Source: Rhizophagus irregularis (taxonomy: Eukaryota > Glomeromycota > Glomeromycetes > Glomerales > Glomeraceae). From it: DNA of 64,000 bases. Below the pieces are notes generated by a model. That model did no database searches, was not told where the DNA came from, and saw only the letters and a program-made list of their open reading frames with translations. Numbering within the stretch: position 1 is the stretch's first letter; each line of letters begins with the position of its first letter. The DNA is taken from contig NC_089447.1 of NCBI RefSeq assembly GCF_026210795.1, positions 560,501 through 624,500 of the forward strand, written 5' to 3'. Position numbers and translations under genes: made by a program. Shown in pieces: positions 1 through 64,000 of the stretch.

Positions 1-98
1 TGAATTCGGAACGGTTGAAATTGTATCACCAACGCATATAGACTATCATGCATGAATGCATGATTGATGATATAATGAATGCATGCATTTAATGTATG

Positions 99-134
<36 letters not shown>

Positions 135-240
135 ATTTTTATATATATATATATATAGTTATTTATTTTTTTTTTGTTTATTTATTATTATTATTATTTT
201 TGTTTATTGTTTATTGTTTATTATTATATTTATATATTGT

Positions 241-276
<36 letters not shown>
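1..276. other. Low-complexity leader with two long A runs
   Basis: No gene is seen. There is a 31-nt A run at 101-131, a (TA)n stretch at about 141-157, T-rich triplet-like DNA, and a second A run of 30 at 248-277 whose last A is the first base of the next ORF's ATG. Confidence 0.8.
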
Positions 277-282
<6 letters not shown>

Positions 283-744
283 GAAATAAATGCTTATCAA
301 AGAATCTTGGAAGATTTGCGACAATTACAGCCAACCGAAATTGTGGCATATCCGCCACCTTATACGATTACCGCAGGCTTGGAAGAAAAATTTGATTTAA
401 TCAATGCTGCCATAGAAAGGTCCAAGCGCATTGATGACCGAATATTAATGCTAGCAAATGTCTACTATTTAGGACATTTTCTGGAAGTAGAAATTCGGGA
501 TAATACAAGACGCGGTCAATTTCTACAACAATTATCTATACATTTCCGGACGATTGCTATCCGAACCTATTATATATTTGAGGTCTCCAGAGTTGAACAG
601 ATTATGAGGACAACCCATACAACCCCCACTATGATCCGGAAGCTAAGTATGGCAGAATATAAGGATTTGGTCTTTAAATCCATCGAAATTTTCAACGGGG
701 TTGAAAATCCGGGAGGGAGTGGTGTTAATCGAATAATCACATGA
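277..744 (+). CDS. Uncharacterised 155-residue protein
   Basis: Single-exon ORF, ATG to TGA, with protein-like composition and much higher GC than its surroundings. I do not recognise a domain. It is mainly helical, with an N-terminal LEDLRQLQPTEIVAYPPPYT stretch and a central segment rich in Leu/Ile/Arg. There is no signal peptide or clear membrane span. The ATG is the first in frame and lies directly after a 30-nt A run, so the leader next to the start would be almost pure A. Downstream is a tandem repeat with no obvious polyadenylation signal. It could be the last exon of a longer gene, but no acceptor-like AG sits just before the ATG. The function is unknown. Confidence 0.7.
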
Positions 745-756
745 CCGGCGATCATG

Positions 757-905
757 TTACGAATGTTACGAATGTTACGAATGTTGCAAATGTTACGAAT
801 GTTTAATATGTTTAACATGTTAAACATATGCAACATATTAAATATATAACACATATTTAACATATTACATTTGTTAAATATATAGCATTTATTTAATATT
901 CTTAA
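757..905. repeat. Tandem ATGTTACGA-type repeat grading into TTTAACAT palindromes
   Basis: Four to five copies of a 9-nt unit (ATGTTACGA, with one TTGCAA variant) run from about 757 to 800. They pass into imperfect copies of the self-complementary TTTAACATGTTAAA motif. A minus-strand open frame over this stretch is only a repeat of Asn-Ile-Arg and is not annotated as a gene. Confidence 0.8.
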
Positions 906-2436
906 CATGATTAGCATAGAATTTATTGTTATAAATACATGCGTTCTAAATCAATGTAATAATAGATAATTCTGTTATATTTTAATAAAAGTATTTATTA
1001 AATAAATTATCTCATTTTTATTTTTATAGTTTGTTATATTTGTGAGTCAAATATTGCGTCTGAGTGTATATGCCTGTGTGTGCAATACCGTATTCGCATT
1101 TGACTGAAATTTCATTTTATTTTATTGTGTAACCTTCGTAAATTGATCGACAGTGATACATTTACTAATATTTACATATAGTTATTTTCACTTTGCGTTC
1201 ATTAATATTATTTAACATTTATTTTATTCAATTATCCTTCTGCTTACCATATACCCATACGCTTATTTTTAAGCATACAAGAACTGGCTTAACAATATCT
1301 AACCTTAATTTCCATGCGATCAAGTAGGCCAAAAATGCAAATGAAAATTTAAACATGGTTACTTGGCTTATAAATAATATATATTTTGAAAATTTGAATG
1401 TATATCGTTATGTAGTACCAACGTGATCAACATTCGTGTAATGCAAACTTATAATATATCTAATAAATGGAAGGAACCATTTAAACCTTTCAAATTTTGA
1501 GGTTGAGGAAGTTAACGCAACACTGATTATCAAGCTGGAACATTTCGGACGCTCTAACGGTTCCTGCTGCCAATATTTTTTCTCTTCAAACTCTTCATCT
1601 TAAAAGAAACCAATCATAATTTAAACTTAAATATAATTTTACGCGTATGTATTATAGTGTTACAGTGTACAAATCTGGTTAATTTTTACAAGTAAAAATT
1701 CACCTTGTCGATAGTAAAATATTATTTAATTTGAGTTAAAAGGTACGTGTAGTTATCAACGATCTGGAGTAAGATTATCTTGAAAATCAACCATAATATT
1801 ATCCAAATCGGATCACTTGTTTTCCCTTTAGTAGGAGAGTAGCCTGTGAACAAATAGGGAAAAGACAAAAAGGGCAAATCTAATATACAACCCCATGTGT
1901 GATGCTTAAGTCTCGCTTTTATCCCAAAAAAGGATATTTTTATGCCGATCATTTAATTCTGGCCAGAATTAAATACGACACGTGATTTAACGGACAAACC
2001 CGAAAAAAAGTTTTGTCAAATAAGTCAAAATGACATTCAAAACCATCTTTGATGCTTAAGTAGACTTTTAGAGCAGGTAAAAATACTTTTTTAAAAAGTT
2101 TGTATATTAAAAATTTTTATTTTACAAAATTTTGTTAGATTTAAGCATCATACGGGGGCGAGACACATTTATCCATTATCCATTAAATATTATGTCTAAA
2201 ATAAAACTTTAAAATATTTGTTACAACTTACAACGTAAACTCAAAACTAAACCAAAAAAAATAGAAACCAATAATATACTCTTTGCAGAAACCCTATCAA
2301 TATAAAAAATATGTTAGCGATATTTTTAAAATATACCAGACATATGATAATCATATTTATGTTATCTCTGTTTTAACTATATGTTGACAATATGTTGAAC
2401 ATATAATATAAAAATCTGATTTTTATATAGTAACTA
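906..2436. other. AT-rich intergenic stretch
   Basis: No supportable gene. The interval holds a perfect 24-bp palindrome at 1951-1974. On either side of it lie two related copies of a TGATGCTTAAGT motif (about 1900 and 2050), so part of 1890-2165 may be the remnant of a small inverted-repeat element. Related sequence recurs near 58430-58640. Confidence 0.55.
1951..1974. repeat. Perfect 24-bp palindrome
   Basis: The half-site ATTTAATTCTGG is followed directly by its exact reverse complement, with no spacer. The GGCCAGAATTA-like core recurs in degenerate form in other small elements here (about 8146, 15595 and 45210). This suggests a shared MITE core rather than a protein-binding operator. Confidence 0.7.
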
Positions 2437-2444
2437 TATGTTAG

Positions 2445-3279
2445 TAGGGATTGGAACCGGTTAAGGTTAACCGGTTAATTAACCGGTTAAGGCGGTTAAC
2501 CGGTTAAGACCTCTCAAAAAACGGTTAACCGGTTAATTTAACCGGTTAAATTAACCGACTAATTAACCGGCTAACTTAACCGGTTAAAATACAGATCATC
2601 CTAAATTAGTAATTCCTAGCCAACTTCTAACTTTAACTTTACTAGCATTAACTTTAATTTTGCCCACCCTAATAGATTCGATGATAAACCTGCAATCTTA
2701 TATTTTAATATAATATATTGCATATGATATTTATAATTTAACATTATTTATGTTAAAATATTCTAAAGTTATAACCTTGATTTATGCAGAAATCAGCATA
2801 TGATCGGGTATAGTATTTTAAATAAGAAAAAATGCAAAAATTTGAATATTACAGTGGCCATCAGAATTGGAATGGAATTTCGGATAGAACTATAAATATA
2901 ATTAAAAAACTTTTCAACTTAGTGCTGATACCGGTGACCACTGCATGACTGGGTAGTAAGTAATTACAATATACTGTATGTAATTTTTTACTAATGTATA
3001 CATTTTAATATAAATATTTACCAGAAATTACTCTTAAATAATACTATTTAGTTAAAAACACAAAAATTTATCTTTAAATGCGCGTTAAAATACAAAAAAT
3101 AGGCCTCTAAACACACGTTAAAATATAAAATTTATATATTAACCGGTTATTAACCGGTTAGCCTCATTACAAATTAACCGGTTAATTAACCGATTAATTA
3201 ACCGACTATTAACCGGTTAGACGCTCTAATTAACCGGTTATTAACCGGTTAAGCTTTTTTTTGACGGTTCCAATCCCTA
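2445..3279. mobile_element. Non-autonomous hAT-type element full of AACCGGTTAA
   Basis: Terminal inverted repeats of 15 bp match perfectly: TAGGGATTGGAACCG at 2445-2459 and its complement at 3265-3279. The element is flanked by a perfect 8-bp target duplication, TATGTTAG (2437-2444 and 3280-3287). An 8-bp duplication with a TAGGG-type end is the hallmark of the hAT superfamily. Both subterminal regions (2455-2585 and 3137-3255) are packed with the palindrome AACCGGTTAA in both orientations, probably transposase-binding subterminal repeats. No transposase ORF is present, so it would need a transposase in trans. Confidence 0.88.
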
Positions 3280-3287
3280 TATGTTAG

Positions 3288-3883
3288 AGACATGGTAAAA
3301 ATATTATTTTGAACATTAAAATTATATGACTATTATATGCCAAATATGTATCAGAGATATGATAAAAATATTATTCAAAATATTAACTTTATATGGCCAT
3401 CATATGGTAAATACGTATTAATAATATAATAGAAATTTAATTCTATATAGCAATTATATATTGAAAATATATCAATGACAGAGTAATAATAACAAAATAA
3501 TATAATAGTCATGTGTCAAAAATAATAAAATAATATAATGATTGTATGATAAAAATTTCGATTTAAACCTCCAATAAATTCATGTACGACTTGATTTTTT
3601 GAAAGAATTTTTTCTCTAATGTAATATAATAATATAATGTTAGCGATATAGTTGTCTAAATTGACTAAACTGCAGTGTCATAAAAACTATTTAAAATATA
3701 ACCTTGATTAGCCTCATCATGTTTGGTGTTACATGTACTTTTACAATCGTGAATAAAATGAACTCAAGGCACGTGATCAATAAAATTGATTGGAAAGATT
3801 TGAAACCAATGTGATTCTTCCAGTTCCTGAATATTATAAATTGGGCATCTTGATATAGAATCAATATAGTTCGTCACCTGAAA
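3288..3883. other. AT-rich stretch, no gene seen
   Basis: Weakly repetitive ATATG-rich DNA on both sides of the hAT element. Nothing else is supportable. Confidence 0.5.
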
Positions 3884-4581
3884 CTAATTAAATAAGAAAA
3901 AAGTGTAATATTGACCATTATTTGCTTTATGTTGAATAATGAATTCAATTTTAGCATATGCGACACCTTCAGATTCTTCATGTAAATCTACAATATATCG
4001 GCAATATGAAGTTTTAATCGTGCTCTCCCTACTAAAATCCACGCGTCCAGAAAATTGGCTGTCTAAAAAAATAATAAAAATAAACATAAGTTTTGTTAAA
4101 ATAAAAAATTCAAAAAAGATTACTGAAATGCCCACCTAAATTACATGATTCTACGCATCCTAGTACTGGTCGCCTATAAAATATATAAAATAGAAGAAAT
4201 AACAAAACAATAGGAAGTTTTGTGGAATGTCAATAACTATTTCATTAAAAAATGATTTAAAAATCACTTTTCCTACCAAATTCCCATGCGTCCAATATTC
4301 GAAGACTACAAAAATGAATAATAAATAAATGAAACGTCAGTGAATGTTTTGTCAAAAGAAATAATAAATAATAAAAAAAAAACTTCACCCACCAAATTTT
4401 TCATGCGTCTAGATACTGTATTTCGTCTACAAAAAGAAAAAAAAGAAACTTTAATTGTTTCTTTAAAAAGTAAAAGAGAAAAATGTTAGAAAAGGGTTCT
4501 TTTTTAATTAACATAAAAAACTGCTAAAAAAAATGATTTACCCACCAAATTTTCCATGCACCCAAACATCTAAAAAAATGC
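3884..4581 (-). pseudogene. Decayed gene with a tandem exon-intron repeat
   Basis: On the minus strand, four short exon-like pieces (4581-4546, 4426-4393, 4305-4277 and 4173-4136; 36, 34, 29 and 38 nt) are each preceded by a T-rich acceptor and followed by a GTGGGT/GTAGGA donor. They share a core resembling GGACGCATGGRAATTTG. A fifth, longer exon begins at 4062 and reads SQFSGRVDF..., then an acidic and basic stretch with AYAKIEFIIQHKANNGQYY, to a stop near 3884. The repeated pieces look like duplications of the 5' part of this last exon plus its intron. Exon lengths are not multiples of three, so the repeated array cannot stay in one frame. I treat it as a broken member of a repeated family whose function I do not recognise. 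Confidence 0.5.
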
Positions 4582-4744
4582 CTAAAAAAAAAAGAAATGA
4601 GTATTAGTAACCTTCATTAAGAGAAATAACTTGAAGAGAGACTTACGAAACCATGTTCAAGGAGATTCAAAGCAGCCGCTAAAAAAAAGTAAAAGAAAAA
4701 ACCAGGGGAAAAGCAAAGAGTGAGAAAAATAAAAGGAAAAAAGA

Positions 4745-4830
4745 AAGCTAACGAAAAAAAAAGATTAAGCTTAAAGCTAACGAAAAAAAAGATTAAGCTT
4801 AAAGCTAACGAAAAAAAAGATTAAGCTTAA
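4745..4830. repeat. Three tandem copies of a 28-bp unit
   Basis: The unit GCTAACGAAAAAAAAGATTA plus AGCTTAAA occurs three times head to tail, followed by a partial AAGCTT copy. It lies in purine-rich DNA upstream of the decayed minus-strand gene. Confidence 0.85.
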
Positions 4831-5984
4831 AAAAGCTTAGTCTTTATCAAACTGCAATTTGCGGATCATTAATATTGGATGATTTTTGAAATAAACTATT
4901 CTCTTTTGTATTTAGTGATTTACATACGATAATTTCTTCTTTCCATGCATGTTCTCTTTACATTATTTTACCCACTTAACTTTATTTCTTTTTTTAATTT
5001 TTTTTTACATTATTTTACCTTCTTAAATATTGAAACTTTTTTTTTTAATTTTTTTTTAAAGTTTTTCAAATTGAACCTTTTTTTAATTATTTCTTTTAAT
5101 TTTTTTTTAAAAAACTGTCAAACTTTTTTTGAAAAGCTTTGAAATTTTTAGTATAAGATTAGAGATCATAAGCTTTCTCACCAGCTGGCAAAATGTATGA
5201 AATTTCTTTTAAATCACAAAGAAAGCCTTACTAAAGTCATCTTTAGTGTAGGTCTAGTAATACATTGCCTTAATTGAGCGTGGCTACGAAGTTTGTGATT
5301 ATCTGTCTTTTTTTTGTTATTTTGTAATGACAATGATAATGGTGTAAAAAATGGTAATTTTTTACGATTAAGGATGTGTAAAAGGCGTAAAAAAGGAGAA
5401 TTTTTGATTAAAGGACATAGGAATAGATGTAAAAAAGGATGTTGTAAAAATTAAAAAAGATGTAACAAATCAATAAAAAAAGAACGTAGTTACGTTATTA
5501 TTATTTGTGCAGATTGATTAGTCATGAATTTTATTTTTATCGTAAACTTAGCCAAAATTATATAATCAAAATTATATACTAGTTTAATATATACTAATTG
5601 TATATGCATTTGGAGTATGGTATCATTGTTATCACTATGCAATTACAAGTATTATATCATATTCATTCATATTCCAACAACAAATTTGAAATATATTAAC
5701 AACATATTCAAAATATTCACTATATCATTAGTTTAAGTACATGTTTTAACATACTTCAAAAATATTGTAAAATTATTTTATTCATATTACAAAAATATTT
5801 ACTGCATTATATTAGTTTAATTTGAAATTTAAACATATATTAAAAATGTTATAACATTATTTTATTAATATTACAAACATATTGCGTATATTACAATATG
5901 TACAACATATATATACCATCTGTTAGTAACATGTGGTGATTATGTCTAACATATTTTGTAAAAACCAGAGGTTTCTGCAAAGGC
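4831..5984. other. T-rich and AT-rich intergenic stretch
   Basis: 4930-5160 is strongly T-rich on the plus strand. The open frame there is only Phe/Leu/Asn from T runs. 5580-5960 is ATATT-rich with no coding signal. Confidence 0.5.
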
Positions 5985-6235
5985 TAATAATAAGATTTAA
6001 TAATAATATGAAATGTGTGGCCGATAAAGAAATACCCAATCTTTTGCTCTCGTTCATGCAGTCCCGTTACGTAAAGTAGGGTTCAAATATGGAGATTAAA
6101 TTATGTAGTACATATCAAAATTATCTAAATTAAATGGAAATTCACGTATTTGTTTATTTTGATACTTTATTAAAGGGTAAATGTGTTTCATCTTTGAAAT
6201 ATATTATAGAATAAACATTTAAATAAATAATCTAA
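5985..6235 (+). repeat. Truncated copy of a dispersed repeat with a coding remnant
   Basis: Matches the 3' half of the repeats at 16150-16800 and 40735-41395: a GCCGATAAAGAAAT segment, then a stretch ending in TTATTTTGATACTTTATTAA. The underlying reading (ADKEMPNLPFA... YFDTLLKGKYVSSF in the best copy) is interrupted here. Confidence 0.6.
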
Positions 6236-6334
6236 AGGAAAAAATTTTTTTTTTTGACAACAAACAGCTTATGCATCATGGACAATTACTAAAAAACGTA
6301 AACGTTTAATAGTACAATTATAAGTATCCTTTAG

Positions 6335-6570
6335 TATAGGAAACTCTTTTTAAATTGTTTTATGATGATTATCTATCTATAGTGGCATTGATATAAAAAT
6401 GATTTTAAAAATCGATAAAAATTTAGTTTAATAAAGAAAAACAAATACGATTAATTATTATTAGGAGCAAGTAATTTTACTAAATGGATTTTTTGGAGAT
6501 TTTATAAAAAAATTTCAAAAATTCGATGGTATGTACACTTTAAAAGAGATTTGCTTTTTCAATAGCTATT
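6335..6570. repeat. Inverted copy of the upstream region of the Asn/Gln-rich gene family
   Basis: 6335-6480 matches the reverse complement of 12566-12700, which lies upstream of the gene at 13029. The adjoining GATTTTATAA segment also recurs at about 44050-44090, upstream of the paralogue at 43.6 kb. No gene follows it here, so this is an orphan upstream fragment. Confidence 0.6.
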
Positions 6571-6689
6571 GGTTGATTTTAGTAAAAATTTAGGATCATT
6601 TAATACATATATATAGAAGTGATCAGAGTGTATATATAAATTAAACATAATCCGTATAAATAATAAGTCAAATAAAGAATCTAATAAAT

Positions 6690-7145
6690 ATTGGCAGAAA
6701 ATATAAATTTCCTATAAAAATTAAAATATGATGTAAAAAAATTAAATAAAACAAATAAATCTATAAATTTACTTAATTAATAAATTGTTTAACATAAGTT
6801 TTCATAGTTTTCATAGTTTCATAGTTTTCCAATTTATGTCATACAGTACTATCTAACGCTAATAGATAATAATTATTAGACAATTTTTTTTTTAAAAGAA
6901 GCACAAAAAAATAAATAAACTCCATAATTATACGATAATATCTTACCTCTTACTATTTTGCAATAAAATTATTTTTCATTAAAAGCACAAAAATATTTTT
7001 TTTATTTATACAATGAAACTTATCCTAACTAAAGTAATGATGATTGATGTCATGTGATTTTTAACTCACCAAGAAATCACAGGCACGTGATCAAAAATAG
7101 CCGATGATCCGATTGATTCGACTGATCCGTTAACAAATAAAACTT
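6690..7145. repeat. Segmental repeat shared with 31020-31440
   Basis: About 430 bp is collinear with 31020-31440 in the same orientation, including TTTTCATAGTTTTCCAATTT, TCATGCAGTACTATCTAA-like and CTCACCAAGAAATCACA segments. Small indels are common. No intact ORF lies within it. Confidence 0.75.
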
Positions 7146-8007
7146 AGCAGCCACTATACAACTAAAGTTGAATCCGTTTCGGACTCAAAACAGGAGTTTT
7201 AAAAATTATAATAAAAATATTATTATAATATAAACAAATAATTTTAAAAAACACAATAACTCGTATCATGGAGTAGAAAAATCAAAAATTTTTCTGGAGG
7301 ATTAAATTTGGCAATTTCCATGATCATAGATATTGTAATTAAAAATCGTGTAGTTTCTAATTTCTGAACGTTTTAAATGTCTCTATTAACAAGTGAATGA
7401 TATAATAAAATATGCATAAGCGCAATATTTAATTAAACAAATTACATATTTATTTTATTTTATTTTATTCTAAAGAGTGGTAATCCATGCCCAATTCAAT
7501 TATAGCTATATGTTATTAAACAAAGTGAACTATTTGGTATAAAGAACTAGATATTCATCCCGACGCCAGGACCCCAGTCACCCCACCCTTCGGATAGCAC
7601 TATTTTAACAGTAAAACTACGCTACTGTGGTCTGTAATGATCACGTGTTTGAGTTTCTTCGGAATGAAAACTAGAAAAATGATCATTTATCGGAGTTTTT
7701 TCCAGAATTTTTTTATAGGGTCTCCAGTTCATTGAAAAAAATCGCTATATCAAAATTTATATATGTTTATACATAAATTATCGTGAAATTCGTTATCATA
7801 TCGCATAATTCTGCTGTACTCTGATTTTCATGGACATTGGATTTTATTTATTTGGCGCCAATAATAGCACGTACCGATGGTGAATGACTTTCCTTTTTAG
7901 TCGTCATTTATTTCAGTCCTGTACTAATAGTAATAATTCTTTTGATCATTGAATTCTTGCAATTGTAGATTGTCATCAATTTTGAATATAAAAATGAATA
8001 TCAGAGG
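7146..8007. other. Intergenic, fragments of small elements only
   Basis: A TTTTTCCAGAATTTTTTTAT fragment followed by AGGG (about 7690-7725) matches the right end of the CCYRTAAAAAA-type elements seen at 20.2 and 51.9 kb. Nothing else is supportable. Confidence 0.45.
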
Positions 8008-8231
8008 TAGTGCTTCGATCCGGATGAAAACTTGAATATTTTCATGTGACGATTATGGCTGAGAAAGATTATGAATTTCAGATTTAAACAGACTATAATT
8101 TAAACCAACATTAAAGTATTATTATCCCAAAAATTTATACTAATTCTGGCCAAACTCATAGTGCCAGCGAAATTTAATGAAATTCAATCCGGATGAAAAT
8201 CCGGATAAAACCGCTACGGATCGAAGCACTA
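8008..8231. mobile_element. Short hAT-type MITE (224 bp)
   Basis: The ends TAGTGCTTCGATCCG and CGGATCGAAGCACTA are exact complements. A perfect 8-bp target duplication, ATCAGAGG, flanks the element (8000-8007 and 8232-8239). It has no coding capacity. Its TAGTGCTYCG-type ends resemble those of the hAT element at 23448. Confidence 0.9.
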
Positions 8232-9290
8232 ATCAGAGGTCCGTTTACAGGCAGAAGGCACGCCAAAAGTTAAATAACTTGAAGGGCAATAAATTAAAAA
8301 AGTCATTTCTGCGAAAACAATAATTTCTAAAATATAAAATCACGATTACGAAATAATATAGATAACTTTTAAACAGACATAGATAAACAATACTAATTTT
8401 AAGTTTCTGATTGAAACTATAAAGATCATTCGGCGTAGTGGCCATTGAAAGAAATGAACGTCGATTTCACAAACAAAATGACAAAATATTTATATTTTGA
8501 TATTAAATGGGAAATGATTTCAATGAGTCAATATATGGCTACATACAACCTATTTTTGATAATAAAATAATATTAAAAAAAAAAACACATATCTATTATG
8601 ATAAATTTCGTGTTAATAAAATCGGTCAAATCTTTTTTATCCCTTGCTTTATTACTGTTTAAGAGGAAATGCGGTTAACGTTATCGTTATAAAGCCTCAT
8701 TGAAAGTGCTCGATGCGCGCACAAAACTATTTGGTAATCTCATCATAATAATTGGTGTGCACAGAAAAATTTAAGTTTTATGATCGCATTTTTATTATTA
8801 TTAATTATTATGACTATATAATATCCAATCAATTGCAGTAATTTCAAATTTTATTGAGAACTTTTTTAAAACGCGTAATATTTTATTACTCAGCCATGAT
8901 GATCATCTTTGCAATTTTTTATATTACTTTATCAAAAAAATAAAAAAGAAGCAAAAATAAATGAACGAAATATTATTTATAGATTAAATTACCTTTCTTT
9001 TTTAAAAATATTACTCTTAAATAACAATATTTATAATATAAGAAATTCTTTGGATGTAAATATTCGTTTTATATTGAAAATCCAACGAAACAAAACGAAT
9101 TAACGAAATATAAATAATCAAATGCAAGGAGTGATAAAATGGTATCATAATTGTCTTATAATTATAATTTGTTTTAAATTATTATTTTTTTCTTATGGTA
9201 ACATTTTTATGCACAACGGATCAATTTTCGAAGGTTTCAAATAAGTTATATTTAAATCGCCAAAAAAAAAAGTTTTAAAAATATCTAAAA

Positions 9291-9321
<31 letters not shown>

Positions 9322-9946
9322 AATCAATCATGTTTTTTTTCCTCGTTGTAATAATAATTTTACATTTTCTATATACTATTATCCGCTAACAAAAGTTTCG
9401 CTGGATTTTCTGTGTACAACAAAAAAATGTGAAGATTTCTTCGTTTAATAGACTTTTTTAATTGTTAAAGAATGGACACAAGTACCATGTGTTTCAGTAG
9501 TAATGCGCTTTTTAAATTACATTGGTGTTATCAATGTTGATCTGTAAACAATAAGTTGTATGACATTACCCCTTTTCGATGTCAATCACGTAGAATGTAG
9601 AAATATTAATTTTGTACTGTACGTGTCATAATCCGTTATTGTATCACATAATATAATATTCAACTTTTCTTTAATTTTCGTAATTTTTGTTTATTACAAC
9701 GATATGATTCTGAAAATAAAATAAACATACTCATGTACAAGGCGTTTTTGATTATAATATTTCCACTTTTAGGCTAATCCAAATATTCGTTACAGGTGCC
9801 ACGAAAAAAAAACTTACGGTATAAAAGGTATTCATATTTAGCTTAATTACCCAAGAAGACGATACATTCGGTTTGAATCATACCGATCTGGCCGATTGGT
9901 TTTAATTATGGATAAATTCGGCGACAACGAAATATTCGGTATATAC

Positions 9947-10559
9947 AACATAGCGGACATCCCTATTTTATCACAATACTGTTGTCGATCATTTGCCGAT
10001 CATTTATTCAATTATCACATAATATAAATACCGTTGCTAAAAAAATTTACATAATAATATATGCTTAAATTTCACAAATAACTTAAATTTAGTTTTAATT
10101 TATTGTGTATTAAATTTCATTAGAAACTTTTTAGCTTTTATTAATTATTTGGCATATATTTATTCATTTTACGAAATTATTCACTAATTATGTTACTAAT
10201 AAAAAACCTGCATTATGAATCAGATCACTGCATTATTTTTTTTTATAGATTCTACATAATATAAAGAATATTTGTGCAAATTCTTAAGTTTCGCACTCGC
10301 ATATTCATCTTCGCACTTTAATTTTTGTCTTATGATCGGCAATAATTAGTGAATTATCATATACAAATAATATATTTATAATATTATTAAAAATTGTGCA
10401 ATTAAAGTCATATAATAATTTAGTGTTTTTACTTAGATTCCATTATTTTTTTGCCACATTATTTGAAAAATATTTGTGATTTTGCAATAAGTTTTTAAAA
10501 TCCGGAATTAGTGATCAGCAAATGATCGGCAAGGTGATATGAGCATGTCCGCTATGCAC
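9947..10559. mobile_element. TIR element with an empty site in the duplicate locus
   Basis: The partner locus reads GGTATATACTTCGTTATG without interruption at 60499-60516. Here 613 bp are inserted after TATAC and end before TTCG. The ends are complementary: CATAGCGGACAT at 9949 and ATGTCCGCTATG ending at 10556. Subterminal GATCATTTGCCGATCA-like motifs face each other at both ends. If AC is the target duplication, it is only 2 bp long. There is no transposase ORF, so the element is non-autonomous and I leave its superfamily open. Confidence 0.8.
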
Positions 10560-11274
10560 TTCGTTATGTTAAAAAATTGAAGAAAATGATTTGTTATCTC
10601 AATGAAGCAAGCCGATAGTGTTTATAATGATTAATCACGCACTTACATATAAATTTATATTCACGAACCAACTGTCCTCCAGGCAAGGCTTGGAATATTA
10701 ATCAATACAATCACTGCCATATAATGGTAATTATAGAATAATTATTTAAATAATACCTAATTGCTTGTTTACTTCATTATTATCATTATTATTAAAATGT
10801 TTGCAGTATAATAAGATTAACAATCAGGTATTGTCTCTCTCGTTTTTTTTCAAGTTGAATAATGATTTTTAAAATGCTTCGTTACTTTATCATCCTTATA
10901 AGAAAACTCTTTGTCCAAGTCCAAATATATTTTGTACTTTTAAAAATAATTATCAAGGAAAAAAGCCCAGTTAAACTTAAATAAACTTATAATTTTTATT
11001 TTCATATGATGACTTAATCTGCAGAGTAACAATTTATACTTATCAGACCTTATTTGCTTACGTAAGAAATACATACTGCATAAAACTCTTTGTTTCCAAT
11101 TGCTGTATTACTATGATGATACAGAGATAGTATAAATAAAACAAAGTATTTATAAAAATTTCTATTTGTAAAAAGAAACACAATATTTGTTATAATAATT
11201 CATAAAAAGATATATTATATATAATATATTGTAGTTATATTCGTAACTTTTAATTGTACTAAAAAATATTACAA

Positions 11275-11707
11275 CCAACGAAATCAACGATAATTAATTG
11301 CCCTCTGATCATACATTCTATTATAAACTGGACGATAAAAATCTTTATAAGATAACTTGTATTTTGATTTTACACTCATTAATTGTTCAATTTTTAAACA
11401 AAAAGATGTATGGAATTGAACTTAAACAAGGCGATGAACAACAACAAGAATTTTTGACTTTTAGTAATTATCAACGTAAATAATTTAGAATCTAATTTGA
11501 AGGAGTATTTATTAGCGTAAAAACAAATTGAGAGTTCAAAAATTCACAAGTAATATGGTAAATTTGATAATCGTTTTGTGGATTATAGAAGAAAGCCATT
11601 TTAATGTTGTCATTTGAACGGTTGGACGAGCTGGTCAATTCATTTAATTGTTCAATATTAGTGCAACCTTTGGCGTAAACAACTTCTTGATCGTGTGTTG
11701 GATTCAT
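11275..11707. pseudogene. YHIT-family gene broken by an internal inversion
   Basis: The 5' part lies on the minus strand from ATG 11707 to about 11535 and reads as in the intact copy at 61735, up to ITCE-LN. The 3' part lies on the plus strand from about 11277, and its SDHTFYYKLDDKNLYKITC... LNKKMYGIEL readout matches the intact copy's second half. Thus 11275-11534 is inverted relative to the paralogue, and the last 20 or so codons are lost. The inverted piece also carries a stop (TAA before LPSDH) and a 1-nt insertion near QRK. This copy cannot make the ancestral protein. Confidence 0.88.
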
Positions 11708-12247
11708 TTTTAGAAAATTTATTTTAGTAAAACTAAAGACGATTGGTTGTGAATTTTTGATGAGGAATTAATGCTTATTTTATAGATTTTTTTATACTGA
11801 TTACATTATTATTACAGTTAGCCAAAATAATCGATCGTAATGATTGATAATGAACAATCAGATAATTTCCAAATTTTTCTAAGTTTATGCTGTCATAGCA
11901 CCTTTATTATCTTTATTATGCTACTAAAAAAAAATAAAAAGGGAAAGTTTCAAAGAGAAACAGATTTTATAAACTTTGTGATTCTGATGCATAATCAGCA
12001 AAAATTGCGTTGTATCCAACATTTTTTTTTTCCATAGAAAAGAAGTGAAACAAAACAAATAATATTAGTCTCAGCTACAACGTTTTTATTAGTGACCTCA
12101 AACAAATTAGTCACCACAGAGTTGTACAAATGATTACCAAAAATGAAACTCCGTTTTGCTCCGGACAATAATTGATTTGTTTTTTTTTGAAAAGAGTATT
12201 TAGCTTAAAAAGCTATTCCAAAATTGGTTAAATCTGGCGCTAAACGC

Positions 12248-12565
12248 GAAAGAATATCTGATATGGTATGCTGATTCCGATTGTTGCACAATTAGTAAAT
12301 TCATTATATATAATAAAAAAAAAAAATATGCTATATTTTTTTTATATTATCAAATTATACAGTACGATCGACATTTTTTTTTTTTTTTTTTATAAAAGGC
12401 GGGTTTTTTTCTTTTTTCTTTTAAAAAAAACAAAAAAAAATAAATTCCATAAATAAGAGTATCAATTAACATTTTCTTGATTGTCTTAATTCAATACTAT
12501 ATTGAACTTTTCCAATTAAAGAATAACGAGATAACCACGCATAAGTCGCATAACACACCTAATAA
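12248..12565. other. T-run-rich spacer
   Basis: Long A and T runs (about 12310-12440) between the end of the segmental duplication and the upstream region of the next gene. No gene is seen. Confidence 0.5.
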
Positions 12566-13028
12566 AATTACTTGCTCCTAGTAATAAAATATCTTATTTG
12601 TTTTTTCTTTATTAAACTAAATTTTTTATCGATTTTAAAATTATTTCTCATTCCAATATCACAAATCACCATCATATAACAATTTAAAAAGAGTTTTCTA
12701 AACGATAAAATTAAAAAAAAAATATTTTTAAGTTTCTTTTATATAAATATATTAAAGTTTAGGATGCTTGTCTAAAGTATCCATTCGTGCAAATATATTG
12801 ATTATAGTTCTCAAAAATAACTCTCTACTCATTTTCCCTCTTCTTAACCTAATTTATTTAATTAAAATCGCGAATAAAATAGCATATGTTAGTAGATTTA
12901 AATTAAAAAACATTTCTTCACCTCTATTGTATTTAAAAGGATTCTTTTTTTGTCTGTGATAAACCTCCTCTCATACTATCTAACTACTACATTGTTATCA
13001 ACAATTAAATGCTGCGACTACTGTGCCA
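12566..13028 (+). promoter_or_regulatory. Conserved upstream region of the Asn/Gln-rich gene
   Basis: Collinear with the reverse complement of 43682-44110, upstream of the paralogue. Matching pieces include CATTCGTGYAAATATATTGA, YCAAAAATAACTYT and an AGATTTAAATTAAAAAACAT-like stretch. Promoter and gene were therefore duplicated together. I cannot identify a TATA box with confidence in such AT-rich DNA. Confidence 0.5.
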
Positions 13029-14261
13029 ATGATTCAACATACTAGTACACAAAGTAACATGCAAATGAATGAATGTAAATTTTTTCATTATGCACCAAAC
13101 GATGATAAGTTTTATCATATAACTAGCCAAATCATTTTACAAGGCTCCGTCTCTTCGGATGATCACAATTATGATCATGGGTTCTTTTATAATATTAACC
13201 CTACAACCAATTATTATGTCTCATGCAAAATACTTCCACATTCTTTGATCATTAATATATTGAACAAAAAAATATATGGAATAGATATTGCCATGAATAA
13301 CTTGGAGCGAGAAGAATCATTATCTTTGAATCAAAAATTGGATTTGGAACAAGACTTGAAACAAGTTCTTCCTTTTCATCTTACGCATTATCAATTTCTT
13401 AATAGTAGAGAAATAAAAATGAATTCTGATCGAAACTTAAATCCTTCATACGGTGATAATACACAGACAATTTCATTAACTGATAGTCAAACTAATTTTG
13501 AAAATGGCTTTCCTCAACAAACTAGAGTTATTAATCCACAACAAGAAGTTTTCAACAATATTCCACAACAAATCCCTGAAGGATTACGTTGCAATGGAAA
13601 TATAAATCCATTTCATGGAAATGTTGGGAATAATGTAATGGTAACGCAAGGAGCTTCAATCGCCAACAGCCAAAATAATGATTTTCTTCAACCCATCAAC
13701 CCCCCTTCAACATCTGCAGCGCCACAAAATAGAATTGCATATGATGTGATTAATTCGCAACAACAAATTGGTTCCAATAATATTCCGCAACACATTGCTG
13801 ATAGAGATATGAGATCGAATTATCATGGAAATATAAATCAAAACAATGGTAATGATAGTCAGAATGTAAATGGAGCTAGAAACTTTACTTACACACAGCA
13901 ACAAATTGACATCAACAATTATTATGGAAATTCAGATTTACATAATGGTAATAGTGAGAACAATGTGATGACAACGCAAGCTAATGACTTGACATGCGAT
14001 CACCAAAATGATATTCAACAAGTTGATCTCAATAATAACTATGGGTACACAGACTTGCAAAATGAAAATATTGGAAATAATATAAGGACAACGCAAGCTA
14101 ACGGCTTGACACGCGATTACCAAGATATAAATGATATTCACCAATTTAAACATATCAACGATAATTATGAGGACACAGATCCGCATAATAGTAATATTGG
14201 GAATGATTTAACGACAACGCAAATTAATTCACCAAGTTACTCAACTACAGCAACAAGTTGA
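13029..14261 (+). CDS. YHIT-family protein with Asn/Gln-rich repeat tail
   Basis: About 410 residues from ATG 13029; an in-frame GTG two codons upstream is unlikely to be used. Residues 1-120 form the family core, with FHYAP, DKFYHIT, YDHGFFY, PHSLI and LNKKIYGID, followed by LDLEQDLKQVLPF. From about residue 130 the protein is low in complexity and rich in Asn, Gln, Thr and Ser. The last 120 residues contain about three degenerate repeats of roughly 35 residues, built on NNYGNTDLHNGNIGNN, TTQAN and DHQ. There is no signal peptide, membrane span or zinc motif. The tail looks prion-like or disordered. Its start differs from the paralogue: where that gene has an upstream ATG, this one reads AAT, so it starts at the inner ATG. 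Function is unknown, possibly an assembly or regulatory protein specific to the lineage. Confidence 0.8.
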   Translation: MIQHTSTQSNMQMNECKFFHYAPNDDKFYHITSQIILQGSVSSDDHNYDHGFFYNINPTTNYYVSCKILPHSLIINILNKKIYGIDIAMNNLEREESLSLNQKLDLEQDLKQVLPFHLTHYQFLNSREIKMNSDRNLNPSYGDNTQTISLTDSQTNFENGFPQQTRVINPQQEVFNNIPQQIPEGLRCNGNINPFHGNVGNNVMVTQGASIANSQNNDFLQPINPPSTSAAPQNRIAYDVINSQQQIGSNNIPQHIADRDMRSNYHGNINQNNGNDSQNVNGARNFTYTQQQIDINNYYGNSDLHNGNSENNVMTTQANDLTCDHQNDIQQVDLNNNYGYTDLQNENIGNNIRTTQANGLTRDYQDINDIHQFKHINDNYEDTDPHNSNIGNDLTTTQINSPSYSTTATS

Positions 14262-14970
14262 TTCCAATCATATACAACCTCAGTAATGAACCTTGTTGAT
14301 ATTAATGCTTTACAGGGTTAAAATTGACTGGCTTGTAAAAAATAACTTAAGGGTTAACCTATGCAAAACAATTTATTTTTATGTTGGAATGAAAAAAAGG
14401 ATAAGATAAATTTGAACATGTGTAAACATATGAAAAGATAAATTACTTAAGTTTTAAATCATTAAGAATTATCCAATTACTATGATCCAACTAAGGGCTT
14501 TTTTATTGTTTTTTTTTTAATTAAAATTAGGGAAATATGAATAATATATATTATAGTATGGAAAACATGAATTCTGCCAAATGTATTTTTGATTGAATAT
14601 CTTTGTTTTAAATAAAAACTGTATTGATGAAACAGAAATGCATTTGATTATAATTATGTACTGTACCTATCCCATCACTTGTTTTGATATTATTTTATTT
14701 TATATTGTCTGTTATTTAATAAGTTATATTATAATAATTAAACATTTGAATACCGAAAATGCTCTTTTCCTTCACAGAAACGCTTCATATAAATGAATTG
14801 AAGAAGCAAAGAATAAGTTAAATTAATTTTCTATCAGGTATTCAACATTAATTTTATTAATTTTACAATTTTCAATTTTAAGTTAGTAATTATTTATTAA
14901 ACTATTTATCATCCTTACACTAATGCTTACACTGATCCATAAATAATAACATGTTAAATGAACATGATTA
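14262..14970. other. Downstream flank, no gene seen
   Basis: The 3' flank resembles that of the 42.3-kb paralogue (an ATTTTTATGTTGGAA-like segment). Short open frames here have no coding character. Confidence 0.45.
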
Positions 14971-14978
14971 AATGTTAA

Positions 14979-15167
14979 TTGATGAGTATGATAAACATAA
15001 CAGTAAAAGCGAACAGGCCATTGACAGAAGATTCAAAAACACAAAAGATGATAATCGAAAAAGACGCTATTTATGTGGTAAAAAGTTTTTCAAGTATTGG
15101 TGTAGGAAAAATGCAAGGTCAATTTATTCAATACCAAAAGGCAGAAGTAAAATATTCGTATGAGTGA
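14979..15167 (+). pseudogene. Isolated coding fragment, about 60 residues
   Basis: The frame starting at 14979 reads INITVKANRPLTEDSKTQKM, then IIEKDAIYVVKSFSSIGVGK and a short tail to TAA or TGA. The composition is protein-like and unlike its neighbours, but there is no gene structure around it. It is probably the last exon or a pseudogene fragment of a repeated family. I do not recognise the family. Confidence 0.4.
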
Positions 15168-15395
15168 TTTTTGTATAAAGGTATTAAAAATAAGTTTTAT
15201 TAATTAAGTGTATAATAGATAGAAATTCCAAATAAAAGTATTGTAGTTACAGCAAGACAGACACTATTCGGCAGAAGTTATAGAGTAATCTAAACCTAAA
15301 CTCAATTATAAGCATTTGGCAATTGTTAAGAGGAACGTGAAAATGCGCAGGACAAAAAAATTTTTAGTGAATTAAATAGTTTTTTGAGTAGAGGG
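15168..15395. other. Spacer before the hAT element
   Basis: AT-rich, nothing recognisable. Confidence 0.4.
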
Positions 15396-15933
15396 TAGAG
15401 ATGGAATCGGTTCAAAATGAGTCGACTCGAGTAGATTCTGGAACCGATCTTAAATTTAAAGGATTCTGGATCTCTTGGGCTTAACTTGAACTTCAAGAAC
15501 CGACTCAAATTGAGTCATCTGACGATCACACACCAACTAATCTACCCCAGTATCGCCAGAAAATTTTTTCACCCCCACGTGACTTTGGCCGGCATTATGA
15601 GATTTGGCTGGAATTAAGAAATTAACCATGTGACGAATAACGTGTGACAAATAGGATTTTAGACACCGAAAAAAATCAAGTTCCCAGAATACTTATAAAA
15701 AATGAGAAAGTGGAGTGATGTGACGCGGGTGACAAGTTATTTAGGGTCACGTGGGGTGAAAAAATTTTCTGGTGAAGATACACCAACTATCATTTGAAGA
15801 AATTCTGATTGATCATCATCACATGCTCTACTTGTGTCTTAAATTTGATGCACGTAGCTGTCGTAGCTCATATTTTATTTCTTAGAGCCGATGTGGAACC
15901 GAATTAGAACCGACGAACCGATTTCCATCCCTA
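15396..15933. mobile_element. Non-autonomous hAT-type element (538 bp)
   Basis: The ends TAGAGATGGAATCGGTTC and GAACCGATTTCCATCCCTA are complementary with small differences. They are flanked by a perfect 8-bp target duplication, GTAGAGGG (15388-15395 and 15934-15941). Subterminal GAACCGA motifs recur inside. A second element is nested within it. No transposase is encoded. Confidence 0.9.
15551..15780. mobile_element. MITE nested inside the hAT element
   Basis: An inner pair of inverted repeats, CCAGAAAATTTTTTCACCCC near 15554 and GGGGTGAAAAAATTTTCTGG near 15757, each extends into a GTCACGTG-type motif. The inner stretch carries GGCCGGCATTATGAG, akin to other small elements. The target duplication is unclear. 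Confidence 0.7.
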
Positions 15934-16149
15934 GTAGAGGGTGAGGAAAGCTTCTAAATAGACTTATAATTAATTTTGTAATCCAATACCACGGTGTTGT
16001 AGAGAGTGCATATAGTGACGCATTGAAAATATATTGTCACGTGATTGATGATCCTGCCATATACGAGAACAATCGGTCGGAAGCGAAGTAAAATCGAGTG
16101 ATATAAATATTTTTTCATGTGAACTGGCCTAATTTAAGTAAGTTAATAA

Positions 16150-16800
16150 ATAATAATCTCATAACAAATTAAAGGATAATACTTGGCGTAATGGCCATTG
16201 AAGAAAATAAAATGGGTGAGTGAGTGATCATTGATATTGTCTCTTCACGAAAAAAATGACGAAATATTTATATTTGGTATATTAAATGGGAAATGATTTT
16301 TTTATGAGCCATAACAATATTTATATTTATTACGATAAAATAATTAAAAATTCGGTTAAAAATTTACCCCTTTATTATCATTTGAGGAATCTATTAGGAA
16401 ATATCATATAAACCATATTTATCGCTTATTAAAAAAAATTTTTTATCATATGAAAGCGCACATACTAGTTATTGACAATCCCACATTATAATCATTGGCG
16501 TATGCTGTGTATCCAAAGAACAGTCTCATATGATAAGAGTCAAACATGGTAATAATATTAAGAATCAATGTTGAATTGTTAAATAATACAAAATATGCGG
16601 CTGATAAAGAAATGTCCAATCTTCCTTTTGCTCTTGTACATGCGGTCCCGTTTTCGTGAAATTAGTGTTCAAAATATGGAGATTAACATGTAGTACATAT
16701 CGAATTTATCTAAATTAAATGGAATTTCGCGTATTTGTTTATTTTGATACTTCATTAAAGGGTAAATATGTTTCATCTTTTGAGATATATTATAGACCCT
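16150..16800 (+). repeat. Dispersed repeat, coding remnant at its 3' end
   Basis: Collinear with 40735-41395, and partly with 8377-8780, 59427-59920 and 5985-6235. It begins at TTGGCGTAATGGCCATTG and ends after TTAAAGGGTAAATATGTTTC. The terminal coding remnant is read here as ADKEMSNLPFALVHAVPF and then a stop. It is most likely a degenerate gene with its upstream region. Confidence 0.7.
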
Positions 16801-17794
16801 CTTATTATGTAATACCATTCGTTTATATTTACGCCAATATCATTTAATTTGGGGGCAACAAACCCAATAGAAAGTGAAAATTCCCTCGAATATGCTGCTT
16901 AATTACTCAGGATGCACTTAGTGTTATTTTTTTTTAATATTCTTATTATCACTTTTATGCTTTACGTCTCTAGTAACTTTAATTTTTTTAAGGTTCAGAT
17001 AGGTAATTCTAAGTATAATTTTTGACAAAAAATATATTTTAGCAGTCTAATGTGTTTGCTGCTTCCAGGATTGTAAAATGTTTGTCATTAGATTTTTATT
17101 TGAATACAGTCATTTTAGCTTGATAAATAATAATTGTACGATCGTATCATAGGGCTTTTCAGTTGCATATTTATTTATGTTTATGTCCAAAATAGGGCTA
17201 GTTACATATGTTGATCATTATTCGTAAATTTTTTGGAGTAATACGAATGTGGCGTATAGTCATGTGAAATGATATTCAGAATTGTATATTTTGTAAACCT
17301 ACTACTGCGTATATTAGTATGTTGCATCAGCAAAATTGTCACGTGATCGAAGAATTTTCTTTTTTTTTCTTTTTTTTGTAACGCATTTCTCTTTATTAAG
17401 GATAGATATCCAATAATCGAAACCATACGTGCAACATGATATGACTCTATAACAAAAATTAATCTATCCTAATACAACAAAAAAACAAAAAACAACAAAT
17501 AAAAAAAACTGGATAAACAAATCCTTCACTCAGCCCCACTATAAACTAAACACTATCTTTCTATTTAACAAATAAAACACGAAAACTAACGATTACAGGA
17601 AACACTGACTAATACTAGACAATGCACAATGGCTAAATTTAGCCTAACGGAGCCCGACCTTTTCCCCACGTCAATTTTTCTGGGTGCTGTTTGGGTAGTT
17701 TATTGAACTTGTTAATAGACTTATCATAACAGTTCTTTTTGCGCGTGCTATAGAACTATAACAATGGTAGACTGCTATCTGGGTTGCTACTAAT
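16801..17794. other. Intergenic, no gene seen
   Basis: AT-rich DNA without a supportable coding region. The minus-strand open frame near 17202-17426 lacks gene context. Confidence 0.45.
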
Positions 17795-18477
17795 CACTAT
17801 AAGAAATATGTATACGGAAAGGATACGTTTTGTATACATTTTTTGTACGTTTCTATAGATTCCGTATACAAATTCCGTATATTTAATAAGCAATTCATTT
17901 TTGAACATTTTTTAAAAAAGCTAATGTATAAGAAATGTATACGGAAAAAATTAATCATGCGGAATGTATACGGAATTTTTAAACTTAATATTTTTAGAAG
18001 ATAATTTTACAAAAATCCCGTATCATAACACGAGATCACATGATTGTTTATTGTTTTGTTATGATACGTTTTTTGTTTTTTATATAAACCCTTACTTTGA
18101 TGAGTTTGATCTTCCGATCTTCCTTTCTGTCTTTTCTTTCCTTTCTCTTTCTCTTGTCTTATTTTTGTTATTTTTTCTAAATTTTTCTTCTTTCTTCGTC
18201 ACCCCCTTTTAAAAATAATTTTTTTTTTCGTATCTTACTTTAAAAAAGTTTTTTTTCGTCACTTCCTTAAAAAAAAATTTTTTCTTTTATTCCCACTCTT
18301 TTTTTTAAAAAAAATTTCTTCTTTCTATTTCTTTTTCCTCTTTATAAAAAATTTTTTATTTTTCTAACTTTGACGTCCTCCCTTTAAAAAAAAATTTTTT
18401 TTGGTTTATTCTTTATTCCCCTTTCTTTTTTATTTATATTTAATTTCATAGGCCAGCAGATTTTTTTTTTGTGAGAA

Positions 18478-18775
18478 TATTCAGTTTCTTTTTTCTTTTT
18501 TGTAGATCAGTTTGGGAGTCCTTTTTTTTTGTAGGATGATTCAGGATTTTTTTCTTTTTTTAGGTCAGTTCAAATTTTCTTGTTTTTTTGTAAGTTGGGT
18601 TCAGATTCTTTTCTTTTTGTAGGTTGTTTCAGTTTTGTTGCTTCAGAGTCTTCTTTTTTTGTAGGTCAGTTTTGGATTTATTTTGTTGTTTTGGTTTCTT
18701 TTCATTAGACGCCTCATAATTCTTTTCTTTTATGTAGGTCAGACATTCTGGAGTTCTCTTTCTTTTTTTGTAGGA
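18478..18775. repeat. Degenerate array of TTTTTTTGTAGGTCAGTT units
   Basis: About eight copies of a T tract followed by GTAG (once TAG, once GTAAG) and then a GTCAGTTCAGATT-like stretch, spaced 28-73 nt. Each looks like a splice acceptor, but no exons lie between them. The open frame across this part is an artefact of the T-rich DNA. Confidence 0.6.
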
Positions 18776-18973
18776 ATGCTGACCTTTGGTGACTTGGACT
18801 ATTGCAGATACTATATGGGGTTTTGTTTCCAATCTTTTTTTTTTGTTCTTTTAGGTTGTTTGACTCCAAATGAACCCGAACTTATAGATAATTTTGGTTG
18901 CAATAGGTGGTTTTAATAAGGAGGGAATTTTCATAATGTATTTGTACTTTGTTTATTTTTTATTTTTTATTTA

Positions 18974-19410
18974 TTGCCGTTTTCAGAAATGTTGACATTA
19001 GAATGTCGATCATTTCTATAAATCGAACACACCGAACACACCGAACACAGCAATTAAAATTAAAAAAAAAAACAAATTTTCCTTTAAAAAAAGCAAAATT
19101 AAAACTTTAGTAATATATTTTTAGGTAGTGTGCATAAAAAAATGTATAAAAATTATATTATTTGCATATATGTATTCACTTGTATTTGCTTGTATTTGCC
19201 AATGTTCGGTGTGATCGGTGTGTGTTCGGTACAAATTTTCATATTTTCAATTTTATTCATATCTAAAAAGTGACAAAAATAGTTTTTATATAAAGTTATG
19301 CATGAATACTTCAAGTTTGCATAATTTTTTGTATGTGTTCACGGTGTGTTCGGTGTGTTCGGTATAAAATGGTCAAAATTTCAGATTGTCAACATTTCTG
19401 AAAACGGCAA
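18974..19410. mobile_element. TA-target TIR element nested in the CACTA-like element
   Basis: Perfect inverted repeats of at least 24 bp begin TTGCCGTTTTCAGAAATG and are flanked by TA on both sides (18972-18973 and 19411-19412). Inside each end, ACACCGAACAC and GTGTTCGGTGTG arrays face each other. TA duplication suggests the Tc1/mariner order. A relative lies at 58064-58237. There is no ORF. Confidence 0.88.
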
Positions 19411-19691
19411 TAATTTAATAAAGTAAAATTAGATTTTATGTAAATACAATTATAGTAAACTGTAATACAAATAGTAAATTCAGTGACCAAATCGTATAAA
19501 TTTCGTGATAAAATCAGTGATCAAATCATGTAAATTCCATATAAATCCCGTGCAAATTCCGTATCCAAACCATATTTTTAGTGATACGGAATTGTGCATT
19601 TTTCCGTATCCTATTATGATACGTTATTTCTAAGGAAAAAAAATCGTATAAAAACTTTATAAAAAACGTATCCAATTTTTTTATAGGGAAT

Positions 19692-20107
19692 CTATCTTAT
19701 GTATAGTATTTTTTAATTTATATTATATGCTATAATTTATCCTAATATTAATGTAATTATTATAACACTGTTGCAAATATTAGGGTGAGACGTTGGGATG
19801 CGCTGTTAACTATGTAAATCCAAACTATATCAAGTCGCCTAAGATTTTATATAATTAATGTTTTAGAGTCTAAATTTGATAAACAGAATTTTCATAATAA
19901 ATTACTATAAAAAACACTACATTTTTTTTAGATGCACAGATCGAACAACTTCTTCTTTCTCAAATATTTTCACACTTATTAGCTTCTTCAAACTATCTTT
20001 ACAAAATTACGAAACTTTTTTTACATTTACTGGTAAATTATTTTTCATTACAGTCATTAATACCTATAAATTGTATTTCTTGAATTAGATTATCAATTTG
20101 TTCATTT
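19692..20107. other. Intergenic
   Basis: AT-rich, nothing recognisable. Confidence 0.4.
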
Positions 20108-20242
20108 CCTGTAAAAAAAGTCAATCCATTTTTTATATTCCATCTTTTTTTCCGTAAAAGGTTCATATTTCCGGAATTAATAACCTTATATCACGGAATC
20201 TATCGAATTATTTTCATTTTCCGTGAAAAATTTTTTATAGGG
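20108..20242. mobile_element. Short CCTGTAAAAAAAGTC-type MITE (135 bp)
   Basis: The left end CCTGTAAAAAAAGTCAATCC and right end AATTTTTTATAGGG match the ends of the element at 51334-51874, as do the internal TTCCGTAAAAGG and TCACGGAAT motifs. It is a minimal, single-unit version of that family. Confidence 0.65.
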
Positions 20243-21220
20243 TCCATGGTTTAGCCCTTCTTCCTTTTGGTAATTATGTAATCATTTTAAAGCGGCATAG
20301 CTGGCTACAGTACAATGGTAAATGATCTCAGTCCCAAGTTATGTTGAAAGTATTTCACAGCCTATACTACTGCAAGACTGTAAATCCTTGATTGCAAATC
20401 TCATATTAATGATTTTCATATCCCTTATTTTAATTTTTAGATTGCAGCTAAAAAAAAAATGATTATAGTTAACAATTAAAAAATAATTTTATACTAAAAT
20501 AAAAAAATATAAAATTACCGTTAATATCACATTGTAATTTTAAAAATTATCAGTATAATTATATATTAGGATAGTGAGATTTCGGTTATCATGGATATGA
20601 TTTGATGCCTGATTGGATTGTGATTGTCATAAACTCGAGACACGAGATTTCGTAACAAATACAAATCCAAATTAAAGAAATATTACTTTATCATGATTAC
20701 AGGATAACACGTTAAACGATATTTAAGTATTTTCAGAATAATATAATCACTTTGATGTGTGTGGTACAACTTTTTCAATTTTTTTAAAAAAATAATATTT
20801 ATTATTAACTCATTAGCGGATATTTTGTCAAATTTATATTAAGTTCTTATTTCATCTAGTAATATTCAGAATTTAGACGTTCATATAAAAATATGAAAGT
20901 ATTTTTGAATTAAAATCGGAATACAATTTTATATTAAAAAGTATCTGCACTCGTTAAAATAGGGAATAAAAACGTAAAATTGATGTTTCGAGTATAAAAC
21001 TGTTAAACAACTATATAAGTATAGTCGTATACTTGTTGACGTTCAAGATGGATTTGGTTTCACAATACAAAACTACATCATGTGAAAATTTAAACTCGCA
21101 TTTTTGGGAATTTCAATAAACTAACGACTTTTATTTACAATATTGCTTTTAATAATTAAAAAAATATAATTACTAATACATTAAAAAAAATCCTTTTACA
21201 GTAATGTACCATAAGAAATT
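20243..21220. other. Intergenic
   Basis: No gene seen; AT-rich with short inverted fragments. Confidence 0.45.
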
Positions 21221-22330
21221 TCAAAGGTAAATTATTTTTTTGGTCCTCCCCAAAAACAATATTTTAACATCACTATCCCTCATAAACCAATATTCAATAA
21301 CTTCATGATAAAATACTTGATGAATTTGAGAAGCAGGTGTATACAAATAACCACCAGGGCGTAAATCATAATCAATACCTGTTGTAAGATTCTTAACAGT
21401 TTTATGACCACGAATAACAAAAACGTCATGACCGTGAGTATGATGATGTGATGCTAAAAAAAAAGAGAAAGAAAATTCGTTAATTCGTTAATTTGATACA
21501 ATTCTTTTGTTCTTCTCACTCTTTTGGTTAAGAAAGAATAAATAACAGACTTACGTTCCATAGACCCCTTTGGAAATCTGAGTCTTTCAATACTATCATC
21601 ATTATTATCAGAAGCGTTTACATGTCGTTCTTGTCTTAAAAGATACGTTCATCTCCCCCACTTAATGCTTGAGTTGAATAAGGAATATGTGAATGATTAC
21701 TAATAAGTTTTGGAATTTCTTTCATCGAATTTTTAAGGAAATCCTATAAAAAAAAAAGATGCTATCATATGTGATATTTTTCAATTTCAAAGAACATTTT
21801 TATGAACTTACTTTAACATCCTGTTTGTCTTTCCATCCACTAGTAAACTTGTTTTTCGATAATTTCCTTCGCATTATCATTGTTTGTGACCATACTTCCT
21901 AAAGTTAAGACATTTGAATTATTAATTCCACGAGAATCAAAAGCAGTTTTAACATCTTGACATGGAAAAGCATTAACTCCAGGAACTTTATTCGCAATAA
22001 TTGACATACCCTACAAAAATAAAAAAAAAATAAAAAATTTACAAAAATTTAAATAATTATTTAAATTGAATAAATTCATACCATTCCGGTACCACAAATA
22101 AAATTCCTTTTTATTCTTCGGAATTTTCAAGTTTTTTTCTTTCGCCAACTAATGACGCAAGTTCAAAAGCAATATCATAATATTTGTCTTATGCTCCTAA
22201 TCAACAATTTCTAAGTTTGAAAATTGATCATTAGTCGATAAATGATTTTTTACTACATCTTTTAATTCTTTTCCATATGAATCAGAACCCAAATAAATTT
22301 TGATATTTTTTTCATAACGGCAATTTTTTG
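21221..22330 (-). pseudogene. Broken RpiB-like sugar-phosphate isomerase with C-terminal cupin
   Basis: Read on the minus strand, the first exon gives NIKIYLGSDSYGKELKDVV, which matches the GSDHAGxELK start of the RpiB/LacAB isomerase family, and then an in-frame stop. Later pieces give CGTGM, an intron of about 65 nt, then GMSIIANKVPGVNAFPCQD and NSNVLTLGS, the family's CGTGxGMSIAANK and NDANVLxLG signatures. A linker exon has SNHSHIPYSTQALSGGD. The last exon (about 21455-21221) gives HTHGHDVFVIRGHKTV, then PGGYLYTPASQIHQVFYHE, a cupin fold of the His-x-His type. Several stops and shifts separate the parts, so it is inactive. Isomerase-cupin fusions of this type are known in fungi and bacteria; the fusion here is inferred from order and strand. 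Confidence 0.8.
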
Positions 22331-23329
22331 TGTAATGGAACAAATTCGAAATTTCTAAATTCTTTTAAAGGGATCACAGGGATCACTTGATTAGTAATCA
22401 TATCACAAGATCAATATTAAAATTATCATTGATCCACAAAATTCTTTTAAGGATCGTTGACATTTACGTACAATAGGGCTCAACTTGGAGATCATGATTT
22501 ATTTCATATGTGAATATTTTACGATATCTTTCTGAAAAAGATGATTCAAGCATGAATTTATAAGAAAATGAATAAGAAACTACGAGTTTAATGTACAACT
22601 TCTGAAAAGATCATAGGATACTATTCGGAACGATAATATCTTGCTTGGCGTTTTAAAATGATATTGAATTCTTAATTATCGTTTGTACCTTGTATACGCA
22701 TTCCGGAGTACAACCCAGATAGTAATTAATCAAACTAGTAATAGATGAAGTGCAAATGGGATATATTAAATGTTATACAAAACAATAATAAAAGATTTGA
22801 TGTCATTTTGCAAAATACTGTATGATTTTTCATAATGTCGTTAAACGAAATCAAGATTCAACTCACAAGTCTTCTATTAATTTTTAATTCGAGTATTTTT
22901 AATTCGAGTATATTAAAATTTAAATTACTCATATTTAATGAATTTCTACAAATTTTATTATTTAATTTCTGAACAAATTAAAGCTTGCCTTTATAAAGTA
23001 AAAGTAACATTAAATTGTTGTATAATCCTTATATAAATTCATCGTTTAAGAAATAAATTGTTATAATGACGAAGATTCAATTCTATCGCAGCGTAATTGA
23101 ATTACACAAAGCTGATAATTAAATAAAAAAGTTAATAATAGTTAATAATATTTAATTACATTCTTAAAAAAGAATACCATTTTTTTTTTTTTGGTAAAAA
23201 GTTTGAAATTTTAAATGAAATTTGCGTTAATAATAATAGTTCTTTCTTTACAACCATTCTAACGCCTTTTTTAAAACAAATAGATATGGTTAGATTTAGA
23301 TCAAACATTATTATACAACAAGCCATATT
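22331..23329. other. Intergenic
   Basis: No gene seen. The stretch is AT-rich with short direct repeats (TTTTTAATTCGAGTA twice near 22890-22910; GTTAATAATA twice near 23132-23148). Confidence 0.45.
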
Positions 23330-24115
23330 CAACCTCTGGATGCCGGAATAATTGTAAGTTTCAAAAGAAAAAAGAACTAGATGTAATATCTGATTCTCAC
23401 GTTACTTTATTAGCAGATGCATTAATTCATGATGAGATACGTGAAGTTAGTGCTCCGCAAAATTCGGGTCTAACCTAGATAATTCAACCCGAGTGAATTT
23501 TAAATCGGGTTGGTATTACAGTAACAATTTTAATAACCCGTGACCCGCATGACCCAACCCATCAGGTCGGGCCATTCATTTCCTTGACTCAGGTTTTGAC
23601 CCGAATTAGACCCGGATGATTACTGATCACATATTTACGCGTTAATATTGATTATGTTCATATATCATTATTGATTACGATTATCCAATCTTTTTTTCCC
23701 AGCTATTCCACCAAGCCACCTCAAGAAATATTTGATTACCGACCTTATAATGTCAATTGATCTAACACACCTCCGCCATCTAGTCGTCTTGGAAAAAAGA
23801 AAAGCTATCTTTTTACTTAAAATCTCTTTGTGCAAAGAGATCTTCCACCAACATAAGGATGCAAAAACTCATCGTGAAGTCCAGTGTCTTAAATGTTCGT
23901 AAGTAAAATTTAGTGCTCCGCAAATTTTGGTCTAACCCGGGTTATTCGAATTAAATATATTTAAGATCAGATTATTTCTATTTTTCCCGGGTCGTGTCGA
24001 ATATATTCTCCAAACCTGGCCGAACCCGACCCAATAGGAACACTACGTGAAGTGAAAATGATCCTGAAGAAGTGCAAATTCAAGTGTCTTTGGGCGATGT
24101 ATTTAAACTTGGGTA
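23330..24115 (+). pseudogene. Exon interrupted by a hAT element
   Basis: Flanks of the 23448-24045 insertion read as one exon once the element and one target copy are disregarded. Upstream is DVISDSHVTLLADALIHDE. Downstream, after a 1-nt shift, is NDPEEVQIQVSLGDVFKLG followed by a GTAAAT donor-like site. I do not recognise the family. The gene is dead by insertion and probably also by the shift. Confidence 0.5.
23448..24045. mobile_element. hAT-type element (598 bp) with a duplicated left end
   Basis: Starts TAGTGCTCCGCAAA and ends GGAACACTA. A perfect 8-bp target duplication, CGTGAAGT, flanks it (23440-23447 and 24046-24053). The left terminus occurs a second time in the same orientation inside (about 23912: TAGTGCTCCGCAAATTTTGG). 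GGGTC/GACCC motifs lie near both ends. Between the two left ends there is a possible captured exon, with LRHLVVLEKRKAIFLLK and CLKCS before a GTAAGT. Confidence 0.88.
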
Positions 24116-25015
24116 AATTTTTTTGAACAAAAAAACATAAAAAACATCTTACTTTTCAGCTTGCTATCATGTAATTTCAAGTTCTAATAACTCAACATTT
24201 TAGCTTATAATTTTTTAAAATTATATTTTGCAAACTACCTTATTAAATTTTTATTTTTTGGATGTATTTGATCAGCACGAATAATTTATTGATGTTACTA
24301 TATCATTATCGAACCGTTTGAAATCACAAATACTGTATATACATAAAATTTTCTGGGGATTTAAGTCCTCCCTGTCCTCCTAGACTCATCTTAAATCTTT
24401 TTGTTTATTTTATTATAATTTTGACTTTCAACTTTTATTATTATTTTTATTTTATTTATTCAGTTTCGTAGTGCTACGAATTTAATTTTAAACCAATAGG
24501 TTTACACTGCATAATTATTACTTTGTATTATATTATAATTTCCAACTTCAGATGTGGTAATTATGCTAATTATTGTCTTTGCCGATCATTTCCAATGCGG
24601 TTTTTCAAAAAATCAAAAAAGTGGTATTCAAAACTACTTTTACCACCCTAAGTAAACTTGCAAAGTAGCCAAAAGATACATCTACTTAATGACCTTCGGA
24701 AGTTTATGTATTATATATTAAGAAAAATTTTCTCCGTCCGCGCAGCAATGACGCTTGATAATTGATAATCCCGGATGCGCAAAATTTGTCGTACATGCGA
24801 TCAACATTTTGCATTTTGTATATTATTACTATATATACCCATATCAATAAAGGCGTAAAAAAAAAAATAAAGTTATTTACATTATCTTCTCCATTTAAGT
24901 AAATGATAATGGCCCACAGTAATGATAAAGGTATAAATCATATATATAGCATGAACATTTAATACGAATTAGAATTCAATATTTTTAAACAAATTTTGCA
25001 ATATAATAAAATTAG
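24116..25015. other. Intergenic
   Basis: AT-rich; no supportable coding region. A sequence near 24590-24720 is related to the small repeat at 58430-58640. Confidence 0.4.
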
Positions 25016-25638
25016 TTACCGAAGAATTTGAAGGAAGTAGCAATAAGGAATCCAAAGGTAAATATAATATATTAAACAAGCGGATATATTGAATTTTTAT
25101 TTAATTATTAAGTAAAAACTATTTAAACTAACAATTATATTAAATAATAATTTAGCTCGTAAGTTAATAGGTTATATTATAATTGAATAATAATGAGAAT
25201 ACTTATTTTTGTTATATTTCATATTACCAAATAATTCAATTATTGATTAATAATACTATTTCAAAGTATTTGATTAGCACCTCATAAGTTGCTTTAACAT
25301 CTCCCATAATGTACTGTCTAGATAGTTTGTAAGCTATCAGTTATTTAAATCTTTAGTTTTTTTATTTTATTTCACATAATATTCAAATAACTAAATTCTT
25401 TGTTTAATCAACTATTTAATATTACAGATGGTAAGTTACAATATTTGAAAACTATATTTATTTGTTTAATATTTCGTATAACTTAACTAATTATATTTTT
25501 CATAAATGATTAGATTGTAAGTGATATATTTAATTTACAGTATATACTCTTATGTCCATATTTAACTAATTAATAATTAATAATACTACAGGGTGTAAGT
25601 TATATGTTATCTATATTTCTATTCTATATATAATTTAA

Positions 25639-28600
25639 TTCGTGATCCGCCAATAAACCATAAAAATTAATTAGACAAATTTGGTGAATTTTATGTCGAT
25701 CATATAATAAAAGATTCCAAATTGTAAAAATTGATCATGTTATGAGTACGACTTAAATGCGTAATACAAAAAAAAAACTCCTTATTATAACGTGACAAAT
25801 CCTGAATTTTTATTTTATGAATTTAATCGAAACGATTTAAAAAAAATTTTTTGACTTTGCCTTCCCGGAATGTGAGATTCCAGGTATTTTATTGATTATT
25901 AAGAATGACGAAAAACGACAATTTTTGCCTCAAACTACTTAAAAACCAGCTATAGCTTGTTCAGATAAGTCCTTTTTGGACTTTGCGGCAAATCTTGCTA
26001 TCCAATTATTAATAGAAGTTACTTCTGGAATTTCAATGTCTCGTGCTAATTCTCCGTTTTCTTGTTTTTCAACTAGTTTATCTCGCATATTATGCCCATT
26101 CATTCTTCTGTTTTTGTGAACATTACCATCCAAGAAGAACCGTTCTAATAAAGCTATAACTTGAGGTGCAATTCTTTTTCCTGAACCCTTTTTACCATAT
26201 TTTTGATTATGCTTTAGTGCCCAACCACATAGCAAAGGAAATGCACTTACGTTGCTGTTTGATTTACAAATATCAGACTTTTCTTCTTAAGCGATATTGA
26301 ATATTTTATAATTTTTTATTTTACCTGTCATATGACGTATTGGTTATATTACCTAAGATTCCCCCTTCGTTATCTATAATAGATTCTTGTTATTAGGCGC
26401 TTTTATACAATTGACTTTTTAAACTTACCAATTTTTTTGGTTTGCATTTCTTTAGCTATTTCATTTTCTAAAATTTCAATCATTCCTGCACGATTTTCTT
26501 TTTCATTTGTCATTATTCCTCGATTTTCCAATTCCTCTTGCAGTTGTTTTACCTTTAGTCGCTTTACACCAATATCTGGTAAATAAATTTGATTTATCAA
26601 TTATCTGATTTTATTTGTATAATGTAATCAAGACACTTACTTGAACTATGTGGCATTGGTATCTTCCAAGAGGATTTTGATGTCGTGTGCAAGGAAATTT
26701 GAGGTTGCGGCATGTGCATTCCAGCTTTCGCCCAATTGGATATTTGATTTGGAGTAAAGGTTTTCCATTCGCCAATGTGAGGTAAGGCTCTCGCTTGTAT
26801 ACACCCATCTAATCCTTCTTCTTCTGGCCACCTCCATTCAAAATAATTCGAAATTCCAGGAATTGTTTTTACTTTATTTTCTTTATTTTCTTTATTATTT
26901 CAAATAGTGCGTTAAATTATGCATAAAATCAATTCTCTAACAAAAAAATTATTTACCATTATCTCTATCAGGTTCTAAATGTGCTACACGAATTCCAGCA
27001 ATATCTTCAATTGCTTCTTGAATATTTTCACCATTCCTTATTTCAAATCCCAATTTAACACGCCTTTTGATTGATTGTGAGATCTATTTAATTCAACAAT
27101 TAATAAAGTAAGAAAATTTTGAATAAATTTAGAACTTTTATATACCTGTGCATGATGGGAATCGATAGAGGTTTTCGCCTCTCCTGCTTCTAGAAATACC
27201 CATTTATTTACTTTTATATCGTACCATTCTTTCCAATAACTCAATATTATCATCAATTCAGAATTGTGATAATGGGGACCATTGTCCGAAATGATGCTTA
27301 TCCATTCAGGCTTCTTATCAAGAACTTCTATTACCCCATGTAAAGATGAAGCAGTAAACCACGCGTCCTGCTTTGCATCACACGACCAGTGATCAAAAGC
27401 TTCAATACGGATTTGGCTGTTACTGGATTTTGTATAAACTAGAACAGAATGCAAAGACCACCCTTTTTTACCATAAAAATCTTGCTTTGTTTCTCTTGCA
27501 GTTTGTGGTAAGATTTTCATTTTATAATCTACTAAGAAAATTGCCCCCTTTTCATCTAATTCTAATATTGTTGCATTGAATTGAGAATTCAAGTAAACTT
27601 TTCTTGTTTGATGCGATAGGTAGTAGATTAGCTTTTCTTCATATATTTTCAAATCGTCAAGAGAATCCAAGCCAATAATTTTTTTGAGATCATTAAAGAA
27701 AGTAAATAACTCTTGACATTCATTACATATTTGAGTATGTAATTTATCACACGTTCCAAAAGCGTATAGCAAGCAATGATTAATGCAAGGATCATGTCTG
27801 GTTGTACCATTTTCTGATATTGTGAACTTTTGTTCATATGATTTTTTAAGGTAACGTTGTAAGTTCTCAGCGCGTTGAATGAAATTATTCTAAAATTATT
27901 TAGTTAATAAGTTGTTTGTTTTGTATATCAATTATTAATCTAACTTTACCTGAATTTCCATCAAACTAACTTCTTTTTGAATTAGGTTTTTCAAATATCC
28001 AAATACTTCGTAACCATAAGTATTACAAATTGCACAAAGTCCTCCCATATCTTCACGATATTGGTAGCGATTTCCTTCCAACTGACAATAAAAGGTCGTT
28101 CTTTTTAAACCATTTGGATATGTTTCCTGAAATTTCTCCCAAAGTGCTTTTTTTGTGTTTTTTAGATAAAGAACAGGTAATTGAGTTTTGGCATCTGATT
28201 TGTAAGATGACATAATAACGTTTGCTTTGTCTTCAAAAAAAATGCTAAATTGTTCCAGTTTTTCTTGCGATAATTTAGCTACTGTTCTTATAGGTTTCTC
28301 AATTTGCTTAGCGCCTGGACCATTTAATCTAGCATATTTGCGAGCATCAAAAATTGTAGTAGGAGCGACCTATATTGGAAATTGATAAGTAAAATTGTAA
28401 CAAAAAAAAAATAACTGGGTAAATCAATAAACTAACCAGTAAGTTTGTCCTAATTTCTTCATATGAAAAATCATCCGCAATTATTGATAGAATTCTTCTT
28501 TTTCCATCAATCCCTTTTTTGTTCACTTTTAAAGATTCGTTAAAACAAGACCAAAATTTATTCACAATAGGATTAGGATTGTCATCTGGGAGAGACATAT

Positions 28601-29898
28601 CAAGAAAATTATTCTCATACAAATAGATAAGAACATGCTTATCATCAATTGGATTTTCAGCTTTAGTCCAAAATTCCTTCTAAAAAATTATTTCGTTATT
28701 AATAAAATAAAAAAAAATTTTTTTCCAAAGCAATTACATAACTCACATCCGATTTATCTTTATCAAATGGTGTAATATTAGTACATCCAACGCTACGTAG
28801 TAGTGCTTTCCAAGCACGAAATTCTCTTTCTTTAAATTGATATTCTTCTGGATATATATTTTCAAGAGCGCTATATAGTTCTATTATATTGCATTTATAC
28901 TCTTTCCAGTTAAGTAAAAATTCATACCAAGGGATGCTGGCAGGGGTAAACTTATATAAATGTTGTTTATATAATTGTGTCATCATAATTTCATTGTTCC
29001 ATTCATTAATTGTACAAGAAGGCGTTCGAAGAATATTCACTAGATTTTGAGTCTTTTCATGATTAATACCAAATAAAGTTTTTCCATCCCAATTTTGTAG
29101 CACTTCAATTTTTTTCCAAACTTCTTTCCAGACTTCAACTGGATTTTTTCCGCTATATTTTAATTTAATTCGCTCATCTTGGTATAAAGCCACAGAACAA
29201 TGTCGCTGATGAATTTGCTGTACAAATAATGTTCGAATTTTTTCTTCACCAACTCTATAAATGAAAGAAGACAAATATCCCGGACCTACATATCCCAAAT
29301 TCTCCTGATCTGAAACTCCAATCATTCCAATAAATATTTGTAAATTACCGACCATTATTGTAAATGGTTGAAAAGGAATATCATCCAAAATTCGTTTGTT
29401 AATTTCCTTATCATTAAAACCACATATTAACGGACCAGAAAATCTTGTTTTTGAACTGAATAATATGTGGTATAAAAAGTTAATCGCACCAGAGGGAGTA
29501 TCGTAAACAGAACTTGTAATGCCATTTGCTTCACAAATATAACCAGGTTGAAAGGCAGCAACTGAAGTTCCTTTAACTACAGTAATTATAAAGTGAGTTT
29601 TATTAAGTGTGACAAGGGTTTTCATTTCTAAGCGTATAGGATATAATATATTGTCACGTGACTTCCACCAGAAACGTCCAAATGCTCCAAAATGTAGTTC
29701 TTCATCTAGTTTTCCTACTTTTATCAATGAAACATCATATTTTTTACACTTGTTCATTGTTATAAACGCGGTTTTTAAAGGCTAGTAATTTTAAGAAATG
29801 AGAGATTCAGACGCGAAGCAAATTTTCATATAACAATTATCACCGCCGATCATTAATAAATTTATCAAATTTTTTATGTTTCACAGGCGGATCACGAA
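25639..29898 (-). mobile_element. Potentially autonomous DDE transposon, TTAA at both ends
   Basis: The ends TTCGTGATCCGCC (25639) and GGCGGATCACGAA (to 29898) are exact complements, continuing imperfectly with CATAAAAA. TTAA lies directly outside both (25635-25638 and 29899-29902), so the target duplication is TTAA, or a TA within it. The element holds a single nine-exon minus-strand gene. It sits inside one unit of the intron-like array, and removing it and one TTAA restores a unit of normal length. TTAA targets are typical of the piggyBac and Kolobok groups, but the transposase does not look like piggyBac, so I leave the superfamily open. Confidence 0.88.
25939..29757 (-). CDS. Transposase-like protein, nine exons, 1092 residues
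   Basis: Exons, in transcript order: 29757-28747, 28679-28437, 28369-27950, 27889-27146, 27083-26957, 26871-26641, 26575-26429, 26373-26325 and 26245-25939. All junctions are GT-AG, and the 3279 nt stay open to one stop. Residues 1-337 form an unusual N-terminal part. Two stretches in it (TPSGAINFLYHI...SGPLICGF and GKNPVEVWKEVWKKI...DGKTLFGI) resemble FYRC-type motifs, a weak inference. Residues 410-445 (APTTIFDARKYARLNGPG) precede a Cys/His cluster (HDPCINHC...C...HTQICNEC) near 592-618. A DDE-like core follows: D679 (LVDYKMK), D760 (ISDNGPHYH) and E792/E795 (LEAGEAKTSIDSHHA). Residues about 930-965 (LKVKQLQEELENRGI) look like a SAP DNA-binding helix pair. The C-terminus (GWALKHNQKYGKKGSGKR) is basic. 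The exon 6 acceptor has in-frame alternatives further upstream. Confidence 0.85.
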
Positions 29899-30860
29899 TT
29901 AACCTAAATACTTCTTAATTTAAAAAATTATTTGGTAATTTCTTTTAGATAGTAAGTTATAAATTATTTATTTATATTTATTCTTATTATATGTTTATAT
30001 TTACATATAATTTAAACTAACTAAATTCATTATTTAAAAAATCATTTATTAAAATAGCTCGTAAGTTATTCTATTAATATTACATATTATATAATATTTA
30101 CATTTAAACTAATTAAATTCTTTTCTAAAAAATCATATTGTAATTTCTTTTAGATCGTAAGTAATTCTATTATATTTATATAATGTTTACATACAATTTA
30201 AACTAATTAAATTCTTTATTTAAAAATTATTTAATAATATAGCTCGTAAGTTATATATTTAATGCCATTATTACATATTTATATAATATTTACATATATT
30301 TAAACTAACTAAATTTTTTATTTAAAAAATTACTAAATAATATAGAGAGTAAGTTATTTATTTAATTCTATTATTATTACATATTTATATAATATTTAAA
30401 TATAATTTAAACTAACTAAATTCTTTATTTAAAAAATTATTTGTAATTTCTTTTAGGTGGTAAGTTATAGGTTATATAATATTAACATATCGTTTAACAT
30501 AACTAAATTCTTTATTTAAAAAATTATTTAATAATATAGATTGTAAGTTGTTATTTAATTCTATTATTGCATATTCATATAATATTTGCATATAATTTGA
30601 ACTAACTAAATTCTTTATTTAAAATGATTTCTTTTAGATGGTAAGTTATAGATTATTTATATAATATTTACATATAATTTAACCTAACTAAATTTTTTAT
30701 TTAAATATTATTTAATAATATAGGAAGTAAGTTAGTTATTTAATTCTATTGTTACATATTTATCTAATATTTGCATATAATTTAAACTAATTAAATTCTT
30801 TTATTTAAAAAATTATATTGTAATTTCTTTTAGATTGTAAGTTACAGGTTATTTTATTTA

Positions 30861-31019
30861 TCAAAATGCATAATTTTTTTATACACGAATTTAGCGTAAT
30901 TTTAATGATAATTGTTCGTAATAATTTATTTAACATTATATTTTAATTTTTATATAGAAAATTTATATTTTCTGCCAATATTTATTAAGTTTAATACCGG
31001 CATACTAAAAAAAAAAAAA
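30861..31019. other. Spacer
   Basis: AT-rich; end of the intron-like array and start of the next repeat. Confidence 0.4.
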
Positions 31020-31440
31020 ATTAAATAAAACAAATAAATCTATAAAAATACTTACTTAACAAATTGTTTGACATAGTTTTCATAGTTTTCCAATTTATGT
31101 CATGCAGTACTATCTAATGCTAATAGATAATAATAATTAGACAATTTTTTTTTTTGAAAAAAAAGCACAAAAAAAAAATAAATAAACTCATAATTATACA
31201 ATAATATCTTACCTCTTACTATTTTACAATAAAATTATTTTTCATTCCTTTCATTAGAAAGCACAAAAAATATTTTTTTCGTTATTATTATTTATACAAT
31301 GAAACTTATCCTAACTAATGATGTATGATTGATGATCATGTAATTATAAAGCTTTAACTCACCAAGAAATCACATCCACGTGATCAAATCTGCAGACCAT
31401 TTTCAAAAATAGCCAATGAAAATAAAACTTAGTTACTATA
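31020..31440. repeat. Segmental repeat shared with 6690-7145
   Basis: Same orientation and order as the copy at 6.7 kb, with small indels. It includes ATATCTTACCTCTTACTATT, CTCACCAAGAAATCACA and a CACGTGATCAAA motif. No intact ORF. Confidence 0.75.
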
Positions 31441-31968
31441 CAGAAATTAATTTGCGTATTTTTTCCAATTATCCAAAGTAAGGAGGTAATTTTGCGTACT
31501 AAACTTATAGAAAACCCTTGCGTACAGCTATTAGTAAAAAGTTCGAAGGCCACCTTACCTTTTTATATATATTTCGGGGTCCTATTTGAGGAATGGTGTA
31601 GTGAAATTTAATTCAATTTAATGATGTGCTATTAAGTTGTAATTTCGAGAAATTTGAGACATATAGTAGCTCTGTTTTCATCATGAGAAAAATGAAGAAA
31701 ATTTGGTAACTTCAAACTGCAGGAATTTGTCATATCTGATATTAAAGATATATATGCCTTGCCATTCATATTACTTATAGTTCATGCATAAACAAATTTA
31801 AGTGTATACATCCTAATAAACACAAAGACATTTCAAAAGATTAATGTTATAAATTTTAGACGCAATAAATTTGAGAGTCACATGAAGATCTTATGACATA
31901 GCAGGTCATATGAACAAAATGAATCACATACTAAATAAATCACAAATTTTTTCCAAATAATATTAATT

Positions 31969-32135
31969 GTCCGGAGCGAAGCGAAGGACTATATATGTTT
32001 ACGCACTATGATGATCTATGGAAATAACGTGTAAATTTTTAATCACGTGAGTTTCTCTGTCCAGGAATTCCAAGGCGTTATGCTGCTAATTAGTAGAATA
32101 TCGCTACATCTTTATTATTATACCTCGCTCCGGAC
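31969..32135. mobile_element. Small GTCCGGAGCGA-ended element (167 bp)
   Basis: GTCCGGAGCGA at 31969-31979 and TCGCTCCGGAC at 32125-32135 are exact complements. The right half, with its flank ACAACGGTTCCCGTTTCCTA, recurs at 52990-53145 without the left end. No coding content. Confidence 0.6.
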
Positions 32136-32518
32136 TTACAACGGTTCCCGTTTCCTAGTTTAACTATATTTTAATTTAGGAGGAATTTATATAAATGTAT
32201 CCAAATTATAATGTACTTATTTATTTATAATTAAAAAAAATCTTGCTTTTTAATTTAATACTATCAAATAAAATTATTGGTTCTATCATAAATTCAATTA
32301 TAAGTAGAACCGATACTGATAAATGTTACAATTTCTTTTATTATTTACTCAAAATATGCATATTTTTATATTATTACCAATTTATTTAACTCGGCCCACC
32401 TATGCCAAAATTACTCTAGTTGAAGATTAGCTAATTGATGGCTTAATAGGTGTAAATAATTATATGATATTTAGTATAAAAACAAAAAAATAAACAAATG
32501 TAATAAATAATGTTTTAG

Positions 32519-32605
32519 CAAATGTTCATTCGGCGAAATGGCTTCGGCAAAATGGAATTCGATGAAATGGGGTTTCGGCGAAATGGCTTTCAGTGAAATG
32601 TCCCG
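32519..32605. repeat. Tandem TTCGGCGAAATGGC-like units
   Basis: About five degenerate copies, 14-18 nt each. Inverted relatives lie at 39290-39370, so this is probably the subterminal part of a dispersed element. Confidence 0.6.
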
Positions 32606-34221
32606 ATAGGGAACTATATTATTTGCTTAGCCACATGCTGTTTTGACAGGTTGCTAAAATTAACGATATTTACTGGGATTTTCAATAAGTCATGTGTTAT
32701 GATTGCTTAATTTTTTATGAAATTCTTAATAATGAGATCGTCAACTATAAAAAATAAATTGGGACATTTGATCAAAAGAATGGCTTTCAAAACATTTCTA
32801 TTAGTGACATAATGTACCATCTAACATAATTTATTATATCTTAGAAACAAAAGTTTTAATTGATGGGCTGGTAATATACTAAGCTAATATGGAATGAAAA
32901 AAAATTATAATGAATAATTTCGTTGTGATGACATTATTGAAAAAATGATGAAATGTTAAATTGTATATCGCTAACTAATTGATAAAATGAAAAATAAATG
33001 ACAATAATTGGAAATTATCAACGTATTTATTATTGTGATTTCTAAAAAATTTTATAAGAGCATATGATTTGATTGCTTATTTTTAAGCAATTAATGAATT
33101 CACACGTTATTTATCTTAATAAAAACCTTGCGTAGAGCTATTATAAATTTTTTGACCTTTCTTGTTACCTATATATATATATTGAGTCCTGGAACAAAAT
33201 CTTTTATCGGCAGACTATATAGATGATCCCGATATTACCCGGATGGAAGTAGAAAATGATTATAGGGGTATATAGACTCAGACAACCATATTACTAATAA
33301 AAAAAGGGATATGGAGCAAATATATTAAAAAAAAAATCTCTTTTTAAGGAGCAGTTGATTAATATTCACCCCTCATATGGTAAGAATAAACTTGCAGTAA
33401 TATGATTCTTACTTTCCAAAATAAAACTACTTATTTTATTAATGTATCTTAATTTTATTTAAGGTTACTAATGGAAAAAAGTTGAAATAAGTAAATGATA
33501 TTTTATTAAAATAGTGAAGTAAAGAACAATTTTTTTGTTTTATTAAATTTACAGTAGCTATAAAATTACAAAAAATGTATTGTTTTCAAATTATAACAAT
33601 AAAAATGTGTTAAACTTTAAATTTTATAAAATTATTTACCCGAGTATATCAGGATATTACTCGGGTCATATATGATAAAGTGAGGAATCGGATAACCCTT
33701 TTTTATTTATGTATGATCCGGTCCATCCCCCTTGCAGATCAATAAGGATTAGCATCCCACGCGAAATAAGGATTGCCAGGAATACCCGAATATTGATTTA
33801 CTGAATTATACCCCTAATAAAGGCCGGCCTTTAAGGCCAACCCTAGAGTATAATTCTCGTCAAAAAAGTTGAAAGAAGGTGGAAGGACAAATATTATGAA
33901 TTAGAAAGAAGGTATCAGAGACTTTTGGAAAAATGCGGGTACTTTTTTTGTTTAGATATTTTCATTATAATTTTTGTTATTATCATTATTACTTACATTT
34001 TCAAAAATAAAGTTTTTTTTTTTTAAGGAACATAATGATTTTAATCATCTATGTGAACATCCAGATTTGCATCATTCTCCGTGTTATTACTAAGGGATAC
34101 ATTTATTGCTAATTTTTGTTCACATGATTAATACCAGCCAAGAAATCTAATAAAAGGCTCCCATTTCATCCACCGAAAAAATTCCTCACTGTATCTACTG
34201 AAAAAAAAAAGTTTATTCACC

Positions 34222-34676
34222 ATGAAATCTTCCGTTTCTTTTACCATAATCGTTGCAATCATTTTTATCCAAGCCTTAACACCGTTCACTGAAGGTAAAA
34301 TTTGAATAATCATGACAAAATAATTAATAATCATCTGTTCTAATAACTTTCTATTAAATAAGTGTATGCGGGCCATACCGTATGGATACAAAACAAGGTA
34401 GCTCGTGGTTCATATACTGAGGCTGCAATCGTCTTAGAAAATAAAAAAGGGGACTTTTTTTGGAATGGTGATACTGGTATGATTGACGCAGAGGGCGCCT
34501 GGACTCATACCGGTTATAGCTTGCATGTTCCAGATAACGTGGGATCATATTGGGTTGCTTTTAGAGTTGCTGCGTCTACTGAAGAAGATAAATGGCGCGG
34601 CCCAATCAATAATGATGGGGATAAATGTTGGCACTTTCATGGTACTTTAGAATCTTGGGAAGTACACGAATGTTAA
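34222..34676 (+). CDS. Small secreted protein
   Basis: Two exons, 34222-34294 and 34363-34676, joined across a 68-nt GTAAAA...AAG intron, give 128 residues with no interruption. Residues 1-24 (MKSSVSFTIIVAIIFIQALT plus PFTE) are a textbook signal peptide: basic start, hydrophobic core, small polar end. The mature part (about 104 residues) is rich in Trp, Gly and His, with AGHTVWIQNKVARGSYTEAA, FFWNGDTGM and CWHFHGTLESWEVHEC. It has only two Cys, both near the C-terminus, which could form one disulphide. The alternating hydrophobic pattern suggests a beta-sandwich. The start is chosen because it is the only ATG giving a signal peptide in frame. It is likely secreted and could be an effector-type or cell-surface protein; I recognise no family. 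Confidence 0.82.
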
Positions 34677-35967
34677 ACCAATTTTATCCACAGAGCGGCA
34701 AAAATGTCACACTATTTCTTTTTTCCAATCATTCAGTTTTTTAGCGGATCCTGATCATCAGAACCTTAAGTTCTACATATATATGTATACAATATATTGT
34801 AATCTTATCTATTTTACTATAGTTTTCGCTCCAATTTTAGCTTTCAAAACTTTCTATCAACTATTTTCTTTCGATTTACTTTTATCTTTAATGAAATTTT
34901 TTTTAATCTATTAATAATAATTAATTAAGTAACAATAAATGTATTTGAGTTGACATTAAATTAACAATGTCTCTCATAACATAATAATAATTAAATTATT
35001 TAGATTCTAAAATATATGTTTTCATTTATTTCTCACAATACAAAACCTTTTATTAGGCTTTTGTTAATTATGGTATTTTTTAATGAAAAGATTTTCCAGA
35101 TATCCGTACAGATGGAATCAGCCTTGACGCATAAACGCAAAGCTGATGAAATCGATAATGGTCAGGATGTAAATTATGGAAAGCCGAGCTGAACAAAACC
35201 ATCAAACCTGGACTGATAAAGATCAATCTACAGTATGTGCTTGTCATAGTGTTCCAATCCATTTACCCGTTAGCCATTTTTTTTGTATTATGAGAACTGT
35301 GATCGTATATGTGCTATGTGGTTATAGTATTCAACTACTCTACAGATTAGTCATATAAAAATGATTATTACATAATAATTACGATGGAATTATTTTCGTG
35401 ATCAGATAAACATATTCAATAATATGATCAAGTGATCCATTTACGAAATATAGGTTCCGGTATATCGAATTTCACTGTGTAGTAATAAAGTCATTGGTAA
35501 TAATAACAAAATAATGTTATCTTAATAATAATAATACCTCTCGCTTTTTCTATGTAAGATTTGTAGTTCATTACTTAATTCATTCATATAACATTCATTT
35601 ACTGATAGTTTTAGACAAATTATTATTGCGTAAAATATCTTTTATATTTTTGACGCATTACGTCATTTAGATTAAATATTACACATATTAATTTTTGTAA
35701 AATACCTATTGTTTACTATGCATAATAACACAGTTATTGGGTATGGTGTTTCGCAGTTCGGTGATATTTCAACCCCCTTACCAGAACCCAGAGACAATAT
35801 AATAAATAGGTAATAAGAGATCGTCACTCATTTACTACGATTTGGAATTACATGATTCCGCCTGGAATTATCCAAAAAAGGACGGATCTACACATTATTT
35901 TGTTTGATTCATTTCCCATTAAGGCATTAACTATTATATAGCTCTCATATAATACGAGATTGTACTG
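34677..35967. other. Intergenic
   Basis: No supportable gene. The stretch at 35093-35270 is less AT-rich and may be an old coding fragment (EQNHQTWTDKDQSTVCACHS in one frame), but it has stops and no gene structure. Confidence 0.4.
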
Positions 35968-35969
35968 TA

Positions 35970-36860
35970 CAGTCGCGTCCGAAAGTGTTGCCCGATTACT
36001 TACAGATGAAGGCCATAATTATTAAGTCACTATGATCATCTCGGCATCCAGTGATCAGAATTCGACAAACAAAGGCTCATTGGATTCATCTCGTCAAGAC
36101 GAAGTGAATGGTGGTTGGCCTATATCTCTAGGATCAATAGATGCCAAGATATAACTTAAAACATTCTTTACCTGAAAATTTTTCGAAACTCTAAATTTCA
36201 CGAAATTGGGAATATCTCACTATCCAGTGATTCTATTCTGACAAACAAAGACTCATTGGATTTGTCTCATTGATACACGTCGAATGGTGGCCAGTTCATA
36301 CATGTAGCATCATTATATCTCAGGATAAAGGCCAAACCATCAAAAAAATGTTTTAAGGTACACCTTAGTATCTATTAACCCTAGAGATATGAGACATTCA
36401 CCATTCAACTCATCTTGACGAGACGAATCCAATGAGCCTTTGTTCATCGAATTCTGATCACTGGATGCCAAGATAATCACAGGTTTCCAGATGATTATAT
36501 CCTTTATCTTTAGGCCAAAAATAAGCTAAAATTAAATAAAATTGCAACTACTAATTTTCCAACAAATTTATTTGGTTTAAACCAAGTAGAGAACATTTAA
36601 AAATGAACCAATATATTATCCAGAAGTGTGTCCCTCTCCCAAGAGCTGTAGGCGAATTTAAAGCTATATTAAAGAAAAAATAAAAATTTAAATAGTTCTG
36701 TTTTTGAGAAGGTTGCCACCCTGGCATTATGAAAATTTGATTTAGTATGAGAAACAAACTAGGTATGAATATTTTACTAATGTATACACTAGTGAAAAAA
36801 TACAGATATTTTTGCTTTTGTCTTCATTTTCAAATCGGGCGTCACTTTCGGACGCGACTG
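35970..36860. mobile_element. Tc1/mariner-type non-autonomous element (891 bp) with internal fold-back
   Basis: The ends CAGTCGCGTCCGAAAGTG and CACTTTCGGACGCGACTG are exact complements, flanked by TA on both sides (35968-35969 and 36861-36862). GCCCGATT continues the repeat. Inside, a segment from about 36030 to 36140 (CATCCAGTGATCAGAATTCG, CTCATTGGATTCATCTCGTC) faces its complement at about 36380-36470, and a third degenerate copy lies at 36215-36310. There is no transposase; the minus-strand frame at 36551-36757 has no recognisable content. Confidence 0.88.
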
Positions 36861-37035
36861 TACATTGTACTGTACACGAAATCATCCGAATAAAGAAGGA
36901 TGGCTAGGTGAATAATGAAATTTTTCGTACATGCAGTGACGTTATTCATGTGATTTTATCTATCTAATAATATTGAACATTCGGTATAAAATATCCTCCT
37001 CGTTCTCGTTAAATTCGCAACTATTGACAAAAATA
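36861..37035. other. Upstream flank of the dehydrogenase pseudogene
   Basis: No feature beyond an AT-rich stretch. Confidence 0.4.
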
Positions 37036-38438
37036 ATGCCAGTCAAATTATCGGACAACTACGATTTATCAAAACATGTTATAATTCTTACTGGTGCAAC
37101 ATGATGGTAATTATTTTTCTCAAGTTTTAATAATTATTGATGAATTATAAGGCATCGGTAAAGAGATGACAAAAATTTTTATTTGGATTTAATCCAAAAC
37201 GATTGATCTTATCCTCTCGTAATAAAGAAAAAGGAAATAAATTATTAGAATATCTTAAAATCTTCTAAAGGACATATAGATAATGTTGAAATTTGGAAAA
37301 TGGATTTAACAGATTTACAAAGTGTAAAAACTTTTGCATTAATGAAGTTGGAGAATTACATATGTTAATTAATAATGTAGGTAATAAGATTTATTTACGA
37401 TATTTACGGGGGGAAAAAACCCCATCACGTGACTTCGAACGAAAATAATACCTTTTTTAATTTAATCACGTCGTTTGACATTGTATATTAATTTTGATAT
37501 TCTTTCAGGTATAGAAACTAAAAGACAACTCCTTAAAACGAAGTACAGTCAGAACTCGATATACCGATATTCGATATACCGATACATTATTAAAAACTTG
37601 ATATACCGATAAAATTTTACATTCCCACTATATGTGAGGACATATAAATATCGGTATAATTTGATATAACGATATTTTTTAAATTTTTTCTTATGAGTCC
37701 CGACATATCGTTATATAAAGGTTTGACTGTATATCTTGGAATTACAATTTCAGGTAATCTTTCTTTACGAGTCATTTGTATAATAACCGAATTTTAACGA
37801 TTATACATTTATTTTTTAGGTTAACCATTTATCACAATTTTTTGCTTACCATATTATTATTGGATACGATGAAAAAATCAGTCTCTGCTAAATTACCCGG
37901 AAAAATTGTACTTACTAGCTCGAGAGCAAACAATTTCGGAGAAATTGATTTTGATAATTTAAATCTTGAAAAAGGTGTTTACTTAAGGGATATGCAAAAT
38001 ACAAAGTTAATGGTAAAATTTCCAATTAAAATTTATATTTATTTGTTTAATCTTTATTTAATAATCAATATGCTCTAATTATATAAAACAAGAATATTCT
38101 TATTTGTAAAGAGTTAGGTTATATGCTTCAAAACGATCGTAAGTATAATAAGTTTTTATAAACATATGAAGAAAATTAAATATGCAGATATTACAACATA
38201 TTCGCTTCATCCTGATGTGATTTTAACTAACATAGCCCATTTGAATACCGGTTTTTCCATCTCAACTCTTATCATAAATACACTTTCGAGGTTAAACGGA
38301 ATAACAGCCGAGCAAGGCGTTACCAATGTTCTAGTATATCCTGCGTTTTCTCTAGAAACAGGAAAATATTATGATGAAGGCATTGAACAAGAGCCAAATA
38401 AAATAGCGAATAATCAAGAAATCGCAAAGAAACTATGA
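37036..38438 (+). pseudogene. Broken short-chain dehydrogenase/reductase (retinol dehydrogenase-like)
   Basis: Exon 1 from ATG 37036 gives DLSKHVIILTGAT and then a stop. After an intron comes GIGKEMTKIF, completing the TGxxxGIG dinucleotide-binding motif of the SDR family. Further pieces give LILSSRNKEKG, MDLTDLQSVKTF (in two frames) and LHMLINNVG, the NNAG-type motif. A later exon (about 37821-38011) has FLLTILLLDTMKKSV and GKIVLTSSRAN. The active-site Tyr of YxxxK is replaced: the reading is MQNTK. The C-terminal exon (38166-38438) has YADITTYSLHPDVILTNIA. Stops and frameshifts make it inactive. A MITE has entered one intron. Confidence 0.8.
37546..37729. mobile_element. pogo/Tigger-like MITE
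   Basis: The ends CAGTCAGAACTCGATATACC and GTTATATAAAGGTTTGACTG are complementary with changes, flanked by TA (37544-37545 and 37730-37731). CGATATACCGATA repeats follow the left end. A CAGTCRAACCT-type end with a TA target is typical of pogo-like Tc1/mariner relatives. It lies in an intron of the dehydrogenase pseudogene. Confidence 0.88.
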
Positions 38439-39959
38439 AGTGTCTCTGAACAAATGTTATCACCAAATTTTTAAAATTTTTATATCTTATTTGTACATGT
38501 TAAAAGCAATTTATTGAATAAAATGATTTTTTATAAATTTTTTGTCATAAAAATTTTTATTTAAAAGTAGTAACGTTAACGTTAGAATTACTTCCTGTAA
38601 CGGAAAATTTCGTAATTTGTTAATTGTTTGAGTAAATATTACCATAAATTAAGTGAAATTATATGTACAGTATATATTACTTTTTAAAAGTTACAGTCAC
38701 CATTATTATTAAGCTAAAATGACAATTGGAAATACTAATTGCTGATCCGGTAGTAATTAAAACTTAGTTATACTGTCTCCTGAAAACAAAGGTTTGCTGT
38801 GTATCGCGAGTTGTGAATCACGTGAAATAAAAATTATAAAACAGCCAAATATAAAATATTAGCTGCAGTCCTACAATAGGACCGAAGTATTTTTCAGTAT
38901 ATCATGTGACTTTTATTTATAGTTAATATGTCGTCTATGAAATATTTGTGTTCTAGCACAAAATCGGCAAATTTAACTCGAAATTAAATGAAAAAACAAA
39001 TATAAATTTGGAATTTAATTTAATTTGCTGATCAGAGTAGATTTAGGCTCATTTTACAGAAATAACGGATAAATTTTTTTATAGAGAATTTATTTTTATT
39101 TCTGCATGGTCTGATAATCCACATTATGTGGATTCGGAATCCCCGGATCCCTATGATCATCATCATAAATTTGATTCAAGATGTGTGATCGTCAATTATA
39201 CAGCCGATTCGTAATATTTCATTAATTGAATATCACGATCTCATTTAAATAAATTTTATTAAATGAGACGATTGATAGACTTGTTACAGTATGGTTTCCT
39301 GAATGTCATTTTCCTGAAATCAATTTTCCGATTGGCCATTTCCCGAACCGGATCATTTCCTGAAGCAAGCTCCAATATCTCGAACTTTTACTGGAATAAA
39401 TGATATACCGCTGTATATATATATAAATTTCTTTTTTTAGAATAGATTTTGTTTATATTAAGTAAATCACAATGACAGAAAAATAAAGATTAATTCCTCA
39501 AATAATATTTTCCCATAATTTTTAGGCTTCTTTTTAACCTTTTCCATTTTTGGCCAAAGATTATAAAATTACCCGACTTGCCATTTCACCAAAATTTATT
39601 AGCTGCGCCTCACTTCTTACTGCGCCTTAATTTCAAATTATTTCTACAAAAAACTAGATTTTATAGTCTATTTTTTTTCAAATATTATAATTATCATAGA
39701 AATTTTAGAAACAAAAAATTTATATCATTGAAAATATTCCTTGCTTTCTTAATACTGTAAGGGCAAAATTTCATGATCGTCGGCAAAATAAGGATTCGTT
39801 AAAAAAATGTGATGTCGGTAAAATAGCAAGTAGTCGGTAAATTTTATGGGTGTCGGTAAAATGGATGAATACGCATCTGATCTACTACGCAATAATTATT
39901 GCTGGTGCGTACAGTAAGTACATAGATTTAATAACTTGACAATAAAATTCTTGAAGTAA
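38439..39959. other. Gene-free interval with element remnants
   Basis: 39290-39370 has inverted GAAATGGC-type units. 39560-39870 is bounded by CCGACTTGCCATTTCACC and by three GTCGGTAAAAT units, probably another small TIR element. 39060-39090 carries the ATAACGGATAAATTTTTTTA end fragment of the CCYRTAAAAAA family. No gene seen. Confidence 0.5.
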
Positions 39960-40095
39960 TAATTCCTTAATCCTTGTTCAATATTTACATATAATTTAAA
40001 CTAACTAAATCCTTTATTTAACAAATTATTTAATAATATTATTAACTAATTAGTTCTATTATTACATATTTATATGATATTTACATAACTTGTTT
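39960..40095. repeat. Decayed single unit of the intron-like array
   Basis: Contains TTTAAACTAACTAAATCC, AATTATTTAATAATAT and TTCTATTATTACATATTTAT, as in the 30-kb array. Where array units have AG, three bases and GTAAGT, this copy reads TATTAACTAATT, so the splice-like junction is lost. Confidence 0.75.
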
Positions 40096-40734
40096 TCTAT
40101 TTTGTTACCACCTTTTTTTTGCCCATTTCGTCTAGCCTTTTTTTTTTAATGTTGTTAAGTTATTTTATTTTTTTGTTTTCATTTTTTTTTATTCTCATTT
40201 TGATAAGATCAAATGTTTTTCACCTAGGCTTTCCATGGACAATAAGTATTTTTTTTTCCTTCTCGTATTTGTCTAACTTTTTAAATCTTTCAGCCTAGAC
40301 TCTTTAATGGTGGCAAATAATGGGAGTTCATTTTGTTTATTTTCCTCCCATTTTGTTTCCGGTTCGCCTTTTAAAATTTTTAGTTTCTTTGGTCGCCGTT
40401 TTCAAAATAATGTAGCAGGGCATATTAAAAAGATTAACAGATTACTATATGATTACCGGATGATTACTAATATGATTACCGGTAATCTTTTTTCACTTGA
40501 ATATATAACTTACCACACTATTTTGAATAAGGCGATAATTTATATTTGATTTTCTTTTTCTTAAAAATTTATTATTTTACAATTGTTGCATGTCGATCAT
40601 GAAGATTTTCCTTTTTTAGTTGTAATTCCAGTCCCGCAGCCAAAGTTAATATATCACCTACAAGGCGATCTGCATTTGCGAAACAAGAAAGTTCTTCACA
40701 ATTTTTTATATGATCACTTTAAACAGAAATAGAT
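40096..40734. other. T-rich spacer with a MITE end fragment
   Basis: A TCGCCGTTTTCAAAATAATG segment near 40394 matches the end of the 58064 MITE. A GATTACCGGATGATTAC run follows. No gene seen. Confidence 0.4.
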
Positions 40735-41395
40735 AATCAATACTAATTTTAGTTTTCTGATTGAAACTAAAAAGATAATATTTGGCGTAATGGCCATTGA
40801 AAAAAATGAAGGACGAATGAGTGGTCATTGATATCATCTCTTCACGAAAAAAAATGATGAAATATTTATACTTGATACATATGATTTCCACATATTTTAT
40901 GAGTCACCTTTTTATAATATACTGTCATAACAATAAGATAATTTTAAAAAAAATATTATTTATATTTATTATGATAAATAATTAAAAAAATCGGTCAAAA
41001 TTTTATCCTTAATTACTATTTGGGGAATTTATTAGGGGAATACGGTTAACGTTCTCGTTGAAAATAAATTTCATCATATGAAAGTACGCAATGCGCGCAC
41101 AAAGTTATTTGGTTGTACATTCAAAGAACAGACCCATAAGATAAGAGTCAAACATGATGATAATATTAAGATTTAATGGATTGTTGAATAATACGAATTA
41201 TACGAATTATATGGCTGATAAAGAAATGCCCAATCTTCCTTTTGCAAGTTCAAAATATGGGGAAATTCGCATATTTGTTTATTTTGATACTTTATTAAAG
41301 GGTAAATATGTTTCCTCTTTTGAACTAAACTATATTATGATGATGTAATCGAACGTAAATTTAGAATAAACATATATCATTATATAATTTAAAGA
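40735..41395 (+). repeat. Best copy of the dispersed MADKE repeat
   Basis: Collinear with 16150-16800. The 3' part keeps an open frame (about 41154-41348) containing MADKEMPNLPFASSKYGEIR, IFVYFDTLLKGKYVSSF and a short tail. Compared with the 16-kb copy, about 50 nt are deleted inside the frame. It may be the last exon of an unrecognised gene or a pseudogene; I see no start region that makes it a complete gene. Confidence 0.55.
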
Positions 41396-42264
41396 AAAAA
41401 GAAATATATCTTTGACAACGAACAGTGGCGTCTGTTTTTTATCTTGCAGAGAATTTTGTACAAAAAAAATGTAAACATCTAATGAATATAAATATTAATT
41501 ACGTAAGTTCATTAGTATTATCTTGGCTTAGCAAAACTATTAAATGAATTTATATTAATGCATCATCTTTATATTTCTTTTTTTGGCTTTTTTTAGAAGC
41601 ATCTCGCTCTTGAGAGTGTTACTCGTTGTCCAAAAAAAAAAATTTCCCCAAGAAAGCATGTTCGTCTAAATTACTTATTAAATGTATATTATAATATATT
41701 TGATATATATTTGATATAGTTAATCAAAGTTCTGTGTTACTCACGTGTGGGAAAAAATGTCAAATTGTCAAACGAGAATCGGAGAATTGTATTACATAAT
41801 TTTTTGTTTATTTATAGCGTAACGTACATTTACGAATTTTACCGTCAATCGTAAATTTGAATGAAATACAGTTTCTATTTAAGACAAGATTTTCAATCAA
41901 ACAATTCATTTGACGGAACTTATGTTTAATATACTTTGAATGACATACTATTCCTTTATTTATATTCATAATTATTAATTTCATAATAAAGTTAATATTT
42001 TATATATTAAAAATCATAGAATTAGAGAAGACAACAATAGAAAAGTTCTTAATTGAACCATAATTGAACCATAATCATAGTAATTTTTCTTTTCATATGT
42101 TAAAATTCGTCTTTTTTTTTTCTTTCCAACATAAAAATAAGTTGTTTTTGTTGGTATTAGTATAGGTTGTTAGCCCTTAAATTGTTTTTACAATCCCGTC
42201 AATTTTAATCAAGTATATACGAGAATAATAACTTAAAGTTGAAAGCATTAATATCAACATGATT
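41396..42264. other. Intergenic
   Basis: No gene seen. The segment next to the following gene resembles the 3' flank of the 13-kb paralogue. Confidence 0.45.
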
Positions 42265-43681
42265 TCATTGCTGAGGTTGTACATGACTGGAATCAACTTG
42301 TTGCTGTAGTTGAATAACTTGGCGAATATCATTTATATCTTGTTGATCATGATCGCATATCAAGTCATTAGCCTGCGTTGTCATCACATTGTTCCCAATG
42401 TTTCCATTATGCGAATCTGTATTATTGTTGAGATCAACTTGCTGTATTTGAGCAACTTGGTGAATATCACTTATATTTTGGTGATCGCATATCATGCTAT
42501 TAGCTTGCGTTGTTATCACATTGTTCCCAATATTTCCATTATGTGAATCTGTGTTCCCATAATTATTGTTGAGGTCAACTTGTTGCTGTAGTTGAGTAAC
42601 TTGGTGAATATCATTTATATCTTGGTGATCACATGTCATGCCATTAGCTTGCGTTGTCGTTATATTATTTCCAATATTTCCATTATGCGAATCTTTGTCT
42701 CTATAATTATTGTTGAGATCAACTTGTTGCCGTGTGCAAACAAAGTTTCTTTCTCTATTTATATTCTGGCTATCATTACCATAGTTTTGATTAATATCAG
42801 TTGTCAAAACAGATTGTGTTGCGAGTGTATTATTATGCACAGTATTATCATGAAATGAATTTCTATTTCCATAATAATTCAATCCCATTTCTCGTGGATT
42901 ATTGTTGAAATCAATTTGTCGTTGTGAACTATCTAGTGACATGATAAGCAACTCTATTTTGTGGCGCCGCATATGTTGAACTTGAAAAGGGATTGGTGGA
43001 TTGAAGAAGCCCATTATTTTGATTATCGGCAATCGAAACTACTTGTGTTGTCATTACATTATTCCCAATATTTCCACAAAATGAAGTTGTATTTCCATTA
43101 CAACGTAATCTTTCAGGGATTTGTTGTGGAATATTGTTGAAAACTTGTTGTGGATTAATGACATTATTAGTAAAATATCCAACTCTAGTTTGTTGAGAAA
43201 AGCCATTACCAAAATTATTTCGACCATCAGTTATTGAAGTTATCTGTGTATTATCATCGTAAGAAGAATTTAAGTTTTGAGAATTCATTTTTATTTCCTT
43301 ATTAGGGATATGATTTTGTGTAAGGAGAGAAGGAAGAATTTGTTTCAAGTCTTGTTCCAAATCCAATTTTTGATTCAAAGATAAAAATTCTTTTCGTTCC
43401 AAATTATTTATGTCAATATCTATTCCGTATATTTTTTTGTTCAATGTATTTATGATCCAAGAATGTGGAAGTACTTTACATGTGACATAATAATTTGCTG
43501 TAGAATTAATATGATTATAAAAGAATCCATGATCATAATTGCGATCATCCAAGAAAACAGAGCCTTGTAAAATAATTTGGCAAATTATATGATAAAATTT
43601 ATCATCATGTGGTGCATAATGAAAAAATTTACATTCGTTCATCCGTATGTTACTATGTTGAATCATTGGTATAGCAGCCAT
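42265..43681 (-). pseudogene. Paralogue of the Asn/Gln-rich YHIT-family gene, frameshifted
   Basis: From ATG 43681 the first 250 codons match the gene at 13029: NECKFFHYAPHDDKFYHI, YDHGFFY, PHSWIINTLNKKIYGIDID, LDLEQDLKQILPS. The frame then closes after NRVAYHVTR near 42929. The rest of the protein continues in another frame (readable to 42265), with four clear repeats built on QQVDLNNNYGNTDSHNGN, IGNNVMTTQAN and CDHQDINDIHQV. Relative to the 13-kb gene there are 4 extra nucleotides near 42945, enough to explain the shift. The repeats are better preserved and more numerous than in the other copy. It is either a recent pseudogene or a sequence error; an intron at this point is not apparent. 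Confidence 0.8.
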
Positions 43682-44110
43682 AGCATTAATTAATAAACGT
43701 CTGTTAGATTTATTTGAGAGGAGATTATCACGGATAATTAAAAAGAATCTTATTGAATAATAATAGAAGTGTAAAAATGTTTTTTTAATACAAATCTACT
43801 AAAATAAATTATTTTATTCGAAAATAATTTTAATTATGTTGGAAAAACTAGAAAAGATAGTGGGAAATGAATAAAAGTTATTTTTGAGAGAACTAAAATG
43901 ATCAATATATTTACACGAATGGATAGTATAAAAATTTTTTTTTTTTGTTTTTTTATAAATAAAAATAAATTTTTTAATTTTATCGTTTAGAAAAATTCTT
44001 TTAAATTGTTTTAATTGTTTTATGAGTGATATTGAATAATTTTATTAAAAGGATTTTTTGGGGGATTTTATAAGAAAATTTTATTGTTCAGTGTTATCTG
44101 TTATGTAGTA
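43682..44110 (-). promoter_or_regulatory. Duplicated upstream region of the paralogue
   Basis: The reverse complement matches 12566-13028, including the CATTCGTGYAAATATATTGA segment. It is conserved along with the gene, so it probably contains the promoter, but no individual element can be named. Confidence 0.45.
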
Positions 44111-45155
44111 CTCCTAAATAATTCTATCGCTATTTTAGTAAAGATTATCACGGAAGTCTTTCTCTGTATTAACATAAATAAATGAAATAAATGTAGTTTT
44201 TTTATGTAAATTTATTCCCACTTTAGTTTTTGTGTAATCACTTAAGGCATCTGTCACGTTTCACAATATATCCAGTTGTATGTGTATCTTGAGTGTATGC
44301 GTAGCCCATTTGTCACAAAAAAAAGTGCATTTTTCACGGCCCAGAGTAGTTTCAGATGATTAAGAAATGTTTGTATTTATTAAAAATATATTGGTTTAAA
44401 ACTATTCCAAAATCGGTTAAATCCGTGTCTGAGTTTCTTTGGAGTTTTTTCCAGAATTTTTTTTTTATAGGCCGTAATTGCATAAATATGGATTGATTAT
44501 CAACCATACGATTTTTTTTAGCAGTCGTAAAAAAATACAACAATGGTTCGACCTGAAGTAACTGAGGTTGTGACGAGATTCGAAAGCTCCAATCTCGTTA
44601 CCAATCCTCTTATGATTAAAGAATATAATATATAAAATTCATCCCAATTCTAATCTTGTACTACCAACAAAGCAACATATTATTTTAAAATTTATAATTA
44701 CACTGTGCTGTATATAAAATCATTCCTATAATATGTTAAACGGAAAAAACTTTCATTTTAAAACACTATTGTTTAGGCCAAAATTAAAACAATAAGAAAA
44801 AGAACATTTGTTCTACAACGCTATTTCAATTGTGTCACATGATCTTCATATTAAAGAAAAAATTTATGTTCCATAAATACAAATAAAAACGCGAAATCTA
44901 ATTGGTTTTTAATATTCCAATGGGTTTTTTTTGGTATAGGGGACAATTTCATGCTATTCACATATTAAATATAGTTGGAAACTATTTTTTTTTGTTTTCA
45001 TAAAGTCTTTAACATACAGTGAAGTTTGTTAGAAATTGTAAGTTTTTAGAACTTTAAGCAAAACTTAGTATGATATTATTTCATTTTTTTTTTGTATCAT
45101 ATTTTAGTAAAGATTAAACATAAGTTATTTGTTTTTGAAAAATAATTTTAAGTAA

Positions 45156-45291
45156 ATTGCTAAAGCTCACCGGCGGTGATGGTCACCGTACCAGCATTAT
45201 GATGCATTTTCGACCAGAATTAAACCCCTAATAAAATACTGGCCGGAATTACATCATAATTTCACTATCGGTGACCATGATGTTTAGCAAT
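45156..45291. mobile_element. Small ATTGCTAAA-ended MITE
   Basis: ATTGCTAAA at 45156 and TTTAGCAAT ending at 45291 are complements, followed inward by GGTCACCG and CGGTGACC. The interior has ACTGGCCGGAATTACATC. The matching 62.7-kb locus seems to lack it. Confidence 0.65.
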
Positions 45292-45515
45292 ACCCTAATT
45301 TTAAAACTATTTTGTAAAACTACTATCATCAGAATATATTTAAAATGGAGCTTGTAGTTGAGCATAATTTCGCTTGGTTTAAATAATAGGGCGTTAAAAT
45401 ACATAATAGATAAATTTTTAAATTTTTTTGAATTTCACGTAAATGTACGTACGCACGACGCACGTGATAATATCGTTCATCCGGATGATTATACGTCAAT
45501 TCCAGAATTAGTATT

Positions 45516-45598
45516 ATTTATTTCATGGGGAGTTGGGAATAATAGGGTTTTTTTCCCAAAGAGAAAAAAGCCTAATGTTCCCTTCCCATGAAATAAAT
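45516..45598. repeat. Perfect-stem hairpin
   Basis: The arms ATTTATTTCATGGG and CCCATGAAATAAAT (14 bp, exact) enclose further imperfect pairing (GTTGGGAATAATAGGG with CCTAATGTTCCC). It is probably a compact fold-back element. Confidence 0.75.
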
Positions 45599-45599
45599 G

Positions 45600-45706
45600 G
45601 GTAATCCCCTTGGAGCGTATCACTCATTAAATATTAACTAATCACTCGCAATTTTTAAAAATTAGTATGTGATCATGAGTGACACTTAGTGCGACAGGGG
45701 ATTACC
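45600..45706. mobile_element. Small GGTAATCCCCT-ended MITE (107 bp)
   Basis: GGTAATCCCCT at 45600-45610 and AGGGGATTACC at 45696-45706 are exact complements, with GAGCGTATCACTCA and TGAGTGACACTTAGTGC further in. It lies next to the hairpin. Confidence 0.7.
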
Positions 45707-46792
45707 AATTAAATTTAAATTTATGACACGTTAATCAAACCTTGTACATTTCCTAATAAATACAACCTACTACTGTATAAATCTAGAAAGTTATCTCGAA
45801 AATATAAAGAGTAACTTCTCACGCATGCGAGTGAAATTTAACATTATACTAACATTGGACTTTACATATTATTTTATAACCTAAAAAAGTGAAAGATATA
45901 AGATTGTAAATATACGATTTGAAAATCTGATACAAATCGGCAAAAAAACATTATAAATACCACTACAAATATTGTAGGCCAATTTACTAAGAGTAATTTT
46001 ACTAGTTAAAAATTAGAAAAGGTATATACACAGTTTAAGGGCAACTTTGCTGTTGCGGTTGACAAAAATTTTTGCAGTACCAATCGATAGTACAGGTATC
46101 AAATGGACCAAAAAAAACATTCTAAACCCACGAAATTTGAAAGATTCGAGATATTTATTGTTAAGGACGGGTGAGAACAATCCAGATAAACTGAAGCTAT
46201 ACATTGTTGGTCAAAGAGAACGGAAGAAATTTGGTAAAAGTAAACCCTATAAAAATGAAATGTGTTAAATTTGTGATCATGTGTAAAAAACGTCCAAAAA
46301 AGCACCATTTTGTCCGATTTATGTCTTATTACAAAAAAACAAAAATTAAACAAATGGTGTTTTTTTAGACATTTATTACACATGAGCACAAATATTAAAC
46401 AAATTTTACTCATTTCGTTTTTATAGGGAAAGTATTGGTTAAACTACTCATGATAATTGATTAAAGTCACGTAAAAATTTCCATTCACCAAAACTCTCAG
46501 TTGGAAAAAGATATGAGTATTGGTGAATATTAAATAAAGGAATGAAATACTAATGTATAATTTCCTAACACTATTTATTATTTTCAAAATTTTATAATCA
46601 AAGTAAAAAAAAATTCAGGTTATAAAGAAATTGTTTTTCTCATATATATCTGAATTTGATATAAATTTTCACTTCGTTTGTTGAATAGTAAGACATTATT
46701 GAAAGTAATTCAGAACCTAATAACACAATTTAAGCAAGTTAACAATCTGTAAAAGGTGTATACATTATTTACTAAATTCAGCTTGGAGTGAT

Positions 46793-47450
46793 ATGGAAAT
46801 TTTCGAGTTATTGAATGCAAACGTGGGTTTCATTGAATATATGTGGACTAAACAATGTTATAAGTACAAGACCGTTAGGGTGACGCTGCGCTTTAGCAAT
46901 GCTTATGAAAAGATATACAAAGAGGGCGGCGTGGACGTGTCTTTAACAAGAAAGAACCGTACATTTTTTCTGAGGATGTTTGATTCACGTTTGTCGTATG
47001 GACAGATTAAAGACAAGTTTTGTTGGTAAGCCAGTAAACGATTAGAGGATGACGTTCAGCACGATGATATATTAGTTATAAAAGATTTGTGAAAAATTAT
47101 CGCTCTTTTTTTGGAAAAATTATTAGAGTCAAAGGGATGAGATTTATAATTTTATATTTCAACAAGGAATTGGACTTGATGAATGCGATCAACAAATCTA
47201 TAAAGTTACATGATATAGGACATGGATTATGGATTAAAAAATAAAACGATTTTATTGACGATAAAGGAGAACTGCAAGAATTTATTCGACGAACAGATTA
47301 TCAGAATATGGCCTCAAGTTCAAATGGTGTTTCGATGGAGTGGCAAAAAAGTAGGTCATTTCCGAATTTTGCTCCGTCGAGGACACAAAAACAATGGAGG
47401 TAAAAATATTGGGTGGTTTGTTTTTATTTGGTTTTATTAAAAATAGAAAA
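46793..47450 (+). pseudogene. Decayed coding fragments of an unknown gene
   Basis: The frame from 46793 reads VGFIEYMWTKQCYKYKTVRV, TLRFSNAYEKIYKEGGVDVS and onwards to a stop at 47027-47029. Further on another frame reads FIDDKGELQEFIRRTDYQNM and EWQKSRSFPNF up to a GTAAAA donor-like site at about 47400. The composition is protein-like, but the parts are in different frames. I do not recognise the family. Confidence 0.4.
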
Positions 47451-47492
47451 AAGAAAAAACAAGATAAAATGATTATATAGAAAAGATGTTAT

Positions 47493-48075
47493 GTATAGAG
47501 ACCTATGTATGTAGTGTATAGTGATGTGCACTATACGTTGATTTTGTGATTGTACGACATGACAAACATATTTTTTGTACGTATTTACACTAACCATACG
47601 TAATTGTTATATGTATATATAAATGTATCCAGTGGCGCAGCATATGTGAACCGGCAAATTTTGCAAACAGGGCCGCATTACGGCGTTATGCACTAACACG
47701 TGAAAACAAAGTGACGAATAAAGGCGTGACGAATAAGTTTTTACTCACTCGAAAAAAACTAAGTCCCTCAGATAATTATAAACAGTGAAACAAGGCTCGG
47801 GCGTGACGATGTGATGAATTAAAAATAGATCACGTGACTGTGCAAAAATTGCCGGTGTGGCTGGGCTAGTACTAGTGTAGACAGTTACTGCGGCTGCGCC
47901 TTATCATTTGTATTTACGTGCGTTTGGTCTCTTATTTCATTCATACGTACGTACGTTTTGATTTAATTAATATTTATTATTATTTATTTGCCATGTATGT
48001 ACGTACAGTACACTCAGTGCAACCATACGTACATAGCTAAATTTCACCATACACTACACACAAGGGTCTCTATAC
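47493..48075. mobile_element. TIR element with GTATAGAGACC ends
   Basis: GTATAGAGACC at 47493 and GGTCTCTATAC ending at 48075 are exact complements, and the match continues through TGTAGTGTAT. CGTACGTACG-type palindromes are frequent on both sides of the interior. I find no convincing target duplication and no ORF. Confidence 0.7.
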
Positions 48076-48900
48076 ACTACATGTTTCCTAATTGCCCAGA
48101 TAAAATAGTTAAAATGATTTAAAAATAGATTTAGTAGATAAAACAAAGGGCGACGTATTTAGATTAGATAGTTTAGTTTGAAGTTTGAACTAATATAGCG
48201 AATTAGGTAATTGATAATTTAGTAAATACTTGGATTAGTCTAGTTTTATGTTTACAATAGCACGTTAGTTGCTACTTTAAACGAGGTTTAAAGTTTTGGT
48301 ATGGAGAGATTTAGTTTAATTTTAGACTAAATTTCAATGTAATTTTTTTTTGTATTTAATGACTATTAAAATGAAATAATAAATACGTTTACCAAAAAAA
48401 AAAAAAAAATATTTAAAAAAAAATATTTATTAAAAAACATTATACGAGTTATTAAAAAAACATATACGAATTTAATTATCAAAAAAAAATTATATGAATT
48501 TACTTATTAAAATATATTATATTACATGAATTTGATTTATTAAAAAAATTATATATATTATTTATTATAGAATCGTCCAAATTGATTCGTGTGAACTAAA
48601 ATTTTATTGAATAATTATTATATTTGAATATGAATATAAATTATAATATACGTTTTTATAAAATTTTAAAAAAGTTTATTACAGCATGGTTTAGAAACCG
48701 AAAAATTTTTTTAAAAAAAAATTGTTAAATGTTTTTATAAATTAAAAGATGAATTTAATAATGGCGAAATTAATAAATGAATAAATTTTATAAATTATAT
48801 AAATCGCAAATAGCAATAAAAATCTAAATTTAATTAAATTATCAAATAATATGAAGGAAAATTAAAATCGAACATCTCTATTAATAAAATTAATCAATTC
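48076..48900. other. Intergenic, A- and T-run rich
   Basis: 48390-48560 has repeated A runs with TATAYGAATTTA-like pieces. No gene seen. Confidence 0.5.
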
Positions 48901-51087
48901 TTAATTTATTCTTCTCTTTCTCTTTGGTTGCTTTGACGGTGTTTGCATAGTCTTCTTATTTACTGATGATGTTGTAGGTGGTGTTTTAAATCCACCGTCA
49001 TCACCAGCATTGACAGTATTAAGTTCCTGAACTAATGAGTTAAGCAAACCCTGTAATTTTATAAATAATAATCAGAAATTTTCAATGTTATTCTGGTATA
49101 AAGAGATAAAAACTCACTCGAATATACCATGCCACTCTTAATGCGCATTTCAGAGATTTGTAAGTTGAAAACGTAAGTGGAAGATTGAACGTTTTTAAAT
49201 GATGGAAGAAATATATTTCACGTTTTTCTATAAGGTAGATGCGAACCTCTGTCATATATGCCTAATCAAATATAAGTGAAGCATATAAGTACGACATCTC
49301 TTAAATATATTCGAGTATGAATAATTTTTGCACCTGTATCTCAACAATATATAGTTCCATCCCATTCTTTCCAGAGTAAAGGAACTTCATTTCTAAATCA
49401 TCAAGCATGTCTTTCATAATTCTCGGGAGGTTGAATTCATCCGAGGCGAGCTTGGTTAGATCGTAAGAATATGGTCCACCGCAAACCAGCGCACAAGCAA
49501 TCTCGTATTGCTCACAATTACATAATATATCTACTTGATAACCTCGCTCTACTTGTTCAGCAAGTATATCCTTATCATTGTTTCGACGACGTAGAGTTGC
49601 AAGGACAGAAACCTCACCCCTTAACGAAATTTGGATTAGAAAAGTTCATATATTGTGCATGCATGTATAATAACGCAACTTACCACGGGACACGAAATTT
49701 TCCATCTAATTTCAAAGCTCCTTGTATCAATGGAATAATATAATCACCTGTCCATTCACGTTCATGGCAGTCATTTCGAGGGGACTCAAATGCGTCCAGG
49801 CTATAATGATAAAATAAAAAAAGCTGATTATATAACATAATAAAAATTGGCATATTGCACGATATATAATGAGTTCAACAACGTACAATTGTCCCGTTAC
49901 TCGTTCTACCCAACGCTTTATTTTATCCCAATCATTTTTTGCGTAAGAGAATCCATCATTATATGTAGGTGCAGCCACATTTCTAAGCTCGTGCCATTTT
50001 TCACGAGCTTGTGAAAGATCCATCTAAGTAAGATAAAGGAAAAAAAGTTATCAAGAGACCAAATTACTCAACTTTTCTAACCACAAATCCTTACGTCTTG
50101 GCTAAATAAATGAGCAACAAGCGGCTCAATTTCATAATGATAGGTATTTTTGACCACGCCAGGTCTTCTTTTAACTAACTCGGTCCACTGCCCATTATTA
50201 AATTGCCCTTTTATTTTTAAAGAGGGCGAAAGATCTATAATAAAACTGTGGGCAGGCTAAAAAAATATAAGCAAAAAATGAGTAGTAGTCAAAGATATCA
50301 TTAACCAATTACTACGACTTACTCATAAAGCGAAGTTGATTCTTTTTCGCAATATTTCTTCAAAAGACGTAATAAGAAAGATGAATCTGAGTAAGATTCA
50401 TTTGATGATTCGTTTGATGACACATAACTAGTTGAATATGGACTAGATTCGTTCGATGACACAGCTCTTTCTATATCTTCATCGTATTCATCGTCATCCT
50501 CTTGCTCTTTAATTGAGAATTATTGAGAATTATTTATAAGTACCTACGTAAATGTTTCGCGATCAATCACAAATTTAACTAACTTACTCTTCAATTGTCG
50601 TTTTCGCGCCTTCTTACTTACGACTGAGTTCAATTCTCTATGAATTTCTGTATTCGTCTGATAGACATCAATTTCTGTCAGAAATACACATAATGATTAA
50701 CTGCGAACTTTTTGAAGGCTTATGGTTAAAACATACCGCTCTTTTCTCTATTAGCCATATATTCCAATCCGAATCACACTATTTCATGAAAAAACTAGAC
50801 GTTAAAATTATTTTCCAATACACTTTAAGCAAAAACATTTAAACGCGTACATTAGAAGTTTTTTTGACGTTTTCTAGTTTTGATACTTTACGCGGGTCTT
50901 CACATAAGCCGATAGCTTGCTCAAGAAATTTTCCATAATTTTCGATCGCACGGGTTTTACGTGTTGGTTGAATAAAACGAAAGAATTCTATTGGTGTAGG
51001 ATTGTTGCATGAGAACATCCAATCAATGCTTCGTTGTTTTTTTGTTACGTTTGACGGCATCTCGGTATAAAATGGAAATTCTAACAA
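48901..51087 (-). CDS. Multi-exon gene of unknown function, possibly decaying
   Basis: About ten minus-strand exons can be read. The first starts at ATG 51060 or 51087 (MPSNVTKKQRSIDWMFSCNN...). Then come 50778-50737, about 50690-50585, an acidic Ser-rich exon at about 50515-50335 (EDDDEYDEDIERAVSSNESS), about 50255-50093 (PAHSFIIDLSPSLKIKGQFN), 50023-49887 (MDLSQAREKWHELRNVAAPT), 49800-49684 (REWTGDYIIPLIQGALKLDG), about 49618-49334 (GEVSVLATLRRRNDKDILAE, EIACALVCGGPYSYDLTKLA), about 49260-49120, and 49050-48901 (PSKQPKRKRRIN, a basic nuclear-signal-like end). Several joins are exact GT-AG with matching phase, but two joins among exons 2-5 do not match in phase. It is either decaying or uses splice sites I missed. 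I recognise no domain. Confidence 0.6.
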
Positions 51088-51333
51088 AAACAGTGTAAGG
51101 TGTTAAGTGCATTGTTTGATAATAAGCCAGACAATAGCCACTGAAGTGTGTTGTTGTTTGCACAAAGCCGGCCACCACTGGGATGTCTAAAGCCGTTCTC
51201 GACCACGTGATGTCCACGCTTGATTGATCACTATAAATATATTATAGTATTCCCACTTATTTTATACTCTCATCCACTCATTCATCTATTTTAAGGACGT
51301 GAACGAACATGGCTTTTGACAACCCCATTATTT

Positions 51334-51874
51334 CCTGTAAAAAAAGTCGATCCGTTTTCATATTCCGTCTTTTTCCGCAAAAGGCTCATTTTCCGGACCT
51401 TATGTCACGGAATTTTCGAATCATCGTGAATGGATCCGTGAAAGGCACATTTTTACGGAGTTTTACAGAAATAACGGCCGTTTTCATATTCCGTCTTTTT
51501 CCGTAAAAGACTCATTTTCCGGACCTTATGTCACGGAATTTTCGAATCATCGTGAATGGATCCGTGAAAGGCTCATTTTTACGGAGTTTTACAGAAATAA
51601 CGGCCGTTTTCATATTCCGTCTTTTTCCGTAAAAGGCTCATTTTCCGGACCTTATGTCACGGAATTTTCGAATCATCGTGAATGGATCCGTGAAAGGCTC
51701 ATTTTTACGGAGTTTTACAGAAATAACGGCCGTTTTTCATATTCCGTCTTTTTCCGTAAAAGGCTCATTTTCCGGACCTTATGTCACGGAATTTTCGAAT
51801 CATCGTGAATGGATCCGTGAAAGGCTCATTTTTACGGAGTTTTACAGAAATAACGGATAAAATTTTTTATAGGG
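51334..51874. mobile_element. CCTGTAAAAAAAGTC-type element with four 126-127-bp tandem units
   Basis: The left end CCTGTAAAAAAAGTCGATCC and right end ATCCGTTAT / AAATTTTTTATAGGG pair imperfectly. The interior is four near-identical units; CCTTATGTCACGG starts at 51397, 51524, 51650 and 51777. Each unit has TTCCGTAAAAGGCTCATTTT and ATGGATCCGTGAAAGG. The open frames here exist because the period is close to a multiple of three. Related minimal copies lie at 20108-20242, with end fragments near 7700 and 39070. Confidence 0.75.
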
Positions 51875-52989
51875 TGTTGGCTTCCGATAGTAACACGGTC
51901 TACCGCTGACGCTTTGCGTTCACAACATACTACACTCAATAATTCTGTAAGCCGGCCACCCACTGGACGATGACTTGCGGCTTCCGATAGAACACAGCCT
52001 ACCGCTGACGCGTCCTTCTTTCTTACAAAACTATTGATAAAATTTAAAAGGGCTTACCTCGATCAAAGAAGCTTAGATTATAACGTTTACACTTTACAGT
52101 TACGAAAGAAGAAGTGTATCAAACTGTTTGCAAAAAAAAAAAATCACATTTCATGGGAAAATTTGATGATGTGATTCGCGTTTTTATTTATGGACGGCAT
52201 AAGCTTTTCTTATCCAAAGTCCGAACACAAAAATAGACTAATAAGAATATAGACTAATTGTTATTGATCAAAAAAAATAAGAACGTAACCCTAATGTGGT
52301 AAGATATTCAGGTCTAAAGCCATCTGAGTTTGATCCCCAAGCACATGATATGATAGTTTAAGGTCTTTCCGGACCGCAGTGAATAAAATTACACTAAAAA
52401 ATTATACACTTAAATATAATACTGCGCCCACAATTAATAAATTCACTAGGTATGTCACAAACTACACCGTAATCAGAGATCAGTTGATAAAATTCTATTA
52501 CGTAAGATTTTTATCCAAAATAAAATGTTTATTTGTAAGTTTCATTCTACGCAAATGAAAAAAAAATTTTTTTTTTATTGGTTTGATCAACCTATTATTG
52601 TGTTGGTTTTAATGATAAATTGATACTTTACATTGACAGGCCACTCCTCTATATGGTTGTGTATTCCTAAAAAATTTATGCGATTTCATATATTTTAATT
52701 ACATACTTATACGAGTTAATTTTACAATAATAATCTACTATTACAAAAAATAATTATGTAAGTTTCTACTGCGGCACTAACATGTTTTTGATTTGTAGTG
52801 ATCCATTATTTATTTGTTCTATTGAAACTAAATGTCGGATGCTATTAAATAAATATTAAGGAAAATGACTTTAATAACTTTTTTTTGTAAATAATATAAA
52901 ATTTTAAAATACAAGTCCTTATTTCAGAAATCAGAATTATATAAATTGTTGAATACGATATTTAAAATTACTTTGCATAATTAAGGCGT
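51875..52989. other. Intergenic
   Basis: A GGCTTCCGATAG...CTACCGCTGACGC segment occurs twice (51889-51915 and 51980-52010), a local duplication bracketing CCGGCCACCCACTGG. The rest is AT-rich without genes. Confidence 0.5.
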
Positions 52990-53145
52990 TATTCTATTAA
53001 TCAGCAGAAAATTACCGGAATTCCAAGGCGTCATGCTGCTAATTAGTAGAAATCGCTATCATTCTTATGTAACATCTTTATTTATTATGATACTTCGCTC
53101 CGGACTTACAACGGTTCCCGTTTCCTAGTTTCAATTTACATTTTA
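52990..53145. repeat. Partial copy of the 31969-32135 element and flank
   Basis: Shares GGAATTCCAAGGCGT, ATGCTGCTAATTAGTAGAA and TTCGCTCCGGACTTACAACG with the 32-kb locus. The left terminus is missing. Confidence 0.65.
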
Positions 53146-54487
53146 TGTTACACACAATTAATCATCATTATGATTTAAATCAGAAAAAGAAATTTAATCT
53201 GACGATCGTTTACTATAAATTAATAAAATTCTCGGAAAACAATATTATTTTTTTATATTAGTTTGATCTAATACCGTTATAACAATTGAAAATGTTTAAA
53301 AAAGTTAATTCGCAAAACTTGAGTCAATTATAGTTGAAATGAATACCTTTAATATTTTCTAATATAATTTTTTACGCCTATTTTTCTTTTTCGAAGCTAC
53401 ATACGTAATTGTCATCAAACTATATATATATATATATATACACGATGTATAAAAGGAAGGATGGTTGAAAAACTGTTTGAAAACGGCAAACTAAATGACA
53501 TAGGTTCTGTGTTGAAGAGGAATTATAAATATTTATAAGGAATTAATCAGGATGTCGGATCAATTAAATAAGACTTAAGCTAAAAAAACTAATAAAATAA
53601 CGCCCTATCCTAAGTCTCGAATTTTTAGTTTAACATTGAACATATATACAGAAACGAAGGAATTTGTTACTCATCTGGAGATTATTTCATAGCTATATAG
53701 TTTACAACTTCGTTCATTTTGTTTATAATCAAAGGAAGTTTGCATTTATACCATGATCGTAATCATGGTCGGGATATAATTTTGTCAAGCAAATTGCATC
53801 CGTTAGGAGGCGTTGGTTATATAATCAATTTTGAGTGTGTTTTTTTTGTATATAAAATATTATGCATTAAATCGATCTTTGGTTATATATTTATTTTTGA
53901 AAAAATGTAGAGTACAATTCAATAAGTTCATAAATAGTAGCAGGTAAGTGCTTTCAACCATTTCATTCGTCCAGTTTCTAATTTGCTGGACTTAACAAGA
54001 TGGTGGTGGGTAAATTCACTTGTTTCCTATTTTATCAACATTAAATAAAAAGAAGGTTAAACGACGGAAATGGACATAAAAAATGGGAATAAGTATTTTA
54101 TTACCGTATAGCACTGCAAAATACCCGGTATAAATCAATTTACTGAATTTGAAACGTAACATTGAATTAGACCCGGGTGTGTATGTCCATCCTGTCAATC
54201 AAATTTAATATATGAAATGGTTAAATATTCTAATTTTAAAAAATATTATATGGGAGTACTTCTAAGGGGGAGGGGTCTTTTAGGCAGTGTTATACGGTAT
54301 TTTTTTCATTTTCTTTATTCTCATTTTAACAATATCTTTCTTTTTGTCTTTTACCTAGGCTCTTCATAACTAAATAAGTTTTTTCCTTTTAATATTTTTT
54401 ATTCTTTAAACCTTTCAGATTGGATTCTTTAATGATGGTAATTAATAAGGTTTCATTTTGTTTCCAATTCGCCTTTAATATTCCAGG
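53146..54487. other. Intergenic
   Basis: A (TA)n microsatellite at about 53423-53441. The frame at 53719-53910 is not supported by context. No gene seen. Confidence 0.45.
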
Positions 54488-54644
54488 CAGTGATGTGCAT
54501 TGGAAGATTCCAATATTCCAATCATTTTCAACGCATGTTAGGTTTTATATATACATATATACATTTCTATGTGCATTGGAAGCTTCCAATAAAAATTTAT
54601 TGCATTGGAAGGCTTGTAATTGGAGATTCCAATGCACATCACTA
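54488..54644. mobile_element. hAT-like MITE (157 bp), target duplication lost
   Basis: CAGTGATGTGCATTGGAA and TTCCAATGCACATCACTA are complementary ends of hAT style. TGCATTGGAAG occurs four times inside in both orientations. The flanks do not show a clear 8-bp duplication. Confidence 0.65.
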
Positions 54645-54794
54645 TTTTTTTTTCACTGAAGCCAATAACAGGTGCATGTTGCAATTGTTGCATGCAGTAG
54701 ACTGCGCAGCGTACATCATTTAAATTCTGAGCATGTGATTAAGACATATGACTTCATGTGCACAAATTTTTATGAATAATGTGCACTCTGCGCG

Positions 54795-55100
54795 TATATG
54801 GCAAGCCCAAAATCCGCCGCTATTGCAGCAGGTACTGTAACTGTTACTAGATATCTGCCGTTTTCACGGTGGATAACTTCTGAATTTTGCGCCGAGTATC
54901 CGCTGAATTTGCAGCAGGTATCAGTTCCTGCTAGATTTGCGACAAGTACCCGACAGGTTACAAATATGGTATTGTATTTTTCTGGTTCAAAGATGGTTTC
55001 TTTGATTTACATTTATAGTTTTCTACCGAATTATTGGGAATATTTGGGATCCAAGCCTAGTTGATTTCCTTTCTCGGAAGTGATCTTCATGAATTTTGAA
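54795..55100 (+). repeat. Repeat inverted with respect to 58790-59105
   Basis: Contains a run of GCAGGTAYCTGC-like units followed by GACAGGTTACAAATATRGTA, GGTTYCWTTGATTTAYATTT-type and CCGAATTATTGG segments. The complement of all of these, in reverse order, is found at 58790-59105. The open frame here has no independent support. Confidence 0.6.
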
Positions 55101-56569
55101 AAGATGGACTATCTTTAATATTTTTATGGTAGTCTCAATATTGCAGAATGCATTTTATAATAAACCTAAAAAATCTATAAAATTTATTTTCATATATTAA
55201 ATTTGCACAATTCTTGCTTAATTCCAATGTCATTTTTAAGTTTATTTAAAATTATCAGTTAAAAGGTATACAGTATATTCAGTTAAATAAAAGATTGTGA
55301 ATTAAAATTAATACATAATTTTATAATTAATGTAGGAGATAAGTTTTCGTTATGGTCTTCTGCTTCTTTAATTTGAAATTAATTTCCGTATCCTTTTTGT
55401 CTTAAATATTAATAATTATATTTATAAGTAATTGTGGTATAATAACATGATCTTTCGTGACTGACACAATAACCTAGTTATTGGTTATGGTGGATAAAGT
55501 ATCGTGTCAGAGGTGACCGATATTTTACCTCTCCCCAACCAATAACTATTTATATAATTTAAACTAATTAAATTCTTTATCAGTTATTTAAAAAATTATT
55601 TAATAATATATAAAGTCAACCAGGTATTCTATATTTCCAATTTTTCATAATCCACTAGTCCCAAATTTGAATTGTCTTTTAAATGATTAAAAATTTTTAA
55701 AATGCGTTAATTTGGTAAAATTTCGGCCAGAAAGTTAAAGCTTCATGTTATACTGTTCACATGAACTTAATTAGTCCTTCATAATCTAAAACTTTTGACT
55801 AATAATCTTTCATAAAGTTCCACTCTTAATTTCTGAATATTCTTCCATTTCCTTCTCATCATATTCTGCTTCTAAAAAAAAAAAAAAATTATTTAACGAT
55901 TTCCTTGTCATATTAGATATACATTAATAATTGAGTGAATTTATTCCTCACCCTGGGTGAGATATTAAGTTTATTTTAAAAGAAATTTCTTTCGTCAAAA
56001 ATTACGTTATTCCTTTTTTGGAAATAATCGACAAATTGATTGTCATGACGTGAGAAATAAATTTTTAAATCAGATGTTGCATAATTTGCATTATCCCATG
56101 TTTACTAATTGGTCGCCAGTGATTTTTTTGATGATATATTCATGCCTGTAATTTTTCTGATGATATTTTCATGCTCTCCCACTCTCTCCCATCACTGGAC
56201 GTTAGTCTACATAAGATAAAAGAGTTATTTCACGTGTCGCATAAATATCATGATTTTCACGGCTGCGCCGTGAAAATCATGACTCCCCGTGAAATAACTA
56301 TTACTAATTACATATTTATTTTATTATACTGCAGGTGACTACTTTTCGTTTCTCAAATGTAATTTTTTTTTAATTGTAAAAAAAATCGTTCTTTTTTTTT
56401 TGTTAATGATAAAATTTCAATAATAACAAAAAAAAAAATTCTTTTTTTAAAAAAAAATTAAGAAATTGACTTTTTTTTAATTAAAGTATTTTTATTTTTT
56501 TTTCGACTAAATCGATAATCCAATTGAAAAAATATTATCACAACTTAGAACTAAACTCTTTTCTTCAAT
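55101..56569. other. Intergenic with two small repeats
   Basis: 55476-55547 is a tiny inverted-repeat element (AGTTATTGGTT...AACCAATAACT). 55550-55612 is a decayed unit of the intron-like array whose junction reads ATATAAAGTC instead of AG-NNN-GTAAGT. 56250-56290 has a CACGGCTGCGCCGTG palindrome. No gene seen. Confidence 0.5.
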
Positions 56570-57890
56570 GAAGTCAGTAGTTTTATTATTTTTAGAAATA
56601 TCGAACGAAAATTGAAAAAGGATTTTACAAAAATATAGATAGTTTTTCCAGAAAATATTTCGCAATCAGAATATTTTGACTTGTTAGCAAGTAATACAGC
56701 TTTAAACGGTGAAACAGTAGAACTTTTATTAAAAACATGTGAAGAAATATCTTATTTTTACTGGGGCCTTGGTGACGTCACCTGTACTAAAAAATAAAAT
56801 TTATAACTTTTATAACTGGAAATTTTATTTTTTAAAATGACATCATCAAATTTAATAACTCCAGCAAATCCAACCCAATCCCTAACCCTAACCCTAACCA
56901 TAACTAATCTACATGATTTAATTTTACATAGGTGATGTCACCTAGGTTAAATCACATAGGGAGAAAACTAGTCTTATACTTTACTGGGAATGATACTGCG
57001 GCGGTTCGTGATTGGCTCAGACAAGAAATGATGTAAAATTGGCGAAAAAGGAAATGATCTTATGGAGAAAGAACGAAGAGATACAGAAACTAAAAAAGAA
57101 GAAATTGGTCAAATGTCGGATAAATTTTTATTTTATGACCAATAGGAACGATGATACGATAATTTTTACTTTAAAAAGTTTGGAGCTAGTAAGACGTATT
57201 AGCGTCAAAATATAGCACAAATATAAATTAGTTAAATCAGTAATATATTTAAAGAAAGATCAAATGGATAGAAAATGGCTAAAGAGCGTGAATATTAATT
57301 TTGGCTTAAATGGAACTAAAATCATATTGTTTCTAGCAGATATAAAATTATCAGTGATTTGAGAGTGGTACCGTTAGGCTGCTTATAAAAAATTTCATGG
57401 TGAAGAAAAAGATTTGCCGTATTTGGATTTAATAGAAAACTTAGTCATTATAAACTTTTCTTTTTAAAAGTTTTGAATATTAAAAGAAAAAAAGTATTTT
57501 ACGCATATTTTAAGGATAGCAATATGCTATTACAAGTTCAATAGAAAAAGAAGGTCCAGAATACCTCCAAGGAGGAAAATTTTAATGATTTTATTTTTAA
57601 GAAAGAAAATATACAATCCAAACCTATTCAAGTTGATATACCTTCAAACGAAAAAGACGTACTGGAGTCACCGAACATAGTAAGAGAATTCACTATGCTA
57701 TCTATGGAGGATGAAGTTGTGGATATGATGAACAATTTAGACAAGATAATTTGGACGTAGAAACATTGAAGAACACACGACTCCTGAGAAGGTAGTGGAA
57801 GTGATTCAAGAATATAGAAAAGAAAACAGAAAGAAGAAGCGACGACTCAACAGGAAGAAAAGATCTTGTAATGATTTGTAACATAACATT
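56570..57890 (+). pseudogene. Heavily decayed coding region, unknown family
   Basis: Protein-like stretches occur in different frames: SEYFDLLASNTALNGETVEL (about 56670), QTRNDVKLAKKEMILWRKNE (57010-57090), and KPIQVDIPSNEKDVLESPNI followed by VREFTMLSMEDEVVDMM (57615-57740). Stops and shifts are frequent. The order suggests a single old gene or retroelement fragment. I do not recognise the family, and a 172-bp palindromic element interrupts it. Confidence 0.4.
56771..56942. mobile_element. Palindrome-ended MITE carrying telomere-like repeats
   Basis: Ends are GGTGACGTCACC (56771-56782, itself palindromic) and GGTGATGTCACC (56931-56942). They are followed inward by TGTACTAAAAAATAAA and the complement of ATGTAAAATTAAA. 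Inside, 56880-56897 is three exact CCCTAA units followed by CCATAA. Confidence 0.65.
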
Positions 57891-58063
57891 TTTAGTTATA
57901 TTTTTTACGTCAATAAATAGTATGGCAATTTTATTAAATGATTTGTGATGCAATAAATAACTAATAATAAATTTAAAATAAACCTTGTTTTATCCAGTTA
58001 CATAATTTATTAATTTATAAATATATTTTAAATAATTTTCTTTATCTTAACTCATTTTAATTA
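57891..58063. other. Spacer
   Basis: AT-rich; nothing recognisable. Confidence 0.4.
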
Positions 58064-58237
58064 TCGTCGTTTTCAAAATGGTGTGGGCAGTTTATTTGTG
58101 ATTTATATTCGAATACCAATGTTCGTCCGGTTTTTATCCGTTTTTTGTTCAGTATTCGTCCGATATTCGGTTTTTCTTTTTTCATATTCAAATATAACTA
58201 ATATAACTAACTGCATACACCATTTTGAAAACGGCGA
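58064..58237. mobile_element. TA-target MITE (174 bp)
   Basis: The ends TCGTCGTTTTCAAAATGG and CCATTTTGAAAACGGCGA are complementary with one difference, flanked by TA (58062-58063 and 58238-58239). They resemble the ends of the element at 18974-19410, with TYGCCGTTTTCA in common. The interior has repeated TTCGTCCG motifs. Confidence 0.85.
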
Positions 58238-58789
58238 TATATGTAAATTTTAAAATTATTTACTTTCTTTTATAAAAATACACAGTATTCATTGTAATTA
58301 ATAAAAAGAAATTACAAAATAATTTTTTAAATAGTTAGTTTAAGTTATATGTAACAATAAGTAATAATAGAATTATGTAAATATTTATTTGTACATAGGC
58401 GGGTTTCTAAAAAAGTAAATTTTCTATGCTGATCATTTAATGAGAATTAAATTTAACGGAAAAAACAGGAAAAAAAAAAAGAATTTGTTAAATAAATCAA
58501 AATTTTCATTCAAAATTAACTTTGACGCTTTAAGTAAACTTGCGGAACAGACAAAAATACACATACTGAATGTCTCTTTTAAAATTATATTTATTAAAAA
58601 TTTTTTTTTACATAACTTTTTAATAAAGTCACGTGATACGGGAATGAAAGCCCAGTGTAAATTAAGAAATTTTCTTTTCTTATATAATTAAAAATTGGAT
58701 TTTAATCTATTTTTTACATTGAACTTTATTTTAGGAAAATACTTCAAATTTACAATAGAAAATTAATCTATACCGATTAATTCCAGCAA
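58238..58789. other. Intergenic
   Basis: A repeat fragment near 58430-58640 is related to 1930-2140 and 24590-24720. The open frame is a fragment of that repeat, not a supported gene. Confidence 0.4.
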
Positions 58790-59105
58790 AATTTATTGTG
58801 GGCGATGAAGATCACTTCTGAAAGGGAGAAAATAGTTTGGATCCAATAATTCGGTAGATTGCTAAAATGTGAAACCAATAAATAAGTTTGAGCCAGAAAA
58901 AAAAACAATACTATATTTGTAACCTGTAAGGTACCAACCGCAAGTTCAGCAGGCACAGTACTTGCCACAAATCTAGCAGCTACCCGCAGTGGTTATCCGC
59001 TGCAAATCCGACAGATACCTGCCGCAAATTCAGCAGATATCCGTCGTGAAATAGCAGATACCTGTCGTGAAAGTAACAGGTATCTGCTCTAATAACAGCA
59101 GACTT
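58790..59105 (-). repeat. Inverted partner of 54795-55100
   Basis: Many GCAGATACCTGC and CAGCAGATA units, then the complement of the other copy's flank. The two copies form an inverted pair about 4.3 kb apart enclosing the decayed coding region at 56.6-57.9 kb. They may be the ends of a composite element. Confidence 0.6.
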
Positions 59106-59426
59106 TTGTCAAGGACTTATCATATGCAGCTAATAATAAGTGTATCACCTATTATTAGATCGGATTAAATTAGATGCAGGGATTGAGTAACGTAATGCAT
59201 TATTATTGCGCGAGTTCTTTGATTAGTATATTAACTTCCTTTAATTTTAAACCGTAAAAAATACTAAAAAGAGTATATACTCAGAAATACATAATTTGAA
59301 ACATAAAAGTATGTTTACAGGTATACAGGCAAAAGACACACCGAAAATTAAATTATTTGATAAGGTAATAATTTTTTTTAAAAAAGTTATATTATCGAGG
59401 TAATTATTATTTTTAATCACGTCATA

Positions 59427-62295
59427 GATAAGCAATACTAAATTTAGGTTTCTGATTGAAGCTACTATTTACAAAGATCAAAAGAGAATATTCGGCGTAG
59501 AGAAATCAAAAGAACGAATGCTCATTGATAACGTCTCACAATAATAAATGACGAAATATTTATATTTGATATATTTAAATGAGAAATGATTTCCAAATGA
59601 GTCACCTTTGGTCACCTTTTTATAATAAACTGTACTGTACATGGATGGTTAGCTACATGCAACCTATATTTGATAATAAAATATTAAAGTGTGATGAATT
59701 TCGTGTTAATAAATTGGTCAAATTTTTTACCCCTTTATTACCATTGGAGAATCTATTAAGGGAATGCGGTTAATATTATCGTAAGAACCATACTAATCGC
59801 TCATTGAAAGAAAATTTTCATTGCACGAAAGTGCATAAAATTATTTGGTTATCTTATTTTAATCATTGGCGTAGGTCAGCTGATTTGGGTGTTTGCAGGA
59901 AATTTTAAGTTATGTGACCGCATTTTTATTATTAAAAATAAATGTTACCTTTTCCTTAAAAATATTACTCTTAAACAACAACATTTATAGTATAAAGAAA
60001 TTCTTTGCATATAAATATTCATTTTACATTGAAAATTCCTCTTAATAATTAAAAAATTCCGGTGTTCATTGATGTGATCTGGTTAACAATTAGACAATAA
60101 TTGTATGACATTACCCCTTTTCGATGTCAATCACGGTAGAAATATTTTTTAACTTGTACTGTAATTTTGTACGTGTCAATCGCGTTATTGTATCACATAA
60201 GATAATATTCAAATATTCTTTAATTTTCGTAATTTTTGTTTATTACAACGATATGATTCTGAAAATAAAATAAATATACTCATGTACAAGGCGTTGTTGA
60301 TTATAATATTTCCACTTTTAGGCTAATCCAAATATTCGTTACAGGTGCCACGAAAAAAAAACTTACGGAATAAAAGGTATTCATATTTAGCTTAATTACC
60401 CAAGAAAAGTGATAAATGAGAACACATTCGGTTTGAATCATACCGATCTGGCCGATTGGTTTTAATAATGGATAAATTCGGCGACAACGAAATATTCGGT
60501 ATATACTTCGTTATGTTAAAAAATTGAAGAAAATGATTTGTTATCTCAATGAAGCAAACCGACAGTGCTTATAATGATTATTATAATGGTTTATCACTTA
60601 CATATAAATTTATATTCACAAACCAACTGTCCTCCAGGCAAGGCTTAGAATATTAATCAATACAATCACTGCCGTATAATGATAATTATAGATTAATTAT
60701 TTAAATAATACCTTATTGTTTATTTACTTCATTATTATTAAAATGTTTGCAGTATAATAATATTAACAATCAGGTATTGTCTCTCTCGTTTTTTTTTCAA
60801 GTAGAATAATGATTTTTTAAAACGCTTCGTTACTATATCATCCTTGTAAGAAAACACTTTTCGTCCAAGTTCAAATTATATTTTGTACTTTTTGTACTCT
60901 TAAAAATAATTATCAAAGAAAAAAAAAAAGCCCAGTTAAACTTAAACTTATAATTTTTATTTTCATATGATGACTTAATCTGCAGAGTAACAATATATAC
61001 TTATTAGACCTTATTTGTTTATATGAGAAATGCATACTGCATAAAAACTCTTTGTTTCCAATTGCTGTATTACTTTGATACAGTGATAGTATAAATAAAA
61101 CAAAGTATTTATAAAAATTTTCTATTTGTAAAAAGAAACATAATACTTAACATAATAATTCCATAAAAAGATATATTTACTTAGAAAGAATAAACCTAAA
61201 AGGGCATATATTCGTAACTTTAACTATAAAGGAAAAGTGAACTTTTAATTGTACTTAAAAAATATTACAATCGTGGTTGAACGTCAGTAAAAACATTAAC
61301 GTTAGATTTCTTAATTTGTTTCGAAGCTAATAAATACTCCTTCAGATTAGATTCTAAATTATTCCGTTGATAATTACTAAAAGTCAAAAATTCTTGTTGT
61401 GGTTCATCGCCTTGTTTAAGTTCAATTCCATACATCTTTTTATTCAAAAATTGAACAATTAATGAGTGTGAAATCAAAATACAAGTTATCTTATAAAGAT
61501 TTTTATCGTCCAGTTTATAATAGAATGTATGATCAGAAGGCAATTCATTATTGCTGATTTCGTTCAAAGATTCACAAGTAATATGGTAAATTTGATAATC
61601 GTTCTGCGGATTATAGAAGAAAGCCATTTTAAAGTTGTCATTTGAACGGTTGGACGAGCTGGTCAATTCATTTAATTGTTCAATATTAGTGCAACCTTTG
61701 GCGTAAACAACTTCTTGATCGTGTGTTGGATTCATTTTGAAAATTTATTTTAAAGACGATTGATTGTGAATTTTTTGATGAGGAATTAATGCTCATTTTA
61801 TAGATTTTTTTTATACTATTAAATCATTATTACAATCATTACGATCGATTATTTTGGCTAACTGATAAATGAACAATCAAGAATAATATAATAACGTACA
61901 ATAATATAAAGGCCAAATTTTTCTAAGTTTATGCTGTCATAGCACCTTTATTATCTTTATTATGCTACTAAAAAAAAATAAAAAGGGAAAGTTTCAAAGA
62001 GAAACAAAGATTTTATAAACTTTGTGATTCTGATGCATAATCAGCAAAAATTGCGTTGTATCCAACATTTTTTTTTTTTTCCATAGAAAAAAAGTGAACC
62101 AAAACAAATAATATTAGTCTCAGCATCAACGTTTTTATTAGTGACTCAAACCAATTAGTCACCACAGAGTTGTACAAATGATTACCAAAAATGAAACTCC
62201 GTTTTGCTCCGGACAATAATTGATTTGTTTTTTTTTGAAAAGAGTATTTAGCTTAAAAAGCTATTCCAAAATTGGTTAAATCTGGCGCTAAACGC
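59427..62295. repeat. Segmental duplication, copy B (partner 8377-12247)
   Basis: Collinear with copy A but without its insertions at 9086-9520 and 9947-10559, and with the gene in its unbroken orientation. The uninterrupted target site of the inserted element is at 60506/60507. Copy B is therefore the better guide to the ancestral arrangement. Confidence 0.85.
61265..61735 (-). CDS. YHIT-family protein, short form (156 residues)
   Basis: Intact single-exon ORF, ATG to TGA. Its core aligns with residues 15-120 of the 13029 gene product: FKMAFFYNPQNDYQIYHITC, SDHTFYYKLDDKNLYKITC, HSLIVQFLNKKMYGIEL and then LESNLKEYLLASKQIKK. Shared positions include YHIT, the paired aromatic FYY, HSLI and LNKKxYGI, so the three loci form one family. 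This member lacks the Asn/Gln-rich tail and has a short basic C-terminus (KKSNVNVFTDVQPRL). There is no signal peptide or membrane span. The internal symmetry (two FFY/FYY...Y-IT...L halves) hints at a duplicated small fold. Function is unknown. The copy in the partner block is broken by inversion. Confidence 0.8.
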   Translation of the reverse strand: MNPTHDQEVVYAKGCTNIEQLNELTSSSNRSNDNFKMAFFYNPQNDYQIYHITCESLNEISNNELPSDHTFYYKLDDKNLYKITCILISHSLIVQFLNKKMYGIELKQGDEPQQEFLTFSNYQRNNLESNLKEYLLASKQIKKSNVNVFTDVQPRL

Positions 62296-64000
62296 CGCAA
62301 TTGCATAAATATATATTTCTGGATTAGATTATCCATTGTAAGATAGAAAAAAAAATTAGTAATAATTAAATAATAATGATGTTTCGCCTTGAGGTAATTA
62401 CATCTAAATCTTATTATTTTTTTTAAATAAAAAGTTTTTTCCGTTAAACAAATCATATTATAGGAATAATTTTATATACAATGTAATTAATTTTAACATA
62501 AAATGTAATATACTTTCGCTTTGTTGGGAAGTACAAGATTTAGAATTGGGATGAGTTTTATATATTTAAATTCTTAATCATTATATACTGTATATATATA
62601 TATGTATATATATATATATACTCTGTTAACGAATATACATTTTGTTATTATACTTGCTACATTACGATCTTCACAACAATCTAATAAAAGTTCGTCACAA
62701 TTACGATAATTATAAATCGAGAGTATTAACAAACGATTATGAATATCGAGCAATGAGGTGACTTATCGAAAATTAACACATTAATCAAACCTTGTACGTT
62801 TCCTATCAAACATAAGGAATAACTTTTCACTTGTGAGTTAAGGGGGTACAATATGCAATTGAAATATAACATTATATTAACATTTGACTTTCCATATTAT
62901 TTGAAAGTTATAGGAGAGTGTATGATTCGAAATCATCAATTGCTGGATACGGTGTTGTCACGGAATCCCTCAATAAAACAATCAATCAAAAAACATCATC
63001 AGTACGTTGTGGGCCGATTCATTGAGTAAAACTTCATGACATCGACGATTGATTTTGTTGAAGAAAATTAGAATAAGTAATACAATCTTTGTTGTTGCGG
63101 TTGCAAAAATTTCAGTATCAATCGATGCTTACAGTTGAGTACAGACAAAAGACTAAAAAAAAACCAAAACTCACAAAATTTGGAAATTCGAGATATTTAT
63201 TCTCAAGGTTTGGGAACGATTCAATTATAAGGCCACACAAATTCGATTTTCGGTTCACGTCACTCGGCTTGGTCACTTTCAAATTTTATAGAACGTGACA
63301 ACAAAAACGTAATATTGCTCGAATTGAAAAATTCGGGGTGTTGTCTAAGTTGGAAAAATAAAAATAAAGATAAAAATATTATTTATAATTCTTTTTTTTT
63401 ACAATTAATTAATTTTGTCACTTTTTTGCTTACTTGATTTTACAAATTTCTTTTCTTCCTTCCCCTTTTACCTTCATGTAGCATATCAGGCTTATATCGT
63501 GCTGAAACTTATCATCGACTAATGTTTTTGATGGACTAAATTTCACTTCGAAACCTACTTCCCACCAATAATATAAATCGATATATCTTAAGAATCTGTC
63601 ATTTTTGTTTCTTTTTTCAACAGGTAAGCATTCCCAATCCTTCAAAATATTTGATTTGTAACTAATATAGGTGTTAACTACCCTCTTTAAAGTTGAACAA
63701 TCGTTTTTTACGTATAAAATTTTTTATTAACAAAATATAAACCCAGATCCCGAGCGAGCCAATTTTAAATTTCAAGTGTATTTATGGCCTAAGAATTTTG
63801 TTGAGTCAGAAGTTATTGGGCGAAGTTATTGGGCAAAGAGAGAAAAAATAAAATTTCCACTCACAAACTCTCAGCTAGAAAAGATATGAGGGACGAAATA
63901 ATGTATGATTTATTAACACTAATTATTATTATTTTTCAAAATTTTATAATAAAATAGAAAAAAAAATTCGATACGTGAAGGTTACAAAAAATCTTTTCAT
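62296..64000. repeat. Second copy of the 44340-46640 segment
   Basis: Same orientation as the 44-46 kb block. A TA microsatellite with ATATATGTATATA lies at 62590-62620. The frame at 63089-63298 is the decayed counterpart of 46047-46268. The segment continues to the end of the window. Confidence 0.65.
63430..63664 (-). CDS. Possible last exon of an unknown gene
   Basis: On the minus strand after an ATATTAG acceptor-like site at about 63665, the reading is YKSNILKDWECLPVEKRNKN, DRFLRYIDLYYWWEVGFEVK and about 30 more residues ending in KIK and a stop. The composition is protein-like with aromatic residues, well above the background. Upstream exons would lie toward higher coordinates, but I cannot identify them. 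The 45-kb partner block does not show it clearly. It may be real or a fragment. Confidence 0.4.

Follow-up and report, generated by a model that had tools for sequence, protein, structure and literature searches.

Many protein kinases of Rhizophagus irregularis appear, as judged from the genomic DNA, to have their N-terminal portion spelled by dozens of 3-nt exons. The array of intron-like units in the window, i.e., the whole stretch of 64,000 nucleotides analyzed here, very probably corresponds to the part of a kinase gene that encodes the N-terminus, with internal exons of 3 nt. These exons would most likely be joined in order, each contributing about one residue to a variable N-terminal segment.

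In the window, units with GT/AG sites and 3-nt spacers are present as described by the sequence-only reading (Table 1), whose 14 junctions are of the type it reported but number 15, among them TTT with a GTAAGC donor. The 42-nt exon that it placed at 25016 was recovered together with a 22-nt start exon upstream, and two of the three frames do stay open, the third stopping at ATG/ATT. The array, considered then as one continuous tract from 25016 to 30860, is in fact broken by a transposon of about 4.3 kb that carries minus-strand ORFs (two of them, searched against Pfam, gave no match); when the empty site is read through, a 90-nt intron is restored. In several relatives, the first 3-nt exons are identical or similar to the first five of the window. 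Downstream of the window array lies neither a 1-nt exon nor a kinase, and tblastn with two family kinases found no kinase in the window. The window copy is a broken copy of a kinase-family gene, with the 5' part kept and the 3' end lost; since it is split by the transposon and devoid of its 3' end, it is probably a pseudogene. This broken copy, the kinase gene family, the phase-1 codons across junctions, and the 1-nt exon all lie beyond the earlier reading. Upstream of the start, TATATA occurs at -60 to -81 in five of the seven genes with parsed exon 1 and exon 2, which is weak evidence for a TATA box because the region is AT-rich.

Table 1. Parts of the window copy and of the transposon inserted in it (positions in the window)
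Feature	Position	Strand	Remarks
Possible TATA box TATATATA	24830..24837	+	start codon 79 bases downstream
Exon 1	24909..24930	+	22 nt, opens with the start codon and ends in phase 1 (MAHSNDK + G)
Exon 2	25016..25057	+	42 nt, phase 1 kept
3-nt exons 1-5	25156..25594	+	AG-N3-GTAAG(T/C) junctions
CTC	25156..25158	+	
TTT	25326..25328	+	donor GTAAGC
ATG	25428..25430	+	
ATT	25514..25516	+	fourth of 3-nt exons 1-5
GGT	25592..25594	+	fifth of 3-nt exons 1-5
Intron split by transposon	25595..29948	+	90 nt without transposon
Transposon	25635..29902	.	about 4.3 kb, interrupts one intron unit; inverted ends at 25635-25651 and 29886-29902 (13 bp inverted), TTAA on either side
Ten further 3-nt exons	29949..30836	+	first bases: ATA 29949, CTC 30058, ATC 30154, CTC 30243, AGA 30346, GTG 30457, ATT 30540, ATG 30638, GAA 30724, ATT 30834
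Beginning of one further intron	30837..30862	+	array homology stops there; end point by eye

Relatives were collected by the 3-nt-exon pattern (L031-L038), by a pattern containing the 1-nt exon (L039-L055), or by exon 1 (L056-L061), and in them the array is preceded by two conserved 5' exons and followed by a protein-kinase domain. The start exon is 22 nt long (13 nt in one gene) and has 89 matches in the genome at up to 3 mismatches, the window copy counted, vs 2 for the reversed control. Exon 2 spans 24 to 120 nt and leads into the array in phase 1; in the 11 array genes whose boundaries are clean, its length (24, 42, 45, 75, or 120 nt) is divisible by three. The arrays hold roughly 14 to 57 introns with a median length of 94 nt, separated by 3-nt exons. 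After the array come a 1-nt exon (A) and the kinase exon. In 17 of 19 genes, an open frame of 67 codons in the kinase exon requires that the 1-nt A be counted in, L039-L055 being a biased sample in this respect because the fetching pattern contained the 1-nt exon. P0001, the protein annotated for the L036 gene, matches PF07714 with an E value of 4.6e-33, PF07714 or PF00069 being the domains by which a kinase was recognized.

A gene-finder with unconstrained exon length called 498 of 529 internal exons as exactly 3 nt, giving long successions of tiny exons in multiples of three (379/396, and 119/133 in the ten loci kept out of training; L038, L001, L002, and L062-L067 were left out of the exon statistics). 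The reverse-complement control yielded 5 introns. Across both strands of the R. irregularis genome, TAG-N3-GTAAGTTA occurs at 4268 sites vs 175 for the reversed pattern, the excess of exactly 3-nt spacing that the sequence-only reading had proposed to look for. The corresponding counts at other spacings are 89 (230 reversed) for k = 2, 86 (214) for k = 4, and 163 (151) for k = 6, so that the excess exists at k = 3 only among the four spacings counted. The introns display the features of spliceosomal (U2-type) introns, with GTAAGT-like donors, GC donors in 3/498 junctions, AG acceptors, and a YTAAY preceding the acceptor in 443/498, the sites having been selected by such scores. The other check proposed earlier, namely that N3 varies more than its flanks, came out as anticipated over 498 junctions (1.84/1.53/2.00 bits at N3 vs 0-0.59 at donor positions +1 to +6 and 0-0.31 at acceptor positions -3 to -1), a contrast partly due to construction because sites were picked by donor and acceptor scores with N3 unscored. 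A G at exon position -1 was seen before 16 of 20 GTAAAT donors vs 59 of 298 GTAAGT donors, a preference owed largely to one locus, L036.

In phase 1, the frame fixed by both flanks of the array, adjacent 3-nt exons of 22 arrays give 0 stops in 441 junctions vs 18.6 expected, a result reached in none of 1000 shuffles, although these junctions are not independent because the arrays are related by duplication; exons other than 3 nt (31/529) and pairs across introns longer than 135 nt were set aside. Skipped combinations produce stops at about the chance level, i.e., 18/394, 18/351, and 15/313 at lags 2-4 (16.9, 15.4, and 14.1 expected) and 14/280, 10/249, and 7/220 at lags 5-7 (13.2, 12.0, and 11.1 expected). 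Counted as distinct N3 pairs, stops number 0/230 at lag 1 and 11/215 at lag 2. Furthermore, N3 composition fits kinase codon positions, as derived from two genes, best in phase 1 (-1992 vs -2185 and -2230). Phase-2 stops also fall below the shuffles, at lag 2 (46 vs 54.6) and lag 7 (22 vs 31.4), and the shuffle is therefore not a perfect null. One gap of more than 135 nt in L036 gave an apparent stop, a 3-nt unit having been missed there.

This order-specific avoidance disfavors two alternatives raised by the sequence-only reading. If the array were a satellite derived from introns and mimicking splice sites, homogenization alone would maintain the 3-nt spacing, and the arrays are indeed tandem and partly homogenized. 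Such a satellite predicts neither the stop avoidance in 22 arrays, nor a frame common to the flanking exons, nor the dependence of the open kinase frame on the 1-nt exon, and we regard it as extremely unlikely. If, on the other hand, the whole array were one long intron removed by recursive splicing, the AG-N3-GTAAGT sites would be stepping points and the mRNA would be free of the 3-nt pieces. The sites do resemble ratchet points, though spaced by 3 nt and not 0 from acceptor to donor (with k = 2, 3, 4, and 6 counted genome-wide) and with an N3 that looks coding, and exon 2 joined to the A and the kinase exon would also be in frame. Recursive splicing explains neither the phase-1 composition of N3 nor the restriction of stop avoidance to neighboring N3, and we hold it to be very unlikely. 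Spacing, exon calling, and stop avoidance instead support the earlier proposal that each unit would add one codon's worth of mRNA.

The choice of frame deserves separate attention, because at least one GenBank model (P0043) already chains 3-nt exons, in another frame. This protein contains LLGIGLLLELGILGIEL, which results when 17 consecutive 3-nt exons, as called here, are read in phase 0; the stretch of P0042 is not reproduced by its locus L066, and P0043 is therefore the sole checked case. Splicing and translation in phase 0 would generate Leu/Ile/Gly-rich segments, and no stop is found among the 498 N3; TAT and TAC are absent as well, so that this lack is not stop-specific. Read from the DNA, entry into phase 0 needs a 23-nt exon ending at GTATTT and exit a 5-nt exon ending at GTAATA, each beside a better GTAAGT site, and both composition and the adjacent-stop test favor phase 1. 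Phase 0 was reconsidered after P0043 was found and judged less likely than phase 1; we hold it to be highly improbable.

Several array-gene copies are damaged. The second kinase exon is stopped after 21 codons in L031 and after 184 in L034, L033 carries an insert, L051 has lost its array, and L060 is without array and has an exon 2 of 52 nt. These lesions and the broken window copy would suit a family that formerly worked as proposed but has since decayed into mostly dead copies, with the frame signal as a relic. However, 441 codons without a stop would be hard to maintain in the absence of selection, and the second kinase exon ORFs run over 300 codons in L032 and 325 in L036 (survey without L056, L057, and L061), leaving a dead family as a scarcely credible explanation.

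For array genes spliced with retained 3-nt exons, the spliceosome would take the introns out one by one, starting at the 5' end and recognizing them by intron definition, and at every step the 5' exon would grow by 3 nt and the next GTAAGT would be exposed; the process would resemble recursive splicing, but with 3 nt staying behind per step. Each residue codon would straddle two microexons, with its first base at the end of one and its other two at the start of the following one, a conserved Glu codon would be drawn from three exons (G, A, A), and the 1-nt exon after the array would set the kinase frame. A unit gained, lost, or skipped would change one residue with no frameshift, and tandem intron-plus-codon duplication could therefore lengthen and vary the segment preceding the conserved kinase. 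Searches for spliced retrocopies gave 2 matches vs 4 in the control with one pattern, and 38 matches, all with 3 mismatches, vs 11 with a second, none convincing. The published R. irregularis annotation is described as drawing on Illumina and Nanopore RNA (PMC10234402); P0004, which matches L035, begins inside the kinase exon, so the array is missed there.

Our literature search found no description of such one-codon-exon kinase arrays. The schistosome micro-exon genes, 35 in number, are presented as having 10-20 short exons (mostly 15 bp in length), introns of up to about 5 kb, and secreted products (PMC10526429). They have in common with the array genes many tiny exons, mostly in multiples of three, difficult automatic annotation, and fast evolution (PMC10526429), but the R. 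irregularis genes string together 3-nt exons and introns of about 94 nt ahead of a kinase, and differ from that family in their short introns and in the kinase that follows. In Arabidopsis APC11, a single gene, a single-nucleotide exon was demonstrated experimentally; as in the array genes, it is an A required for the reading frame, and sequential intron definition was likewise proposed (PMC4674806). Unlike that of APC11, the 1-nt exon of the array genes is recurrent, follows the array, and is deduced from sequence. Drosophila recursive splicing, as reported, also involves adjoining acceptor and donor sites and stepwise removal, but the ratchet point leaves nothing in the mRNA (PMC8605326), whereas the array seems to keep 3 nt per step and its introns are short. 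Fungal stwintrons are close, short introns, consecutively removed and in some cases forming sequence-similar families, but they are nested and interrupt one another (PMC9024468, PMC12403724), while array introns succeed each other with 3 nt in between. The aphid bicycle genes are similarly a divergent family known by its small-exon structure, although they are insect plant-gall effectors with different exon sizes and products (PMC9168663).

If spliced as proposed, these genes would have an extreme exon-intron architecture, with runs of one-codon exons and then a 1-nt exon, and by rough extrapolation about 10,000 one-codon exons in one genome. The spliceosome would then be able to join dozens of successive 3-nt exons in their proper order, a point of relevance to the recognition of short exons (intron definition, sequential splicing), and proteins could grow and vary by single residues through intron duplication. 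Part of the kinase repertoire of this major plant symbiont may have a misannotated N-terminus. Rather improbable is the idea that the array is an intron-built, residue-by-residue diversity cassette in which introns are homogenized and the codons between them kept different. R. irregularis would then possess many kinases each with a fast-changing recognition segment, in which the 3-nt exons would be the main target of mutation or selection; a part in host sensing or in telling self from non-self is speculation. Among 107 pairs of same-locus junctions chosen by low flank divergence (at most 1 mismatch per 40 flank bases on each side; 56/107 from L035), N3 differs in 48, with a per-site difference of 0.05/0.35/0.40 vs 0.013 in the flanks.

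Exons were called with a dynamic-programming gene-finder that used donor, acceptor and branch-site scores and allowed any exon length from 1 to 60; these scores were trained on AG-N3-donor sites, N3 being the three bases between the AG acceptor and the GTAAG(T/C) donor of adjacent introns, and the acceptor-donor distance was left unscored. A first set of 13 loci of the array-kinase gene family (L031-L037 and L056-L061), together with both parts of the window array, gave 396 internal exons and a median intron of 94 nt; exon length was 3 nt in 379, 1 nt in 9, 6 nt in 4 and 28-60 nt in the remaining four. The reverse-complement control gave just 5 introns. In a second set of ten further loci, covering 3' ends only, 119/133 exons are 3 nt long and 9 are 1 nt long. 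The base of the 1-nt exon is A, with GTAAGT following it, and the kinase exon comes next. When the A is included and a G is assumed as the base preceding it (as in TTG), the kinase exon is open over 67 tested codons in 17/19 genes, while without the A it reaches a stop after 2-18 codons in 19/19. Kinase exon 2, scored in L031, L032, L034 and L036 (L035 is cut by the locus end), is open in L032 (300 codons) and in L036 (325 codons), whose annotated protein P0001 has a kinase domain, and meets a stop after 21 codons in L031 and 184 in L034; no match to it was found in L033. The two genes failing the 67-codon test are L033, with an insert in the kinase exon after the 1-nt exon, and L051 of the second set, whose array is lost; L060, a gene start from the first set, has no array and a 52-nt exon 2 with stops. 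These three are damaged relatives. Some array introns >135 nt in L031, L056 and L061 hold short inserts with inverted repeats, as seen by eye.

Phases 0, 1 and 2 designate the candidate frames across the N3 exons. Exon 1 ends in phase 1 in 12/12 genes, and exon 2 (none found in L031), with ends placed by hand, has a length divisible by three in 12/12, of which 11 are clean, the boundary in L061 being misplaced. Each array codon therefore spans two N3 exons, taking its first base from the end of one and its other two from the start of the next. At adjacent N3 exons (lag 1), phase-1 stops are absent from the first set (0/336 vs 15.8 expected; 0/2000 shuffles), the second set (0/105 vs 4.0; 37/5000 shuffles) and both pooled (0/441 vs 18.6; 0/1000 shuffles), while phase-2 stops number 53 vs 47.3 expected and 15 vs 14.0 in the first and second sets. 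With units skipped (lags 2-7), phase-1 stops are near chance, at 18/394, 18/351, 15/313, 14/280, 10/249 and 7/220 vs shuffle expectations of 16.9, 15.4, 14.1, 13.2, 12.0 and 11.1, a null that is imperfect because phase-2 stops fall short of it at lag 2 (46 vs 54.6) and lag 7 (22 vs 31.4). With each ordered pair counted once, stops occur in 0/230 at lag 1 and 11/215 at lag 2, and loci with any phase-1 stop number 0/22 and 11/22, respectively. Furthermore, of the three phases, phase 1 gives the best fit of N3 composition to codon positions in two kinase genes (-1992 vs -2185 and -2230). Phase 0 also lacks stops (0/498 N3), a lack that is non-specific because TAT and TAC are likewise absent. Together, these frame, stop and composition results are what ordered joining and phase-1 translation would predict, and we know of no other reading that would do so.

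The sequence-only reading had described the three bases as varying between fixed splice sites, and comparison of units agrees with it. Among 107 same-locus junction pairs with no more than 1 mismatch per 40-base flank, 56 of them from L035, N3 differs in 48, with per-site differences of 0.047/0.346/0.402 vs 0.013 in the flanks, whose likeness is the selection rule. Pairs picked by intron similarity alone (intron differing by at most 2%) behave alike, N3 differing in 68/106. Among flank-selected pairs with 0 mismatches in 40+40 bases, N3 differs in just 5/26. The N3 differences suggest either selection for different codons or conversion sparing them. Relative to shuffled order, Phe (z 3.6), Trp (z 2.7) and Glu (z 2.7) are over-represented and Val is under-represented (z -3.4).

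The window array has 15 AG-N3-GTAAG(T/C) junctions, and downstream the sequence stops resembling the array near 30860, as judged by eye; tblastn with two family kinases as queries found no kinase in the window. The copy is broken. The 42-nt exon noticed earlier at 25016 is present and follows a start exon. A transposon sits between the two junction groups, and the unit it interrupts is a 90-nt intron once only one TTAA remains. Of several minus-strand ORFs inside the transposon, two were searched against Pfam and neither matched. Elsewhere in the window, tandem repeats include a unit of 126 bp (51352-51856; 4 copies at 98%), units of 144 bp (42292-42730) and short repeats of the AACCGGTT type (2455-2587 and 3172-3252).

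Features of the array copy, in window coordinates unless a contig is named
Feature	Position	Remarks
Window	G000:C19:560501-624500	genome of 146.7 Mb, 32 contigs
Start exon, 22 nt	24909-24930	upstream of array
Exon 2, 42 nt	25016-25057	upstream of array
First five junctions	25156-25594	
Transposon, ~4.3 kb	25635-29902	13-bp inverted ends (25635-25651, 29886-29902), TTAA at both edges
Remaining ten junctions	29949-30836	

Proteins in the database that are identical to kinase exons of this genome come from R. irregularis. Among database protein models, P0001 (L036 gene), P0002, P0003, P0004 (matching L035) and P0011 (L032 gene) begin at a Met that lies inside the kinase exon. The annotation of PMC10234402 drew on Illumina and Nanopore RNA; the array is nevertheless missing from P0004, which counts against a spliced array unless aligners or masking missed the 3-nt exons. 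Of 154 matches from a further protein search, 120 were listed and 41 of these read; among the 41, four have, by eye, a Leu/Ile/Gly/Met-rich stretch directly before the kinase motif: P0042 and P0043 from R. irregularis, P0019 and P0057 from R. diaphanus. In P0043, the one of the four checked against DNA, the segment LLGIGLLLELGILGIEL is the phase-0 reading of 17 successive called 3-nt exons at C11 (L064/L068), a run in which three intervening introns are long. By our reading of the DNA, the model gets into phase 0 by a 23-nt exon whose end is at GTATTT and out of it by a 5-nt exon whose end is at GTAATA, and P0043 is taken as an automatic model unable to use the 1-nt exon. Since P0043 chains the 3-nt exons, the exon chain is already partly on record. 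The rich stretches of P0019 and P0057 look like an array read in phase 0, which suggests that the architecture may exist in a second species, R. diaphanus.

While the array, its frame, the constraint on order, the 1-nt exon and the kinase are established at the level of sequence, the introns would be removed sequentially, 5' to 3', by intron definition, with 3 nt kept at each step. Sequential splicing by intron definition is considered in PMC4674806 in connection with the 1-nt APC11 exon; our proposal resembles it, but with 3 nt retained per step. As a guess, the encoded segment could give the kinase a variable surface for interactions. Searches of the open literature, most subscription papers and bioRxiv lying outside it, turned up no account of such arrays.

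The exact 3-nt spacing of AG-N3-GTAAGT, singled out by the sequence-only reading, is in excess genome-wide. Indeed, TAG-N3-GTAAGTTA occurs 4,268 times vs 175 for the reversed pattern, and spacings 2, 4 and 6 give 89 (reversed control 230), 86 (214) and 163 (151). Start-exon matches with at most 3 mismatches number 89 vs 2 in the control. As the 14-base pattern is found at 205/498 3-nt exons of the loci studied, extrapolation gives ~9,900 such exons genome-wide, a rough figure because many loci had been found by this very pattern. Some spacing-6 sites, TAG-GATCTT-GTAAGTTA and the like, recur every few hundred bases at G000:C16:3493423-3498059 and G000:C2:2216419-2217340, and are perhaps another family with 6-nt spacers.
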